A stretch of DNA of 57,834 bases, from the NCBI RefSeq assembly GCF_003236295.1, contig NZ_POTW01000035.1, forward strand, positions 1 through 57,834, read 5' to 3'. Shown here piece by piece: positions 1 to 57,834 of this stretch. Source of the DNA: Jiangella anatolica. Its GTDB lineage: Bacteria > Actinomycetota > Actinomycetes > Jiangellales > Jiangellaceae. The notes below the pieces were generated by a model. That model was given only the letters and a program-made list of their open reading frames with translations. It was not told the DNA's origin and ran no database searches. The stretch's first letter is position 1; every line of letters begins with the position of its first letter. The position numbers and the translations under genes are program-made.

Positions 1-7
1 GGGTCCG

Positions 8-13
8 TAGGCT
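8..13 (+). promoter_or_regulatory. -10 box for leaderless arcC
   Basis: TAGGCT lies six bases before the GTG at 20, so transcription would begin at or next to the start codon. No Shine-Dalgarno sequence is visible. The -35 region would be outside the window. Confidence 0.5.
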
Positions 14-19
14 CGGCGC

Positions 20-985
20 GTGCGGGTGCTGATCGCGTTGGGCGGCAACGCCATGACGACGACGGACGGGCGGGCGCGGCCGGGCGACCAGATCGCCGCG
101 GTCACCGTCGCGATGGAGCCGGTCGCGGACCTGGTGGCCGCCGGCTACGACGTCGTGCTGACCCACGGCAACGGTCCGCAGGTGGGGAACCTGCTGGTCA
201 AGAACGAGCTGGCGGCGAGCGTCGTGCCGCCGGTGCCGCTGGACTGGTGCGGCGCGCAGACCCAGGGGACCATCGGCTTCATCGTGGTCAACGCCCTGGA
301 GCGCGCGCTGGCCGCGCGTGGCGTGCGCCGCCGGGTCGCGGCCGTCGTCACCCGGACTCTCGTCGACGCCGGCGACCCGGGGTTCGCCCGGCCGACCAAG
401 CCGATCGGCCGGTACCTGCCGCGCGACGAAGCGGCTGTGCTGGTCGACCACGGCGAGACCTGGGAGGACCGCGGCGAGCGCGGCTGGCGGCGGGTCGTCG
501 CCAGCCCGGAGCCGCTGGAGGTGCTGGACGCGCCGGCCGCGGCCGCGCTGCTGGCCGCCGGGTTCGTCGTCGTCGCGAACGGGGGCGGCGGCATCCCCGT
601 CGTCCGCTCGGCCGACGGGTCGATCCGCGGCGTGGAGGCGGTCATCGACAAGGACCTGGGCGCGGCGCTGCTCGGCCGGGCGCTCGGCGCGGAGACGCTG
701 GTCATCGCGACCGACGTCGACGGCGCGGTGCTCGGCTACGGCACGCCGGAGGCCCGGCAGCTGGACACCGTCGACGTCGCGACCCTGCGCGGGTACGCCG
801 CCGAGGGGCACTTCGCGTCCGGGAGCATGGGCCCGAAGGTCGAGGCCGCCTGCCGGTTCGTCGAGCGGGGCGGCCGGCGCGCCGTCATCACCTCGCTCAC
901 CCGGATCGCCGACGCCGTCCGCGACCACGCTGGCACGACCGTGCTGCCGGCAGACATCACACGAGAGGTGGCCGGGCATGCCTGA
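20..985 (+). CDS. arcC: Carbamate kinase
   Basis: This 321-residue protein is an amino-acid kinase-fold carbamate kinase, which interconverts carbamoyl phosphate plus ADP with carbamate plus ATP. The phosphate-binding LGGNAM is at residues 7-12 and the family motif [10 protein letters not shown] at about 48-57. The length is normal for the family. GTG at 20 is the start because the protein begins directly with the [10 protein letters not shown] strand and TAGGCT precedes it. The stop overlaps the next start by 8 bp, so it is translationally coupled to a ring-opening amidohydrolase. No arginine deiminase genes are visible, so it probably captures carbamate released by ureide or azine degradation and makes ATP; that role is inferred. 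Confidence 0.93.
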
Positions 986-2087
986 GCCGATCGAGGTCCG
1001 CAAGGTGCCGATCACGCACGTCAGCGACGCCTCCGGGCTCGCCGAGCTGATCGACGCCGGGGTCATGGAGGCCGACCGCGTCATCGCCGTCGTCGGGAAG
1101 ACCGAGGGCAACGGCGGGGTCAACGACTACACGCGGATCATCGCCGACCGGGCCTTCCGTGAGGTGCTCGTTGATCGCGGCACCCGCACGCCGGAGGAGG
1201 TCAAGCAGGTCCCGATCGTCTGGTCCGGCGGCACCGACGGGGTGCTCAGCCCGCACGCGACGGTGTTCGCGACGCTCCCGGCCGGCTCCGTCGAGCCGAC
1301 CGACGAGCCGCGGCTGTCCGTCGGGTTCGCGATGAGCGAGCCGATCCTGCCCGAGGAGATCGGCCGCCGCGGCATGATCGAGAAGGTCGCCGCCGCGGTC
1401 CGCGTCGGCATGGAGCGGGCCGGCATCACCGACACCGCCGACGTGCACTACGTGCAGACGAAGACGCCGCTGCTGACCATCCACACGATCCGCGACGCGA
1501 AGGCGCGCGGCCGGGACGTGTGGACGGAGAACACGCACGAGTCGATGGACCTCTCCAACGGCGCCACCGGACTCGGCGTCGCGGTGGCGCTGGGCGAGAT
1601 CGCCATGCCGGCCGACGACGCCGTGCTGCACGACCGGTCGCTGTACTCGTCCGTGGCGTCGTGCTCGTCCGGTGTGGAGCTGGACCAGGCTCAGGTCGTC
1701 GTGGTCGGCAACGTGCGCGGGGTGGGCGGGCGGTACCGGATCGGGCACTCGGTCATGCGCGACGCGATCGACGCCGACGGGATCTGGTCGGCCATCCGGT
1801 CCGCCGGGCTGTCGCTGCCGGAGCGCCCGCACCCGTCGGATCTGGACGGGCGGCTGGTCAACGTGTTCCTCAAGTGCGAGGTCAGCCAGGACGGCGTCGT
1901 GCGCGGCCGCCGCAACGCGATGCTGGACGACTCCGACGTGCACTGGCACCGCCAGATCAAGGCCGCCGTCGGCGGCGTCACCGCCTCGGTGACCGGCGAC
2001 CCGGCCGCGTTCGTCTCGGTCTCCGCCGCCCACCAGGGCCCGGACGGCGGCGGCCCGGTCGCCGCCATCGTCGACGTCGGCGAGTGA
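978..2087 (+). CDS. Ring-opening amidohydrolase (cyanuric acid hydrolase/barbiturase family)
   Basis: The 369-residue protein belongs to the cyanuric acid amidohydrolase/barbiturase family, which opens s-triazine or pyrimidine rings with three Ser-Lys dyads. Lys41 in GKTEGN, Ser83 in SGGTDG, Lys in VQTKTP, Ser in the ASCSSG segment and the C-terminal [12 protein letters not shown] match the conserved dyad and metal-site regions. Length fits the usual 350-370. ATG 978 overlaps the carbamate kinase stop by 8 bp. Whether the substrate is cyanurate, barbiturate or another cyclic imide cannot be told from sequence alone. Pairing with carbamate kinase suggests that a downstream product yields carbamate or carbamoyl phosphate. 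Confidence 0.9.
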
Positions 2088-2103
2088 CGACCCGCCGGTC
2101 CGG

Positions 2104-2251
2104 ACGATCAGGTGACGAAACGCGACGGTTCGCCCGCCGTTGTGTCACCTGATCGTTTTCCGTCCGCATGCTGGAGACGATCAGGTGACGGACCGAGCGC
2201 TCCGGCGTCGTCTACGTCACCTGATCGTTCCCCTGGAGATGATCAGGTGAC
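2104..2251 (+). repeat. Array of five 13-bp elements in alternating orientation
   Basis: ACGATCAGGTGAC occurs at 2104-2116 and 2177-2189. Its exact reverse complement is at 2144-2156 and 2216-2228, and a one-mismatch copy is at 2239-2251. Two of the forward copies sit in 29-bp near-identical direct repeats starting at 2171 and 2233 (CTGGAGA before the core, ACCGAGCG after it). Adjacent inverted copies could form hairpins at 2104-2156 and 2177-2228. The array fills the gap between the amidohydrolase stop and fmt. It may be a mobile or bacterial-interspersed-type repeat, or a bidirectional terminator; function unknown. Confidence 0.85.
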
Positions 2252-2309
2252 ACACCGAGCGACGGGGGCGGAGGGCCGCCTGCGCGGCGTTCCCGGCGCT
2301 GGGGGCCGG

Positions 2310-2315
2310 TAGGCT
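2310..2315 (+). promoter_or_regulatory. -10 box for leaderless fmt
   Basis: TAGGCT ends eight bases before the fmt ATG at 2324 and no Shine-Dalgarno sequence intervenes. The arrangement repeats the one at arcC and suggests a leaderless transcript for the fmt-rsmB operon. Confidence 0.5.
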
Positions 2316-2323
2316 CGGCGGTC

Positions 2324-3253
2324 ATGCGTGTGCTGTTCGCCGGAACCCCCGAGGTCGCCGTCCCCTCGCTGCGGGCCGTCCTCGAGTCGCGGCACGAGGT
2401 GGTCGCCGTCCTGACGCGGCCGGACGCGCCGGCCGGGCGGGGCCGGCGGCTGACGCCGTCACCGGTGGCGGAGGTCGCGGCCGAGGCCGGCGTCGAGATC
2501 CTGAAGCCGCTGAAGCCACGCGACCCGGAGTTCCTCGAGCGCCTGGGCGAGCTGGCGCCGGACTGCGCCCCGATCGTCGCCTACGGCGGGCTGATCCCGC
2601 CCGCGGCGCTGGAGGTGCCCAAGCACGGCTGGGTGAACCTGCACTTCTCCCTGCTGCCGGCCTGGCGCGGCGCCGCACCGGTGCAGCACGCCGTGCTGGC
2701 CGGCGACGACCTCACCGGCGCGGCCACGTTCCAGCTGGAGGAGGGCCTGGACACCGGCCCGGTCTTCGGCACCGTCACCGAGAGCATCCACCCCACCGAC
2801 ACCAGCGGCGATCTGCTGCACCGGCTGTCGCTGTCCGGCGCGGAGCTGCTGGTGCGGACGCTCGACGGCATCGAGGACGGGTCGCTGCGCCCGCAGCCGC
2901 AGCCGTCCGACGGCGTGTCGCTGGCGCCGAAGCTGACCGTCGACGACGCGCGGGTGGACTGGACGACGCCGGCGCTGCGGGTCGACCGGGTGGTCCGCGG
3001 CTGTACCCCCGCGCCGGGCGCCTGGACGACGTTCCGGGGCGAGCGGCTCAAGCTGCGCCCGGTCCAGCTGGAACGCGGCCGCGACGGCCTGGCGCCCGGC
3101 GAGATCGTCGTCGAGAAGTCCGGCGTCCGGGTCGGGACCGGCAGCCACGCCGTCGTCCTGGGCGAGGTGCAGCCGCAGGGCAAGAAGGCCATGCCGGCGA
3201 CGGACTGGGCCCGCGGCGTCCGGCCGGAGCCGGGGGAGCGGCTCGGCGCGTGA
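2324..3253 (+). CDS. fmt: Methionyl-tRNA formyltransferase
   Basis: The protein (309 residues) transfers a formyl group from 10-formyl-tetrahydrofolate to initiator Met-tRNA. Catalytic residues are visible as Asn105, His107 and Asp143, with the signature [11 protein letters not shown] at 109-119. The C-terminal tRNA-binding domain follows from about 205. Length matches the E. coli enzyme. It begins a tight operon: its TGA overlaps the rsmB GTG by 4 bp. The priA and def genes often found upstream are absent here; the ring-opening amidohydrolase and a repeat array sit there instead. Confidence 0.97.
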
Positions 3254-4608
3254 GGCGGGACAGGACCGACCCGGCCCGCGAGGCCGCCTTCGAGGTGCTC
3301 CGCGCGGTCTCCGCCGACGACGCCTACGCCAACCTGGCCATGCCGGCGGCGCTGCGCCGGCACGAGCTGAGCGGCCGTGACGCCGCCCTGGCGACGGAGC
3401 TGGCCTACGGCACGCTGCGCGGCCAGGGCACCTACGACGAGGTGATCGGGGCCTGCGTGACCCGGCCGCTGGACGGCCTCGACCCGCCGCTGCTGGACGC
3501 GCTCCGGCTCGGCGCGCACCAGCTGCTGGCGACGCGCGTCCCGCCGCACGCCGCCGTCTCCACCGGCGTCGATCTGGTCCGCCGGCACGTCAACGAGGGC
3601 GCCGCGCGGATGGCCAACGCAGTGCTGCGCCGGGTCGGCGAGCGTGACCTCGACGGCTGGGCGGCGCGGCTGGCCCCGTCGCGCGAGGACGACGCCGTCG
3701 GATACCTGGGCTTCCGGCACGCCCACCCGGAGTGGATCGTCCGCGCCTTCCGCGACGCCCTGGGCGGCGACGACGCGGAGCTGGAGGCGGCGCTGCGCGC
3801 GGACAACGAGCCGGCCGGCGTGACGCTGGCCGCGCGGCCCGGACGCGGCACGGTCGCCGAGCTGGTCGAGGGCGGGGCGACGCCGACCCGGTGGTCGCCG
3901 TACGGCGCCGTCGTCGAGTCCGGGTCGCCGGGCCGGCTGGCCGCGGTTCGCGACGGCCGGGCCGGGGTGCAGGACGAGGGCAGCCAGCTGGTCGCGCTCG
4001 CGCTGGCCACGGCGCCGGTCGACCCGCCGGACGAGCGCTGGCTGGACCTGTGCGCCGGTCCCGGCGGCAAGGCGGCGCTGCTGGCCGGGCTGCTGACCGA
4101 GCGCGGCGGCCGGCTGCTCGCCGTCGAGCAGCACCAGCACCGGGCCCGGCTGGTCGCGCAGGCGCTGGCCGGCGACCCCGGCGAGCACGAGATCCTGGTC
4201 GCCGACGCGACGAAGCCGAGCTGGCCGGAGGCCGACTTCGACCGCGTCCTGCTGGACGCGCCGTGCACCGGCCTGGGCGCGCTGCGCCGCCGGCCCGAGG
4301 CGCGCTGGCGGCGCCGCCCGTCCGACGTCGCCGGGCTGCGGCAGCTGCAGGGCGACCTGCTGCGGTCCGCGCTGTGGTCGGTCCGGCCCGGCGGGCTGGT
4401 CGGCTACATCACCTGCTCGCCGCATCCGGCCGAGACGGCGACGCTGGTCGACGACGTGCTGGCCGGCCGCGACGATGTGGAGCGGGTCGACGCGCGGCCG
4501 TACCTGCCCGGCGTCCCCGACCTCGGCGACGGCCCGGACGTGCAGCTGTGGCCGCACCGGCACGGCACCGACGCGATGTACCTGGCGCTCCTGCGGCGGA
4601 CGGAGTGA
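3250..4608 (+). CDS. rsmB: 16S rRNA (cytosine-C5) methyltransferase, RsmB/Sun family
   Basis: This 452-residue protein has an N-terminal NusB-like RNA-binding domain (about 1-135) and a C-terminal Rossmann methyltransferase. The SAM motif LCAGPGGK spans about 267-274. The two catalytic cysteines of m5C methyltransferases are Cys339 in DAPCTG and Cys389 in TCSPH. RsmB methylates C967 of E. coli 16S rRNA, and the same role is inferred here. GTG 3250 overlaps the fmt stop, and fmt-rsmB linkage is widely conserved. Confidence 0.94.
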
Positions 4609-4609
4609 G

Positions 4610-5140
4610 ATGAGCATCCGCTACGAGCTCGCGGTGGACGGCGACGCGGCGGCGATCGCCGAACTGCACGCGGTGAGCTGGCAGACCGCCTACCGCGGCA
4701 TCCTGCCCGACGACGTCCTCGACGGTGATCTCCTCGGGGAGCGGACCGCCTCGTGGGCCCGCCGCTTCGCCGACCGCACCGGCACGCTGACGCTGGTCGC
4801 GCGCGACGACGCCGGGCTGGCCGGGTTCGCGCACTGCGTCCTCGACGACGACCCCGAGTGGGGCACGCTGCTGGACAACCTGCACGTCCGCCCCGACCTC
4901 AAGCGGCAGGGCGTCGGCCGCCGGCTGGTCGCGCTCACCGCGGCCCGGCTGCGCGAGCTCGCCCCCGGCAGCCGCATGTACCTGTGGGTGATCGAGGCCA
5001 ACGAGCCGGCCCGCCGGTTCTACGTGGCCGCCGGCGGCGAGGAGGCGGGCACGGACATCTGGGACGACCACGGCGCGGAGGTGCCGATCGTGCGCATGGC
5101 CTGGCGGTCGCTGGACGCACTGGCGGAGGGGACGCGATGA
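4610..5140 (+). CDS. GNAT-family N-acetyltransferase
   Basis: The 176-residue protein is a single GNAT domain. The acetyl-CoA loop is RQGVGRRLV at about 101-109, preceded by the LDNLHVRPD strand, and the C-terminal EANEPARRFY segment is typical of the RimI-like fold. ATG 4610 starts 1 nt after the rsmB stop, and its own TGA overlaps the next ATG (ATGA). Substrate unknown. Acetylation of a small molecule or protein N-terminus is all that can be inferred. Confidence 0.88.
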   Translation: MSIRYELAVDGDAAAIAELHAVSWQTAYRGILPDDVLDGDLLGERTASWARRFADRTGTLTLVARDDAGLAGFAHCVLDDDPEWGTLLDNLHVRPDLKRQGVGRRLVALTAARLRELAPGSRMYLWVIEANEPARRFYVAAGGEEAGTDIWDDHGAEVPIVRMAWRSLDALAEGTR

Positions 5141-5802
5141 CATCCCACCCCGCCGAACCCCCGGTGAGCGCGCCGCGCGACGAGCCGCTGAGCTGGCCCG
5201 TGACCGAGACGAGGACACGGTTCGAGGGCCACGTGATCGCCGTGCGCAGCGATACGGTCCGCTCGCCGGTCGACGGCAGCGAGTTCGTCCGCGACGTCGT
5301 CGTGCACCCCGGCGCGGTCGCCGTCGTGGCCGTCGACGACGCCGGCCGGGTGCTGGTCGTGCGGCAGTACCGGCACCCCGTCGGGCTGCGGCCGGTGGAG
5401 CTGCCGGCCGGGCTGCGCGATGTCGCGGGGGAGCCGCCGCACGAGTCGGCCGCCCGCGAGCTGTACGAGGAGGGGCACGTCCGGGCCGCGGACTGGCGGG
5501 TGCTGATCGACCTGCTGACCTCGCCCGGCATGACCGACGAGGCGATCCGGGTGTTCCTCGCCCGCGGCGTCGAGGCGCTGCCCGACGACGAGCGGTTCGA
5601 CGGCGTCGCCGAGGAGGCCGACCTCGGTGTCGAGTGGGTGCCGCTGGACGACCTCGTCGCCGCCGTCCTGGCCGGCGAGGTGCAGAACGCGACGCTGTGC
5701 GCCGGCGCGCTGGCCGCGATGGCCGCCCGCGACGGCGCCGGCTACGACGCGCTGCGCCCCGTCGACGCGCCGTGGCCCTCGGGTGACAGATCCGGCGGGT
5801 AG
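5137..5802 (+). CDS. NUDIX hydrolase, ADP-ribose pyrophosphatase-like
   Basis: The protein has 221 residues. The arrangement PVELPAGL followed by the Nudix helix SAARELYEEGH matches actinobacterial ADP-ribose pyrophosphatases, which split ADP-ribose into AMP and ribose 5-phosphate using Mg2+. There is one residue more than usual between the first Gly and the first Glu of the box, which I recall as common in actinobacterial members. After REL-x-EE the order is G-H-V where x-G-(V/L/I) is expected, so the box is slightly degenerate. It is coupled to the GNAT gene by a 4-bp overlap. Its 3' end overlaps the convergent minus-strand gene by 61 bp. Confidence 0.85.
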   Translation: MTSHPAEPPVSAPRDEPLSWPVTETRTRFEGHVIAVRSDTVRSPVDGSEFVRDVVVHPGAVAVVAVDDAGRVLVVRQYRHPVGLRPVELPAGLRDVAGEPPHESAARELYEEGHVRAADWRVLIDLLTSPGMTDEAIRVFLARGVEALPDDERFDGVAEEADLGVEWVPLDDLVAAVLAGEVQNATLCAGALAAMAARDGAGYDALRPVDAPWPSGDRSGG

Positions 5803-6386
5803 TCCAGCCCCAGCCGGTCCAACTCGGCCCGCGCCAGCGCCCGGACGGCGGAACTGTCACCCGAGCGCCACCCGGCCACCAGCCCGCCGCCGATCCGCGG
5901 CAGCCGCGCCGTCGCCAGCGCCCGCGCCGACAGCAGGTCGTCGCGGTCCGGGAAGGCCGCGACGGCGCGGGCGTCGGACGCCGCGCGGTACCAGAGCACG
6001 CGCGGCCGCACCCAGACGTACGCCGCCGCGGCCAGCGCCAGCACGATCACCACCAGCCCGATCACGTCGCCGGCCCGCTCGATCGAGGCTGCCGTACTGG
6101 CGCCGGATGCGCTCATCCGCCCCGCGGCGTCGGCCGCCCGCCGCAGCGACTCGGCCAGCGCCTCGCCGGCCAGCGGCACGCGGGCGATGGAGTCCGCGGT
6201 CTCGGCCAGCGCGTCCGCCAGGGCTCCAGCGCTGGTCTCGAGGAACGTGGCCGGGCTGGTCCGGGACCGGATCGAGTGCCGGATGGCCAGCCCGCCGGCG
6301 ATCATCCCGGCGCACCACAGCGGGCCGAGCACGTCGGCGATGACCTGTCGTCTCCGCCGCTGCGGGCGGTCGGCGTAGAAGCGCAT
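5742..6386 (-). CDS. Hypothetical two-pass membrane protein
   Basis: No function is recognised for this 214-residue protein. Two hydrophobic segments are visible: residues about 18-39 (LGPLWCAGMIAGGLAI) and about 109-127 (VIGLVVIVLALAAAAYVWV). Between them is an Ala/Ser-rich, mostly helical stretch that could be a coiled coil, and the tail is hydrophilic. ATG at 6386 opens the frame. The gene is convergent with the NUDIX gene and shares 61 bp with it, and diverges from the broken methyltransferase. A periplasmic helical domain between two TM helices recalls sensor-like or scaffold proteins, but nothing stronger can be said. Confidence 0.7.
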   Translation of the reverse strand: MRFYADRPQRRRRQVIADVLGPLWCAGMIAGGLAIRHSIRSRTSPATFLETSAGALADALAETADSIARVPLAGEALAESLRRAADAAGRMSASGASTAASIERAGDVIGLVVIVLALAAAAYVWVRPRVLWYRAASDARAVAAFPDRDDLLSARALATARLPRIGGGLVAGWRSGDSSAVRALARAELDRLGLDYPPDLSPEGHGASTGRSAS

Positions 6387-6486
6387 GGCAGAGGTCTACC
6401 GCAGGCGGCTGGAAATCCAGGTGAGTTCCCGGGCGGCGCTCCGTACGATCGGCTCCCGCCGAGCGGCGAGGGGGCTGGACGACCCG

Positions 6487-7100
6487 ATGGAGTTCAGGCA
6501 GATCGGCGCTGGGCACAGTGCGGTCAAGCTGGTGCGCGACATCCAGCGGAACACCGCGCCCAACCGGTTCGGACTCCTGGTCGCCGACGGCGTCTGGGAG
6601 GCGTCCGACGTGCTCGACGCGGGATCGAGCGCGGCGGACGGGCCGACGGCCTGGTCGTGCTGGCCGAGATGCCGCCGTGGACGCCCGACGCGATCCCGCT
6701 CGCGGAGTCCGCGCTGGTCCTCGTCACCGACGGCGTCGAGATCCCCGGGAATCTGGGCACCATGCTCCGGACCATGGACGCGGTGGGAGCCGACTGTCTG
6801 GTGCTGACGCACCGCAAGACGCGGATGTCGCATCCCAAGGTGCTGCGCGCCTCTCAGGGGATGAGCATCACCGTTCCGCACCTGGACGAGTCGATCGACT
6901 CTCGCCACGCCGACTACTCCGGGCGCACCGCCATCGTGATCGGGTCGGAGAAGTACGGCGTCCGTGATGACTTCTACGCGGCGGGCTACCAGCGCATCGG
7001 CATCACCATGCTCGGTAGCGGGGACTTGCTGAACGCCGCCGTGTGCGCCTCCGTCCTGCTGTGTGAGGCCCGGGCCGGCAAATCCTCGCGTTTTCCCTAG
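6487..7100 (+). pseudogene. Broken SpoU/TrmH-family RNA 2'-O-methyltransferase
   Basis: From ATG 6487 one frame encodes the N-terminal substrate-binding start (EFRQIGAGHSAVKLVRDIQ to WEASDVLDAG). A different frame then encodes the SpoU core: DGLVVLAEM, DGVEIPGNLGTMLRTMDAVG, IVIGSEKYGV and MLGSGDLLNA through to the stop at 7100. The junction is near 6622-6630. About 45-50 residues of the N-terminal domain seem to be missing relative to intact relatives, as I recall them, so this is an out-of-frame internal deletion rather than a one-base slip. The catalytic knot itself looks intact. A downstream start could still make a truncated knot domain, but that is unlikely to be functional. Confidence 0.78.
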
Positions 7101-7158
7101 GACGGAGCGAAAATGTGGGGGTGTTCACTTGTCATGACGTGACCGGGACGGAGACCCG

Positions 7159-7176
7159 CGAGTCGATTTAGACTCG
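7159..7176 (+). promoter_or_regulatory. Palindromic operator and -10 upstream of ald
   Basis: CGAGTC-GATTTA-GACTCG is a perfect 6-bp inverted repeat with a 6-bp AT-richer spacer. TAGACT (7169-7174) inside it could act as the -10 box, giving a leader of about 65 nt with the AGAAGG ribosome site before GTG 7244. A repressor or Lrp/AldR-type activator site is plausible but not shown. Confidence 0.45.
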
Positions 7177-7243
7177 CCCCGCCGTCCACCGGGGGCGGCG
7201 TCCCCGACAGCGTCGTCGGGAGGACCGAGAAGGTGGGAACCCA

Positions 7244-8359
7244 GTGCTGGTCGGCATACCAACCGAGGTCAAGAACAACGAGTACCGCGTCGCGATCACC
7301 CCGGCCGGCGTCCACGAGCTCGTGCGCAACGGGCACGACGTCGTGGTCCAGTCCGGCGCCGGGCTGGGCTCGTCGGTGCGCGACGACGAGTACGCCGGGG
7401 CCGGCGCCCGGATCGCGCCGGACGCCGACACCGTCTGGGCCGACGCGGACCTCGTGCTGAAGGTCAAGGAGCCGATCGCGGAGGAGTACCACCGCATGCG
7501 GCGCGACCAGGTGCTGTTCACCTACCTGCACCTCGCCGCGTCGCAGGAGTGCACCCAGGCGCTGCTCGACTCCGGCATCACCGCGATCGCCTACGAGACG
7601 GTCGAGACCGCCGGCGGGCAGCTGCCGCTGCTGGCGCCGATGAGCGAGGTGGCCGGCCGGATGGCGACGCAGGTCGGCGCGCACGTGCTGGAGCGGGCGC
7701 AGGGCGGCCGCGGCATCCTGCTCGGCGGCGTGCCGGGCGTGAAGTCGGCGAAGGTGGTCGTGATCGGCGCCGGGATGGCCGGCATGAACGCCGCCGTCAT
7801 CGCGATGGGCATGCAGGCCGACGTGTGGGTGCTGGACAAGAACGTGGCCCGGCTGCGCGACGTCGAGGAGTTGTACGGCGGCACGGCGCAGACGATCGCG
7901 TCGAACCTGTTCGAGATCGAGACCGCCGTCGTCGACGCCGACCTGGTGATCGGCGCGGTGCTGGTGCCCGGCGCGAAGGCGCCGAAACTGGTCTCCGACG
8001 AGCTCGTGGCGAAGATGCGGCCCGGCAGCGTGCTGGTCGACATCGCCATCGACCAGGGCGGCTGCTTCGAGAGCTCCCGCCCGACCACGCACGACGACCC
8101 GACGTTCCGGGTGCACGAGTCGATCTTCTACTGTGTCGCCAACATGCCCGGCGCGGTGCCGCACACCTCGACCTACGCGCTGACGAACGTCACGCTGCCG
8201 TACGCGGTCGAGCTGGCCAACCGCGGCTGGCGCGACGCGGCGCGAGCCGACGCGGCACTGGCGAAGGGCGTGAACGTGCACGACGGCGCTATCGTCTACG
8301 AGCCGGTCGCCGAGGCGCACGGCCTGCCGTCCGTCGCCTTGGAGAAGGCCCTGCACTAG
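7244..8359 (+). CDS. ald: Alanine dehydrogenase
   Basis: The 371-residue protein catalyses reversible NAD-dependent oxidative deamination of L-alanine to pyruvate and ammonia. The N-terminus [17 protein letters not shown] carries the pyruvate-binding Arg15. FTYLHLAAS holds the catalytic His region, and [14 protein letters not shown] is the NAD-binding Rossmann loop. The length is exactly that of the family. GTG 7244 follows the purine stretch AGAAGGTGGG. It stands alone between the decayed methyltransferase and xerD, and probably has its own regulated promoter. Confidence 0.97.
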
Positions 8360-8390
8360 CCTCGTTCCGCCCCCGAGGAGCCGCCGCCGT

Positions 8391-9371
8391 ATGGACACCG
8401 CCGAGTCCGCGCTGGAACGCGCCGTCCGCGGCTACCTGGACCACCTCGCCGTCGAGCGCGGGCTGGCCGCCAACACCCTCGCCTCCTACCGCCGCGACCT
8501 GCGCCGCTACACCGAGTTCCTGCGCGATCGCGGCCGCGACTCGCCGGAGAAGGTCGAGGAGGAGGACGTGACGGCGTTCCTGCGCAGCCTGCGCGAGGGC
8601 GACGAAGGCAGGGTCGCGCTGGGCGCCAGCTCGGCCGCGCGCACCGTCGTCGCCGTCCGCGGGCTGCACCGGTTCCTGCACCGCGAGGGTCTGTCCGACG
8701 GCGACCCGGCCGGCGCCGTCCGCCCGCCGACCCCGCCGCGGCGGTTGCCCAAGGCGATCCCGCTGGCCCAGGTGGAGCGGCTGCTGGAGGCCGCGTCGAT
8801 CGGCGAGGGGCCGCGGGTGCTGCGCGACCGCGCGCTGCTGGAGGTGCTGTACGGCTGCGGCGCACGCATCTCCGAGGCCGTCGGCCTGGACCTGGACGAC
8901 CTCGACGGCGAGTCCGGCACGGTGCTGCTGCGCGGCAAGGGCGGCAAGGACCGCGTCGTCCCACTGGGCAGCTACGCCTGGGAGGCCGTCGACGCGTACC
9001 TGGTCCGGGCCCGGCCGGCGCTGGTCGGGACGGGTAGGGGCACACCTGCGCTGTTCCTCAACGCCCGCGGCGGCCGGCTGTCCCGGCAGAGCGCCTGGAC
9101 GGTGCTGCGCACGGCGGCCGGGCGGGCCGGGCTGAGCACCGCGGTCACGCCGCACACGCTGCGGCACTCGTTCGCGACGCACCTGCTGGAGGGCGGCGCC
9201 GACGTCCGGGTGGTGCAGGAGCTGCTCGGCCACGCCTCGGTCACGACCACTCAGGTGTACACGCTGGTGACGGTCGACCAGCTCCGCGAGGTCTATGTGG
9301 CCGCCCACCCGCGCGCCCGCGGGTCCGCGCCGCCCGCGCGAGGTAGGCTCCCCTCCCAGGACGAAGCGTAG
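8391..9371 (+). CDS. xerD: Tyrosine recombinase XerD
   Basis: The 326-residue protein is a site-specific recombinase for chromosome dimer resolution at dif. Residues 1-105 form the SAM-like core-binding domain. The catalytic set is Arg159 (GARISE), Lys183 (RGKGGKDR), His255 and Arg258 ([10 protein letters not shown]), His281 (LLGHASV) and Tyr290 (TTQVYT). Position next to parA-scpA-scpB is the standard actinobacterial locus for xerD. It ends in a short Arg/Pro-rich tail beyond the usual end. Upstream ald is 31 bp away. Confidence 0.96.
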
Positions 9372-9409
9372 AAGGCCACTCAAACGACCATCGAGGAGCT
9401 CTGAACGAC

Positions 9410-10315
9410 GTGGCACCCTCGAAGCCGGACGCCGCGGGCGTGCTGCCGTTCGACACCGAGCCTGAGCTCGATCTCGGACCCACGCGCCGTCCCCCGGTCG
9501 ACTTCCCGAAGCCCAAGCGGCTGGACCACCACGGCCCGGCGCGCATCGTCGCCATGTGCAACCAGAAGGGCGGCGTGGGGAAGACCACCACCACGATCAA
9601 CCTGGGCGCCGCGCTGGCCGACTACGGCCGCCGGGTGCTGCTGGTCGACTTCGACCCGCAGGGCGCGCTGTCGGTCGGCCTGGGTCTGGACGCGCACGAC
9701 CTCGAGCTGTCCATCTACAACGTCCTGATGGACCCGTCGCTGCGCGCCGCCGACATCGTCCAGAAGACGCCGATCGAGGGCATGGACCTGCTGCCGGCCA
9801 ACATCGACCTGTCCGCGGCGGAGATCCAGCTGGTCACGGAGGTCGGCCGCGAGCAGGCGCTGGCTCGCATTCTCAAGCCGCTGACCGCGGACTACGACCT
9901 CATGCTGGTCGACTGCCAGCCGTCGCTGGGGCTGCTCACGGTCAACGCGCTCACCGCCGCCGACGGCGTCATCGTGCCGCTGGAGTGCGAGTACTTCGCG
10001 CTGCGCGGCGTCGCGCTGCTGCAGGAGACGATCGAGAAGGTGCGCGACCGGCTCAACCCGGAGCTGGAGATCGAGGGTCTGCTGGCCACCATGTACGACT
10101 CCCGCACGGTGCACGGCCGCGAGGTGCTGTCCCGGCTGGTCGAGGCGTTCGGCGACAAGGTGTTCCACACCGTCATCGGCCGCACCGTCCGGTTCCCCGA
10201 GACCACCGTCGCCGGGCTGCCGATCACCAGCTTCGCGCCGTCGTCGCGCGGCGCCTCGGCCTACCGTCAGCTGGCCCGCGAGGTCCTGGCCCGCTGGGAG
10301 CCGGCTCGCCCGTGA
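9410..10315 (+). CDS. ParA-family ATPase of the scpAB locus
   Basis: The 301-residue protein is a deviant-Walker P-loop ATPase: KGGVGKTT at 53-60, VDFDPQG for the A' region and VDCQPSLG for Walker B. An N-terminal extension of about 45 residues (acidic, Pro-rich) precedes the ATPase fold. No parB follows; the gene instead overlaps scpA by 4 bp. This arrangement is conserved in actinobacteria, where this orphan ParA is distinct from the oriC-proximal ParA. A role in chromosome organisation with the SMC-ScpAB condensin is inferred from context. GTG 9410 has GAGGAG about 10 nt upstream, and a TAGGCT box lies at 9342-9347. Confidence 0.93.
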   Translation: MAPSKPDAAGVLPFDTEPELDLGPTRRPPVDFPKPKRLDHHGPARIVAMCNQKGGVGKTTTTINLGAALADYGRRVLLVDFDPQGALSVGLGLDAHDLELSIYNVLMDPSLRAADIVQKTPIEGMDLLPANIDLSAAEIQLVTEVGREQALARILKPLTADYDLMLVDCQPSLGLLTVNALTAADGVIVPLECEYFALRGVALLQETIEKVRDRLNPELEIEGLLATMYDSRTVHGREVLSRLVEAFGDKVFHTVIGRTVRFPETTVAGLPITSFAPSSRGASAYRQLAREVLARWEPARP

Positions 10316-11139
10316 CCGACGCGACCACGCTGTTGCTGGAGCCCGAGCAGGACGAGGGCTCGGCCTTCGAGGTGCACCTCGACAACTTCGAGGGCCCGTT
10401 CGACCTGCTGCTCACGCTCATCGCCAAGCACAAGCTCGACGTCACCGAGGTGGCGTTGTCGCAGGTCACCGACGAGTTCATCGCCTACATCAAGACGGCT
10501 GACTGGGACCTGGACGAGACCAGCGAGTTCCTCGTCGTCGCCGCGACGCTGCTGGACCTCAAGGCGGCCCGGCTGCTGCCCAGCGGCGAGGTCGAGGACG
10601 AGGACGACCTCGCCCTACTCGAGGCGCGCGACCTGCTGTTCGCCCGGCTGCTGCAGTACAAGGCGTACAAGGAAGTCGCCGGCGTGCTGGCGGCCCGGTT
10701 CGCCGACGAGGCGCTGCGCTTCCCGCGCGCCGTCGGGCTGGAGGAGCGGTACTCCTCGCTGCTGCCGGAGGTCGTCGTCGGGCTGGGCCCGGAGGAGCTG
10801 GCGATGCTGGCGGCCAAGGTGCTGACGCCGAAGCCACCGCCGCTGGTCGGCCTGGCGCACCTGCACCAGCCGCGGGTCAGCGTCCGCGAGGAGGCCGTCA
10901 TCGTCGTGGAGCGGCTGCGCCGGTCGCGGGTGCTGACGTTCCGCACGCTGGCCGCCGACTGCCCGACGACCCTGCACGTCGTGGCCCGGTTCCTGTCGCT
11001 GCTGGAGCTGTACCGCGAGAAGGCGGTCGCGTTCGAGCAGGTCGTCGCGCTCGGCGAGCTGACGGTGCGGTGGACCGGCGACGACGAGGAGGACATGTCG
11101 GTGGGCGCGGAGTTCGACGAGGAGGCGGCCGGTGAGTGA
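10312..11139 (+). CDS. scpA: Segregation and condensation protein A
   Basis: ScpA (275 residues) is the kleisin subunit of the SMC condensin. It starts at GTG 10312 inside the parA stop (GTGA). The signature FEGPFDLLLTLIAKHKLDVTE lies in the N-terminal helical domain that binds the SMC neck, followed by FLVVAATLLDLKAARLLP. The C-terminal winged helix around FLSLLELYREKAVAFEQ would bind the SMC head. It overlaps scpB by 8 bp. An N-terminal acidic extension precedes the conserved domain. Confidence 0.96.
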   Translation: MTDATTLLLEPEQDEGSAFEVHLDNFEGPFDLLLTLIAKHKLDVTEVALSQVTDEFIAYIKTADWDLDETSEFLVVAATLLDLKAARLLPSGEVEDEDDLALLEARDLLFARLLQYKAYKEVAGVLAARFADEALRFPRAVGLEERYSSLLPEVVVGLGPEELAMLAAKVLTPKPPPLVGLAHLHQPRVSVREEAVIVVERLRRSRVLTFRTLAADCPTTLHVVARFLSLLELYREKAVAFEQVVALGELTVRWTGDDEEDMSVGAEFDEEAAGE

Positions 11140-11695
11140 CATCGACGAGCCGAGCCTGCGCGCGGCCGTCGAGGCGATCCTGCTGGTCGTCGACGAGCCG
11201 ATCGACGTGGTCACGCTCGCCCAGGTGCTGGAGCGCCCGCGCGGCGAGGTCTCCGACGTGCTGGAGATCCTGCGCGACGAGTACGCCCGGCCCGGCCGCG
11301 GCTTCGAGCTGCGCGAGATCGGCGGCGGCTGGCGGTTCTACACACACGCCTCCTGCGCGCCCGTCGTCGAGCGGTTCGTGCTGGACGGCCAGCACGCCAA
11401 GCTGACCCAGGCCGCGCTCGAGACGCTGGCCGTCGTCGCCTACCGGCAGCCGGTCAGCCGGGCCCGGGTGTCTGCCGTCCGCGGCGTGAACTGCGACGGC
11501 GTCATGCGCACGCTGACCGCCCGCGGGCTGGTCGAGGAGGCCGGCGCCGACCCGGAGTCCGGCGCGATCCTCTACCGCACCACGTCCTACTTCCTGGAGC
11601 GCCTCGGCATGGCCTCGATCGACGAGTTGCCGCCGCTGGCGCCGTACCTGCCCGACGCCGACTCCATCGAGGAACGTGACACCGAGAATGCCTGA
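11132..11695 (+). CDS. scpB: Segregation and condensation protein B
   Basis: ScpB (187 residues) dimerises and binds the middle of ScpA in the SMC-ScpAB complex. It contains tandem winged helices: LRAAVEAILLVVDEPID begins the first, and LTQAALETLAVVAYRQPVSR with VRGVNCDGVMRTL is the conserved second. GTG 11132 overlaps the scpA stop, and the end overlaps the pseudouridine synthase start, so scpA-scpB-rluB form one operon. Confidence 0.96.
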   Translation: MSDIDEPSLRAAVEAILLVVDEPIDVVTLAQVLERPRGEVSDVLEILRDEYARPGRGFELREIGGGWRFYTHASCAPVVERFVLDGQHAKLTQAALETLAVVAYRQPVSRARVSAVRGVNCDGVMRTLTARGLVEEAGADPESGAILYRTTSYFLERLGMASIDELPPLAPYLPDADSIEERDTENA

Positions 11696-12422
11696 CGAAG
11701 GGGTGCGGCTGCAGAAGGTGCTGGCGGCCGCCGGGGTGGGCAGCCGCCGGGCCAGCGAGGCGCTGATCGCCGCCGGCCGCGTCGAGGTCGACGGCCAGGT
11801 GGTGCGCACGCTCGGCACCCGGGTCGACCCCGCGACCGCCGTCATCAAGGTCGACGGGTCGCGCATCACGACGGCCGAGAGCGGCCAGGTGTACCTCGCG
11901 CTGAACAAGCCGACGGGTGTCGTCAGCACCATGGACGACCCGGAGGGCCGGCCCGACCTCAGCGGCTATGTCCGCGGCCGGCGCGAGCGGCTGTTCCACG
12001 TCGGCCGGCTCGACGCCGACACCGAGGGCCTGATCCTGCTCACCAACGACGGCGAGCTGGCGCACCGCCTCGCCCACCCGTCGTACGAGGTGCTGAAGAC
12101 CTACGTCGCCGAGGTGCCCGGCCCCGTCGCGCCGGCGCTCGGCCGCGAGCTGCGGGCCGGCATCGAGCTCGAGGACGGCCCCGTCCGGGTCGACTCCTTC
12201 CGCGTCGTGGGGCGGGCCGGCACCCGGGTCATGGTCGAGGTGGTACTGCACGAGGGCCGCAAGCACATCGTCCGGCGGCTGCTGGAGGCGGTCGGGCATC
12301 CGGTGAAGCGGCTGGTCCGCACCCACATCGGCCCGGTCGCGATGGGCGAGCTGCGGCCCGGCAACACCCGCACCCTGACCAAGGCCGAGGTCGCCGCCCT
12401 CTACCACGACGTCGGGCTCTGA
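11688..12422 (+). CDS. rluB: Ribosomal large subunit pseudouridine synthase, RluB type
   Basis: The 244-residue protein has an N-terminal S4 RNA-binding domain (about 5-52, RLQKVLAAAGVGSRRASE) and a pseudouridine synthase domain with the catalytic Asp109 in GRLDADTEGL. LNKPTGVVST and EGRKHIVRRLLEAVGHPV are family motifs. RluB modifies 23S rRNA at U2605 in E. coli; the same target is inferred. I prefer ATG 11688, since AGGA lies about 12 nt upstream. An in-frame GTG at 11676 would put that site directly against the codon. Confidence 0.93.
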   Translation: MPDEGVRLQKVLAAAGVGSRRASEALIAAGRVEVDGQVVRTLGTRVDPATAVIKVDGSRITTAESGQVYLALNKPTGVVSTMDDPEGRPDLSGYVRGRRERLFHVGRLDADTEGLILLTNDGELAHRLAHPSYEVLKTYVAEVPGPVAPALGRELRAGIELEDGPVRVDSFRVVGRAGTRVMVEVVLHEGRKHIVRRLLEAVGHPVKRLVRTHIGPVAMGELRPGNTRTLTKAEVAALYHDVGL

Positions 12423-12520
12423 CCCGATCACGCCCCCGTAGCGCGGAACACCTGATCCGTCGGTCGCGATCGCTATCCTGAGGCTGTGTGGTCCGCTGAC
12501 CGCAGGGACGGAGTGCTCCG

Positions 12521-12873
12521 ATGACCGTACGTGACGTCGACGACGACGGTGCGATCGTCGCGAGGCCGTCGTTGACTCTGGCCGCGCTCCGCCAGGCTGT
12601 GGCGGCTGTGGCGCCGTCGCGGCTGCCGGAGTTCTTCGAGGACATGCGCAAGCGTTCGTCCGGGCCGGCGAGGAGGACACGGTCCTTCCGATCCGGATGT
12701 TCTATTACCAGTGGGGCGTGACCGTCGAGATCGAACGCCATCCAGACACAGCACGACGTCTGCAGGCGGCGGAGCGAGCCATGGACAGTGACGATCCGCA
12801 GGTTCGTGACGACGCCATCCGCGCGGCCGGTGAGATCGTCAGGGCGGCTCATCGCGTGGTCGCCGGTGGCTGA
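12521..12873 (+). pseudogene. Frameshifted DUF6247-like antitoxin-type protein
   Basis: ATG 12521, preceded by GACGGAG, starts MTVRDVDDDGAIVARP and runs to FFEDMRK at about 12652. The homologous continuation AFVRAGEEDTVLPIRMFYYQWGV lies in another frame, runs to TGA 12871-12873 and needs a -1 shift at about 12650-12652. Joined, the product is about 117 residues and resembles the DUF6247 family (LP-x-F core then an aromatic VEHW-like helix), often paired with small toxins in actinomycetes. The cause may be a one-base deletion, programmed shifting or a sequencing error. It overlaps the next gene by 8 bp. Confidence 0.65.
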
Positions 12874-13090
12874 GTGGCGTTGGGAGGTCAGTCCCGACGA
12901 TCTGCTCAGCAGTCTCCCAGCCGAGGCCGTAGCCGAAGCCGAGCGGCTCCATGGTGTTTCTCGACGGAGCTTCTACACCGGACCCAGTCCGGGCCCGCGA
13001 ACCGAGAGTCGCGGCCGGGTCATGCTCACCTACCTGACCGATGTCCGCGGCGAACGGATCGTGGTCGTCCAGGTCACGTGGTTTGCCTGA
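12866..13090 (+). CDS. Small RelE/ParE-like toxin candidate
   Basis: The 74-residue protein starts at GTG 12866 inside the end of the frameshifted upstream gene. It reads WRWEVSPDDLLSSLP near the N-terminus and ends in YLTDVRGERIVVVQVTWFA, the strand pattern of small RelE/ParE-like toxins (an N-terminal strand, a helix with LPxE, and C-terminal strands ending in VTWF). Overlap with an antitoxin-like gene supports a toxin-antitoxin pair. Assignment rests on layout and pattern, not on clear catalytic residues. Confidence 0.55.
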   Translation: MAEWRWEVSPDDLLSSLPAEAVAEAERLHGVSRRSFYTGPSPGPRTESRGRVMLTYLTDVRGERIVVVQVTWFA

Positions 13091-13128
13091 CGAAGGGCGG
13101 TCGGACGCGGCTTCGAGGGCGCAACGGG

Positions 13129-13134
13129 TACCTT
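13129..13134 (+). promoter_or_regulatory. -10 box for leaderless aroH
   Basis: TACCTT ends eight bases before GTG 13143 without a Shine-Dalgarno sequence between them, so aroH-tyrA probably starts as a leaderless message independent of the toxin-antitoxin pair upstream. Confidence 0.45.
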
Positions 13135-13142
13135 GCTGTCTC

Positions 13143-13508
13143 GTGACTGTACGCGCGATACGGGGGGCCACCCAGCTCGACGCCGACGAGGCGGGGCACC
13201 TGCTGGAGCGGACCGCCGAGCTGATGACCGCGGTGCTCGACCGCAACGAGCTGACGCCTGACGACGTCATCAGCATCTTCCTCACCGCGACGCCGGACCT
13301 GCGCTCGGCGTTCCCGGCCGTGGCGGTGCGCCAGCTCGGCATCACCGACGTGCCGATGATGTGCGCGCAGGAGATCGGCGTCGCCGGCGCGCTGCCGCGG
13401 GTGGTGCGGCTGATGGCGCACGTCGAGACCACCAAGCCGCGCTCGGAGATCCGGCACGTGTACCTGCACGGCACGACGGTGCTGCGCGACGACCTCGCGG
13501 ACCGGTGA
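13143..13508 (+). CDS. aroH: Chorismate mutase, AroH type
   Basis: The 121-residue enzyme converts chorismate to prephenate for Phe and Tyr synthesis. It belongs to the Bacillus subtilis AroH class (trimeric, alpha/beta) rather than the helical AroQ class: AIRGATQLDADEAGHLLERTAEL at the start, then FLTATPDLRSAFPAVA, and RHVYLHGT near the end, with the conserved Arg and Cys (PMMCAQE) of the active site. Its stop overlaps the tyrA start by 1 bp, so the two consecutive enzymes of tyrosine synthesis are coupled. Confidence 0.95.
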   Translation: MTVRAIRGATQLDADEAGHLLERTAELMTAVLDRNELTPDDVISIFLTATPDLRSAFPAVAVRQLGITDVPMMCAQEIGVAGALPRVVRLMAHVETTKPRSEIRHVYLHGTTVLRDDLADR

Positions 13509-14590
13509 TGGACCCCTTCGGCGGCCGCGCCGTCCTCGTCGTCGGGACCGGGCTGGTCGGCACGTCGCTCGGGCTGGCGCTGACCCGGGCCGGCGTCGAC
13601 GTCCGGCTGGCCGACGCGAAGCCGGAGTTCCTCGCCGAGGCGATCCGGCTCGGCGCCGGCCACGCCGAGCCCGAGACGCCGGCCGAGCCGGCCGCGCTGG
13701 CCGTCGTCGCGGTGCCGCCGGAGGCCGTCGCGACGGTAGTCGGCGAGGTGATGTCCGGCGGCCGGGCCGAGTACGCGACCGACGTCGCGAGCGTGAAGGT
13801 GCTGCCGACGACGCAGGTGCGCGAGCGGGTGCCCGACCCCGGCCGCTACGTCGGCAGCCACCCGATGGCCGGCCGCGAGGTCAGCGGACCGAGCGCAGCG
13901 CTGGCCGACCTGTTCGCCGGCCGCCCGTGGGTGATCTGCCCCGACGACGGCACCCACCAGCAGGCGGTGACCCGCGCGCTCGCGGTCGCCCGGCTGGCCG
14001 GCGCCGTCCCGATGACGATGACGGCGACTGAGCACGACGCAGCGGTCGCGCTCGTCTCGCACACGCCGCACGTCGTCGCCGCGCTGATGGCCGGCCGGCT
14101 GGCCGGCGCGCCGGGGCACGAGGTGCGCCTGGCCGGCCCCGGCGTCACCGACGTCACCCGCATCGCCGGCGGCGACCCGGAGCTGTGGACCGAGATCCTG
14201 ACGGCGAACGCGGCCGCCGTGCGCCCGGTGCTGGCCGGGCTGCGCTCGGACCTGGACCGGCTGATGAGCGCGCTGGAGGCGCCGGTCGCCGGCCAGCCGG
14301 TGCTGCGCGAGCTGCTCCGCGACGGCGTCGACGGCCGGTCCCGGCTGCCCGGCAAGCACGGCAGCGCGCGCACCGAGTTCGGCACCGTCATCGTCGCCGT
14401 CGACGACCGGCCCGGCCAGCTGGCCGCGCTGTTCGCCGACGCCGGCGCGGCCGGCGTCAACGTCGAGGACGTGCGGATCGAGCACAGCCCGGGCGAGCCG
14501 ATCGGCCTGGTCGAGCTTGACGTGCGCCCCGGCGCCGAGGACGAGCTGACGGGGTCGCTTCGGGCACGCGGGTGGACCATCCGCGGCTGA
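13508..14590 (+). CDS. tyrA: Prephenate dehydrogenase
   Basis: The 360-residue protein oxidatively decarboxylates prephenate to 4-hydroxyphenylpyruvate using NAD(P). The nucleotide loop is GTGLVGTSLG at about 13-22. DVASVK and GSHPMAGREVSG carry the prephenate-binding His, and HTPHVVAALMAG is the conserved helix. An ACT-like C-terminal domain (about 290-360, FGTVIVAVDDRPGQLA) suggests feedback control by tyrosine. ATG 13508 overlaps the aroH TGA (TGATG). Confidence 0.95.
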   Translation: MDPFGGRAVLVVGTGLVGTSLGLALTRAGVDVRLADAKPEFLAEAIRLGAGHAEPETPAEPAALAVVAVPPEAVATVVGEVMSGGRAEYATDVASVKVLPTTQVRERVPDPGRYVGSHPMAGREVSGPSAALADLFAGRPWVICPDDGTHQQAVTRALAVARLAGAVPMTMTATEHDAAVALVSHTPHVVAALMAGRLAGAPGHEVRLAGPGVTDVTRIAGGDPELWTEILTANAAAVRPVLAGLRSDLDRLMSALEAPVAGQPVLRELLRDGVDGRSRLPGKHGSARTEFGTVIVAVDDRPGQLAALFADAGAAGVNVEDVRIEHSPGEPIGLVELDVRPGAEDELTGSLRARGWTIRG

Positions 14591-14601
14591 CCGGCGGCCG
14601 G

Positions 14602-14607
14602 TACCCT
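14602..14607 (+). promoter_or_regulatory. -10 box for leaderless cmk
   Basis: TACCCT ends seven bases before GTG 14615, with no Shine-Dalgarno sequence. It would drive the cmk-plsC-der operon. Confidence 0.45.
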
Positions 14608-14614
14608 TCTGGAC

Positions 14615-15307
14615 GTGTCCGAAACCGACCTCGCTCACCTCGTCGTCGCCATCGACGGCCCCTCCGGCTCCGGGAAGTCGACGGTGGCCCGCCGGGTCGC
14701 GGCGGCGCTGGGCCTGCGCTATCTCGACACCGGCGCGATGTACCGGGCGGTCACCTGGTGGGCGCTGGAGCGCGGCGTCGACCTCGCCGACACCGAGCGG
14801 GTGGCGCAGCTGGCCCGCGAGCTGCGGCTGGAGCAGGGGCTGGACCCGGAGATCGAGACGCTGTCCGTCGACGGCGCCGACATCGCCGCGGCGATCCGCA
14901 CCAGCCGCATCTCCGCCGCCGTCAGCGCCGTCGCCACCAACCTGGGCGTCCGGGCCGAGCTGGTGGCCCGGCAGCAGGCCGTGGCCCGGGCCGGCGGCGT
15001 CGTGATCGAGGGCCGCGACATCACGACCGTCGTCGCGCCGGACGCGCCGGTCCGGGTGCTGCTGACGGCGGACGAGCAGGTCCGGCTGTCCCGCCGCGCG
15101 CTGGAAGTGCACGGCAGCGCCGACGCCGACGCCGTCGACGCGACCCGCGACCAAGTGGTCCGCCGCGACGCCGACGACTCCACCGTCGCCAGCTTCCAGC
15201 AGGCCGCCGACGGCGTCGACGTCGTCGACTCCTCGCTGCTGTCGCTGGACGAGACCGTCGCCGCCGTCCTGAAGCTGGTGGAGGCCCGCACGGGGGTGCG
15301 GGCGTGA
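14615..15307 (+). CDS. cmk: Cytidylate kinase
   Basis: The 230-residue protein phosphorylates CMP and dCMP with ATP. The P-loop is GPSGSGKST at 15-23, followed by [11 protein letters not shown] and GRDITTVV, all characteristic of bacterial Cmk. The length is normal. The last 4 bases overlap the acyltransferase start (GTGA). The order cmk-plsC-der is common in actinobacteria. Confidence 0.97.
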
Positions 15308-15957
15308 GCGACTCCGGCCTGCCGACCTACCGCGGCTCGGTCTTCGGCAAGTACGCCGCCTGGACGCTGGCCCGGCTGCTGTACCGGGTGACGATCACCG
15401 GCGCCGAGCACGTGCCGCGGACCGGGCCGGTCATCCTGGCGCCCAACCACACCGGTTTCCTCGACGCGCCGCTGCTCATGGGCACCTGCCCGCGGCCGGT
15501 GCACACGCTGGCGAAGAAGGAGCTGTTCAAGGGGCCGCTGGGCTGGCTGCTGCACGGCGTCGGGCAGATCCCGCTCGATCGCGACGACCCCAGCCGAAGC
15601 ATGGTCAAGTCCGGCATCGGCGTGCTCGACGCCGACCGGGTGCTGGTCGTGTTCCCCGAGGGCACCCGCGGCGCCGGCGACTTCTCCGAGCTGCGGACCG
15701 GCCTGGCCTGGTTCGCGCTGCGCTCCGGCGCGCCCGTCATCCCGGTCGTGTTCACGGGAACGGCGTCCCGGGGACGTACCCTGGGGGGGATGCCCGGCCT
15801 GCGGTCCCGGGTCGAGGTCGTCTTCGGCCGTCCGGTCACGCTGCCGGCGGGCGGCGGGCGCACGCGCTCGGCCCTCGACGCGGCGACCGAACAGCTGCGC
15901 GAAGCCCTGGTGGCCCACCGCGAGGCCGTGGCGTCCCGGAGCGAGGAGCGCAAGTGA
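15304..15957 (+). CDS. 1-acyl-glycerol-3-phosphate acyltransferase (PlsC-like)
   Basis: The 217-residue membrane-associated enzyme acylates lysophosphatidate or a related lipid acceptor. The catalytic NHTGFLD motif (H-x4-D, His49 and Asp54) and the FPEGTR motif (117-122) are both present. It sits between cmk and der with 4-bp overlaps on both sides. A hydrophobic N-terminal helix (about 14-30) would contact the membrane. Exact acceptor specificity is not visible. Confidence 0.93.
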
Positions 15958-17327
15958 GTGAGCAGATCCCGGCGGAGGCCCTGGAGGCCGTCGCCGAGGC
16001 GGACGTCTACACGCCCGTCGTGGCCGTCGTCGGCCGTCCCAACGTGGGTAAGTCGACGCTGGTGAACCGCATTCTCGGCCGCCGCGAGGCGGTCGTCGAG
16101 GACGTGCCCGGCGTCACCCGCGACCGCGTCGCCTACGACGCCGCCTGGGCCGGGCGGTCGTTCACGCTGCTCGACACCGGCGGCTGGGACCCGGAGGCGA
16201 AGGGCATGGCGGCGCGGATCACCGCGCAGGCCGAGGTCGGCATGGCCGCCGCCGACGTCGTCATGTTCGTCGTCGACTCCACCGTCGGCGCCACCGACAC
16301 CGACGAGGCGGTCGCGAAGCTGCTGCGCCGGTCCGGCAAGCCGGTGCTGCTGGTGGCGAACAAGGTCGACGGGCCCAGCGGCGAGGCCGACGCGGCGGCG
16401 CTGTGGAACCTCGCGCTGGGCGAGCCGTACCCGGTGTCGGCGCTGCACGGCCGGGGGAGCGGCGACCTGCTCGACGCCGTCGTCGCCGCGCTGCCCGACG
16501 CGCCGCCGGAGTCCTTCGACGGGCTCGAGGGCGGCCCGCGCCGGGTCGCGCTGGTCGGCAAGCCGAACGTCGGCAAGTCCAGCCTGCTGAACAAGCTGGC
16601 CGGCGAGGACCGCGTCGTCGTCGACTCCGTCGCCGGCACCACCGTCGACCCGATCGACGAGCTGATCGAGCTGGGCGATCGCGAGTGGCGGCTCATCGAC
16701 ACCGCCGGCATCCGCCGCCGGGTGCACGAGGCGTCCGGCGCGGAGTACTTCGCGTCGCTGCGCACCGCCGCCGCGCTGGAGCGGGCCGAGGTCGCCGTCG
16801 TGCTCATCGACGCCAGCGAGCCGCTGGCCGAGCAGGACCTGCGGATCATCTCGATGGTCGTCGACGCCGGCCGGGCGCTGGTGCTGGCGTTCAACAAGTG
16901 GGACCTGCTCGACGAGGAGCGCCGCGACACGCTCGACCGCGAGATCGACCGGCAGCTGGATCGGGTCGCCTGGGCGCCGCGGATCAACGTCTCCGCGCGC
17001 ACCGGCTGGCACGTCGACCGGCTGGTCCGCGCGCTGGACACCTCGCTCGAGGGCTGGGACCAGCGGATCCCGACCGGCAAGCTGAACGCGTTCCTCGGCC
17101 AGCTGGTCGCCGCCCACCCGCACCCGGTGCGTGGCGGAAAGCAGCCGCGGATCATGTTCGCCACCCAGGCCGACACCCGCCCGCCCCGGTTCGTGCTGTT
17201 CACCACCGGTTTCCTGGAGCCGTCGTATCGGCGGTTCGTGGAGCGGCGGCTGCGCGAGGAGTTCGGCTTCGAGGGCACTCCGCTGGACATCGCGATGAAG
17301 ATCCGAGAGAAGCGCTCGCGGTCGTGA
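15954..17327 (+). CDS. der: Ribosome biogenesis GTPase Der (EngA)
   Basis: Der (457 residues) has tandem G domains followed by a KH-like domain and acts in 50S subunit maturation. G domain 1 has GRPNVGKST (27-35), DTGG (74-77) and NKVD (136-139). G domain 2 has GKPNVGKSS (202-210) and later FNKWD. The C-terminal KH-like domain includes [11 protein letters not shown] and RFVLFTTG. An N-terminal acidic extension of about 20 residues precedes G1. The start overlaps plsC (GTGA). Confidence 0.97.
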
Positions 17328-18298
17328 TGCCGCGGCCGGGCACCATCACCCCGATGATGGCGACGCTGTCGGACCGGTTGCCGGCCGACGACGACCGCTG
17401 GGGCTTCGAGGTGAAGTGGGACGGTGTCCGGACCATCGCCTACGTGTCCGGCGGCGAGGTGAAGCTGTCCAGCCGCACGCTGCGCGACGTGACCCGGGTG
17501 TATCCCGACGTGCACGGTGTCGCGGCCGCGCTGGACGGGCGCGACGCGGTGCTCGACGGCGAGATCGTCGCGTTCGACGACACCGGCCGGCCGTCGTTCG
17601 AGAAGCTGCAGTCGCGGATGAACGTCGAGGTGTCCGGGCTGTCGGACCGGCTGGTGACCGGCGCTCCGGCGGTGTACCTGCTGTTCGACCTGCTCTACCT
17701 TGACGGCCGGTCGCTGCTCGACGCGACGTACGAGGAGCGGCGGGCCGCGCTGGACGAGCTGCTGCCGTCCGGCGGCTCGGGCTGGCAGCGGCCGGACTAC
17801 GTCGCCGGGAACGGCGCGGCGATGCTCGAGGCGACGAAGGCGCAGCGGCTGGAGGGCGTCATCGCCAAGCGGCTGGCCAGCCGCTACCAGCCTGGCAAGC
17901 GCGGGACCGACTGGCTGAAGGTGAAGAACGTCAACCGCCAGGAGGTCGTCATCGGTGGCTGGTTCGCCGGTGAGGGCGGCCTGAGCGGCACCCTCGGCGC
18001 CCTCGCCATCGGCGTCTACGAGGGCGACGAGCTGCGCTACTCCGGCCGGGTCGGCACCGGGTTCACGGTGGCCGAGCGGCGGCGGCTGGCCGGGCTGCTG
18101 GCGCCGCTCGCGTCGGGCGCCAGCCCGTTCGTCGGCGCGCAGCCGGACAAGCGCGGCTGCGTGTTCGTCCGGCCGGAGCTGGTGTGCGAGGTCGCGTTCG
18201 CCGAGTGGACCGCGATCGGCACCCTGCGCCACCCCGCCTACAAGGGGCTGCGCACCGACAAGCCCGCCCGCGACGTCGTCCGGGAAACCGCCGGGTAG
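17327..18298 (+). CDS. ATP-dependent DNA ligase, LigC/LigD-ligase type
   Basis: The 323-residue protein consists of the adenylation and OB-fold domains of an ATP-dependent DNA ligase. The nucleotidyl lysine is Lys30 in EVKWDGVR. LDGEIVAFD, EGVIAKR and TDWLKVKN are the further nucleotidyltransferase motifs. It lacks the primase and nuclease domains of LigD, so it resembles LigC-type ligases with roles in repair or end joining. ATG 17327 overlaps the der stop by 1 bp; GTG 17324 is an alternative. It leads into a DNA glycosylase-like gene. Confidence 0.92.
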   Translation: MPRPGTITPMMATLSDRLPADDDRWGFEVKWDGVRTIAYVSGGEVKLSSRTLRDVTRVYPDVHGVAAALDGRDAVLDGEIVAFDDTGRPSFEKLQSRMNVEVSGLSDRLVTGAPAVYLLFDLLYLDGRSLLDATYEERRAALDELLPSGGSGWQRPDYVAGNGAAMLEATKAQRLEGVIAKRLASRYQPGKRGTDWLKVKNVNRQEVVIGGWFAGEGGLSGTLGALAIGVYEGDELRYSGRVGTGFTVAERRRLAGLLAPLASGASPFVGAQPDKRGCVFVRPELVCEVAFAEWTAIGTLRHPAYKGLRTDKPARDVVRETAG

Positions 18299-18300
18299 CC

Positions 18301-19527
18301 GTGACCGGGCAGCTGTCGCTCGCGCAGGCGCGCCGGATCGCGCTGCGGGCCCAGCTGCTCGACCGCCCGCCGCCGGCTGCGCCGGTGACGGCGGCGCGGG
18401 TGCGGTCGGTGCTGCGGGCGCTCGGCGCGGTCCAGCTGGACGCCGTCAACGTGCTGGTGCGGTCGCACTATCTGACGCTGTACTCGCGGCTCGGGGCGTC
18501 CGCGCCGGAGCTGCTCGACGATGTCGTGTACCGGCGACGGCACGGGTTCGAGTACTGGGGGCACGCGATGTCGTTCGTCCCCGTCGAGCTGCACCCGGCG
18601 CTGCGCTGGCGGATGCGGCGGCGGGCCGAGCAGCCGTCCTGGCGGCGGTTCCGCGACCGGGTCGAGCGGGAGCGGCCCGGCTACCTGGACGCGCTGGCCG
18701 CCGAGGTCGGCGCGCGCGGGCCGCTGGCGTACGCGGACCTGGCCGACAAGGCGCCGCGGGACCGGTCCGCCCGCGCGGGGTACGCCGACTCGACGCTGCT
18801 CTGGTACCGCTGGTCGGACGGCAAGTCCGCACTGGAGGGGCTGTTCGACGCCGGCGAGCTGGCGGCCGCCGGGCGGCGCGGGTTCGAGCGGCTCTACGAC
18901 GTCCCGTCCCGGGTGCTGCCGTCGGCCGTGCTCGCGGCGCCCGGCCTGTCCCTGGCCGACGGTCAGCGCGAGCTGGTCCGCCGGGCGATGGCCGCCCTCG
19001 GCGTCGCCACCGCCCGCGACGTCGCCGACTACTTCCGGCTGCCCGGCGTCGAGACCCGGGCCCGGCTGCGCGAGCTGGTGTCGTCGGGGGAGCTGGCGCC
19101 GGCGCGGGTCGAGGGATGGGCGGACCCGGCCTGGCTGGCGCCGGGCCCGATCCCGCGCGCCGTCGACGGGCGGGCGCTGCTGTCGCCGTTCGACTCGCTG
19201 CTGTGGGAACGCGGCCGGGTGCGGCGGCTGTTCGGCTTCCGGCACAGCTTCGAGCTGTACGTGAAGCCGGACAAGCGTGAGTTCGGGTACTTCGTGCTGC
19301 CGTTCCTGCTCGGTGACGCGCTGGTGGCGCGCGTGGACGTCAAGGCGGACCGGCCGCGTGGGGCGCTCCTGGTCCCGGGCGCGTTCCTCGAGCCCGCCGC
19401 CTCCGAGGACGAGGTGGTTCCGGCGCTGGCCGAGGAGCTGTCCCGGCTGGCCGGCTGGCTCGGCCTGTCCGCCGTCGAGGTCGGGTCGCGCGGGTCGCTG
19501 GCCGGACCGCTGCGGCGGAGGTTCTAG
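18301..19527 (+). CDS. YcaQ/AlkZ-like winged-helix DNA glycosylase
   Basis: The 408-residue protein belongs to the HTH_42 (YcaQ/AlkZ) superfamily of interstrand-crosslink glycosylases. QLD at 45-47, within LGAVQLDAVNVLVRSH, fits the Q-hydrophobic-D catalytic motif of the YcaQ branch. LLSPFDSLLWERGRVRRLFGF and FRHSFELYVKPDKREFGYFVLP are hallmark blocks. GTG 18301 follows the ligase stop by 2 nt, so ligase and glycosylase are probably co-transcribed as a repair pair. The end shares CTAG with the convergent paralogue. Confidence 0.88.
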   Translation: MTGQLSLAQARRIALRAQLLDRPPPAAPVTAARVRSVLRALGAVQLDAVNVLVRSHYLTLYSRLGASAPELLDDVVYRRRHGFEYWGHAMSFVPVELHPALRWRMRRRAEQPSWRRFRDRVERERPGYLDALAAEVGARGPLAYADLADKAPRDRSARAGYADSTLLWYRWSDGKSALEGLFDAGELAAAGRRGFERLYDVPSRVLPSAVLAAPGLSLADGQRELVRRAMAALGVATARDVADYFRLPGVETRARLRELVSSGELAPARVEGWADPAWLAPGPIPRAVDGRALLSPFDSLLWERGRVRRLFGFRHSFELYVKPDKREFGYFVLPFLLGDALVARVDVKADRPRGALLVPGAFLEPAASEDEVVPALAEELSRLAGWLGLSAVEVGSRGSLAGPLRRRF

Positions 19528-20621
19528 GCCTTGCCGGCGGGGATCCGCAGCCGGACGTCGCGCCGGTCGGCGGCGGGGGCGGCGAACGCCAGCAGCCGGG
19601 ACGCCTCGGCCTCGAGCTCCGTCTCCTGGTCGCCCGTGAGCGGACGCAGCAGCTCGGCCGTCAGCGTGGCGGCGTCGTCGTCCACCGCCATGGTCCAGAA
19701 GCCGGCCACCTCGCCGTCGATCAGGACGGCGGCCTCCCAGCCGATCCGCGTCGCCGCCTCCGGGCCGACCAGGCGGGAGCGGTCGGCGAAGCCCAGGACG
19801 ACGTTGTCGGCGAGGGCGAGCAGCCGCGGCGGCGCGGGCGTGTCCGGGTCCGGACGTGGCGCGTCGGGGAGGTCGAACAGCTCCTCGCCGTGCTCGCCGG
19901 CGAATGTCAGCAGCTCCGGGCGCATCGCCTCGACGACCTCGCGCAGCCGGGTCAGCCCGCTCCACGCCTGGACGTCCTTCACCGTCGCCGGGCCGAACGC
20001 GGCCAGGTAGCGCCGGACCAGCGTGCTCGGCGGCACGCCGGGGGACAGCGGCCGGCCCAGCCAGTTGCCGGCCAGCGCGATGTGCGCCGGCCCGTGCCGG
20101 TTCCACAGCCCGTCCGGCGGCGGGTGGACGACCGGCAGCAGCCCCTGCACCGACCGGGCCAGCGCCGTCGGGTTGTGCCCGGGCCAGCGGGCGGCCAGCG
20201 CGGCAGCGAGCCGGGGCCGGGTCAGCCGGCCGTCGTCGAGCAGGTCCGCCGCCGCCTTCGCGAGGTCGTCCGGGTCGACGCCGTCGAGGGCCTTGCCCCA
20301 GGCGCCGCGCTGCCAGCGGGCCAGCATCGGCGCCAGCAGCGGCCGCAGCCACAGGTAGTCGTCGGTCGCGACGAGGTGCAGCGTGCCGCGGAACAGCGTC
20401 GCCCGGACGACGCTGCGGTCCAGTTGCAGCGCCGTCAGCCGCGCGACGGTGAAGCCCTCGACCCGGTTCCACAGCATGACGTACGGCGGGTCCGGATCCT
20501 GGCCCTGCAGCCCGCCGACGTCGCGGACGACGTCCAGCGCCGATCGGCCGACGCGGCCGAGCAGGTGCTGGCGCGCGAGCGTCGCCCGGTTCAGCCGCCG
20601 CCCGTCGAGTCGCTGGTGCAT
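19524..20621 (-). CDS. AlkZ-superfamily winged-helix protein
   Basis: The 365-residue protein is a second HTH_42/AlkZ-superfamily member, with Gln-Gly-Gln at 39-41 in GGLQGQDPDPPYVMLWNR, the Q-x-Q arrangement of Streptomyces AlkZ relatives. A central block has LFRGTLHLVATDDYLWLRP, and the C-terminal part resembles the family's beta-barrel domain. It is convergent with the YcaQ-like gene, sharing CTAG as both stop codons. It diverges from the OtrA-like gene across about 200 bp. Function in alkylated-base or crosslink excision is inferred from the family. Confidence 0.82.
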   Translation of the reverse strand: MHQRLDGRRLNRATLARQHLLGRVGRSALDVVRDVGGLQGQDPDPPYVMLWNRVEGFTVARLTALQLDRSVVRATLFRGTLHLVATDDYLWLRPLLAPMLARWQRGAWGKALDGVDPDDLAKAAADLLDDGRLTRPRLAAALAARWPGHNPTALARSVQGLLPVVHPPPDGLWNRHGPAHIALAGNWLGRPLSPGVPPSTLVRRYLAAFGPATVKDVQAWSGLTRLREVVEAMRPELLTFAGEHGEELFDLPDAPRPDPDTPAPPRLLALADNVVLGFADRSRLVGPEAATRIGWEAAVLIDGEVAGFWTMAVDDDAATLTAELLRPLTGDQETELEAEASRLLAFAAPAADRRDVRLRIPAGKA

Positions 20622-20652
20622 GTCAGCACCGTAGGCCCGATGGGGGCCACCG

Positions 20653-20667
20653 AGTGTCCTCGACACT
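20653..20667. promoter_or_regulatory. Short perfect palindrome AGTGTC-CTC-GACACT
   Basis: A 6-bp inverted repeat with a 3-bp spacer lies 32 bp upstream of the AlkZ-like start. A further GTGACACT occurs at 20683-20690. It could be an operator for the divergent pair; no regulator is adjacent. Confidence 0.35.
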
Positions 20668-20768
20668 GTCCCACCTCGAACCGTGACACTCGCGCGGAAA
20701 ACCGGTTGCCCGCGCGCACCGGCCGGTGATCGACTGGACACCACCAGCGAGTGAGAAGGGAGAGCGTC

Positions 20769-20879
20769 ATGCGCCGAGCTTTCGGGTCCACCCCAGTGAC
20801 TCCATTCGTCCGAGCAAGGGACTCGAAGCTCATTGCGTACGCTCAACCTGGGCATCCTCGCGCACGTCGACGCCGGTAA
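20769..20879 (+). CDS. Overlapping upstream ORF (36 aa) of the OtrA-like gene
   Basis: ATG 20769 has a strong ribosome site (AAGGGAGAG, 20756-20764) and encodes 36 residues, starting MRRAFGSTPV and ending in an Arg-rich RARRRR. It stops at TAA 20877-20879, 47 bp inside the OtrA-like gene in a different frame. It has the place and size of a leader peptide that could couple or attenuate translation of the TTG-initiated resistance gene. Whether it is translated is unproved. Confidence 0.5.
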   Translation: MRRAFGSTPVTPFVRARDSKLIAYAQPGHPRARRRR

Positions 20880-22800
20880 GACCAGCCTCACCGAGCGGCT
20901 GCTGTACGCCGCCGGTGTCATCGACGAGGTCGGCAGCGTCGACGCCGGCAGCACCCAGACCGACTCGCTCGCGCTGGAGCGCCAGCGCGGCATCACCATC
21001 AGATCCGCCGTCGTCGCGTTCACCATCGGCGACACGGCGGTCAACCTCATCGACACACCCGGCCACCCGGACTTCATCGCCGAGGTGGAGCGGGTGCTCG
21101 GCGTGCTCGACGGCGCCGTGCTGGTCGTGTCGGCGGTCGAGGGGGTGCAGGCGCAGACGCGGGTGCTGATGCGCACGCTGCGCCGCCTGCGCCTGCCGAC
21201 GCTGATCTTCGTCAACAAGCTCGACCGCGCCGGCGCCGACCTCGACGCCGTCACCGCGCAGCTGGCCGCGAAGCTGACGCCGCGGATCGTGCCGCTCGGC
21301 ACGGCCACCGGGCAGGGCACCGCGGCGGCCAGGTTCCGCCCGTTCACCAGCGACGACGGGCTCGACGCGCGGCTGGTGGACGCGCTCGCCGACGGCGACG
21401 ACGCGCTGCTCGCCGACTACGTCGAGGACCCGGCGGCGGTGACGCACCGGCGGCTGCTGCGATCGCTGGCCCGGCAGTCGCGACGCGCGCAGGTGCACCC
21501 GGTCTTCGCCGGCTCGGCGATCACCGGCGCCGGCGTCGCGGAGCTGACGGCGGGCATCGCGCGGCTGCTGCCGTCCACCCCGCAGGACGGCGCCGACGGG
21601 CGGCCGCAGGGCACCGTCTTCAAGGTCGAGCGCGGGCCGGCCGGTGAGAAGGTCGCCTACGTCCGCATGGTCGCCGGCACGCTGCGCGTCCGCGACCGGC
21701 TGGCCGCCGGCCGGGTCACCGCGCTGAGCGTCTTCGACGGCGGCGGCGCCCGGCCGCGGGGCGAGGCCGGCGCCGGCCGGATCGCCAAGGTGTGGGGCCT
21801 GACCGGCGTGCGCATCGGCGACACCCTCGGCGAACGCGCCGAGTCCGCCGAGCACCACTTCGCGCCGCCCACCCTGGAGACGGTCGTCGTGCCGCGACGG
21901 GCGCGGGACCGGGGCGCGCTGCACGCCGCGCTGGCCCAGCTGGCCGAGCAGGACCCGCTGATCGACCTGCGTCAGGACGACCTGCGGCAGGAGGTGTCGG
22001 TCTCGCTCTACGGCGAGGTGCAGAAGGAGGTCGTCCAGGCCACGTTGGCCGCCGACTACGGCCTCGACGTCGACTTCCGCGAGTCCACCACGATCCACGT
22101 CGAGCGGGTCACCGGCACGGGCGAGGCGGTCGAGTTGATGAAGCAGGACGGCAACCCGTTCCTCGCCGGGATCGGGCTGCGGGTCGAGCCGGCCGCCGAG
22201 CGCGAGGGGGTGCGGTTCGGCATCGAGATCGAGCTGGGATCGCTGCCACCGGCGTTCCTGCGGGCGATCGACGAGACCGTCCACGAGACGCTGCGGCAGG
22301 GGCTGCACGGCTGGGACGTGCCGGACTGCCGGGTGACGCTGATCCGGTCGCAGTACGCACCTCGGCAGAGCCACGCCCACGCCACGTTCGACAAGAGCAT
22401 GTCGAGCACGGCCGGCGACTTCCGGCTGCTGACGCCACTGGTGCTGACGACGGCGCTGGCCCGGGCCGGGACCTGCGTGCTGGAGCCGGTGCACCGGTTC
22501 GTGCTGGAGCTGCCGGCGGACTGTCTGGGCCAGGTGCTGCCGGTGCTGGCACGGCTGCGCGCGGTGCCGGGAACACCCGCGGCGACACCGGAGGGCTATC
22601 TGCTCGACGGCGATCTGCCGGCGGCGCACGCCCACGAGCTGCAGCAGTTGCTGCCGTCGCTGACCCGCGGCGAAGGCGTCCTGGAGACCCGGTTCGAGCG
22701 CTACCAGCCGGTCGCCGGCCCGCCGCCGGAGCGTCCGCGCACCGACCACGACCCGCTGCACCGCGAGGAGTACCTGCTGCGGGTCATCCGCCGGGTGTGA
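20833..22800 (+). CDS. otrA: OtrA/TetM-type ribosomal protection GTPase
   Basis: The 655-residue protein is an EF-G-like translational GTPase close in layout to OtrA of Streptomyces rimosus, which dislodges tetracyclines from the ribosome. AHVDAGKT (10-17), RGITI, DTPGH (74-78) and NKLD (128-131) are the G motifs. The C-terminus keeps LGSLPPAFLRAIDETVHETLRQGLHGW and ends in REEYLLRVIRRV, as in OtrA. Start is TTG 20833, which aligns with the short N-terminus of OtrA; AAGGGA is 11 nt upstream. The last 17 bp overlap the convergent gene. It may be resistance, or a housekeeping paralogue in a non-producer. Confidence 0.9.
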   Translation: MRTLNLGILAHVDAGKTSLTERLLYAAGVIDEVGSVDAGSTQTDSLALERQRGITIRSAVVAFTIGDTAVNLIDTPGHPDFIAEVERVLGVLDGAVLVVSAVEGVQAQTRVLMRTLRRLRLPTLIFVNKLDRAGADLDAVTAQLAAKLTPRIVPLGTATGQGTAAARFRPFTSDDGLDARLVDALADGDDALLADYVEDPAAVTHRRLLRSLARQSRRAQVHPVFAGSAITGAGVAELTAGIARLLPSTPQDGADGRPQGTVFKVERGPAGEKVAYVRMVAGTLRVRDRLAAGRVTALSVFDGGGARPRGEAGAGRIAKVWGLTGVRIGDTLGERAESAEHHFAPPTLETVVVPRRARDRGALHAALAQLAEQDPLIDLRQDDLRQEVSVSLYGEVQKEVVQATLAADYGLDVDFRESTTIHVERVTGTGEAVELMKQDGNPFLAGIGLRVEPAAEREGVRFGIEIELGSLPPAFLRAIDETVHETLRQGLHGWDVPDCRVTLIRSQYAPRQSHAHATFDKSMSSTAGDFRLLTPLVLTTALARAGTCVLEPVHRFVLELPADCLGQVLPVLARLRAVPGTPAATPEGYLLDGDLPAAHAHELQQLLPSLTRGEGVLETRFERYQPVAGPPPERPRTDHDPLHREEYLLRVIRRV

Positions 22801-23263
22801 CGGGGATCGTCGCCAGGTCGCCGAGCAGCAGCTCTCGATCCTCGTCGGTGCTGATGGCGGCGCCGGCCTCCCGGGCCTGCGCGAGGTGGCGCCGCGCCTC
22901 GTCCACGTCGCCGGCGACGGCGTGGGCGCGGGCCAGCGCCTCGTAGGCGAAGGCCAGGTCCCAGTCGCCGATGCCGTTGTCCTGGCACGTCGACAGCACC
23001 AGCCGGGCGTGGAACAGCGCCGGCTCGCCCCGTCCGAGGACGCAGTAGACGCGCGAGCACAGCCAGTGGCTGCGGGCGACGTTGTGCGGCGTGCCGACCT
23101 GCAGCCAGTGGTACGCCGACGCGTGCGCCTGGTGGACCATCAGCACGTCGTCGCCGGGGGAGCGGTCCTCGGACTCCATCAGCCGCCACGTGTCGTTGAA
23201 CAGGGCGGCGGCCAGGCGGCGGTGCAGCTCCGGGTCGATCGTCGCGGACGCGGTGTCGCTCAT
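22784..23263 (-). CDS. Small TPR-like hypothetical protein
   Basis: The 159-residue protein begins MSDTASATIDPELHRRL at ATG 23263, preceded by GGGGGGA. It is nearly all helical. The repeated pattern (WLQVGTPHNVARSHWLCSRVYCVLGRGEPALFHARLVL, then DLAFAYEALARAHAVAGD) looks like two or three TPR units. I recall similar conserved short proteins in other actinobacteria without a known role. It is divergent from the SARP regulator and convergent with the OtrA-like gene. A protein-binding accessory role is the most that can be inferred. Confidence 0.78.
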   Translation of the reverse strand: MSDTASATIDPELHRRLAAALFNDTWRLMESEDRSPGDDVLMVHQAHASAYHWLQVGTPHNVARSHWLCSRVYCVLGRGEPALFHARLVLSTCQDNGIGDWDLAFAYEALARAHAVAGDVDEARRHLAQAREAGAAISTDEDRELLLGDLATIPVTPGG

Positions 23264-23437
23264 GGTGAATCCCCCCGGAATCGGTCGTGACGGCACGCAT
23301 TGTCCCATGCGGCTCCGGCGGCGCCGCCTGCGAGACTCGCCTTCGTGGCCGGTCAGACCTACCGCGAGCGCTTGAGCACGTCCGCGTGGTGGTGATCGGT
23401 GAGCGTCGTCCACCGACGGCCGTGACAGGCTGGGTCC

Positions 23438-26400
23438 GTGCAGGTGGGCATTCTCGGGCCGGTCCGGCTCAGCGACGGCGACAGGGTCGTCGCCGTCGGC
23501 GGGGCGCGGCTGCGGGCGCTGCTGACCCGGCTGGCGCTGGAGCCGGGCGCGGTCGTGCCGATGCCGGCGCTGGTCGACGCGGTCTGGCCGGATGGTCCGC
23601 CGGGCGATCCGGTCAACGCCGTGCAGACGCTCGTGTCGCGGCTGCGCCGGCTGCTGGGGACCGGCGCCGAACTGCGGCAGGTCGCCGGCGGCTACCGGCT
23701 GGAGCTGGCCGCCGACGACGTCGACGCGGGCCGGTTCGAGCGGCTGGCCCGGGCCGGCCGGGACCGGCTGCGGGCCGGCGCCGCCGCCGAGGCGGTGACG
23801 GCGCTGCGCGCGGCCCTGGCGCTGTGGCGCGGCCGGCCGCTGGCCGACCTCGACGGGGCGGCGGTCGCCGGCCCGGTGCTGTCCCGGCTGGACGAACTGC
23901 GGCTGGCCGCCGCCGAGGACCTCGCCGAGGCGGAGCTGGCCGCGGGGACCACGGCCGCCGACGTCGCCGTGCGGCTGCGTGCGCTGGTCGCCGAGCAGCC
24001 GCTGCGCGAACGGCTGCGGGCGCTGCACGTGCGCGCACTGGTCGCGGCCGGCCGCCGGGCCGAGGCGCTGGAAGCGTTCGAGGACGCGCGGACGCTGCTG
24101 GCCGACCGGCTCGGCGCCGACCCGGGCGCGCAGCTGCGCGCCGCTCACCTGGACGCGCTGCGCGCCGACGAGCCGGTGCCGGCCCGGCCGGCGCTGCCGG
24201 CGCCGCTGACCTCGCTGATCGGCCGCGACGACGACCTCGCCGAGGTGACGAAGGCGCTGAGTCGAGCCCGGCTGGTGACGCTGACCGGGCCGGGCGGCGC
24301 CGGCAAGACCCGGCTGGCGGTGGCCGCAGCCGCGACGCTGCCGGTGCCGGTCCGGCTGGTCGAGCTGGCCGCGGTCGCCGACCCGGAGGAGGTGCCGCAG
24401 GCCGCCGCCGACGCGTTGCCGGCGCCGGGCACGGTCGAGCCGGCCGGGCGCACCGCCGTCGAGCGGCTGGTCGAGTCGTTCGGCGGCAGCGAGATCGTGC
24501 TGCTGCTGGACAACTGCGAGCACGTCGTCGACGCCGCGGCGGAACTGGCCGGCGAGCTGCTGCGTCGCTGCCCGCGGCTGCGGGTGCTGACGACCAGCCG
24601 CGAGCCGCTGCGGCTGCCCGGCGAGGCGCTGCACGAGGTCCGTCCGCTGGCGCCGGCCGACGCCGTCCGGCTGTTCGCCGAGCGCGCCCACGACGTCCGG
24701 CCGGAGCTGGACCTGGACCCGGCGCTGGTCGCCGAGGTCTGCCGCCGCCTGGACGGGCTGCCGCTGGCGATCGAGCTGGCCGCCGCCCGGCTGCGGTCGC
24801 TGCCGCTGGCCGAGCTGACGGACCGCCTCGGCGACCGGTTCGACGTGCTCACCCGCGGCGCCCGCACCGCGGACCAGCGGCATCGCACCCTGCGCGATCT
24901 GGTCGGCTGGAGCTGGGAGTTGCTCACCGAGCCGGAACGGACGCTGCTGGAGCGGCTGGCCGTCGTCCCGGTCGTGACGCCGGCCAGCGCCGCCGCGCAG
25001 GGTGGCCCGGACGCGCCCGAGCTGCTCGCGGCGCTGGTCGACAAGTCGCTGCTGCAGCTGGCCGAGGGCGCGCAGCCGCGGTACCGGATGCTGGAGACGA
25101 TCCGCGAGTTCGCGCTGGCCCGGCTGACCGCCTCCGGGCGCCGGGCGGCCGCGGAGGCCGCGCTGGTCGCGTCGGTGCTGGAGCTGACCGAGCGGGCCGA
25201 GCCGGGCCTGCGGTCGGCGGACCAGCCGCAGTGGCTGGTGCGGCTGCGCGGCGAGTGGGAGAACCTGCGCGCCGCGGTGCAGCTGGCCGTCGGCACGGAT
25301 CCGGCGACGGCGGTCCGGCTGGGCGCCGCGCTGGCGCAGTACTGGACGATCTCGTCGGACCACACCGCGACCACGCACCGGCTGCGCCGCCTGGTCGAGC
25401 TCGACGGCCCGGCCGACCCGGAGCACCGCGCGGTCGTCGTCGCGTACTACGTGCTCAACGCGCTGCTCGGCGAGCACAACCCCGAGGCGGCGCCGGCGAT
25501 CGCCGGCCGGCTGCGCGGGTGGGCCGGCGCGGCGCCGGCCGCCGGGCACCCGGTCCTTCCGCTGCTGGACCCGCTGCTGGCGCTGCTGGCCGACGAGACC
25601 GGGGCCGGCCTGGCCGCGGCCGACCGCCTGCTGCCCGCCGCCGGCGACTGGACCCGCGGCGGGCTGTTGCTGGTCCGCTCGATGCTCGCCGGCGCCGGCG
25701 GCGACCTGGCCGGCGCGATCGCCGACCTCGACGGCGCGGCGTCGGCGTACCGGGCGGCCGGCGACCTCTGGGGCGAGTCGACGACGCTGACCTTCCTGGC
25801 GCTGATGCGGACCAGGTCTGCTGACGCCGCCGCGGCGCCCGCGCTGGAGCGGGCGATCGGGCTGCGCCGGCGGCTGGACCCGTCCGACGAGGCGATCGAG
25901 CAGCGCGCCTGGCTGGCCCAGCTGCACGCCTGGACCGGCGCGCCGGAGCAGGCCCGGGCCGAGCTGACCGGCCTGGCCGGGCTCGCGGCGCCGTCGGTGC
26001 ACTGCGTCGTGCTGGTCCGGGTGCTGCTCGGCGATCTGGACCGGCTCGGCGGCGACCTCGCCGGCGCCCGCCGCTGGTACGGCGAGGCGGCGGCGCACGC
26101 CGCGGAGTCCGGTGAGCCGATGTTCGTCGCGATCCTCGGCACGTCGGCCGGGCACCTCGCGGTCGCGGCCGGCGCCGCCGACACCGCGGCCCGGGAGCTG
26201 ACCGCGGCGGCGACGGCGGCCGCGCACATCAAGGACCTGCCGCTGGTGGCGGCGGTCGGCGTCGCCGCGGCCGCGCTGGCCCGCTCGGACCGCGAGCCGG
26301 GCGCGGCGGCCGAGCTGCTCGGCGCCGCGCACGCCCTGCGCGGCGCCGCCGACGGCCTCAACCCCGACGTCGTCGAGCTGACGGCGCGGCTGCGGGCCGA

Positions 26401-26500
26401 GCTGGGCCAGGAGGAGTTCGCGACGGCGTACGAGCGCGGCCGCGGGCTGGCCGGCCCGGCCGCGAACGCGCTGATCCAGGACTACGTCCGCCGCCGGTAG
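23438..26500 (+). CDS. SARP/AfsR-like transcriptional regulator with NB-ARC and TPR domains
   Basis: The 1020-residue regulator has an OmpR-like winged helix (about 1-92, beginning MQVGILGPVRLSDGDRVV), a bacterial transcriptional activator (BTAD) helical domain (about 95-245), an NB-ARC ATPase with P-loop GPGGAGKT (284-291) and LLLDNCEHV Walker B, then a long TPR region. This is the AfsR/SARP-STAND plan used to switch on secondary metabolism. No biosynthetic cluster is in view, so its targets are unknown. GTG 23438 is preceded by CAGGCT at -13 to -8, suggesting a leaderless message. Confidence 0.92.
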   Translation: MQVGILGPVRLSDGDRVVAVGGARLRALLTRLALEPGAVVPMPALVDAVWPDGPPGDPVNAVQTLVSRLRRLLGTGAELRQVAGGYRLELAADDVDAGRFERLARAGRDRLRAGAAAEAVTALRAALALWRGRPLADLDGAAVAGPVLSRLDELRLAAAEDLAEAELAAGTTAADVAVRLRALVAEQPLRERLRALHVRALVAAGRRAEALEAFEDARTLLADRLGADPGAQLRAAHLDALRADEPVPARPALPAPLTSLIGRDDDLAEVTKALSRARLVTLTGPGGAGKTRLAVAAAATLPVPVRLVELAAVADPEEVPQAAADALPAPGTVEPAGRTAVERLVESFGGSEIVLLLDNCEHVVDAAAELAGELLRRCPRLRVLTTSREPLRLPGEALHEVRPLAPADAVRLFAERAHDVRPELDLDPALVAEVCRRLDGLPLAIELAAARLRSLPLAELTDRLGDRFDVLTRGARTADQRHRTLRDLVGWSWELLTEPERTLLERLAVVPVVTPASAAAQGGPDAPELLAALVDKSLLQLAEGAQPRYRMLETIREFALARLTASGRRAAAEAALVASVLELTERAEPGLRSADQPQWLVRLRGEWENLRAAVQLAVGTDPATAVRLGAALAQYWTISSDHTATTHRLRRLVELDGPADPEHRAVVVAYYVLNALLGEHNPEAAPAIAGRLRGWAGAAPAAGHPVLPLLDPLLALLADETGAGLAAADRLLPAAGDWTRGGLLLVRSMLAGAGGDLAGAIADLDGAASAYRAAGDLWGESTTLTFLALMRTRSADAAAAPALERAIGLRRRLDPSDEAIEQRAWLAQLHAWTGAPEQARAELTGLAGLAAPSVHCVVLVRVLLGDLDRLGGDLAGARRWYGEAAAHAAESGEPMFVAILGTSAGHLAVAAGAADTAARELTAAATAAAHIKDLPLVAAVGVAAAALARSDREPGAAAELLGAAHALRGAADGLNPDVVELTARLRAELGQEEFATAYERGRGLAGPAANALIQDYVRRR

Positions 26501-26517
26501 GCCGGCGCCGCCGGCCG

Positions 26518-27729
26518 TCAGCTCACGGTGATGCTGATCGGCCAGCGGACGAGATTGCGATCCAGACCCTCGCAGTACCGGATCGCCGTCGCGTAGATGT
26601 ACGCGGTCGAGCCGGTGGAGTTGAAGTTGATCGACGTGCTCTCCGGGTCCAGCAGCGACGGGTACTGGTAGCGCTCCTGGCTCGCGTGCGTCGAACAGTT
26701 CTCGCCGAACTGGCCGTACCGCGGCAGCTCCATCACCGTCTGCGGCGTCGTCCACGTGCGCAGATCGGTCGACGTCGAGGCGCGGACGACGGCCTTGGTG
26801 ACACCGCCGACGGTGGCGGTGCCGTGCGCGATCGCGAGGTAGAGGTTCTGGCCCTCCACCTTGATCAGGCTGCGGATCGGCCAGCCGAGCGAGGATGCGA
26901 CCGGCGCGCAGTCGTTGTCGCCCGGCTCGGTGCCGGGGGCGTACGGGCTGCTGAACTGGACGCCGAACCCGGTGCCGTCCCACGCCCGCCACGACGCCGG
27001 GTTGCCGAGGTCCTGCGGCAGCGTCCGGATGAGGCAGCTGCCCTCGCCGCTGGGCCGGTCGTAGGAGAGCGTCGCGTACAGGTAGCCGCCGGGGCCCTCG
27101 ACGATGGTGGAGGGGACGAAGGTGCCGACGCGGTCCGGGCTGGCGGCGTCGAACGGGACGTCGGGGCCGGCGATGAAGCGTGGCGTGCCGGTGGGCGGCG
27201 ACGTGAACGAGTAGCCGCCGTCGGTGGAGGTGGCCTGGACGGTGGTGCCGTACCAGCACTCGTCCTGGACCGAGCAGTCCAGACCGGTGTAGTGGTCCGG
27301 GTGGTAGTCCATCGCGACCAGCCCGTGGATCGTGTCGCCGTCCAGCGTGTAGAACGACTCCAGCCAGCCGCGGTTGTCGAAGGTCTCGGGCAGCGGGTTG
27401 GCGCCGGCGGCGTAGATCATGTGCCCGCAGTCGCGTTCTACGGCGTTCAGCGACGGGCCGATCGAGGCCCAGTGCTGGTAATGGGTGGCGATGAGGTGCA
27501 CGTCGCCGGACGAGTCGCGAAACGCTCGCGCGGCGGCGTCGGGCAGGTCGATCGTGGCGCACGCGTCGTCCCCGTAGTCGAAGACGATCTCCTGGGGGCC
27601 GGTGACGGCGAAGCCGACGGTGGCGAGCGCCGTCTCCTCGGCGGTGGCGGGCGTGAGCGCGGGCGCGGCGCCCACGAGGGCGACGGCGCCGACGGCCGCG
27701 AGGCGGCGCAGGACGTGCTGACGGGTCAT
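26518..27729 (-). CDS. Secreted beta-propeller-like protein (sialidase/GH43-like fold suspected)
   Basis: The 403-residue protein starts at ATG 27729 with GGAGGAG 8 nt upstream. It has a classic signal peptide: MTRQHVLRR, hydrophobic AAVGAVALVGAAPALT, then ATAEE. The mature part carries repeated blade-like blocks such as STDGGYSF, DRVGTFVPSTI, YLYATLSYD and STSTDLRTWT, as in sialidase or arabinanase-type five/six-blade propellers. Several Cys pairs suggest disulfides. A carbohydrate-related role is supported by its neighbours (hydroxyacid dehydrogenase, isomerase-like protein) and sugar-regulator-type operators upstream. The catalytic residues were not identified. Confidence 0.75.
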   Translation of the reverse strand: MTRQHVLRRLAAVGAVALVGAAPALTPATAEETALATVGFAVTGPQEIVFDYGDDACATIDLPDAAARAFRDSSGDVHLIATHYQHWASIGPSLNAVERDCGHMIYAAGANPLPETFDNRGWLESFYTLDGDTIHGLVAMDYHPDHYTGLDCSVQDECWYGTTVQATSTDGGYSFTSPPTGTPRFIAGPDVPFDAASPDRVGTFVPSTIVEGPGGYLYATLSYDRPSGEGSCLIRTLPQDLGNPASWRAWDGTGFGVQFSSPYAPGTEPGDNDCAPVASSLGWPIRSLIKVEGQNLYLAIAHGTATVGGVTKAVVRASTSTDLRTWTTPQTVMELPRYGQFGENCSTHASQERYQYPSLLDPESTSINFNSTGSTAYIYATAIRYCEGLDRNLVRWPISITVS

Positions 27730-27781
27730 CTCGGCTCTCCTCCGTACGACGGTGAACGGGGTGGACGATCGAGAATGTGGC

Positions 27782-27844
27782 TTGAAACGTTGCAATATGG
27801 ATGATCCATCCGAATTGCGGCGCTGTCAAGAAAGCGCTTACCCT
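27782..27844. promoter_or_regulatory. Divergent promoter region with three palindromes
   Basis: Three palindromes lie within 60 bp: TTGAAACGTTGCAA (27782-27795, imperfect, LacI-like centre), ATGGATGATCCAT (27797-27809, perfect, GntR-like) and AAGCGCTT (27832-27839, LacI-like). A plus-strand promoter can be drawn as TTGCGG (27815-27820), 18 bp, TACCCT (27839-27844), with the third palindrome in the spacer. On the minus strand TTGACA (reverse of 27824-27829) may be the -35 box of the secreted-protein gene, with the second palindrome over its -10 position. Repression by sugar-responsive LacI and GntR proteins is inferred. Confidence 0.5.
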
Positions 27845-27876
27845 GGTCCGGAGTGCCACCACCGACGGGAGTCTCG

Positions 27877-28890
27877 ATGCCGCACGAGCGGGTCAGCGCC
27901 ATGCTGGTCATGTCAGATGCCGCGTATCGGGATCTGTTCGACGACGAGCTGCGCGCGCGGCTGGACGGGCTCGCCGACCTGGTGCTGCCGGGCCCGGTCG
28001 CGACGTTCCGGCCGCCGGAGGTGCGGGCGGCGCTCGCGCGCGCGGACGTGCTGCTGACGTCGTGGGGGTCTCCGCCGCTGGACGAGGACGTGCTCGCCGG
28101 CGCGCCGCGGCTGCGGGCCGTCCTGCACGCCGCCGGCAGCGTGAAGCACCACGTCACCGACGCCTGCTGGGACCGTGGCCTGACGGTGACGACGGCGGCC
28201 GCGGCGAACGCCGTCCCGGTCGCGGAGTACACGCTGGCCGCGATCCTGTCGGCCGGGAAGCGGGTGCCGCAGTTCGCCGCCGGCCTCCGTGCGCGCCCCG
28301 GCGACTGGAGCTGGCGCGACGAGGTCGGCGCGGCGTCGAACTACCGGCGGGTGATCGGCGTGGTCGGCTTCTCCAGGATTGGCCGCCGGGTGGCCGAACT
28401 GCTCCGGCCGTTCGACCTGACGGTGCTGGTGGCCGACCCGTACGCCGATCCGGTGGCGGTCGCGGCCGCCGGAGCGGACCTCGTCGAGCTGGACGACCTG
28501 CTGGCCCGCGCCGACGTCGTCACGCTGCACGCGCCGTCGCTGCCGGAGACCCGCCACCTCATCGACGCGCGTCGATGTGCGCTGATGAGCGACGGCGCCA
28601 CGCTGATCAACACGGCGCGCGGAGCGCTGGTCGACCACGCCGCGCTGACCGCCGAGTGCGAGCGCGGCCGGCTGTCGGCCGTCCTCGACGTCACCGAGCC
28701 CGAGCCGCTGCCGCCGGACTCGCCGTTGTACCGGCTGCCCAACGTCGTGCTGACGCCGCACGTCGCCGGCGCGTTGGGCACCGAGTGCCGCCGGCTGGCC
28801 GCGCTGGCGCTGGACGAGTTGGAGCGGTTCGCCGCCGGACAGCCGCCGCAGCACGCGGTGCGCCGCGACGACCTGGTGCTGCAGGCATGA
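27877..28890 (+). CDS. D-2-hydroxyacid dehydrogenase family protein
   Basis: The 337-residue NAD-dependent oxidoreductase carries the D-isomer hydroxyacid dehydrogenase catalytic set: Arg248 (NTARGAL), Glu274 (VTEPEP) and His295 (LTPHVAG). The nucleotide loop reads GVVGFSRIGRR (161-171), with Ser where the middle Gly of GxGxxG is usual. ATG 27877 has GGGAG 6 nt upstream. A GTG at 27853 in the same frame would be nearly leaderless and is the alternative. Overlaps the next gene by 4 bp. With the isomerase-like partner it probably handles a sugar acid. Confidence 0.88.
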   Translation: MPHERVSAMLVMSDAAYRDLFDDELRARLDGLADLVLPGPVATFRPPEVRAALARADVLLTSWGSPPLDEDVLAGAPRLRAVLHAAGSVKHHVTDACWDRGLTVTTAAAANAVPVAEYTLAAILSAGKRVPQFAAGLRARPGDWSWRDEVGAASNYRRVIGVVGFSRIGRRVAELLRPFDLTVLVADPYADPVAVAAAGADLVELDDLLARADVVTLHAPSLPETRHLIDARRCALMSDGATLINTARGALVDHAALTAECERGRLSAVLDVTEPEPLPPDSPLYRLPNVVLTPHVAGALGTECRRLAALALDELERFAAGQPPQHAVRRDDLVLQA

Positions 28891-29657
28891 GCATGAGCGT
28901 GCGCACCGGCCTGGTCTCGGTCACGTTCCGGCAGCTCGGCGTCGGCGACGTCCTCGACGTCATGGACCTGGCCGGGCTGGACGCGGTCGAGTGGGGCGGC
29001 GACGTGCACGTGCCGACCGGCGACCTCGGCGCCGCGCAGCGGGTGGCGGCGGCCTGCGCCGGCCGCGGCGTCGACATCGTCGCGTACGGCTCGTACTACC
29101 GGGCCGGCAGCGACGAACCGGGCGCGTTCGACGCCGTGCTGCGGACGGCGATCGCGCTGGGCGCGCCGCGGATCCGGGTCTGGGCCGGCGCGGCCGGCTC
29201 GGCTGAGCTGGACCCGGCGCGGCGCGACCTGGTCGTCGACGACGTGCGCAGGATCACCGCGCTGGCCGCCGTCGAGGGCATCGAGATCGCCGTCGAGCAC
29301 CATCCCGGCACGCTCACCGACACGCTGGAGTCCGCGCTCGCGCTCTATGCCGAGGCCGGACACCCGCGGCTGCGGCCGTACTGGCAGCCGCGGCTCGGCC
29401 TGGACCCGGACGAGGCGGTGCGCGAGGTGACGGCGCTGCTGCCCGGCCTGGTCACGGTGCACGTCTTCAACTGGGCCGCCGACGGCACCAAGCTGCCGCT
29501 GGTCGGCGGGGCGCCATTGTGGCTGCCGGTGCTGGACGCACTGCGGGCGGCCGGCGACGCGCAGCGCTACGCGCTGCTGGAGTTCGTCCCCGACGACGAC
29601 CCGGTGGCGCTCGTCCGCGACGCGATCACGCTGCGGGAGTGGCTAGGGGGTGGCTGA
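28887..29657 (+). CDS. Sugar phosphate isomerase/epimerase (xylose isomerase-like TIM barrel)
   Basis: The 256-residue protein is a TIM-barrel AP-endonuclease-2/xylose isomerase-like protein. DAVEWGGDVHVP, IRVWAG, EIAVEHHPGTLTDT and VTVHVFNW are typical strand ends, and Glu and His residues there (VEHHP) would bind the metal. ATG 28887 overlaps the dehydrogenase TGA; a second in-frame ATG is at 28893. A carbohydrate or inositol-type isomerisation is inferred. The substrate is unknown. Confidence 0.85.
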   Translation: MSMSVRTGLVSVTFRQLGVGDVLDVMDLAGLDAVEWGGDVHVPTGDLGAAQRVAAACAGRGVDIVAYGSYYRAGSDEPGAFDAVLRTAIALGAPRIRVWAGAAGSAELDPARRDLVVDDVRRITALAAVEGIEIAVEHHPGTLTDTLESALALYAEAGHPRLRPYWQPRLGLDPDEAVREVTALLPGLVTVHVFNWAADGTKLPLVGGAPLWLPVLDALRAAGDAQRYALLEFVPDDDPVALVRDAITLREWLGGG

Positions 29658-29794
29658 CGGATCTTCGGCGGCGCGGATCGACGCCCAGACGCCGACCAGC
29701 TGCGTTGCCGTCGTCGCCCGATGACACCGCATCGATCTCCTCCGGCGCCTTGCTGGACCGACGCCTGGACGCCGCCCGCATCCGCCAATATCCG
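29658..29794. other. Intergenic gap between convergent transcription units
   Basis: These 137 bp separate the isomerase-like gene from the 3' end of treZ. I see no gene, no strong hairpin and no repeat. A 29-codon frame on the minus strand (MRCHRATTATQ at its start) has no ribosome site and is not supported. Confidence 0.5.
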
Positions 29795-31549
29795 TCAGAC
29801 ACCCCCTGGCCGGGTCCTGACGACGGCGGCGGTCTGCGCGCCCAGCTCGGCGCCGTCGCCGTCGGCCGTCACCGGTCCGGTGGCCAGCAGCAGGTCGCCG
29901 AACGGCGCCGACAGCGGCACCCGCTGCGGCTCGCCGGCCAGGTTGACCGCCACCCGCAGCGCGCCGCGGTGCAGCACGAACCAGCCGGCGTCCTCGTCGA
30001 ACCCGGCGGCGACGGCGGTGAGGTCGTCGTCGCGCAGCTCCGGCTCGGCCGCCCGCAGCGCGATCATCCGGCGGTAGAGATCGAGCACCTCCGCGTGCCC
30101 GGGCCGGTCCGGCTCGGTCCAGTCCAGCCGGGCCGCCGCGACCGCGGCCGGATCCTGCGGGTCGATCATCGCCGACGTGTCCCAGCCGTGCCGGCGGAAC
30201 TCCTCCCGCCGCGACGGGCCGATCGCGGCGGCCAGCACCGGATCCGGGTGCGAGGTGAAGTACGGCCAGCGGGTCGCCGCCGCCCACTCCTCGCCCATCC
30301 ACAGCATCGGCGTGAACGGCAGCGACAGCAGCAGCACGGCGCCGATCCGCAGCCGCGCCGCCGACGCCAGCTCGCTCAGTCGCTCGCCGGCCGCCCGGTT
30401 GCCGACCTGGTCGTGGTTCTGCAGGCAGACGACGAACCGGCGGCCCGGCGTGCGGGCACGGTCGACCGGGCGGCCGTGCGGGCGGCCGCGGAACGAGGAG
30501 AACCGGCCGTCGTGCAGGAACGCGTCGCGCGCCACCTTGGCCAGCACCGTCAGCGAGCCGAAGTCGGCGTAGTAGCCCTGCCGCTCGCCGGTGAGCAGTG
30601 CGTGCAGGGCGTGGTGCACGTCGTCGTCCCACTGCGCGTCCAGGCCGTAGCCGCCGAACGCGCGCGGCTCGATCATGACCGGGTCGTTGAGGTCGGACTC
30701 GGCGATCAGCGGCAGCGGCCGGCGCAGCTCGCCGGACAGCCGCTCCACCGCCGCGGACAGCTCGGCCAGCAGGTGCGGGTGTCCGTGCCCGGCCAGCGGG
30801 TCGGACAGTGCGTGGACGGCGTCCAGCCGCAGCCCGTCCAGGTGGTAGTCGCGCAGCCACATCAGCGCGTTCTCGACGATGAACCGGCGCACCGCCGGCT
30901 CGCCGAGGTTGACGACGTCGCCCCAGGCGGTGCCGCCGCCGGCATCGGTGAGGTACGGGCCGAACCGCGGCAGGTTGTTGCCGCTCGGGCCGACGTGGTT
31001 GTAGACGACGTCCAGGACGACGGCCAGGCCGCGGGTGTGGCAGGCGTCGACGAACCGCTTGAAGCCGTCGGGCCCGCCCAGCGGCTCGTGCACCGCGTAC
31101 CAGCCGACGCCGTCGTAGCCCCAGTTCCAGTCCCCGGCGACGGCGTTGACCGGCAGCACCTCGACGTGCGTCACGCCCAGCGCGACGAGGTGGTCCAGCC
31201 GCTCGATCGCCCCGTCGAACGTGCCGGCCGGGGAGAACGTGCCGATGTGCAGCTCGTACAGGACGGCGCCGGCCAGCGGGCGGCCGCGCCAGTCGCCGTC
31301 GGTCCAGCCGAACGCGCCGTGGTCGTAGGTGCGCCCGCGGCCCTCGACGCCGTGCGGCAGCCAGGCGGCGCGCGGGTCCGGCAGCACGTCGGGGGAGTCG
31401 TCGAGCTGCCAGCCGTAGTCGGTGCCCGGCGGCGCCGGCGCGTGCGCCGTCCACCACCCGCCCGGCGCCGCCACCGCCGTCGCCCGCCGTCCGCCGGCCA
31501 GGAGCACCACCCGGCGCGCGGCCGGCGCCCAGAGCGCGAACGCCGTCAT
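29795..31549 (-). CDS. treZ: Malto-oligosyltrehalose trehalohydrolase
   Basis: TreZ (584 residues) cleaves the terminal trehalose from maltooligosyl trehalose. An N-terminal early-set domain (about 1-90) precedes a GH13 barrel with VLYELHIGTFSPAGTFDGA, VVLDVVYNHVGPSGN, GLRLDAVHAL (nucleophile Asp) and AESDLND (acid/base Glu). LQNHDQVGNR is the fourth conserved region. ATG 31549 overlaps the treY stop (ATGA), so it is the last gene of treX-treY-treZ. Confidence 0.96.
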   Translation of the reverse strand: MTAFALWAPAARRVVLLAGGRRATAVAAPGGWWTAHAPAPPGTDYGWQLDDSPDVLPDPRAAWLPHGVEGRGRTYDHGAFGWTDGDWRGRPLAGAVLYELHIGTFSPAGTFDGAIERLDHLVALGVTHVEVLPVNAVAGDWNWGYDGVGWYAVHEPLGGPDGFKRFVDACHTRGLAVVLDVVYNHVGPSGNNLPRFGPYLTDAGGGTAWGDVVNLGEPAVRRFIVENALMWLRDYHLDGLRLDAVHALSDPLAGHGHPHLLAELSAAVERLSGELRRPLPLIAESDLNDPVMIEPRAFGGYGLDAQWDDDVHHALHALLTGERQGYYADFGSLTVLAKVARDAFLHDGRFSSFRGRPHGRPVDRARTPGRRFVVCLQNHDQVGNRAAGERLSELASAARLRIGAVLLLSLPFTPMLWMGEEWAAATRWPYFTSHPDPVLAAAIGPSRREEFRRHGWDTSAMIDPQDPAAVAAARLDWTEPDRPGHAEVLDLYRRMIALRAAEPELRDDDLTAVAAGFDEDAGWFVLHRGALRVAVNLAGEPQRVPLSAPFGDLLLATGPVTADGDGAELGAQTAAVVRTRPGGV

Positions 31550-33624
31550 GCCGGTGGGACGAGCAGCGCGACGGGATAGTGATCGAGCAGGTCAGCGAGC
31601 CGCGCGGGCCCGCCGTACGGCCGCCCGGTGAGCACGTCGACCAGACCGTCCGGCAGCTCCACGACGGTGTCCGCCCACCCACCCCGCCGCTCCAGCCGGA
31701 CCGGCAGCCGGGTCGCCACCGTCACCGCGCCGCCGCGGTCGAACGCGATCGCGTGGTCCGCCGCCGGCCCGTGCGCCGGGACCCGCCGGTACGCCGTGAA
31801 CAGCTCGGGCCGGTCCCGCCGCAGCCGCAACGCCCGCGAGACGACCCACAGCTTCGCCGCGCCGTCCACCGGCGGCGGCCCGGCCGGCCCCGGGAGCTCC
31901 GCCAGCAGCGACCGCAGCCGGGCGAAGTCGACCGGGCGCCGGTTGTCCGGGTCGACCAGCGAGTCCTCCCAGCCCTCGGTGCCCTGGTAGACGTCGGGCA
32001 CACCGGGCATGGTGAGCTGCACGAGCTTCTGGGCGAGCGCGTTGGTCCAGCCGTGCGGCCGGATCCGGGCGATCAGCGCCTCGACCGCCGCCCGCGGCCC
32101 CGGCCGCGTCGCGACGGCGTCCAGCGCCGCGTGCACCGCCGCCTCGGCGTGCTCGTCCGGCTCGGCCCAGCCGGTGAACGTCGCCGCCTCGCGCATCGCC
32201 TTCGTCGCGTACGCGTGCAGCCGGTCGGGCGTGTCCAGGCCGATCCCGAGCACCGTCTGCCACAGCAGGTGGGCCATCGCCGCGTCCGGCATCGGCGCCT
32301 CGACGGCCAGCAGCCGGACCAGCGCGGCCCACTCGTCCGGGACCTCGGCCAGCACCGCCAGCCGGGCCCGCACGTCCTCGCCGCGCTTGGTGTCGTGGGT
32401 GGACAGCGTGGTCATCGACGCCGTCGCCCGCCGCTGCTGGGCGGCGTGGAACTCGTCGAGGGTGACGCCGAACCGGGACGGGTCGCCGCCGACCTCGTTC
32501 AGCGCGACGAACCGGGTGTACCGGTACGCAGCGGTGTCCTCGACGCCCTTCGCCATGACCGCGCCGGTGGTCTGCTGGAACCGGACGCACAACTCGTCGG
32601 CCGGATCGGTCAGCCGGGGGAGCAGAGCGTCGAACGCCAGCTCCGGCCGCCGGGCCCGCGCCGCCGCGACCGCCACTGCCAGGTCGGCCGCCCCCGACGA
32701 CGGCAGGTAGGAGCGGTAGACCGGGAACGAGACGGCCAGCTCGGTGAGCGCGGCGAGCGCGTCCGGCACGGATGGCGCCAGCCGGGCCAGCCGGTCGAAC
32801 TCCGGCCGCAGGATCGTCGTCGCGACCGCCCGCTTCCCGGCCAGCGCGTGCGCCGGCCAGTCCAGCTCGTCGCCCGTGGCCTCCCGGTACAGCCGGTCGA
32901 CGGCGTCCTCCGCGTCCGGGTCGACGAACAGCGGGCCCACCTCGGCCAGAGCGTCGTACCCGGTCGTCCCGTCGACCGGCCAGTCCGCCGGCAGCGTCTC
33001 GCCCGGCTCCAGGATCTTCTCCGCCAGGATCCATGCGTGCGGTGCGCGCGAGCGCAGCCAGGCCAGGTAGCCGCCGGGGTCGGCCAGCCCGTCCGGGTGG
33101 TCCACCCGCAGCCCGCCGACGCCGTCCTCGTCCACCCAGCGAAGGATCCGCGAGTGCGTCGCCGCGGCGACGGCCGGGTCCTCCACCCGCACGCCCGCCA
33201 GCGACGACACCGAGAAGAATCGCCGGTAGACCGGGTCCGGCCCGGGCGCGGCCCAGTCGACGTCGAACCAGTCCGCGTACGCCGAATCCCGGCCGTGCGC
33301 CAGCAGGTCGTGCCAGGCGGGGTTCTGCGCCGGGTCGGCGACGCCCTGGTGGTTCGGCACCAGGTCGACCACGACGGCCAGGCCGTGCGCGCGGGCCGAC
33401 GCGAGGAACGTCCGCCAGCCGTCCTCGCCGCCGCGCTCCTCGTCCATGACCCGCGGGTCGACGACGTCGTAGCCGTGCGTGGAGCCCGCCGCGGCCCGCA
33501 GCAGCGGCGACAGGTACACCGCGCCGGCGCCGAGCTCGCGCAGGTACGGCGTCAGCTCCGCGGCCGCCGTCAGCGGGAACGCCGCGCTCAGCTGCAGCCG
33601 GTAGGTCGACGAGGGTGCGGTCAC
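31546..33624 (-). CDS. treY: Malto-oligosyltrehalose synthase
   Basis: TreY (692 residues) isomerises the reducing-end alpha-1,4 bond of maltodextrin to alpha,alpha-1,1. The start STYRLQLSAAFPLTAAAELTPYL and VYLSPLL are typical. VVVDLVPNH, GLRVDHPDGLADP (nucleophile) and AEKILEPGE (acid/base) mark the GH13 core, and TTLSTHDTKRGEDVRAR is diagnostic of TreY. The length is near the shorter end for TreY (700-770). GTG 33624 overlaps the treX stop by 4 bp. Confidence 0.96.
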   Translation of the reverse strand: MTAPSSTYRLQLSAAFPLTAAAELTPYLRELGAGAVYLSPLLRAAAGSTHGYDVVDPRVMDEERGGEDGWRTFLASARAHGLAVVVDLVPNHQGVADPAQNPAWHDLLAHGRDSAYADWFDVDWAAPGPDPVYRRFFSVSSLAGVRVEDPAVAAATHSRILRWVDEDGVGGLRVDHPDGLADPGGYLAWLRSRAPHAWILAEKILEPGETLPADWPVDGTTGYDALAEVGPLFVDPDAEDAVDRLYREATGDELDWPAHALAGKRAVATTILRPEFDRLARLAPSVPDALAALTELAVSFPVYRSYLPSSGAADLAVAVAAARARRPELAFDALLPRLTDPADELCVRFQQTTGAVMAKGVEDTAAYRYTRFVALNEVGGDPSRFGVTLDEFHAAQQRRATASMTTLSTHDTKRGEDVRARLAVLAEVPDEWAALVRLLAVEAPMPDAAMAHLLWQTVLGIGLDTPDRLHAYATKAMREAATFTGWAEPDEHAEAAVHAALDAVATRPGPRAAVEALIARIRPHGWTNALAQKLVQLTMPGVPDVYQGTEGWEDSLVDPDNRRPVDFARLRSLLAELPGPAGPPPVDGAAKLWVVSRALRLRRDRPELFTAYRRVPAHGPAADHAIAFDRGGAVTVATRLPVRLERRGGWADTVVELPDGLVDVLTGRPYGGPARLADLLDHYPVALLVPPA

Positions 33625-35762
33625 GACGCCGCGTCCCGCGGCGTCCGCAGCACCAGCAGCGACCGGGCCTGGACGGTGACGACGGCGCCGGCCGCGCGTG
33701 GCCCGCCGCGGTCGCCGGCGTCGTCGTCGGCGGTGTCCAGGACGATGTCCCAGGCGGCGCCGAACTCCGGGCCGGGCAGGGTGAACTCCAGCGGCTGGTC
33801 GTGCGCGCTGAAGCAGAGCAGGAACGAGTCGTCGACGACGCGCCGGCCCCGCGCGTCGACCTCGGCGATCCCGTTGCCGTTGAGGAACACCGCGATCGCG
33901 CGGCCGAACCCGGCGCCCCAGTCGGCGTCGGTCATCGGGCTGCCGTCGGGGCGCAGCCAGTCGATGTCGGGCAGCCCCTCGACGCCGGACCGGCGCACCG
34001 GCAGGCCGTCGAAGAACCGGCGCCGCCGGAACACCGGGTGCGCCGCCCGCAGCGTCGTCACCCGCCGGGTGAACTCACGCAGCGCGTGGTCGGCGTCGTC
34101 CCAGTCCACCCAGGTCAGCTCGTTGTCCTGGCAGAACGCGTTGTTGTTGCCGTCCTGGGTGCGGCCCAGCTCGTCGCCGTGGCCGATCATCGGCACGCCC
34201 TGCGACAGCAGCAGCGTCGCGAGGAAGTTCCGCTGCTGCCGGGCCCGTACGGCGTTGACCTGCGGGTCGTCGGTGCGGCCCTCGACGCCGCAGTTCCACG
34301 ACCGGTTGTGGCTCTCGCCGTCCTTGTTGTCCTCGAGGTTGGCCTCGTTGTGCTTCTCGTTGTACGAGACCAGGTCGCGCAGCGTGAAGCCGTCGTGCGC
34401 GGTGACGAAGTTGATCGAGGCGACCGGGCGGCGGGTGGACGGCTCGTACAGGTCGGCCGAGCCGGTGATGCGGGAGGCGAACTCGCCCAGCGTGGCCGGC
34501 TGACCGCGCCAGAAGTCGCGGACCGTGTCGCGGTACTTGCCGTTCCACTCCGACCACTGCGGCGGGAAGTTGCCCACCTGGTAGCCGCCCGGGCCGAGGT
34601 CCCACGGCTCGGCGATCAGCTTCACCTGGCTCACCGTCGGGTCCTGCTGCACCAGCTCGAAGAACGCCGACAGCTTGTCGACGTCGTAGAACTCGCGGGC
34701 CAGCGCCGAGGCGAGATCGAAGCGGAACCCGTCGACGTGCATCTCGGTGATCCAGTACCGCAGCGAGTCCATGATCAGCTGCAGCGTGTGCGGGTGGCCG
34801 GCGTGCAGCGAGTTCCCGGTGCCGGTGTAGTCGAGGTAGTAGCGCTTGTCGTCGTCGACCAGCCGGTAGTAGGCGGCGTTGTCGATGCCGCGGAACGACA
34901 CCGTCGGGCCCAGGTGGTTGCCCTCGGCGGTGTGGTTGTAGACGACGTCGAGGATCACCTCGATGCCGGCCCCGTGCAGCGCGCGCACCATCGCCTTGAA
35001 CTCCTGCACCTGCGCGCCCGGGGTGGCGGCGGACGCGTACTCGTGCGCGGGCGCGAAGAACCCGGCGGAGTTATAGCCCCAGTAGTTCGACAGGCCCTTC
35101 TCCTGCAGGGTCGCGTCGTTGGCGAAGTGGTGCACCGGCATCAGCTCCAGCGCGGTGACGCCGAGCGACGTCAGGTGCTCCAGCACGACGGGATGCGCGA
35201 TGGCGGCATACGTGCCGCGGATCTCCGCCGGGATGTCCGGGTGCGTCATCGTCAGGCCCTTGACGTGCGCCTCGTAGATGACGGTCTCGGCGTACTCGCG
35301 CCGCGGCGGGCGGTCGGTGCCCCAGTCGAAGAACGGGTTGATGACGACGGACTTGGGGACGTACGGCGCGGAGTCGTCGTCGTTGCGGCTGTCGGGGTCG
35401 CCGAACGTGTAGCCGAACAGCGCCTGGTGCCACTCGAACGTCCCGTCGATCGCCTTCGCGTACGGGTCCAGCAGCAGCTTCGCCGGGTTGCACCGGTGGC
35501 CGGCCTTCGGGTCGTGCGGCCCGTGGACGCGGAACCCGTAGCGCTGGCCGGGCTCCACGCCGGGCAGGAACGTGTGCCAGACGAACCCGTCGACCTCGGT
35601 CAAGGCCAGCCGCGTCTCCGTGCCGTCCGCGTCGAACAGGCACAGCTCGACGCCGTCGGCGACCTCGCTGAACAGCGCGAAGTTGGTGCCGGACCCGTCG
35701 TAGGTGGCGCCGAGCGGGTAGGCCGCACCGGGCCATTGAGACATCGGCTCGGCAGAGGTCAT
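33621..35762 (-). CDS. treX: Glycogen debranching enzyme TreX/GlgX
   Basis: The 713-residue GH13 isoamylase-type enzyme trims alpha-1,6 branches to supply linear maltodextrins for TreY. YPLGATYDGSGTNFALFSE opens the CBM48 domain. VILDVVYNHTAEGN, FRFDLASAL (nucleophile) and LIAEPWDLGPGGY (acid/base) are the catalytic regions, and NFVTAHDGFTL is region IV. ATG 35762 has AAGGG about 8 nt upstream; ATG 35744 is the alternative. It leads the trehalose operon, converting glycogen to trehalose for osmotic or desiccation tolerance. Confidence 0.95.
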   Translation of the reverse strand: MTSAEPMSQWPGAAYPLGATYDGSGTNFALFSEVADGVELCLFDADGTETRLALTEVDGFVWHTFLPGVEPGQRYGFRVHGPHDPKAGHRCNPAKLLLDPYAKAIDGTFEWHQALFGYTFGDPDSRNDDDSAPYVPKSVVINPFFDWGTDRPPRREYAETVIYEAHVKGLTMTHPDIPAEIRGTYAAIAHPVVLEHLTSLGVTALELMPVHHFANDATLQEKGLSNYWGYNSAGFFAPAHEYASAATPGAQVQEFKAMVRALHGAGIEVILDVVYNHTAEGNHLGPTVSFRGIDNAAYYRLVDDDKRYYLDYTGTGNSLHAGHPHTLQLIMDSLRYWITEMHVDGFRFDLASALAREFYDVDKLSAFFELVQQDPTVSQVKLIAEPWDLGPGGYQVGNFPPQWSEWNGKYRDTVRDFWRGQPATLGEFASRITGSADLYEPSTRRPVASINFVTAHDGFTLRDLVSYNEKHNEANLEDNKDGESHNRSWNCGVEGRTDDPQVNAVRARQQRNFLATLLLSQGVPMIGHGDELGRTQDGNNNAFCQDNELTWVDWDDADHALREFTRRVTTLRAAHPVFRRRRFFDGLPVRRSGVEGLPDIDWLRPDGSPMTDADWGAGFGRAIAVFLNGNGIAEVDARGRRVVDDSFLLCFSAHDQPLEFTLPGPEFGAAWDIVLDTADDDAGDRGGPRAAGAVVTVQARSLLVLRTPRDAAS

Positions 35763-36021
35763 CGGCGGCCCTTCGTCGCGGGTTTCGGTGTGGTGCTCGC
35801 AGCGCCGCGAGTCAGGTCTCACTGTTCCAGGCGCGGCGGCCCGGTACCACCGAGTCTGCCGGGTGTGTTCAGCGGTCCGGCGGCGGGCCGCTCTGTGACC
35901 GTGGTCGTCGCCAGCTGGCCGCGCTCCTCATTCCCGGAAGGACCGTACAGTGCTGCCAGGCTGCCCGAGCTGTGCAGGTCATGGGGGTGAGGTGTCCTTG
36001 TGTCGGGCGAGGCGGGCGCGG

Positions 36022-37083
36022 TCACCGGTCCCAGCCTGCTGGCAGTACGGTGCCCGGGCGTACCGGCGAAGGCCAGTCGGCCGGCTCAGGCTCCACCGCG
36101 CCGACGCCGCGTACGTGCTTCCACCAGCGCACTGAGCTTTCGCGCCGGTTGTTGTCCTGCAGCACGGCGGCGAACCGCGCGGCCAACTCGGCCCGGTTGC
36201 CCCACGCGAGGCCCCAGCCGAACCGGACGACTTCCAATCCCAGTCGCCGCAGCTGCCACTCGCGTTCGCCCTGCTTGGCCACGATCTGCGACGCATCGGG
36301 ACGATCGTCGTATTTCAGCGCCCCGTCGGCCTCGAACACGACGCCGTGAAATGGCCACAGCCCGTCGACCCGGTACTCCGGCCCGTTGGCGCCGACCCAC
36401 GCGTTGGATACGGGCAATGGCAGGCCGAACTGCAGACAGGTGAACCGGCCGAGGGTCTCGAGCGGCGACTCGGACAGCGGGTCGGCATGGTCGGCCACCC
36501 ACCGTGCCCGTCCGGCCCCGGGCCAGTGCGCCAGGTGCCGCACCGCGCCGGCAAGGTCGGCGCCCGCAGCCGCCGCGGCGTCGGCGACGACGAGCGCCGG
36601 CAGGATCGGCCCGGTGCGGGCGACGTCGGCCACCGCCCACGCACGGCTCACTACGTTGACGCCGTCGGTGCGCCGGGCGTGACCGGCTGCGAGGTCGACG
36701 GCTCGGAGGTCGCCGAACGGCATGTTCCGTACGGAGTGACCAGCGCGAACGTCGCGCACCGCGACCTGTCGTGAGGGTGGCCGGCCGACGACCGGGAGTC
36801 GCCACATGGCGACGGCGGACCAGCCGGTCAGGAACGCCGACGGTCCGCAGTAGCAGCCGAATGCGCGGGCGCCGAGACGGAACGCCTCCCACTCGTCGTC
36901 GAGCTGCGCCGCGACGGTGAAGCAACCGGGCAGCAACGGCGCCATCAGTCCGGCCGTGCACAGTCGGCGCAGGCGGCGAGGGTCGACACCTGCCGCCCGG
37001 GCGGCGGCGACCGACACCACGCCGTGCTCACGCGCGATGAGCTCGGCGATGTCGTCGGGGATCCGCTGCAGTCGTCTCGCCAC
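36022..37083 (-). CDS. AbiEi-antitoxin-like HTH plus DUF559-like domain protein
   Basis: From GTG 37083 the protein has 353 residues. An N-terminal winged helix (RIPDDIAELIAREHGVVSVAAARAAG) matches the AbiEi antitoxin N-terminal type. The C-terminal part (PEYRVDGLWPFHGVVFEADG, then QLRRLGLEVVRFGW) resembles the DUF559/PD-(D/E)XK nuclease-like fold with its Asp and Glu. No AbiEii nucleotidyltransferase toxin is adjacent, so this is an orphan. Such proteins are numerous in actinomycete genomes and have no assigned function. The start is uncertain: the frame is open further upstream and GTG 37083 lacks a good ribosome site. Confidence 0.7.
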   Translation of the reverse strand: MARRLQRIPDDIAELIAREHGVVSVAAARAAGVDPRRLRRLCTAGLMAPLLPGCFTVAAQLDDEWEAFRLGARAFGCYCGPSAFLTGWSAVAMWRLPVVGRPPSRQVAVRDVRAGHSVRNMPFGDLRAVDLAAGHARRTDGVNVVSRAWAVADVARTGPILPALVVADAAAAAGADLAGAVRHLAHWPGAGRARWVADHADPLSESPLETLGRFTCLQFGLPLPVSNAWVGANGPEYRVDGLWPFHGVVFEADGALKYDDRPDASQIVAKQGEREWQLRRLGLEVVRFGWGLAWGNRAELAARFAAVLQDNNRRESSVRWWKHVRGVGAVEPEPADWPSPVRPGTVLPAGWDR

Positions 37084-37431
37084 GTGTTCAGCGTCATCGC
37101 TGCCGGACTGGCATATGAGGTCCGGAAGCCGATTTGTGGATGACCGCAGAAATACGCACCGCCTGTGGAGGAGCACGCCTCGCTCGGCCGACGCACTCCT
37201 CGCCCGCCTCAGGGCCACGGGAACGCCGGTTGCGGCCTCGGAGTGGTGCCGTTGCCGGCGACGTGTCCGGGCAGCGAGTGAGGTGCCCCGCGGACGAGTG
37301 GTGCCGGCCCCGGGCGGTGATCCGGCCCACACGGTGCCCGGAATGTGACTTTCCGCTGTCGGTTCCTCCCGCTCTGGGCGATCATGGAGCGTCAGACACA
37401 ACCCGGGGGCGGGGGACGTGGAGGTCGACAC
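37084..37431. other. Non-coding region between divergent genes
   Basis: The 348-bp gap between the AbiEi-like gene and the flavin-binding protein gene holds no frame with family-like sequence. A purine-rich GGAGG at about 37420 serves the plus-strand gene at 37432. No clear palindrome or repeat was found. Upstream codons in frame with either neighbour exist but show no conserved sequence. Confidence 0.5.
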
Positions 37432-38079
37432 ATGGATCATGGCGCGCATGAACGGCCCGGATCGGCCGGCGAGCACTCACTTCAGGAGGCGAACGGCACC
37501 CGGGAGCGGGCCGACCGTTTCTACCGCGAACAGGTCTCCGATCACCTCAACGGGCACATGCGCGAGTTCGTCGGCCGCATGGAGATGGTGTTCGTGGGCT
37601 CGTCGGACAGCGGCGGCGAGTGCGACGTCACCTTCCGGGCCGGCCCGCCCGGCTTCGTCCGGGTGCTGGACCCGCGGACGCTGGCCTGGCCGGAGTACCG
37701 CGGCAACGGTGTCATGGCCAGTGCCGGCAACATCGTGGAGAACGGCCACGTCGGCCTGTTGTTCATGGACTTCGTGCGCGATCTGGTCGGGTTGCACGTC
37801 AACGGCGGCGCCGCGCTGCTGCCGCCGTCGGAGTTCGCCGTCCGGCATCCGGAGGTGCCCGACGACGCCGACGTGCCCGGCCGGCGGCCGGAGCGGTGGG
37901 TGGTGGTGCACGTCGAGGAGGCCTACATCCACTGCTCCAAGCACGTGCCGCGGCTCATGCCGGTGCCGCGGAACCGCCAGTGGGGCACCGACGACCGCAA
38001 GGCCAAGGGTGGCGACGCGTTCGGGGTGGCGGCCTCGCGCGGGCTCGGCGTGCACGCGAAGCGGGCGCTCGGTTCCTGA
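37432..38079 (+). CDS. Pyridoxamine 5'-phosphate oxidase-family flavin-binding protein
   Basis: The 215-residue protein has the split-barrel flavin-binding pattern of the PPOX family: MVFVGSSDSGGECDVTFRAG, GFVRVLDPRTLAWPEYRGNGVMASAGNI and HVGLLFMDFVRDLVGLHVNG. A C-terminal VVVHVEEAYIHCSKHVP is typical of the subfamily with Cys-Ser-Lys. The family includes FMN, F420 and heme-binding oxidoreductases, and the cofactor here is unknown. ATG 37432 has GGAGG 8 nt upstream. Confidence 0.85.
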   Translation: MDHGAHERPGSAGEHSLQEANGTRERADRFYREQVSDHLNGHMREFVGRMEMVFVGSSDSGGECDVTFRAGPPGFVRVLDPRTLAWPEYRGNGVMASAGNIVENGHVGLLFMDFVRDLVGLHVNGGAALLPPSEFAVRHPEVPDDADVPGRRPERWVVVHVEEAYIHCSKHVPRLMPVPRNRQWGTDDRKAKGGDAFGVAASRGLGVHAKRALGS

Positions 38080-38139
38080 CACGCCGGGGTCGCTACGGGT
38101 GATGCGCACGGGGGAGCCGTAGCATCAGCGCCTACCATC

Positions 38140-38159
38140 CAGATGGGGCTGATCATCTG
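38140..38159 (+). promoter_or_regulatory. Inverted repeat upstream of the clpX-like gene
   Basis: CAGATG (38140-38145) and CATCTG (38154-38159) form a 6-bp inverted repeat just before the start region at 38164-38179. TACCAT at 38133-38138 could be a -10 box. The repeat may be an operator or a 5' hairpin over the translation start. Confidence 0.35.
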
Positions 38160-38163
38160 AAAT

Positions 38164-39402
<1,239 letters not shown>

Positions 39403-40236
39403 ACCGGACCGCGTCGCCGGGGCGCAGCTGGGCGGCGCGCGGGAGGTCCGCCGTCAGCACGACGCCGATCACCGGGTAGCCGCCGGTCACCGGGTGGTCG
39501 GCGAGGAACAGCACCGGGCGGCCGTTGGGCGGCACCTGCAGCGCGCCGGTCACCATTCCCTCCGGTGGCAGTTCCCGCGCGCCCGGCGCCGGCGGGAGCG
39601 GCGGGCCGGCCAGCCGCAGACCGACCCGGTCGCTGTCCGCCGTCACCTCGAAGTCGCCGCCGAACAGCGCGTCCAGGGCGGACGGCGCGAACCGGTCCGC
39701 TCGCGGCCCCGGCAGCACCCGCAGGGTCACGTCGCCCTCCGGCCACGGGACCGGTGCGACATCGACCGACGGCTCGCCCTCGACGTCGCCGGCGAGCGGC
39801 AGCAGGTCGCCCACGCGCAGCGGCGGCGGGCCGATCCCGGCCAGCGAGTCCCACGACCGCGACCCGAGCACCGGCGCGACGCCCAGCCCGCCGCGCACCG
39901 CCAGGTAGCCGCGCAGCCCACGCTCCGGCCGGCCGACCCGCAGCACCTCGCCGGCCCGGACGGCGAACGGCGCGTTGAACGCCGCCGCCCGGTCACCGGC
40001 CCACACGGCGGCCGGGGCGCCGGTGAGCGCGACGGTCGCCGTCCGGCGGAATCGGATGGCCAGCCCGCCGAGCACGAACTCGACGGCCGCGGCCTGCTCC
40101 GCGTTCGCGACCAGCCGGTTCGCCAGCCGGAAGCTGTCGAGGTCGGCGGCGCCGGACCGGCCGACCCCCAGCGCCGCGAGCCCCGGCCGGCCAAGATCCT
40201 CCACCAGCGCCAGCGGGCCAGGGTCGACGACCTCGA

Positions 40237-40998
40237 TCATGCGAACGGCGTGATCGGCACGCCGTGCTCCGTCAGCACGTCGCGGACCCGGCGCAGCAGG
40301 CCGGCCGCGCCGGGCGTGTCGCCGTGCACGCAGAACGACCGGGCGGCGACGGCGACCGGCTCGCCGTCGACGCTGGGCAGCTCGCCGGCCGTCACCAGCC
40401 GCAGGCAGCGGGCGGCGACCTCGTCCGGGTCGGTGATGACGGCGCCCGGCCGGCGCCGCGACACCAGGGTCCCGTCGGCGTGGTAGGCGCGGTCGCCGAA
40501 CGCCTCGGCGGCGGTCGGCAGGCCGTGCACGGTGGCGATCCGCAGCACCTCCGAGCCCGGCAGCCCGAGGATCGTCAGCCCCGGATCGTAGGCGCGGGTG
40601 GCGTCGACGACGGCGGCCGCCTGCTCGGCGTCGCGGACGATCGCGTTGTAGAGCGCGCCGTGCGGCTTGACGTAGCGGACCCGGGTCCCGGCGGCGCGGG
40701 CGATCCCGTCCAACGCGGCCAGCTGGTACAGCACGTCGTCGGCCAGCTGTGTCGCCGGCATCGCGATCGGGCGGCGGCCGAAGCCCGCGAGGTCGCGGTA
40801 GCCGACGTGCGCGCCGACGGTGATGCCGCGGGCGGCGGCCATCTCGCAGACGCCGCGCATGATCGTCGGGTCGCCGCCGTGGAACCCGCAGGCGACGTTG
40901 GCGCTGCTCACCACGGCCAGCAGGGCGGCGTCGTCGCCCATGGACCAGGCGCCGAAGCCCTCGCCCAGATCGCAGTTGAGGTCGATCGGGGTGGTCAC
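40237..40998 (-). CDS. pxpA: 5-oxoprolinase subunit A (LamB/YcsF family)
   Basis: The 253-residue PxpA has the family opening IDLNCDLGEGFGAW and the hallmark SSANVACGFHGGDP, GAHVGYRDLAGFGRR, YVKPHGALYN and FCVHGDTPGA. It acts with PxpB and PxpC in ATP-dependent cleavage of 5-oxoproline, a damage product of glutamine and glutamate. GTG 40998 overlaps the pxpB stop (GTGA). Confidence 0.96.
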   Translation of the reverse strand: MTTPIDLNCDLGEGFGAWSMGDDAALLAVVSSANVACGFHGGDPTIMRGVCEMAAARGITVGAHVGYRDLAGFGRRPIAMPATQLADDVLYQLAALDGIARAAGTRVRYVKPHGALYNAIVRDAEQAAAVVDATRAYDPGLTILGLPGSEVLRIATVHGLPTAAEAFGDRAYHADGTLVSRRRPGAVITDPDEVAARCLRLVTAGELPSVDGEPVAVAARSFCVHGDTPGAAGLLRRVRDVLTEHGVPITPFA

Positions 40999-41630
40999 CG
41001 GCGGCCGTCCTCCGCCCGGAACCGCACGTGGGCGCCGGGCAGCAGCGTCGCCGGCGGCGTCCGGTCCAGGTCCCACAGCACCGCGTCGGTGTGGCCGAGC
41101 AGGTGCCAGCCGCCGGGACCGGAGCGCGGGTAGACGCCGGAGTAGCGGTCGGCGATCGCGACCGAACCGGCCGGCACCCGGGTGCGCGGGTCGTCCCGGC
41201 GGGGGAGTACCAGCCGCGGGTCCAGCCCGGTGAGGTAGGCGAAGCCGGGCGCGAACCCGGTGAACGCGACCGTGTAGGTGGCGGCGGTGTGCCGCTCGAC
41301 GACCTCGGCCGCGGACAGCCCGGCCGCCGCGGCGACGGCGTCGAGGTCCGGCCCGTCGTAGCGGACCGCGACTTCGAGCGGCGCCGACTCCGTGGTGGCC
41401 GGCGGCTCGTCCGGCAGGTGGGTGAGGTCGTCGGTCAGGCGCTGCGCCGACGTGACCTCGGGATCGAACATGATCAGCAGCGTCTGTGCCGCCGGCACGA
41501 CGTCGACCAGCCCGGCCGGCTCGTGCTCGCGCAGCGCCGCGTTCAGCGCGAGGACGTCCTCGAGGTCGGGCAGCTCGACCAGGATCGCGTGGTCGCCACA
41601 GGGGAGTACCTGCAACTCGCTGGTGCGCAT
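40995..41630 (-). CDS. pxpB: 5-oxoprolinase subunit B (KipI-like)
   Basis: The 211-residue PxpB/KipI protein contains FTGFAPGFAYLTGLDPRL and SVAIADRYSGVYPRSGPGGWHLLG, the family signatures, plus an N-terminal VLPCGDHAILVEL. It is first in the pxpB-pxpA-pxpC operon. ATG 41630 is chosen because AAGGGGCGAGG lies just upstream; an in-frame ATG at 41666 lacks a ribosome site. Confidence 0.93.
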   Translation of the reverse strand: MRTSELQVLPCGDHAILVELPDLEDVLALNAALREHEPAGLVDVVPAAQTLLIMFDPEVTSAQRLTDDLTHLPDEPPATTESAPLEVAVRYDGPDLDAVAAAAGLSAAEVVERHTAATYTVAFTGFAPGFAYLTGLDPRLVLPRRDDPRTRVPAGSVAIADRYSGVYPRSGPGGWHLLGHTDAVLWDLDRTPPATLLPGAHVRFRAEDGRR

Positions 41631-41685
41631 GGCCTCGCCCCTTCGGACGGCGTCCTCTCGGGCCATTGAAGGGAGGCCGTGGTGA

Positions 41686-42534
41686 TCATGTCAAGGCGTT
41701 GCCCGCGTGCCGCTCGAGCAGCACGCAGTCGTGCCAGAGGCCGCCGCGCCGGGCCAGCTTCTCGCGGACGCCGACGGTGCGGTATCCGGCCTGGTGGTGC
41801 AGCGACAGCCCGGCCCGGTTCACGCTGAACACCGACGTCTGCAGCGTCCACAGCCCGGCCCGGTCGGCCGCCGTCACCTGCCGGAACAGCAGCGCCTTGC
41901 CGATGCCGCGGCCGCGGAACGCCCGGTCCACGTACACCGACGTCTCGCCGACGCCGCGCAGCTGCTCGCGCAGCGACGCCCGCGCCACCGCCGTCCACCC
42001 CACGATGTTCCCGTCCAGCTCGGCCACCCAGCGGTGGCCCGGCAGCCAGGCCGCCGCCAGCCGGGTGCTCGGCGGCACCGTCGTGTCGAACGACGCGATG
42101 CCGGTGTCGAGGCCCTCCTGGTAGATCCGCCGCACCGCCGGCCAGTCCTCGTAGGCCAGCGGCCGCACCGTCACCTCCGCCGGCACGTCCTCGGGGTGCC
42201 GCGGCCGCGTCGCGAGCGCCCCCATCACGACGTCGGCCATGTGCGGCAGCCCGATGATGCACGCCTCGTTGACGGTGACCCGGCTGAACGGCCCCTGCCG
42301 GTCGACGTGGACGAAGCCGATCTCGGCCAGCTTGCGCACGTGGTGCGAGCAGGTGGACTGGCTGATGCCCAGCCGCTCGGTCAGCTCGCCGACGGTGCGC
42401 CCGGCCGGCGCGGTGGCGACCGCGTGCAGCAGCCGGACCCTGGTCGGGTCGGCCAGGCAGGCGAACGACTCGGCGAATCGGTGGACGTCGTCGGTGGGGA
42501 GAAGGTCGGGCTGCGCGAGCGTGCCGGCGGTCAT
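41686..42534 (-). CDS. ArsR-type HTH fused to PAT/ArsN-like N-acetyltransferase
   Basis: The 282-residue protein joins an ArsR winged helix (about 15-105: FACLADPTRVRLLHAV, then LGISQSTCSHHVRKLAEIGFV) to a GNAT domain (about 120-275). The GNAT part (RRIYQEGLDTGIASFDTT, VYVDRAFRGRGIGKALL, NRAGLSLHHQAGYRTVG) is of the phosphinothricin/arsinothricin acetyltransferase kind. Cys residues in the recognition-helix region and in VNEAC could sense arsenite, but no ars genes are adjacent. TAGGCT is seven bases upstream of ATG 42534 on the minus strand, suggesting a leaderless, autoregulated message. Substrate is inferred only from the family. Confidence 0.85.
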   Translation of the reverse strand: MTAGTLAQPDLLPTDDVHRFAESFACLADPTRVRLLHAVATAPAGRTVGELTERLGISQSTCSHHVRKLAEIGFVHVDRQGPFSRVTVNEACIIGLPHMADVVMGALATRPRHPEDVPAEVTVRPLAYEDWPAVRRIYQEGLDTGIASFDTTVPPSTRLAAAWLPGHRWVAELDGNIVGWTAVARASLREQLRGVGETSVYVDRAFRGRGIGKALLFRQVTAADRAGLWTLQTSVFSVNRAGLSLHHQAGYRTVGVREKLARRGGLWHDCVLLERHAGNALT

Positions 42535-42623
42535 GTCAGTGAGCCTAGGCACCCCGATCGAGCCTCGCGTGATGTTCGCGTATCGCTGAGGTTTCCTCGC
42601 ACCGAACTCGGTCGGAACGTCGT

Positions 42624-45368
42624 CTACGCCGGCGGGCGGAGCTGGCGCCGCGACGTGATGCCCAGCTTGGTGAAGACCTTGCGCAGATGCCATTCGACCG
42701 TGTGGTGGCTGAGGAACAGCCGCGCCCCGATCTCGGCGTTGGTCAGCCCGGCGCCGGCGAGATCGGCGACGTGCGCCTCCTGGGCGGTGAGGGCCTCGCT
42801 CGCCGGGCGGGCGTGCTCGTCGACGACCTCGCCGGTGGCCGCGAGCTCGCGGCGGGCACGCTCGGCGAACGCGGCGGCGCCGGCGGCGGTGAACATGCCG
42901 TGGGCGGACCGCAGCTGCGTCCGGGCGTCCTGACGGCGCCCCTCACGGCGCAGCCACTCGCCATAGAGGAGGTGGGTGCGGGCGAGGTCCATCCGGATGC
43001 GGGTGCCCGCGAGCCGCTCGAGGGCCTCACGGTAGTGAGCCTCCGCCGCCGGTCCGGCGGCCAGAAGCGCGTTGGACCGGGCGAGCAGGCCCAGCGCCCA
43101 GTCCGTCCCGGCGGCCTGCGCCATCTCGGTAAGCCGCGCGAGGGCGCCGGCCGCCTCCTCGGGCCGGCCGCCGCCCCGGACGGCCGCTTCGAACAGCTCG
43201 GTCAGCGCCAGGTTGGCCGCACCGAGCTCGGCGGGGTGGGCGGTCGCGCTGCGGGCGGACGCGAGCGCCTCGGGGTAGCGGGCCAGGCCGTTCATCAGCA
43301 CCGCGTGCGCGCCGTAGCCGTAGGTGACGGCGCCACCTTCCCCGCGTGCCTCGGCGTCGACCCGGCTGGTGTCGATCAGGCCGGTGGCCTCGTCGACCCG
43401 GCCGCGCCACACCGCCAGCCCGATCGCGCTGTAGGGTGCCAGGCCGACGCCGGTGGCGTCGCAGATCGTCCGGATCTCGGCCACGAGCGAGCCGGCGGCG
43501 GAGATGTTGCCCGAGAACAGGTCCAGGAGCACCCGGTGACTGAGCACGAGCGGCAGCTCGGTGAGATCGCCCGCCTCGCGCGCGAGTGCGACGTGCCGCG
43601 CGGTGAGGACGTCCCAGCTCTCGTCGTCCCAGAGACAGACGGCCAGGGCCGACGCCAGCCACAGCCACCGCAGGTCGTCCTGTCCGGCGCCGTCGTCGTC
43701 GCGGAACGAGCGGATGGCCTTCCCGACCGGCAGCGCCGCCGCCGGATACCCGTCGGCGAACAACGCGGCCGCGCCGTCCAGCAGCAGGTCGCGCTTGCGG
43801 GGCGCCGTCGGCGGGGGCGCCGCCTTGGCGGCCCGGGCGACGTCGACCACGCCTGACTCGCCGGCCAGTCGCCCGGCGAAGATCGCGGCGGCGAGGGCGT
43901 CGAGGTAGGTGTCGCGGGCGAGGTCGGCGTCGAGCGGCTCGAGGCGGCGGGCGACCTCCAGGAGCCGGCGCGGGGCGTCCCTGCTGTGGCCGGCGGCGAA
44001 CGCGAGCTGCGCCCGCGTGAGATCGACGTGGGCGTGGTGCAGGGGATCGGCAGCTCCGTCGCTCGCGGTCAGGAGCCAGCGCTGGGCCGCCTCGAACCCG
44101 CCGGCTCGCATGGTGGTTCGGGCGGCGGCCAGCGCCCGTGTCGCGCGCGTGGCCGGGTCGGGGGTGAGCTCGGTCGCTCGCTGCAGGAAGGCGGCCGCGG
44201 CCGCGACACCGCCGCGGCGCTGCGCCCGGTCCGCCGACCTGGCCAGCTCGCCGGCCACGTCCTCGTCGGGGCCGGACGCACCGTGGGCGCGGTGCCAGGC
44301 GCGCCGGTCGCGGTCGAGGTCGACGTCGGTGGCGTCGGCCAGGGCCTGGTGCACCACCCGGCGCTCGGCCGCGGACGCCGCCCGGTAGATCGCCGAGCGC
44401 ACGAGCGGATGCCGGAAGCGGACCCGCGCGCCGAGCTCGATCAGGCCGTCCGCCTCGGCGGGTGCCGCCGCGTCGACCGGCACATCCTGGATCGTGAGGG
44501 CGCGCAGGAGGAGCGGGAGGTCGCCCACGGGCTCGGCAGCGGCGGTCAGCAACAGCCGCTGGGTCTGCGGCGGCAGCGACCGCACCCGCCGGGTGAACGT
44601 GTGCTCGATCAGGCTCGGCAGCGGCCGGGCGTCCGGCCGCTCGAACCCACCGGCCAGCTCGCCGGCGGTCAGACCGCGCGGCAGTTCGAGCAGCGCGAGT
44701 GGGTTGCCGCGGGTCTCGGCCACGATCCGGTGCCGGATGCGCTCGTCGAGCCGGCCGGGGACGACGGCGGCGAGCAGGCTCTCGGCGTCGTGGTCCGCCA
44801 GCCCGCCGATGACGAGCTCCGGGAAGCCTCGCCAATGCGGTCCGTCCACGGGCTCGCGGACGGCGAACGCCATACCGATGCGGTCGGCGAGCAGCCGCCG
44901 TCCGACGAAGGTCAGCGTCTGTGCCGAGGCGTGGTCGAGCCACTGGGCGTCATCGACGACACAGAGCAGCGGCTGGTTCGCCGACGCCTCGCTCAGCAGG
45001 CCCAGGGTCGCGGCGCCGACCAGGAAGCGGTCCGGCGGACCGCCGGCCTCCAGGCCGAAGGCGACGGCCAGAGCGTCGCGCTGCGGGCCCGGCAGCCGGT
45101 CCGCGAGGTCGAGCATCCGGCCGCACAACTGGTGCAGGCCGGTGAATGGGAGTTCCATCTCCGCCTCGACGCCGCTCGCCCGGACGATCCGGCATCCGTC
45201 GGCCCGGCCGACCAGGTAGTCGAGCAGCGCGGACTTGCCGATCCCGGCTTCGCCACGGGCGACCAGCACCTGACCCTGGCCGGAGCGAACGTCCGCGATC
45301 AGCCGGTCGAGGCGAGCGCGTTCCAGCCGCCGATCGCGGAGCTCGAGCGCCGCGCCACCCATCGTCAT
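42624..45368 (-). CDS. LuxR-family ATPase regulator (LAL type)
   Basis: The 914-residue protein has the LAL plan: N-terminal AAA-like ATPase with GEAGIGKS (39-46) and LLCVVDDAQWLD as Walker B, a long helical middle, and a C-terminal LuxR HTH (LTAQEAHVADLAGAGLTNAE, then FLSHHTVEWHLRKVF). Such regulators often control catabolism or secondary metabolism. ATG 45368 has GGAAGG about 9 nt upstream; GTG 45377 and ATG 45362 are alternatives. The target genes are not evident. Confidence 0.93.
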   Translation of the reverse strand: MTMGGAALELRDRRLERARLDRLIADVRSGQGQVLVARGEAGIGKSALLDYLVGRADGCRIVRASGVEAEMELPFTGLHQLCGRMLDLADRLPGPQRDALAVAFGLEAGGPPDRFLVGAATLGLLSEASANQPLLCVVDDAQWLDHASAQTLTFVGRRLLADRIGMAFAVREPVDGPHWRGFPELVIGGLADHDAESLLAAVVPGRLDERIRHRIVAETRGNPLALLELPRGLTAGELAGGFERPDARPLPSLIEHTFTRRVRSLPPQTQRLLLTAAAEPVGDLPLLLRALTIQDVPVDAAAPAEADGLIELGARVRFRHPLVRSAIYRAASAAERRVVHQALADATDVDLDRDRRAWHRAHGASGPDEDVAGELARSADRAQRRGGVAAAAAFLQRATELTPDPATRATRALAAARTTMRAGGFEAAQRWLLTASDGAADPLHHAHVDLTRAQLAFAAGHSRDAPRRLLEVARRLEPLDADLARDTYLDALAAAIFAGRLAGESGVVDVARAAKAAPPPTAPRKRDLLLDGAAALFADGYPAAALPVGKAIRSFRDDDGAGQDDLRWLWLASALAVCLWDDESWDVLTARHVALAREAGDLTELPLVLSHRVLLDLFSGNISAAGSLVAEIRTICDATGVGLAPYSAIGLAVWRGRVDEATGLIDTSRVDAEARGEGGAVTYGYGAHAVLMNGLARYPEALASARSATAHPAELGAANLALTELFEAAVRGGGRPEEAAGALARLTEMAQAAGTDWALGLLARSNALLAAGPAAEAHYREALERLAGTRIRMDLARTHLLYGEWLRREGRRQDARTQLRSAHGMFTAAGAAAFAERARRELAATGEVVDEHARPASEALTAQEAHVADLAGAGLTNAEIGARLFLSHHTVEWHLRKVFTKLGITSRRQLRPPA

Positions 45369-45456
45369 CGCCGTCACCTTCCCCCGTGGCTAGCGCAAGT
45401 CTGCCGGTGAACGGCGATGACGGAAATCGCCTGTCCAGAGTGAGGCCGGTCCGGGA

Positions 45457-46527
45457 TCAGAGCGCCGCTCCGTCGGGCTGCCAGGCGGTCACCATGACCT
45501 CGCCGGCGTCGACGATGTCGAGGTAGCTGCCGGGGTTCTGGCCGGCCATGACGAGCGACGTGAGGGGCAGTTCGGTGGGCGGGGCGCCGGGGGTGGCGGC
45601 GAGCAGCACCTCGTAGCTGAGGTCGTCGTTGCCGGCGGTGGGCATCGCGTTCCAGTCCAGCATCGCGACGGCGCGGCCGCCGGGCGGCACCACCACTCGG
45701 TCCGCGGCCGGGGACGGGAGCACGGTGACGGCGAGCGGCTGCTCGGTGAGGGTCCGGAAGGCCAGCGACGGCGCGCCCTGCAACGCGCACGGCGCAGCGC
45801 CGGTGTTCGTCGCGCCGAGGAACAGGTACCGCGAGCCGAGCGCGGCATCCTGGCCGGTCAGCTCCAGCCGCAGCTGGGCCGGGTCGCAGGCCGGCGCGGC
45901 GGGGTCGGCCGGCCACGGACCGGCGGCGGGGACGTACGCGGGCCGCGGCGGCGCGTCGGCGACGGCCAGCTCGGCGGTGTCGTCGAGCGTCCGGACGACG
46001 TCGACGCCCGCGCCGTTCACGGCCGCGACGTCGGCGACCTTGGCCAGGTCGGACTCGTCGCGCACCCGCACGTCGGCCGTCTCGCCGTCGAACACGGCCC
46101 GCGCGACGCCCGGGGTGCCGGCCAGCAGGTACGCGTCGCCGACCGGGTCGTCCGACTCCGCGGACGGGTAGGCCAGCGCGACGATCTCCGCGTCGGCCGG
46201 CGTCGTCGGGCGCAGCCAGATCTCCAGTCGCGGCAGCGCCGTGTCCGGCCGGTCGGCCAGCAGCCCTTCGATCGTCTCGATCGCCCAGCCGGAGCCCCGC
46301 GCCACGTCGTGGGTGATCTCCAGGCGCAGCGTCCAGCCGTCGGGGTCGGCCGGCGGCGCCTCCCGCTCCTCGCCGTCCGGGCCCAGGTAGCCGGCGGCGA
46401 CCGCGTCGACGCCGGGGACGGCACGGGCGGCGGCGACGATCGGGTCGGCGTCCGGCGCCGCGACGGACTCGCCGCACGCGGCGAGGAGGAGGACGACGGC
46501 GGCGGCGAGCAGGGGACGAATCGGCAC
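45457..46527 (-). CDS. Lipoprotein with DUF4232-like C-terminal domain
   Basis: The 356-residue protein starts with a lipoprotein signal, LLAAAVVLLLAAC, with lipobox Cys18, followed by GESVAAPDAD. The first half is a soluble alpha/beta region of unknown family. The C-terminal 155 residues (CDPAQLRLELTGQD, then LFLGATNTGAAPCALQGAPSL) match the DUF4232 pattern of extracytoplasmic actinobacterial proteins. GTG 46527 is the only good start. It precedes nothing obvious on its strand and may be co-transcribed with the lipid kinase (10 bp gap). Confidence 0.82.
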   Translation of the reverse strand: MPIRPLLAAAVVLLLAACGESVAAPDADPIVAAARAVPGVDAVAAGYLGPDGEEREAPPADPDGWTLRLEITHDVARGSGWAIETIEGLLADRPDTALPRLEIWLRPTTPADAEIVALAYPSAESDDPVGDAYLLAGTPGVARAVFDGETADVRVRDESDLAKVADVAAVNGAGVDVVRTLDDTAELAVADAPPRPAYVPAAGPWPADPAAPACDPAQLRLELTGQDAALGSRYLFLGATNTGAAPCALQGAPSLAFRTLTEQPLAVTVLPSPAADRVVVPPGGRAVAMLDWNAMPTAGNDDLSYEVLLAATPGAPPTELPLTSLVMAGQNPGSYLDIVDAGEVMVTAWQPDGAAL

Positions 46528-46537
46528 GGAACCGACC

Positions 46538-47437
46538 CTACGTGCCGCTCGGTCCGGGCACCGTCACCCGCAGCGCGTGCCGCAGCACCGTCCAGGTGCG
46601 GGCGCCGGTCAGCTCGGACAGCTCGCCGTCGGCGTTGAGCGGCACCGGTCCGCCGGCGACGACGACCCGGTGGCCGCGCGCCTCGACCACGTCATGCCGT
46701 TCCGGATGCCGGCCGCGGACCAGCGCGGCGGCGAACGCCAGCCGGGCCCGCCAGCCGGTCGAGAACGACACCACGACGTCCATCCGCCCGTCGTCGACCT
46801 GCGCCGACGGCGTCACCGGCGCGCCGCCGCCGATCGTGACGCCGTTGCCCAGCGCGACCAGCAGGGCGCGCCGTTCGCCGCCGGCCACGACGGCGCCGTC
46901 GACGCTCACCCGAAGCCGCCAGCCGCGCGCCGACGCCCCTGCGACCGCGCTGCCCACGGGGTAGGCGAGCCGGCCCAGCCGCGGCTTGAGCGGAACCGCG
47001 CGCCGGCCGGCCTCGGCGCCCACCCCCAGGTGCACGGCGTTGACCACCACCCCGCCGGCGTCGTCCACCAGCACGTCGACCTCCCGTTCGGTGTCCGACA
47101 GCGCCACCGCCGCGGCCCGCGCCGGGTCCAGCGGCAGGCCGAGCGCGCGGGCCAGATCGTTGCCGGTGCCGAGCGGGATCAGCCCGAACCGGAACGGCGG
47201 CCGGTCCAGCAGGCCGAGCCGGTGCGCCGTCGCGACCAGCAGGTGCACCGAGCCGTCGCCGCCGAGCACGACCGGGCGGTGTTCCGGGTGCCGGGCCAGC
47301 ACGCCGGGCAGCGCGTCGGGGTCCAGTTCGGCCGGCTCGACGTCGCCGCCGGCCCGCAGCACGCCGAGCGCCGTCGCCACCGCGTCGTCGCGCGCGCCGC
47401 CCGCCCGGGAGTTCGTGATGACCAGCAGCCTCGTCAT
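46538..47437 (-). CDS. Diacylglycerol kinase-family lipid kinase
   Basis: The 299-residue protein belongs to the DAGK/sphingosine kinase family: VVLGGDGSVHLL (GGDGS, 59-63) binds ATP and GLIPLGTGNDLARAL (GTGND, 90-94) completes the site. The C-terminal beta domain ends in NADGELSELTG. It would phosphorylate diacylglycerol or a related lipid at the membrane. ATG 47437 diverges from the first tandem membrane protein gene across only 44 bp. Confidence 0.92.
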   Translation of the reverse strand: MTRLLVITNSRAGGARDDAVATALGVLRAGGDVEPAELDPDALPGVLARHPEHRPVVLGGDGSVHLLVATAHRLGLLDRPPFRFGLIPLGTGNDLARALGLPLDPARAAAVALSDTEREVDVLVDDAGGVVVNAVHLGVGAEAGRRAVPLKPRLGRLAYPVGSAVAGASARGWRLRVSVDGAVVAGGERRALLVALGNGVTIGGGAPVTPSAQVDDGRMDVVVSFSTGWRARLAFAAALVRGRHPERHDVVEARGHRVVVAGGPVPLNADGELSELTGARTWTVLRHALRVTVPGPSGT

Positions 47438-47481
47438 CCAGGGGATTGTGCCCGGAGCCGCTACTCAGGGACAATTCATCG

Positions 47482-48393
47482 ATGGACACGCCGCTCGATC
47501 TCGGTGTGGTGGGAGCGCCGCCTGACGAGCCGGACGAGGAGCCACCGCGCGGGCGCGGCGGCTGGCGGGTCTGGACGGCCATAGCCGCGGCGTTCGTCCT
47601 CGGCGGCGGGCTGGGGCTGTTCGTCGCGGACGCTCGCGAGGACGCCGCGTCCTACTCCGACGTGCGGCTGGTCAGCGGCGCGCTGCAGGCGATTCCTGAC
47701 CGGGCCGATGAGGAATCGCCAGGCCGGATCCAGCTGAGTCTGCTCAATCTCGGCGAGCATGAGGTCGAGATCCTCGGGCTGGAGCTGCCCGGCATGACCG
47801 TGCGGCCGGACGACGAGCCGTCCGCGCCGGTCGCCGCACCGCCGGGCGAGTGGGTGAGCGCCGGCCAGGACGGCCTGATCGCCGACTGCGCCGGCACCGA
47901 TCCCGGCGATGACGCGCCGGTGCGGGTCCGGGTCCGTGACGCCGGCGGGACCGAGCGGCTGGTCGAGGTGGGCGCGCTGCCCGACTTCGGCGGCGCGCTG
48001 GAGGTGTGGGGGTACGTCTGCCGTGGTCCCGAGCTGGTCTTCCCGGGCGGCGCGACCGTGCGGGTGAACGACGACGGGAGCGTCACGACGACCCTGCAGG
48101 TGGCGAACAGCGGGTCCGAGCCGATGGAGATCAGCCGGTTCCAGACCTTGGCGCCGGGGCTGAGCACCACCGGGCCGGAGGTGCCGTTCGAGCTACCGCC
48201 CAACGAGGCGCTCGACGTGCCGGTGACCTGGACCGTCACCGACTGCCGGCTGGCACTGCAATGGGTGGCGCCGGAGATCGAGTACTCGATCGGCAGCGGC
48301 ACCACGAGCATGCCCGGCTGGCACCCGCTGACCGGCGCCGCCCAGGCCGAGCTGATCCTCATGGTCGACCGCGTCTGCGGGGACGGCCCGTGA
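47482..48393 (+). CDS. Tandem-paralogue membrane protein 1 (PLDLGVV family)
   Basis: Function is unknown for this 303-residue protein. It starts MDTPLDLGVV, has a Pro/Glu-rich cytoplasmic stretch to about 27, one TM helix (about 30-48, TAIAAAFVLGGGLGLFV) followed by ADAREDAASY, and a large exported region of two beta-sandwich-like halves (LSLLNLGEHEVEILGLEL and LQVANSGSEPMEIS). Four cysteines recur in all three paralogues: IADC, YVC, TVTDC and VDRVC. Gene overlap with the next paralogue is 4 bp. ATG 47482 matches the conserved N-terminus. Confidence 0.8.
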   Translation: MDTPLDLGVVGAPPDEPDEEPPRGRGGWRVWTAIAAAFVLGGGLGLFVADAREDAASYSDVRLVSGALQAIPDRADEESPGRIQLSLLNLGEHEVEILGLELPGMTVRPDDEPSAPVAAPPGEWVSAGQDGLIADCAGTDPGDDAPVRVRVRDAGGTERLVEVGALPDFGGALEVWGYVCRGPELVFPGGATVRVNDDGSVTTTLQVANSGSEPMEISRFQTLAPGLSTTGPEVPFELPPNEALDVPVTWTVTDCRLALQWVAPEIEYSIGSGTTSMPGWHPLTGAAQAELILMVDRVCGDGP

Positions 48394-49304
48394 CCGAGCC
48401 GCTCGACCTCGGCGTCGTCCGGCCCGGCGACGCGGACCCGCCCGATCCGCCGGACCCGGCCCGCCGGACGGCCGCCGGGCGGTGGCGCTGGGTCGCCGTC
48501 GCGCTGGCGTTCGTCGTCGGCGGGACCGTCGGGCTGGTCGTCGCCGACGCGCGCGACGACGCGGACGGGTACGCAGGCATCGAGCTGTTCGGCGGGCCGG
48601 TGCAGTCGCTCATGACCGGGCCGCGGCCGCGGGGCGAGCTGTCGGTCACGCTGCTCAACGCCGGCGAGCGCCCGGTCGAGATCGTCGGCGTCGAGGTCGA
48701 GGGGATGAGGCTGGCCGACGGCGCCGAGCCGGCCGAGCCGGTGGCCGCCGAGCCCGGCGTCTGGACGACGTACCTGCAGCGCGACATCCAGGTGGACTGC
48801 TCCGGCCCGCTGCCCGGCGCCGTGCGGGTGCGCGTGCGCACCGGGACCGGCGACGAGCGGCTGGTCGAGGTCGCGCCGCCGGACAACTACGACGGCCTGC
48901 GCGGCTTCTGGTACTACGAGTGCCAGACCTACGAGTTCGGGCTGCAGGTCCGCGACAGCGCGGTCGTCGAGGCCGGCGACGAGTCCGTCGTGCTGCGGCT
49001 GGAACTGGCCAACGACGGGTTCGACGACGTGGTCCTCGGTGGCGTCGAGTCGCGGGCGCCGGGCTTCGCGCTGACGGCCGACGCGGACGCCGTGACCGTC
49101 CCGGCCGGAGAGAGTGTCGCCGTCACGACGACGTGGACGGTGCGCGACTGCGACCCGGCGCTGGCCGCGGCCGGCGGGTCGCTGGGCGTGCGCATCGGCC
49201 ATGACGGCGTCGAGACCGAGCAGATCATCGTGCTGCCGGACCAGGGGTTCGTCGCGCTGGCCCGCTTGTCCGGGCGGGCCTGCCCGGCGAGAATCCAGGA
49301 ATGA
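48390..49304 (+). CDS. Tandem-paralogue membrane protein 2 (PLDLGVV family)
   Basis: Second member, 304 residues, starting VTEPLDLGVVRPGD from GTG 48390 inside the previous stop. The TM helix (VAVALAFVVGGTVGLVV) is followed by ADARDDADGY, matching paralogue 1. The exported region has LLNAGERPVEIVGVEVEG and LELANDGFDDVVLGGVE, the same two-half plan, with Cys in VDC, YEC, TVRDC and GRAC. Identity with paralogue 1 is moderate, so duplication is old. Function unknown. Confidence 0.8.
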   Translation: MTEPLDLGVVRPGDADPPDPPDPARRTAAGRWRWVAVALAFVVGGTVGLVVADARDDADGYAGIELFGGPVQSLMTGPRPRGELSVTLLNAGERPVEIVGVEVEGMRLADGAEPAEPVAAEPGVWTTYLQRDIQVDCSGPLPGAVRVRVRTGTGDERLVEVAPPDNYDGLRGFWYYECQTYEFGLQVRDSAVVEAGDESVVLRLELANDGFDDVVLGGVESRAPGFALTADADAVTVPAGESVAVTTTWTVRDCDPALAAAGGSLGVRIGHDGVETEQIIVLPDQGFVALARLSGRACPARIQE

Positions 49305-50242
49305 GCCTGGGGGAGCGGCCCGACGAACGCCCGCTCGACCTCGGCGTCGTCGGCCCGCCCGGCGACCCCGGCGCCGAGGGCGACCTCGAGCCGGCCGACC
49401 GGACCGGGCATCCCTGGCGGCGCTGGGCCCTCCCGGCCGCCGCGCTCGTCGTCGGCGGGCTCCTCGGCGGCGTCGTCACCGACGCCCGCAACGAGGCCGC
49501 CGACCTCGCCCGCGTCGGCGTCGTCGCCGGCGCCTCGACGTGGACACCGGCCAGCCGTGACGAGGACGGCGCCAGCGCCGACCTGCAGCTGATGAACATC
49601 GGCGCCCGGACCGTCGAGATCGTCGGGATCGAGGCCGACGGGTTCGCCGTCGCGCCCGGCGCCGGCCGGTTCGAGACCGTCGAGGCGCCGGTCGGCGACT
49701 GGGTCACCGTCCGGCAGCACGGGCTGGTCGCCGACTGCGACAGCGCCGCGCCGGCCGAGCTCCGGGTGCACATCCGCGACGACGCCGGCGACGAGCACAC
49801 CCTCACCGCCGACCAGCAGCCCGACTACGGCGGCGGGCTGGCGATGCTGTGGACGTCACAGTGCGACTTCGGCGCCGGGTACGTCCAGTTCACCGGGCCG
49901 GGCTACACCCGCGCCGAGGAGACCAGCGTCGTGCAGACGGTGCCGCTGATGAACTACGCCGGCCGGCACGCCCGGGTGACCCACCTGGTGCCGATGGCGC
50001 CCGGCATGACCGCCACGCCGCCGGAGGTGCCGATCGAGCTGGACGGCAACGAGGTCACGCAGGTCGAGATCGTCTGGACGGTCGACGACTGCGCGGCCGC
50101 GACGACGATGGGCGGCGCCGACGGCCAGATCGAGTACACCGTCACGTCGGGGACCATGCAGTTGCCGGAGCGCTACCCGCTGGACGGCCCGACGATGGTC
50201 GAGCTGGTCCGGCTGGCCGGCCGGGTCTGCGGGAGTCCCTAG
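49301..50242 (+). CDS. Tandem-paralogue membrane protein 3 (PLDLGVV family)
   Basis: Third member, 313 residues, from ATG 49301 (ATGA overlap). It carries RPLDLGVVGPPGD, a TM helix (ALPAAALVVGGLLGGVV) then TDARNEAADL, and exported halves around LQLMNIGARTVEIVGIEADG and VPLMNYAGRHARVTHLV. The cysteines are in VADC, SQC, TVDDC and GRVC. It is about 10 residues longer at the N-terminus than its relatives. Its TAG stop shares CTAG with the convergent exporter gene. Function unknown. Confidence 0.8.
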   Translation: MSLGERPDERPLDLGVVGPPGDPGAEGDLEPADRTGHPWRRWALPAAALVVGGLLGGVVTDARNEAADLARVGVVAGASTWTPASRDEDGASADLQLMNIGARTVEIVGIEADGFAVAPGAGRFETVEAPVGDWVTVRQHGLVADCDSAAPAELRVHIRDDAGDEHTLTADQQPDYGGGLAMLWTSQCDFGAGYVQFTGPGYTRAEETSVVQTVPLMNYAGRHARVTHLVPMAPGMTATPPEVPIELDGNEVTQVEIVWTVDDCAAATTMGGADGQIEYTVTSGTMQLPERYPLDGPTMVELVRLAGRVCGSP

Positions 50243-51174
50243 CGCACGCGGCCGGACCGGCGCCGCGAGATCGCCACGCCCGCCAGGCTGATCGCGCCGC
50301 CGACCAGGCCGAACGCCGTCGGCACCTCGCTCAGCAGCGCCCACGACAGCAGCACGGACACCGTCGGGACGACGTACGTGGTGGCGCTGAGCCGGCCGGC
50401 GTCCATCCGCTTGAGCGCGTACGCCCAGGTGGTGAAGCCGATCGCCGTCGGGAACAGGCCCAGGTAGACCGACGCCAGGATCGCGCCGGCCGACGCGTCC
50501 GCCAGCTCCGACACCAGCTGCGGCGTCCACGGCAGCAGCACCGCGGTGCCGACCAGGCAGGCCAGCCAGGTCATCGTCAGCCCGTCGACGGCGCGCAGCA
50601 CGACCTTCTGGATCAGCGCGCCGGCCGAGAACAGCACCGCCGCCAGCAGGCAGAGCGCGACGCCGAGCCAGTCGCGGTCACCGCTGGAGCCGAGCGAGAT
50701 GACGGCGACGCCGCTCAGCGCGACCGCCGAGCCGGCGATCAGGGCCCGCGGGAACCCCTCGCCGAGGAACAGCCCGGCGCCGAACGCGATCAGCAGCGGC
50801 GCGACGTTCACCAGCAGCGCCGCGGTGCCCGCGTCGACGTGCTGCTCACCGGCGTTGAGCGCGACGGTGTAGCCGGCCAGCCAGAGCACGCCGCAGGCCG
50901 CGATCAGCGCGAGCGACCGACGCGACGGCGGGACCGGGACCACCCGCCGGCCACGGGTCGCGACGACGATCGCCGTCAGCGCGGCGGACGCGACGGCCAG
51001 CCGGATCAGTGCCAGCGGCGCCGCGGACAGCGTGTGGCCGACGTCGCGGATCGCGACGAACGCCGACGCCCAGAGCACGACGGTGACGGCGACGGCGAGC
51101 GCGGCCTTGCGGCTCTCGGTGAGGAACGGCGGGGTGGCGGCGGGCGCCGGGAGGGTCTGCGTCACGTCGTCCAT
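50239..51174 (-). CDS. EamA/DMT-family transporter
   Basis: The 311-residue membrane protein has about ten TM helices in two EamA repeats (AVTVVLWASAFVAIRDVG begins repeat 1, LCLLAAVLFSAGALIQKV begins repeat 2). DMT proteins export amino acids, nucleosides or drugs; the substrate is unknown. It is divergently transcribed from a lysR gene across 73 bp, the usual sign that the regulator controls it. It begins at ATG 51174. Confidence 0.92.
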   Translation of the reverse strand: MDDVTQTLPAPAATPPFLTESRKAALAVAVTVVLWASAFVAIRDVGHTLSAAPLALIRLAVASAALTAIVVATRGRRVVPVPPSRRSLALIAACGVLWLAGYTVALNAGEQHVDAGTAALLVNVAPLLIAFGAGLFLGEGFPRALIAGSAVALSGVAVISLGSSGDRDWLGVALCLLAAVLFSAGALIQKVVLRAVDGLTMTWLACLVGTAVLLPWTPQLVSELADASAGAILASVYLGLFPTAIGFTTWAYALKRMDAGRLSATTYVVPTVSVLLSWALLSEVPTAFGLVGGAISLAGVAISRRRSGRVR

Positions 51175-51224
51175 GGTGCGGCGCGACGATTCGACAGCAC
51201 AAGCACGTATTTCTGTCTGATCGT

Positions 51225-51241
51225 TAAGTCATGCTTATGAT
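51225..51241. promoter_or_regulatory. LysR-type box and -10 element
   Basis: TAAGTCATGCTTA (51225-51237) is a T-N11-A inverted repeat as bound by LysR regulators. It overlaps TATGAT (51236-51241), which lies six bases before the lysR ATG at 51248. The lysR message is therefore probably leaderless and autoregulated, and the same site can control the divergent exporter. Confidence 0.5.
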
Positions 51242-51247
51242 TGGCAC

Positions 51248-52150
51248 ATGCTGGACGTGCCCCGCCTCCGCCTGCTCCGCGCCGTCGTCGCCACCGGCTC
51301 CGTCCGGGCCGCCGCCGACGCGCTCGGCTACACCCCGTCCGCCGTCAGCCAGCAGCTCGCCGCGCTGCAGCGCGAGACCGGGCTGCGGCTGCTGGACCGG
51401 GCCGGCCGCGGCATCGAGCCGACCGCCGCCGGGCGGACGCTCGCGGCCGAGGCCGAGCCGCTGTTCGAGGCGCTCAGCCGGCTCGACGGGCTGGTCGGCG
51501 ACCTGCGGGCCGGCCGCGTCGGCAGCCTCTCGATCGGCTACTTCGCCTCCGCCGGCGCGGCCTGGCTGCCGCCCGTCGTCGCCGCGCTGCATCGGGAGTT
51601 CCCGGAACTGCGCCTGGACCTGCGGATGACCGAGGTGAAGCTGCCCGACGGCTACGAGGCCGACGTCGACATCTTCGTCGAGCGGCCGGAATGGGAGCCG
51701 CCGCTGGGCGCAGACGTCCGGCACCTCGTCGACGACCCGTTCCTCGCGGTGGTGCGCACCGACGACCCGCTGGCCGGACGGGGCGAGGTGCCGCTCGCGG
51801 AGCTGGGCGAGCGGCGCTGGATCGACAACGACCTGCACGACGGGGCCTGCCGCCGGGTGCTGCTGCGGGCCTGCGCCGAGGCCGGCTTCTCGCCCGAGTT
51901 CGCCGTCGAGACGCACGACTACCACACGGCGATCCCGTTCGTCGCGACCGGCATCGGGCTCACCGTCGTGCCGGCGCTGGGCATCCGCGAGCTGCCGCCG
52001 GACGTGACGACGGTGCGCATCGTCGCGCCGACCCCGGTGCGGCGCATCCACGTCGCCGTCCGCAAGGCCGCCGCCCAGCACCCGGCAGCGCGACGCGCCG
52101 TCGACCTCCTCAGCGAGGCGGTCGACGGCGCGGCGGCGGGTCGTCACTGA
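51248..52150 (+). CDS. LysR-family transcriptional regulator
   Basis: The 300-residue protein has the LysR winged helix (about 3-62: LRLLRAVVATGSVRAAADALG, then PSAVSQQLAALQRETG) and a periplasmic-binding-like effector domain (GSLSIGYFASAGAAWLPPVV onward). It lies head-to-head with the EamA exporter gene, its likely target. The 3' end overlaps the epoxide hydrolase gene by 7 bp. Effector unknown. Confidence 0.93.
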   Translation: MLDVPRLRLLRAVVATGSVRAAADALGYTPSAVSQQLAALQRETGLRLLDRAGRGIEPTAAGRTLAAEAEPLFEALSRLDGLVGDLRAGRVGSLSIGYFASAGAAWLPPVVAALHREFPELRLDLRMTEVKLPDGYEADVDIFVERPEWEPPLGADVRHLVDDPFLAVVRTDDPLAGRGEVPLAELGERRWIDNDLHDGACRRVLLRACAEAGFSPEFAVETHDYHTAIPFVATGIGLTVVPALGIRELPPDVTTVRIVAPTPVRRIHVAVRKAAAQHPAARRAVDLLSEAVDGAAAGRH

Positions 52151-53286
52151 GCGGGCGGGCCCGCGAAGAACGCCCGCAGGTCCTCGACCAGCACGTCCGG
52201 CCGCTCCAGCGCCGCGTAGTGCCCGCCGTCGGGGAACTCGGTGTAGCGGACGATGTTGTCGTTGTCGCGGTCGGCGAAGGCCCGGATGGTGCGGAAGTCG
52301 TCGGCGAAGACGGCGACCCCGGTCCGCGCGTGGTTGACGGCCGGCTCGGCGCCGGAGCGGGCCTCCTCGAAGTGGTAGCGGCCCGCGGTCGCCGACGTGT
52401 TGGTGAACCAGTACAGCGACACCTCGGTGAGGATCTGGTCGCGGGTCACCAGGCTGGTGCCGTTGCCGAAGGAGTTGAACAGCTCGTTCCAGGCGAGCTG
52501 CCCGACCGGGGAGTCGGACGTTCCGACGGCGACGGTCTGCGGGCGGCTCGCGTTGATGGCGTTGTAGCCGCCGACGGACTGGAACCACTCCAGGTGCTGC
52601 AACCCGGCGTGGTCGGCGGGGGACAGGTTGGCGAACTCGGCCGGGTCGCCGGACGGGAACGAGAACAGCTGCAGCACGTGCAGGCCGAGGAACCCGGGCG
52701 GGTCCAGCAGGCCGAGCTCGCGCGACACCATGGCGCCGCCGTCGCTGCCGTGCGAGCCGTAGCTCTCGTAGCCGAGCCGGCGCATCAGCGTGTCGTAGGT
52801 GCGGGCGACCCGGGCCATCGTCCAGCCGCGGTCCTCGACCGGGGTGCTGAAGCCGAAGCCGGGCATCGACGGGACGACGACGGAGAACGCGTCCTCGGCC
52901 TTGCCGCCGTGCGCGACCGGGTCGGTCAGCGGGCCGATCATGTCGAGGAAGTCGACGAACGAGCCGGGGTAGGAGTGCGCCAGCAGCAGCGGCGTCGCGC
53001 CCGGCTCGGCCGACGGCGCGTGGATGAAGTGGATCGTCTGGCCGTCGATCTCGGTGAGGAAGTGCGGGAACGCGTTCATCCGCTCCTCCTGCGCCCGCCA
53101 GTCGAACCCGTCGCGCCAGTGGTCGACCATCTCGGTGAGGTAGTGGTTGGGCGTGCCGTAGTCCCAGTTGTCGCCGGGGATCGGGCGGGGGAGGCGGGTG
53201 CGGACCAGACGGTCGTGGAGGTCGTCGAGGTCGGCCTGGCTGATCTCGACGCGGAACGGGCGGATCGGTGCGGTGGTGTTCGTCAT
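52144..53286 (-). CDS. Epoxide hydrolase (EHN-type alpha/beta hydrolase)
   Basis: The 380-residue protein has the epoxide hydrolase N-terminal domain (IRPFRVEISQADLDDLHDRL, then YLTEMVDHWRDGFDWRAQEE) and an alpha/beta-hydrolase core. HSYPGSFVDFLDMI is the oxyanion region, GSDGGA holds the nucleophile Asp, and DGGHYAALERPD the catalytic His. ATG 53286 is chosen; GTG 53295 is two codons and a residue upstream. It diverges from a WYL regulator across 43 bp and is probably its target. Confidence 0.9.
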   Translation of the reverse strand: MTNTTAPIRPFRVEISQADLDDLHDRLVRTRLPRPIPGDNWDYGTPNHYLTEMVDHWRDGFDWRAQEERMNAFPHFLTEIDGQTIHFIHAPSAEPGATPLLLAHSYPGSFVDFLDMIGPLTDPVAHGGKAEDAFSVVVPSMPGFGFSTPVEDRGWTMARVARTYDTLMRRLGYESYGSHGSDGGAMVSRELGLLDPPGFLGLHVLQLFSFPSGDPAEFANLSPADHAGLQHLEWFQSVGGYNAINASRPQTVAVGTSDSPVGQLAWNELFNSFGNGTSLVTRDQILTEVSLYWFTNTSATAGRYHFEEARSGAEPAVNHARTGVAVFADDFRTIRAFADRDNDNIVRYTEFPDGGHYAALERPDVLVEDLRAFFAGPPAQ

Positions 53287-53303
53287 GACAGTCACGCTAC
53301 GGG

Positions 53304-53327
53304 CCTATTAGGCAAGGTATCTTCCTA
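53304..53327. promoter_or_regulatory. Overlapping palindromes in the epoxide hydrolase/WYL intergenic region
   Basis: TAGGCAAG (53309-53316) and CTTCCTA (53321-53327) form an imperfect inverted repeat, and CCTATTAGG (53304-53312) is a nested near-palindrome. TATCTT at 53318-53323 could be the -10 box of the regulator gene starting at 53330. The arrangement fits autoregulation and control of the divergent hydrolase. Confidence 0.45.
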
Positions 53328-53329
53328 GT

Positions 53330-54310
53330 ATGACCGGGACTTCCGCACGGATGTTGGCGCTGCTGTCGCTGATGCAGTCGCGGCCCGCCTGGACCGGTAC
53401 TGAGCTGGCCGAACGGCTCGGCGTCAGCACCCGGACCATCCGCTACGACGTCGACCGGCTGCGCGAACTGGGCTATCCGGTCGACGGCGCGCGCGGCCCG
53501 GCCGGGCACTACCGGCTCGGCGCCGGCGCCCGGCTGCCGCCGTTGCTGCTGGACGACGAGGAGGCGGTCGCCGTCGCGATCGGGCTGCGCGCCGGCAGCG
53601 GCGTCGCCGGCATCGAGGACAGCAGCGCGCGGGCACTGGCCAAGCTGGAGCAGGTGCTGCCGCACCGGCTGCGCCGTCAGGTCGCCGCCATCCACGACGC
53701 GATGTCGCGCGGCCCGGAGAACACCGGCAGCAACGTCGAGGACCCGGTCGTCGACGCCGCCGTGCTCACCGCGCTGGCGGCGGCGATCCGTGACCACGAG
53801 CACGTCCGCTTCGACTACCACGGCCGCTCCGACGACACCCCGCCCCTCCTCGTCGAGCCGTACCGGCTGGTCAGCTGGCAGCGGCACTGGTATCTGGTCG
53901 GCCGCGACCCCGCGTCGGGCTGGCATCCCTACCGGGTCGACTGGATGACGCTGCGGATGCGGACCGGCCTGCGGTTCGCTCCGGCCGTCCTGCCGGGCGG
54001 CGACTACACGGCGTTCGTGCTGCGGGAGGTCGCGTCCGCGGGGTGGTCGGTGCACGCCCGGATCACCGTCCTCGCGCCGGCTACCGAGGTGCTGGCCCGC
54101 ATCAACCCCACCGTCGGCGTCGTCGAGTCGGTGGACGAGTCGACGTGTGTGCTGGTCACGGGCGCCGACTCGCTCGAGATCATCGCCGTCTACATCGGCA
54201 TGCTCGGGCTGGACTTCCAGGTGACCTCGCCGCCGGCGCTGGTCGAGCACCTGCGGGTGCTGGGGGAGCGCTACCGCCGCGCCGTCCCGCGGCCGGTCAC
54301 GGCGATCTGA
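53330..54310 (+). CDS. YafY-type HTH/WYL-domain transcriptional regulator
   Basis: The 326-residue protein has an N-terminal HTH (ARMLALLSLMQSRPAWTG, then LGVSTRTIRYDVDRLRELGY), a middle linker helix and a WYL domain (VEPYRLVSWQRHWYLVGRD) that binds a ligand or nucleotide. The C-terminal extension (about 215-320) is the typical WCX region. It is divergent from the epoxide hydrolase gene. ATG 53330 has no ribosome site and may be leaderless. Confidence 0.93.
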   Translation: MTGTSARMLALLSLMQSRPAWTGTELAERLGVSTRTIRYDVDRLRELGYPVDGARGPAGHYRLGAGARLPPLLLDDEEAVAVAIGLRAGSGVAGIEDSSARALAKLEQVLPHRLRRQVAAIHDAMSRGPENTGSNVEDPVVDAAVLTALAAAIRDHEHVRFDYHGRSDDTPPLLVEPYRLVSWQRHWYLVGRDPASGWHPYRVDWMTLRMRTGLRFAPAVLPGGDYTAFVLREVASAGWSVHARITVLAPATEVLARINPTVGVVESVDESTCVLVTGADSLEIIAVYIGMLGLDFQVTSPPALVEHLRVLGERYRRAVPRPVTAI

Positions 54311-54320
54311 CGCCGTAGGG

Positions 54321-54420
54321 TTGATCTTGCTATGCTGAGCGCGATGCCGATCCCTCTGCGGTGGGGTCGGAAGTGAGCCGAGGACCCCGGGGGCATACCC
54401 GGACCTCGGCTTCGCGCTGT
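54321..54420 (+). ncRNA. Structured RNA-like element A downstream of the DUF3800-like gene
   Basis: An extended -10 (TG-C-TATGCT, 54328-54336) is followed by segments that can pair. CCGATCCC (54347-54354) pairs with GGGGTCGG (54363-54370, one G-U). AGCCGAGG (54376-54383) pairs with CCTCGGCT (54404-54411), with CCGGG/CCCGG (54387-54391/54398-54402) inside. AGCGCGA (54338-54344) pairs with TCGCGCT (54412-54418) to close a three-way junction. A 10-codon frame MPIPLRWGRK (54344-54376) lies within. Copy B is related. Minus-strand reading ends the DUF3800-like gene here, so a terminator role is also possible. Confidence 0.5.
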
Positions 54421-54431
54421 CCGGGGCCCGA

Positions 54432-54995
54432 TCAGCCAAGCGTCACCTGGTGCTCGGTCAGTTTCGCGCCGATGAGCTCGCGGTACGCCGCGTCACCGCC
54501 CGCACCCGCGCTTGCCGCGCCGGCGACGATGTCGGCCGCCCACAGCAACGGCTCGTCGCCGGGGCGGGCATGGCCGATCCGGAGACCGCCCGGGACTATC
54601 CGGCGCGTCCGGAATCCGCCGATGACGTGGAGGTCACGCCGGTCGGCCGTCGGGTTGCGCGACTCCAGCCAGACCTCTTCCACGCCAGCCTCGGCCAGCT
54701 CGAACAACAGGGCAGCCATACAGTGTCGGCGGCCGCGCTCCTGCCGCCGCGGATCGACCGGCGCACCGATCGTCACGATCGGGAGGACAGGTAGGTCGGC
54801 CAGCAACGAGGCGGCGTCGCGGCGCTCGTACGGTTCCTTGTCGCGCCAGTGGAACCGCCGGCCTGGCCGTGGTTCGAGCGCCCGGACGGCGGCACGTACC
54901 GCAGCGGCGTCCACCCGCTCCAGGGCGACCGCGGCGAGGACGTAGACGCCGTCGTCGGTGCGGATGGACTCGTCGACATAGGCCAGCCAGCTCAC
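54432..54995 (-). CDS. DUF3800-like protein, copy A
   Basis: The 187-residue protein begins VSWLAYVDESIRTDDGVYVLAAV and ends near LLWAADIVAGAASAG, the VDES and (Q/W)xADxVAG positions of DUF3800 RNase H-fold proteins. Its function is unknown; DUF3800 proteins occur in defence and mobile contexts. GTG 54995 gives exactly the same length as copy B and aligns with it; an ATG at 55037 is the alternative. AGGAAG precedes the GTG closely. The gene is convergent with the WYL regulator and ends 14 bp from the element-A stem. Confidence 0.7.
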   Translation of the reverse strand: MSWLAYVDESIRTDDGVYVLAAVALERVDAAAVRAAVRALEPRPGRRFHWRDKEPYERRDAASLLADLPVLPIVTIGAPVDPRRQERGRRHCMAALLFELAEAGVEEVWLESRNPTADRRDLHVIGGFRTRRIVPGGLRIGHARPGDEPLLWAADIVAGAASAGAGGDAAYRELIGAKLTEHQVTLG

Positions 54996-55117
54996 ACTTC
55001 CTGTGGGTGGGTTTGGCGGGCCGTTGTGACAGCCCATGCGGAACGACGTGCTGTCGGTTGAAGGCGAGTCGCCGCGCCGTCGCCGGCGGCTAGGACGGGT
55101 CGCCGCGATCGTCCGCT

Positions 55118-55210
55118 CTTGCTAGCATCCTTGGTAGCCGCCCTTTTGCGATTGGGTAGGAAGTGAAGCCGAGAACCCCGGGGGTATACCCGGACCTCGG
55201 CTTCGCGCAT
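55118..55210 (+). ncRNA. Structured RNA-like element B
   Basis: This is a second copy of the hairpin unit. It has an extended -10 (TG-C-TAGCAT, 55120-55128). CCGCCC pairs with GGGTAGG as the short stem. GAAGCCGAG (55165-55173) pairs perfectly with CTCGGCTTC (55196-55204), with inner CCGGG/CCCGG. Compared with copy A the outer stem differs in sequence but still pairs (GAAGCCGAG against AGCCGAGG), which suggests the fold rather than the sequence is retained. The closing stem of copy A is not conserved. It sits 12 bp beyond the end of DUF3800 copy B. Confidence 0.5.
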
Positions 55211-55221
55211 GTCTGGCGCCG

Positions 55222-55785
55222 TCAGGTCAGCCGGATCCGGTGCTCGGTGAGGACGGGAGCCAGCAGGTCCCGGTAGGCCGGTTCGCCTCCTTCGGCCGCG
55301 CAGATCGCGCCGGCCACCAGGTCCGCCGCCCACAGCAGTGGCTCCTCGCCCGGGCGCCGATGACCGACCGGCAGGTCGCGTGAGATGACGCCGCGGGAGC
55401 GGAACGCGGCGATGGCCTGGACGTCGCGGCGGTCCAGCGCCGGGTTGCGCGACTCCAGCCAGACCTCGTCGACTCCGGCGGAGGCCAGGTCGAACAGCAG
55501 CGCCTCCAGGCACTGCCGCCGGGCGCGCTCCTGCCGCCTGGCGTCGACCGGGGCGCCGATCACGGCGACGGGGAGGACCGGCAGGCCGGCGACCACCGCG
55601 GCGGCGGCGAGGCGCGCGTCGGGCAACCGGTCGCGCCAGTGGAACCGGTGGCCAGGCCGAGGCTCGAGCGACCGCATGGCGTCGCGGACGAGCGGGGCGT
55701 CGGGCGCCCCGATGACCACCGCGGCGAGGACGTAGACGCCGTCGTCGGTGCGGATGGACTCGTCCACGTGGACCAACCAGCTCAC
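55222..55785 (-). CDS. DUF3800-like protein, copy B
   Basis: The 187-residue paralogue of the preceding gene starts VSWLVHVDESIRTDDGVYVLAAV from GTG 55785 and ends LLWAADLVAGAICAA then LLAPVLTEHRIRLT. The region upstream of the start also matches copy A (GGGCTGTCACAAACGGCCCG), so the whole unit was duplicated. AGGAGG ends one base before the GTG, unusually close; TTG ten bases further in is an alternative. It shares the block EVWLESRNP with copy A. Function unknown. Confidence 0.7.
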   Translation of the reverse strand: MSWLVHVDESIRTDDGVYVLAAVVIGAPDAPLVRDAMRSLEPRPGHRFHWRDRLPDARLAAAAVVAGLPVLPVAVIGAPVDARRQERARRQCLEALLFDLASAGVDEVWLESRNPALDRRDVQAIAAFRSRGVISRDLPVGHRRPGEEPLLWAADLVAGAICAAEGGEPAYRDLLAPVLTEHRIRLT

Positions 55786-55870
55786 GCCTCCTATGGGTGA
55801 GTTTCGCGGGCCGTTTGTGACAGCCCGTGAGAGGCTGTGGACGGCTCGGTGACGAACGAGGGGAGCGGCA

Positions 55871-57316
55871 GTGCCCAGACGTGTGGTGCGCCTGCGCGAC
55901 GAGGTGCTGTCGGCCGACGGTGAGACGCTGCGGGCGGGGATCCAGGCGATCCAGACCGAGCTCGACGTCACGCCGGAGTTCCCGCCGGACGTCGAGCAGG
56001 CGGCGCAGGACGCGGCGAAGAACCCGCGCCTGCCCGACCTCGACCGCACCGACCTGCCGTTCGTCACCATCGACCCGGCGACGGCGATGGACCTCGACCA
56101 GGCCCTCCACATCGAGCGGACCGACGACGGCTACACCGTCTATTACGCCATCGCCGACGTCGGCGCGTTCGTCAGCCCCGGCGACGCCATAGACGAGGAG
56201 GCGCACAGGCGCGGCGAGACGCTGTACGGGGCGGACTCGAAGGTGCCGCTCTACCCGAAGGCGCTGTCCGAGGACGCCGCCTCGCTGCTGGCCGACCAGG
56301 TCCGGCCCGCGCTGCTGTGGACGATCGGGCTGGACGCCGACGGCGACACGCTCGCCGCCCGCGTCGAGCGGGCCCGGGTCCGCAGCCGGGCCAAGCTCTC
56401 GTACGCCGACGTGCAGGAGCAGCTCGACCACGGCGCCGCCGACCCGGTCTTCACGCTGCTGAAAGAGGTCGGTGAGCGACGCCTCAGGAAGGAGGCCGAG
56501 CGCGGCGGGGTCTCGCTGCCGCTGCCCGAGCAGGAGGTCCGGGTCGACGGCGAGCACTGGTCGCTGGAGTTCCGCCAGCAGCACCCGGTCGAGCAGTGGA
56601 ACGCGCAGATCTCCCTGCTCACCGGCATGACGGCGGCCAAGTTCATGGTGGAGGCCCGCACCGGCCTGCTCCGCACCCTCGCCCCGGCCGACCCGCGCGA
56701 CGTCAAGCGGCTGCGGCGCACGGCCAGAGCGCTGCGCATCGACTGGCCGGAGAACCAGAGCTACCCCGACTTCGTCCGTTCCCTCGACCCGGCGACGTCC
56801 GCCCACGCCGCGATGCTGGTCGCCTGCACGCGGCTGCTGCGCGGCTCCGGCTACGTCGGCTTCGCCGGCGAGCTCCCGCAGCACACCGGCCACTCGGCCA
56901 TCGCCGCCGACTACGCGCACGTGACGGCGCCGCTGCGGCGGCTGATCGACCGCTACGCCGGCGAGATCTGCGTCGCCCTAAGCGCGGGCGACGAGGTGCC
57001 CGGCTGGGTGATCGACCGGCTCGGCGAGCTGCCGAAGACGATGCAGGGCTCCACCCGCCGAGCCAACCAGTACGAGCGCGCCGTCCTCGACCTCGTCGAG
57101 GCGGCCGTCCTGCACCCGTACGTCGGCGAGGCCTTCGACGGCGTCGTCGTCGAGGTCGACGACCGCGACCAGCGCCGGGGCGACGTCACGATCCGCGATC
57201 CCGCCGTCGAGGCGCCGATCAGCCACCAGAGCACGCTGCCGCTCGGCACCGACGTGCGCGCCCGCCTGGCCGCCGCCGACCCGGCGACCCGGACGATCCG
57301 GTTCGAACTGACCTGA
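55871..57316 (+). CDS. RNB-domain ribonuclease
   Basis: The 481-residue protein is an RNase II/R-family 3'-5' exonuclease, short because it lacks the N-terminal cold-shock domains of RNase R. The catalytic patch reads TIDPATAMDLDQALH with Asp68, Asp74 and Asp76; Gln77 stands where RNase II has the fourth Asp. YADVQEQL, HTGHSAIAADYAHVTAPLRRL and the S1-like C-terminus (DGVVVEVDDRD) follow. GTG 55871 has GAGGGGAGC upstream. I recall the Asp-to-Gln change as common in actinobacterial members, so activity may be retained. Confidence 0.9.
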   Translation: MPRRVVRLRDEVLSADGETLRAGIQAIQTELDVTPEFPPDVEQAAQDAAKNPRLPDLDRTDLPFVTIDPATAMDLDQALHIERTDDGYTVYYAIADVGAFVSPGDAIDEEAHRRGETLYGADSKVPLYPKALSEDAASLLADQVRPALLWTIGLDADGDTLAARVERARVRSRAKLSYADVQEQLDHGAADPVFTLLKEVGERRLRKEAERGGVSLPLPEQEVRVDGEHWSLEFRQQHPVEQWNAQISLLTGMTAAKFMVEARTGLLRTLAPADPRDVKRLRRTARALRIDWPENQSYPDFVRSLDPATSAHAAMLVACTRLLRGSGYVGFAGELPQHTGHSAIAADYAHVTAPLRRLIDRYAGEICVALSAGDEVPGWVIDRLGELPKTMQGSTRRANQYERAVLDLVEAAVLHPYVGEAFDGVVVEVDDRDQRRGDVTIRDPAVEAPISHQSTLPLGTDVRARLAAADPATRTIRFELT

Positions 57317-57364
57317 CCCGGGTAATCCACCGGACAGGTCGTTCGTCCGGAAGGGGCCCCGAGC

Positions 57365-57834
57365 ATGCCCGTCATCGGCTGGCACGCGTCGCACGAGCAG
57401 CTTCCGCCGAGCCGTCTGCTCGCCGACGCCAGGCACGCGGAGCAGGCCGGCTTCCAGGCGGTATGGTCGTCGGACCACTTCGCGCCCTGGAGCGCGCGGC
57501 AGGGCGAGTCCGGCTTCTCCTTCGCCTGGCTCGGCGCCGCCATGGCGACGACGACGCTGCCGTTCGGCGTGGTCTGCGCGCCCGGCCAGCGCTATCACCC
57601 GGCCGTCGCCGCGCAGGCGAGCGCCACGCTGGAGGAGCTGTTCCCCGGCCGGTTCGCCGTCGCGCTCGGCAGCGGGGAGAACCTCAACGAGCACGTCACC
57701 GGCGAGCGATGGCCGGACAAGGACACCCGCAACGCCCGGCTGCGCGAGTGCGCGCAGATCATCCGCGCCCTCCTCGACGGCGACGAGGTCACCCACCGCG
57801 GGCTGGTCACCGTCGACCGGGCAAGGCTCTGGAC
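57365..57834 (+). CDS. LLM-class flavin-dependent oxidoreductase, 3' end cut by window
   Basis: Only the first 156 residues are present. They begin MPVIGWHASHEQLPPS at ATG 57365 (GGAAGGGG about 9 nt upstream). FQAVWSSDHFAPWSARQGE and VALGSGENLNEHVTGERWP are typical of the luciferase-like monooxygenase family, close to the TIGR03885-type non-F420 or F420 subgroup. The cofactor and substrate cannot be told from this part. The gene continues past the window end. Confidence 0.85.
   Translation, partial: MPVIGWHASHEQLPPSRLLADARHAEQAGFQAVWSSDHFAPWSARQGESGFSFAWLGAAMATTTLPFGVVCAPGQRYHPAVAAQASATLEELFPGRFAVALGSGENLNEHVTGERWPDKDTRNARLRECAQIIRALLDGDEVTHRGLVTVDRARLW

What the first reader, a model, noticed from the sequence alone, without database searches (positions are those of the whole stretch)
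54321..55785. Tandem duplicated unit of a DUF3800-like gene plus a structured hairpin element
Two 187-residue DUF3800-like paralogues each end 12-14 bp from a related element of about 90 bp with an extended -10 box, a short stem-loop and a long GC hairpin. Between copies the outer stem changes but still pairs, and sequence homology also covers the region upstream of each gene. The plus-strand RNA would be convergent with the gene on the minus strand. This could be a bidirectional terminator, a small RNA regulator or an RNA-protein (toxin/antitoxin or defence-like) pair; I know of no description of it.
Basis: partly seen in the sequence, partly recalled or inferred. Interest (0 to 1): 0.65.

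Follow-up and report, generated by a model that had tools for sequence, protein, structure and literature searches.

The report
Small RNA paired with DUF3800 nuclease
Two neighbouring genes for an RNase-like protein of unknown function each sit tail-to-tail with a tiny, strongly conserved structured RNA that seems to have its own promoter; the same RNA accompanies this protein in many actinobacteria and plasmids, and some phages carry the RNA without the protein, hinting at an RNA-controlled nuclease system and a viral counter-measure.

Summary
Each 187-aa DUF3800-like gene (minus strand) converges with an RNA gene of about 80 nt: extended -10, short hairpin, GGAAGUG linker, long hairpin, CGCG, short U-rich tail. 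The host is Jiangella-like; its five elements lie beside its five clear DUF3800-like genes. A covariance model finds the RNA in 51 of 393 class genomes; 76 of 94 elements have DUF3800 within 1.5 kb, 67 convergent. All 12 plasmid loci fetched have it. Covariation is strong (23 of 24 pairs change on both sides), G-U against A-C counts put the RNA on the strand opposite the gene, and a -10 box stands at a fixed distance. Rfam 15 has no match, although DUF3800-linked RNAs are a known kind. The protein's predicted fold is RNase HII-like. Unexpectedly, of 21 phage or viral records chosen for carrying the RNA, five of them complete Streptomyces phage genomes, 20 have no detectable DUF3800. Best reading: RNA and nuclease form one module, the RNA probably restraining the nuclease, with phage copies as decoys. 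Structure, strand, promoter-like box and linkage are shown; mechanism is inferred; no transcript has been seen.

The parts
54328..54336 (+). extended -10 box (TGCTATGCT) of RNA copy 1
   Evidence: sequence; position fits the family-wide -10 peak
54343..54422 (+). RNA gene copy 1 (covariance model match 54336-54420); ends inferred, not mapped
54347..54370 (+). stem 1 of copy 1 (54347-54354 with 54363-54370)
54369..54375 (+). conserved GGAAGTG of copy 1 (GG closes stem 1, AA is the linker, GTG starts the base of stem 2)
54373..54416 (+). stem 2 of copy 1 (outer stem, internal loop, inner stem) and the invariant G after it
54432..54995 (-). DUF3800-like gene 1 (187 aa), predicted RNase HII-like fold
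55120..55128 (+). extended -10 box (TGCTAGCAT) of RNA copy 2
55134..55212 (+). RNA gene copy 2 (covariance model match 55126-55211); ends inferred
55222..55785 (-). DUF3800-like gene 2 (187 aa)

Best explanation
Each unit is a two-part module: a small structured RNA with a transcription unit of its own (about 80 nt; sigma70-type -10 box; two hairpins joined by GGAAGUG; the second hairpin with CGCG and a short U-rich tail probably ends the transcript) and, tail-to-tail with it, a gene for an RNase HII-like nuclease (DUF3800-like). SHOWN by sequence comparison: the conserved structure, its strand, its promoter-like box, its linkage to the gene, and its occurrence without the gene in phages. PREDICTED: the protein fold. 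INFERRED: the RNA is made separately from the mRNA, binds the nuclease and keeps it inactive or specific, so that the pair works like an RNA-antitoxin/nuclease or abortive-infection module; phages that carry only the RNA use it as a decoy that occupies the host nuclease.
For: Linkage: 5 of 5 elements in the host genome lie beside a DUF3800-like gene; of 94 elements in 393 class genomes 76 have DUF3800 within 1.5 kb, 67 convergent, median gap 22 bp to the domain match; 12 of 12 plasmid loci fetched, out of 46 records. Structure: 111 elements, 108 distinct; 92.4% of cells paired, 23 of 24 pairs changed on both sides, score 0.584 against 0.194 shuffled (0 of 500) and 0.034-0.115 slid; in an alignment not fitted to the structure 11 of the top 30 co-varying column pairs are structural, 0.26 expected. 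Strand: 271 G-U against 59 A-C cells. Promoter: TANNNT in 75 of 107 against 8.8 expected. Protein: mean pLDDT 95.8; RNase H2/HII/H3 chains fill the top of the structural comparison, best Z 13.2, 2.8 A over 151 residues; D6, E7, E109, D153 invariant in 18 proteins. Solo phage copies: of 21 records that carry the RNA, 1 has DUF3800.
Against: No toxicity, binding, nuclease activity or expression has been shown. 8 of 84 apparently intact genes have no detected RNA at the threshold used (one of them, L122, has a marginal match at E 0.021), which a strict antitoxin should not allow. RNA is found beside 20 of 27 broken genes, less often than beside intact ones (76 of 84; Fisher p 0.048), so there is no excess retention of the RNA after gene loss. 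18 of 94 bacterial elements have no recognised gene within 1.5 kb. The 20 solo viral records fall in only about five lineages by my grouping, two of them weak. PADLOC gives only single weak hits, E 0.017-0.047. The unit in the window lies between a regulator gene and an RNase II-type gene, not in a defence island. Foldseek's own E-values are not significant (best 0.013).
Confidence: 0.5

Rival explanations
1. The RNA is an active cofactor or guide: the nuclease needs it as a scaffold to act or to find a nucleic-acid target, as other RNase H-fold nucleases use RNA.
For: Predicted RNase H-type fold with conserved acidic residues; tight linkage; a TPR-DUF3800 protein accompanies a branch of Cas12a2 (PMC10910872, passages read).
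Against: No long unpaired variable segment that could be a guide: 24 pairs in about 75 nt, and the unpaired AA between the stems is near-invariant. Solo RNAs in phages without the nuclease fit a decoy better than a guide.
Confidence: 0.2
2. The RNA is a trans-acting regulatory small RNA or a substrate processed by the nuclease, with no inhibitory role; phages borrowed it for their own regulation.
For: Free-standing transcription unit by sequence; bacterial copies without a recognised gene, 18 of 94, one pair syntenic between two genomes; in phages the RNA keeps one place among replication genes.
Against: Does not explain why the RNA lies beside so many divergent DUF3800-like proteins.
Confidence: 0.2
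3. The hairpin is only a terminator shared by the gene and its neighbour, or a 3' UTR element of the DUF3800 mRNA.
For: It lies at the 3' end of the gene, median gap 22 bp to the domain match; hairpin 2 is GC-rich and followed by a short U-rich tail on the plus strand.
Against: Strand-specific pairs, -10 box at a fixed distance, conserved first hairpin and linker, copies without DUF3800; on the gene's own strand only UUCC follows the hairpin.
Confidence: 0.05
4. The RNA is a cis-antisense regulator of the DUF3800 mRNA's 3' end.
For: Convergent orientation in 67 of 94.
Against: What is conserved is a fold, not complementarity to the coding region; copies in phages have no DUF3800 target in the record; some loci have the RNA upstream and divergent.
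Confidence: 0.05

Closest known systems
DUF3800-associated RNA motifs (Rfam DUF3800-I RF02969, DUF3800-IX RF02968 and relatives; Weinberg et al. 2017)
   Same: Structured RNA repeatedly found beside genes of the DUF3800 domain.
   Different: No Rfam family of this kind matches the window or 37 related loci; DUF3800-I gave no match in 149 genomes of the phylum, but nothing rang in the controls either, so that search is uninformative. Orientation, promoter and phage distribution could not be compared: the 2017 paper is not held.
Type III toxin-antitoxin systems (ToxIN, CptIN, TenpIN)
   Same: As inferred here: a nuclease with a small structured RNA; phages are known to acquire ToxI mimics that escape the system (passages of PMC5086642).
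   Different: Type III: RNA of tandem repeats, upstream, same operon, terminator between. Here: single-unit RNA with its own -10 box, convergent, RNase HII-like predicted fold.
RNA anti-CRISPRs (Racr)
   Same: Phages carry solitary copies of an RNA that in bacteria belongs to another system (abstract of PMC10651486).
   Different: Here the bacterial partner is a DUF3800-like protein, and inhibition is not shown.
RNase HII / RNase H2
   Same: Predicted fold, adjacent N-terminal D-E, further conserved acidic residues.
   Different: 17% identity in the structural alignment; different Pfam domain; accompanied by an RNA gene.

Membership tests
DUF3800 (PF12686) | Match to the Pfam profile over the curated cut-off | tested here: inconclusive
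   Window gene 1 scores 19.6-20.1 bits against a cut-off of 21, gene 2 none; the third copy in the genome scores 21.5, over the cut-off; 9 of 18 aligned relatives match at E up to 0.1.
Rfam DUF3800 RNA families | Match to the family covariance model | tested here: not met
   No gathering-score match in the window, no such family at E up to 10 for the element region, at E up to 1 in 20 loci or up to 0.1 in 17 loci.
Kind: DUF3800-associated structured RNA | Covarying RNA consistently beside DUF3800 genes | tested here: met
Type III toxin-antitoxin | Tandem-repeat antitoxin RNA upstream of the toxin in one operon with a terminator between | tested here: not met
   Single-unit RNA, opposite strand, 3' of the gene; definition from passages of PMC5086642.
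Type III toxin-antitoxin | Toxic endoribonuclease inhibited by the RNA | not testable with these tools
   Needs bench work.
RNase HII-like fold | RNase H2-type fold with a DEDD-type active site | tested here: inconclusive
   Predicted model only: Z 13.2, 2.8 A over 151 residues to 1uax_A, Foldseek E 0.013 at best; acidic residues invariant, but their superposition on the RNase HII site was not checked; E109 in place of an aspartate is my inference.
RNA anti-CRISPR-like phage decoy | Solo copy inhibits the bacterial system | not testable with these tools
   Only presence without the gene was shown.

The most novel reading that the evidence does not exclude
DUF3800-like proteins are RNase HII-like nucleases held in check by a dedicated free-standing small RNA, forming an unnamed RNA-controlled defence or addiction module found across Actinomycetota and on their plasmids; several phage lineages, including 184-200 kb Streptomyces phages, carry solitary copies of the RNA (sometimes two different subtypes in tandem) as antidotes.
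Probability: 0.33. Interest if true: 0.87.

Novelty: new variant of a known kind. Interest (0 to 1): 0.7.

Why it matters
DUF3800 is a widespread domain for which I saw no tested function (passages of three papers and listings of the others that name it), and it is known to keep company with RNAs. This family gives a compact, testable unit: an RNA with inferable ends, one gene, a predicted fold and candidate active site, and phages that grow on the laboratory host Streptomyces lividans and carry the RNA alone. That makes the question 'what does DUF3800 do with its RNA' directly testable, and could add a new RNA-controlled nuclease system or a new RNA-based phage counter-measure.

Tried and rejected
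Rejected: coding element (copy 2 has a 1-nt insertion after its GTG and the family shows pair changes); known Rfam RNA; tRNA/tmRNA; bidirectional terminator. Led nowhere: Pfam on gene 2, PHROGs and PADLOC on the protein, PDB sequence search (two chance-level hits), the protein in named phages (none at E up to 0.01), DUF3800-I in the phylum (nothing rang anywhere). The phage gene convergent with the solo RNA in Frankenweenie (148 aa) has no Pfam or PHROGs match; in Kela another, 97-aa gene takes that place, so it is not an obvious fixed partner. Insertion site: of 12 Jiangella genomes, three (G008, G009, G015) have the WYL regulator and RNase II-type gene as neighbours without the unit, but G015 keeps an N-terminal remnant and G008 a piece of the 5' leader (my reading), so this looks like loss, not an empty target site.

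Limits and dropped rows: genome searches over 40 genomes used strict filters, and the protein search scored at most 8 candidates per genome, so counts are lower bounds; one gene missed in this way was added. E-values of my models are rough. One search was given 100 loci chosen for having DUF3800 (or a remnant, L073); L051, L052, L082, L087, L089 (no gene) and L081, L090, L112, L114, L164, L172, L191, L197 (near-duplicates or to keep to the limit of 100) were left out. Elements without the exact GGAAGTG (L132, L138, L146, L147) were kept in the count of 94 although some may be false.

Full report
WHAT IS THERE. The window comes from a Jiangella-like actinobacterium: the nearest named relatives of the protein found are in Jiangella rhizosphaerae (74% identity) and J. 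muralis (72%). Between a WYL-domain regulator (53330-54310, +) and an RNase II-type gene (55871-57316, +) lie two DUF3800-like genes on the minus strand, 54432-54995 and 55222-55785, 187 aa each and 64% identical. At the 3' end of each, on the opposite strand, is the element: extended -10, short hairpin, GGAAGTG, long hairpin, CGCG. The genome holds five DUF3800-like genes with E below 1e-5 and five elements, one convergent with each; a sixth protein match at E 0.033 is at chance level.

HOW FAR IT REACHES. I collected 35 distinct elements from loci found around homologues or by element similarity in the order and class, aligned them and built covariance model R1 from 23 of them. R1 found the element in 51 of 393 genomes of the class, 25 of 137 genera, 94 places at E up to 1e-3. 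A profile of 18 DUF3800-like proteins (A5) found the protein in 60 of 393 genomes, 32 genera. Comparing coordinates, 76 of 94 elements have a DUF3800-like gene within 1.5 kb: 67 convergent (median gap 22 bp to the domain match, 62 within 63 bp), 8 divergent, 1 on the same strand; 18 have none (a first count with merged genes gave 75). At an expected 0.001 false hit per genome most of the 18 should be real, but E-values are rough and some lack the linker and look doubtful. Three of the 18 lie beside remnants of the gene (L141 and L144 clear, L131 weak, E 0.012); one pair is syntenic between two genomes (L142, L145). Model R2, rebuilt from 58 matches, found elements at E up to 1e-3 at 27 of the 42 merged DUF3800 loci that R1 had missed, and a marginal one at L122, E 0.021. 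Counting genes separately, 96 of 111 have an element: 76 of 84 apparently intact and 20 of 27 broken ones (intact or broken was judged from length of match and stops, and is rough). In a sample of the phylum R2 hit 8 of 296 genomes at E up to 1e-4, four of them outside the class, of which three have DUF3800 beside the RNA (L206, L207, L208) and one has not (L202).

PLASMIDS. tblastn found the protein on 46 plasmid records, all below 60% identity, in Clavibacter, Mycobacterium, Rhodococcus, Streptomyces, Kocuria and others. I fetched 12 of the 46, two of them near-identical; all 12 carry the RNA near the 3' end of the gene, E 8e-13 to 0.0016, 11 convergent and one (L173) on the same strand as the gene.

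IT IS A STRUCTURED RNA. On 111 elements from loci with DUF3800 (108 distinct; A6), 92.4% of cells pair, 23 of 24 pairs change on both sides in some sequence, and the covariation score is 0.584 against 0.194 in shuffles (0 of 500 as high) and 0.034-0.115 when the partners are slid. A6 was fitted to the model's structure, which favours it; I therefore realigned the raw sequences with MAFFT, took 66 clusters and ranked 2818 column pairs by corrected mutual information: 11 of the top 30 are structural pairs, 0.26 expected. RNAalifold on the smaller set A4 predicted largely the same helices, with 14 of 17 pairs changed on both sides.

STRAND, START AND END. G-U pairs fold only on the plus strand, A-C only on the gene's strand. 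I counted 271 against 59, and 33 of the 59 stand at a single ill-fitting closing pair; the U.G pair at the base of stem 2 occurs in 105 of 108. TANNNT starts 13-17 nt before stem 1 in a sharp peak; 75 of 107 upstream regions have one starting between -22 and -12, against a mean of 8.8 and a maximum of 19 in 500 shuffles. That puts the start of transcription near the foot of stem 1. After the closing CGC come an invariant G and a U-rich stretch (80, 56, 72, 35 and 44% U at positions 3-7), after which U falls to 16% and less for the next four positions; on the gene's strand UUCC follows the hairpin and then no U-run. So the unit reads promoter, stem 1, GGAAGUG, stem 2, weak terminator: about 80 nt. 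No transcript has been seen.

THE PROTEIN. Pfam's DUF3800 profile matches only weakly. The predicted structure is confident (mean pLDDT 95.8, pTM 0.91). Foldseek gave no significant hit (best E 0.013: human MutSbeta and an RNase H1). The second-look aligner, which re-scores Foldseek's list, put 21 chains from entries named RNase HII, H2 or H3 and one chain of the E. coli ribonucleotide excision repair complex in its top 22 rows, Z 13.2 to 9.0, with RNase HI at about 7.8. D6, E7, Y16, H47, R87, C90, E109, D119 and D153 are invariant in 18 proteins. That D6, E7, E109 and D153 form the site is inference from the fold; DUF3800 was earlier described as an RNase H fold with a catalytic rearrangement (passages of PMC10910872).

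PHAGES. A pattern of the two conserved strands gave 40 viral-contig loci; R2 confirmed elements in 14 of the 40 at E up to 1e-6, two each in L224, L231 and L241, and gave a weak match in L247 (E 0.0057). Of these loci only L231 has DUF3800. One of the elements matched seven named Streptomyces phages (Frankenweenie, Kradal, EhyElimayoE, Quantum, Satis, Kela, JustBecause); in the five I fetched R2 scores 59-67 bits, between small genes of unknown function and one gene (two in Kela) away from a DnaB-like helicase gene; in Kradal a 129-nt hypothetical gene is annotated over part of it. With two further contigs from a second, broader pattern (L289, L341), I searched 21 whole records: the RNA was found in 21, DUF3800 (A5, E up to 1) in one. 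The 21 were chosen because they carry the RNA, the contigs may be fragments, and many are close relatives: nine contigs and the named phages share one neighbourhood; L224, L241 and L246 share a flank by eye, and L241 and L246 have an integrase; L217 is a contig with terminase, portal and head genes; L289 (47.5 bits, no hallmark seen) and L341 (39.4 bits, endolysin nearby) are weaker. Against 76 of 94 bacterial elements with a gene, 1 of 21 records gives Fisher p = 5e-11, but lineage by lineage, by my grouping (1 of 6), only p = 0.002. Tandem solo RNAs of unlike subtype (L241, L224) are what one would expect of a set of decoys, but other readings remain.

HOW IT PROBABLY WORKS. A nuclease-like gene with its own separately transcribed RNA, spread over chromosomes and plasmids, often broken or lost, and phages carrying the RNA alone: this looks like a module in which the RNA binds the nuclease and restrains it, with phage copies as antidotes, as ToxI mimics are for ToxIN (passages of PMC5086642) and Racrs for CRISPR-Cas (abstract of PMC10651486). 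Binding, toxicity and defence are inferred. Against it: 8 of 84 intact genes without a detected RNA, no excess retention of the RNA after gene decay, and no defence annotation. A cofactor role or a regulatory role is the main alternative.

NOVELTY. DUF3800-associated RNAs are a known kind (the 2017 paper of Weinberg et al. was not held, and is known to me from recall and from a reference list). The present family is not in Rfam 15 as tested. In the library, 11 papers contain 'DUF3800', one of them also 'RNA motif' and seven also 'toxin'; I read passages of three and saw only listings of the others. None that I saw describes this RNA, its promoter, or solo copies in phages; subscription papers and preprints were not searched.

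Noticed in passing
L131 (G020:C1:1309000-1314000): A solo element with a weak, apparently frameshifted DUF3800 remnant lies beside what reads like a CRISPR array and a cas3-like frame; identification is by eye.
   Followed up: no
L024, L025, L019, L086: Some loci carry two or three elements around one gene, including one upstream of it; G011 has a three-gene, four-element tandem array.
   Followed up: partly
L128, L129 (G373), L077 and L130 (G271), L121, L125: Elements lie divergently upstream of the gene instead of convergently at its 3' end.
   Followed up: no
L173 2973-3058: Mycolicibacterium aubagnense plasmid: the RNA lies downstream on the same strand as the gene.
   Followed up: no
L152 (G014) and L159 (G006): The DUF3800 gene at the window's orthologous locus is broken while the RNA beside it is among the best-scoring copies.
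   Followed up: partly
54794-54818 and 56273-56297: 25-nt inverted match, 96% complementary, between DUF3800 gene 1 and the RNase II-type gene; both encode a DAASLLAD peptide.
   Followed up: no
L022 2296-2439: FMN riboswitch (Rfam RF00050) next to the DUF3800-RNA unit in G006; ordinary.
   Followed up: no
L372 2629-3075 (-) and the matching place in L373, L375, L376: A phage protein of unknown family (148 aa in Frankenweenie) sits tail-to-tail with the solo RNA, as DUF3800 does in bacteria; in Kela (L374) a different small gene lies there.
   Followed up: partly
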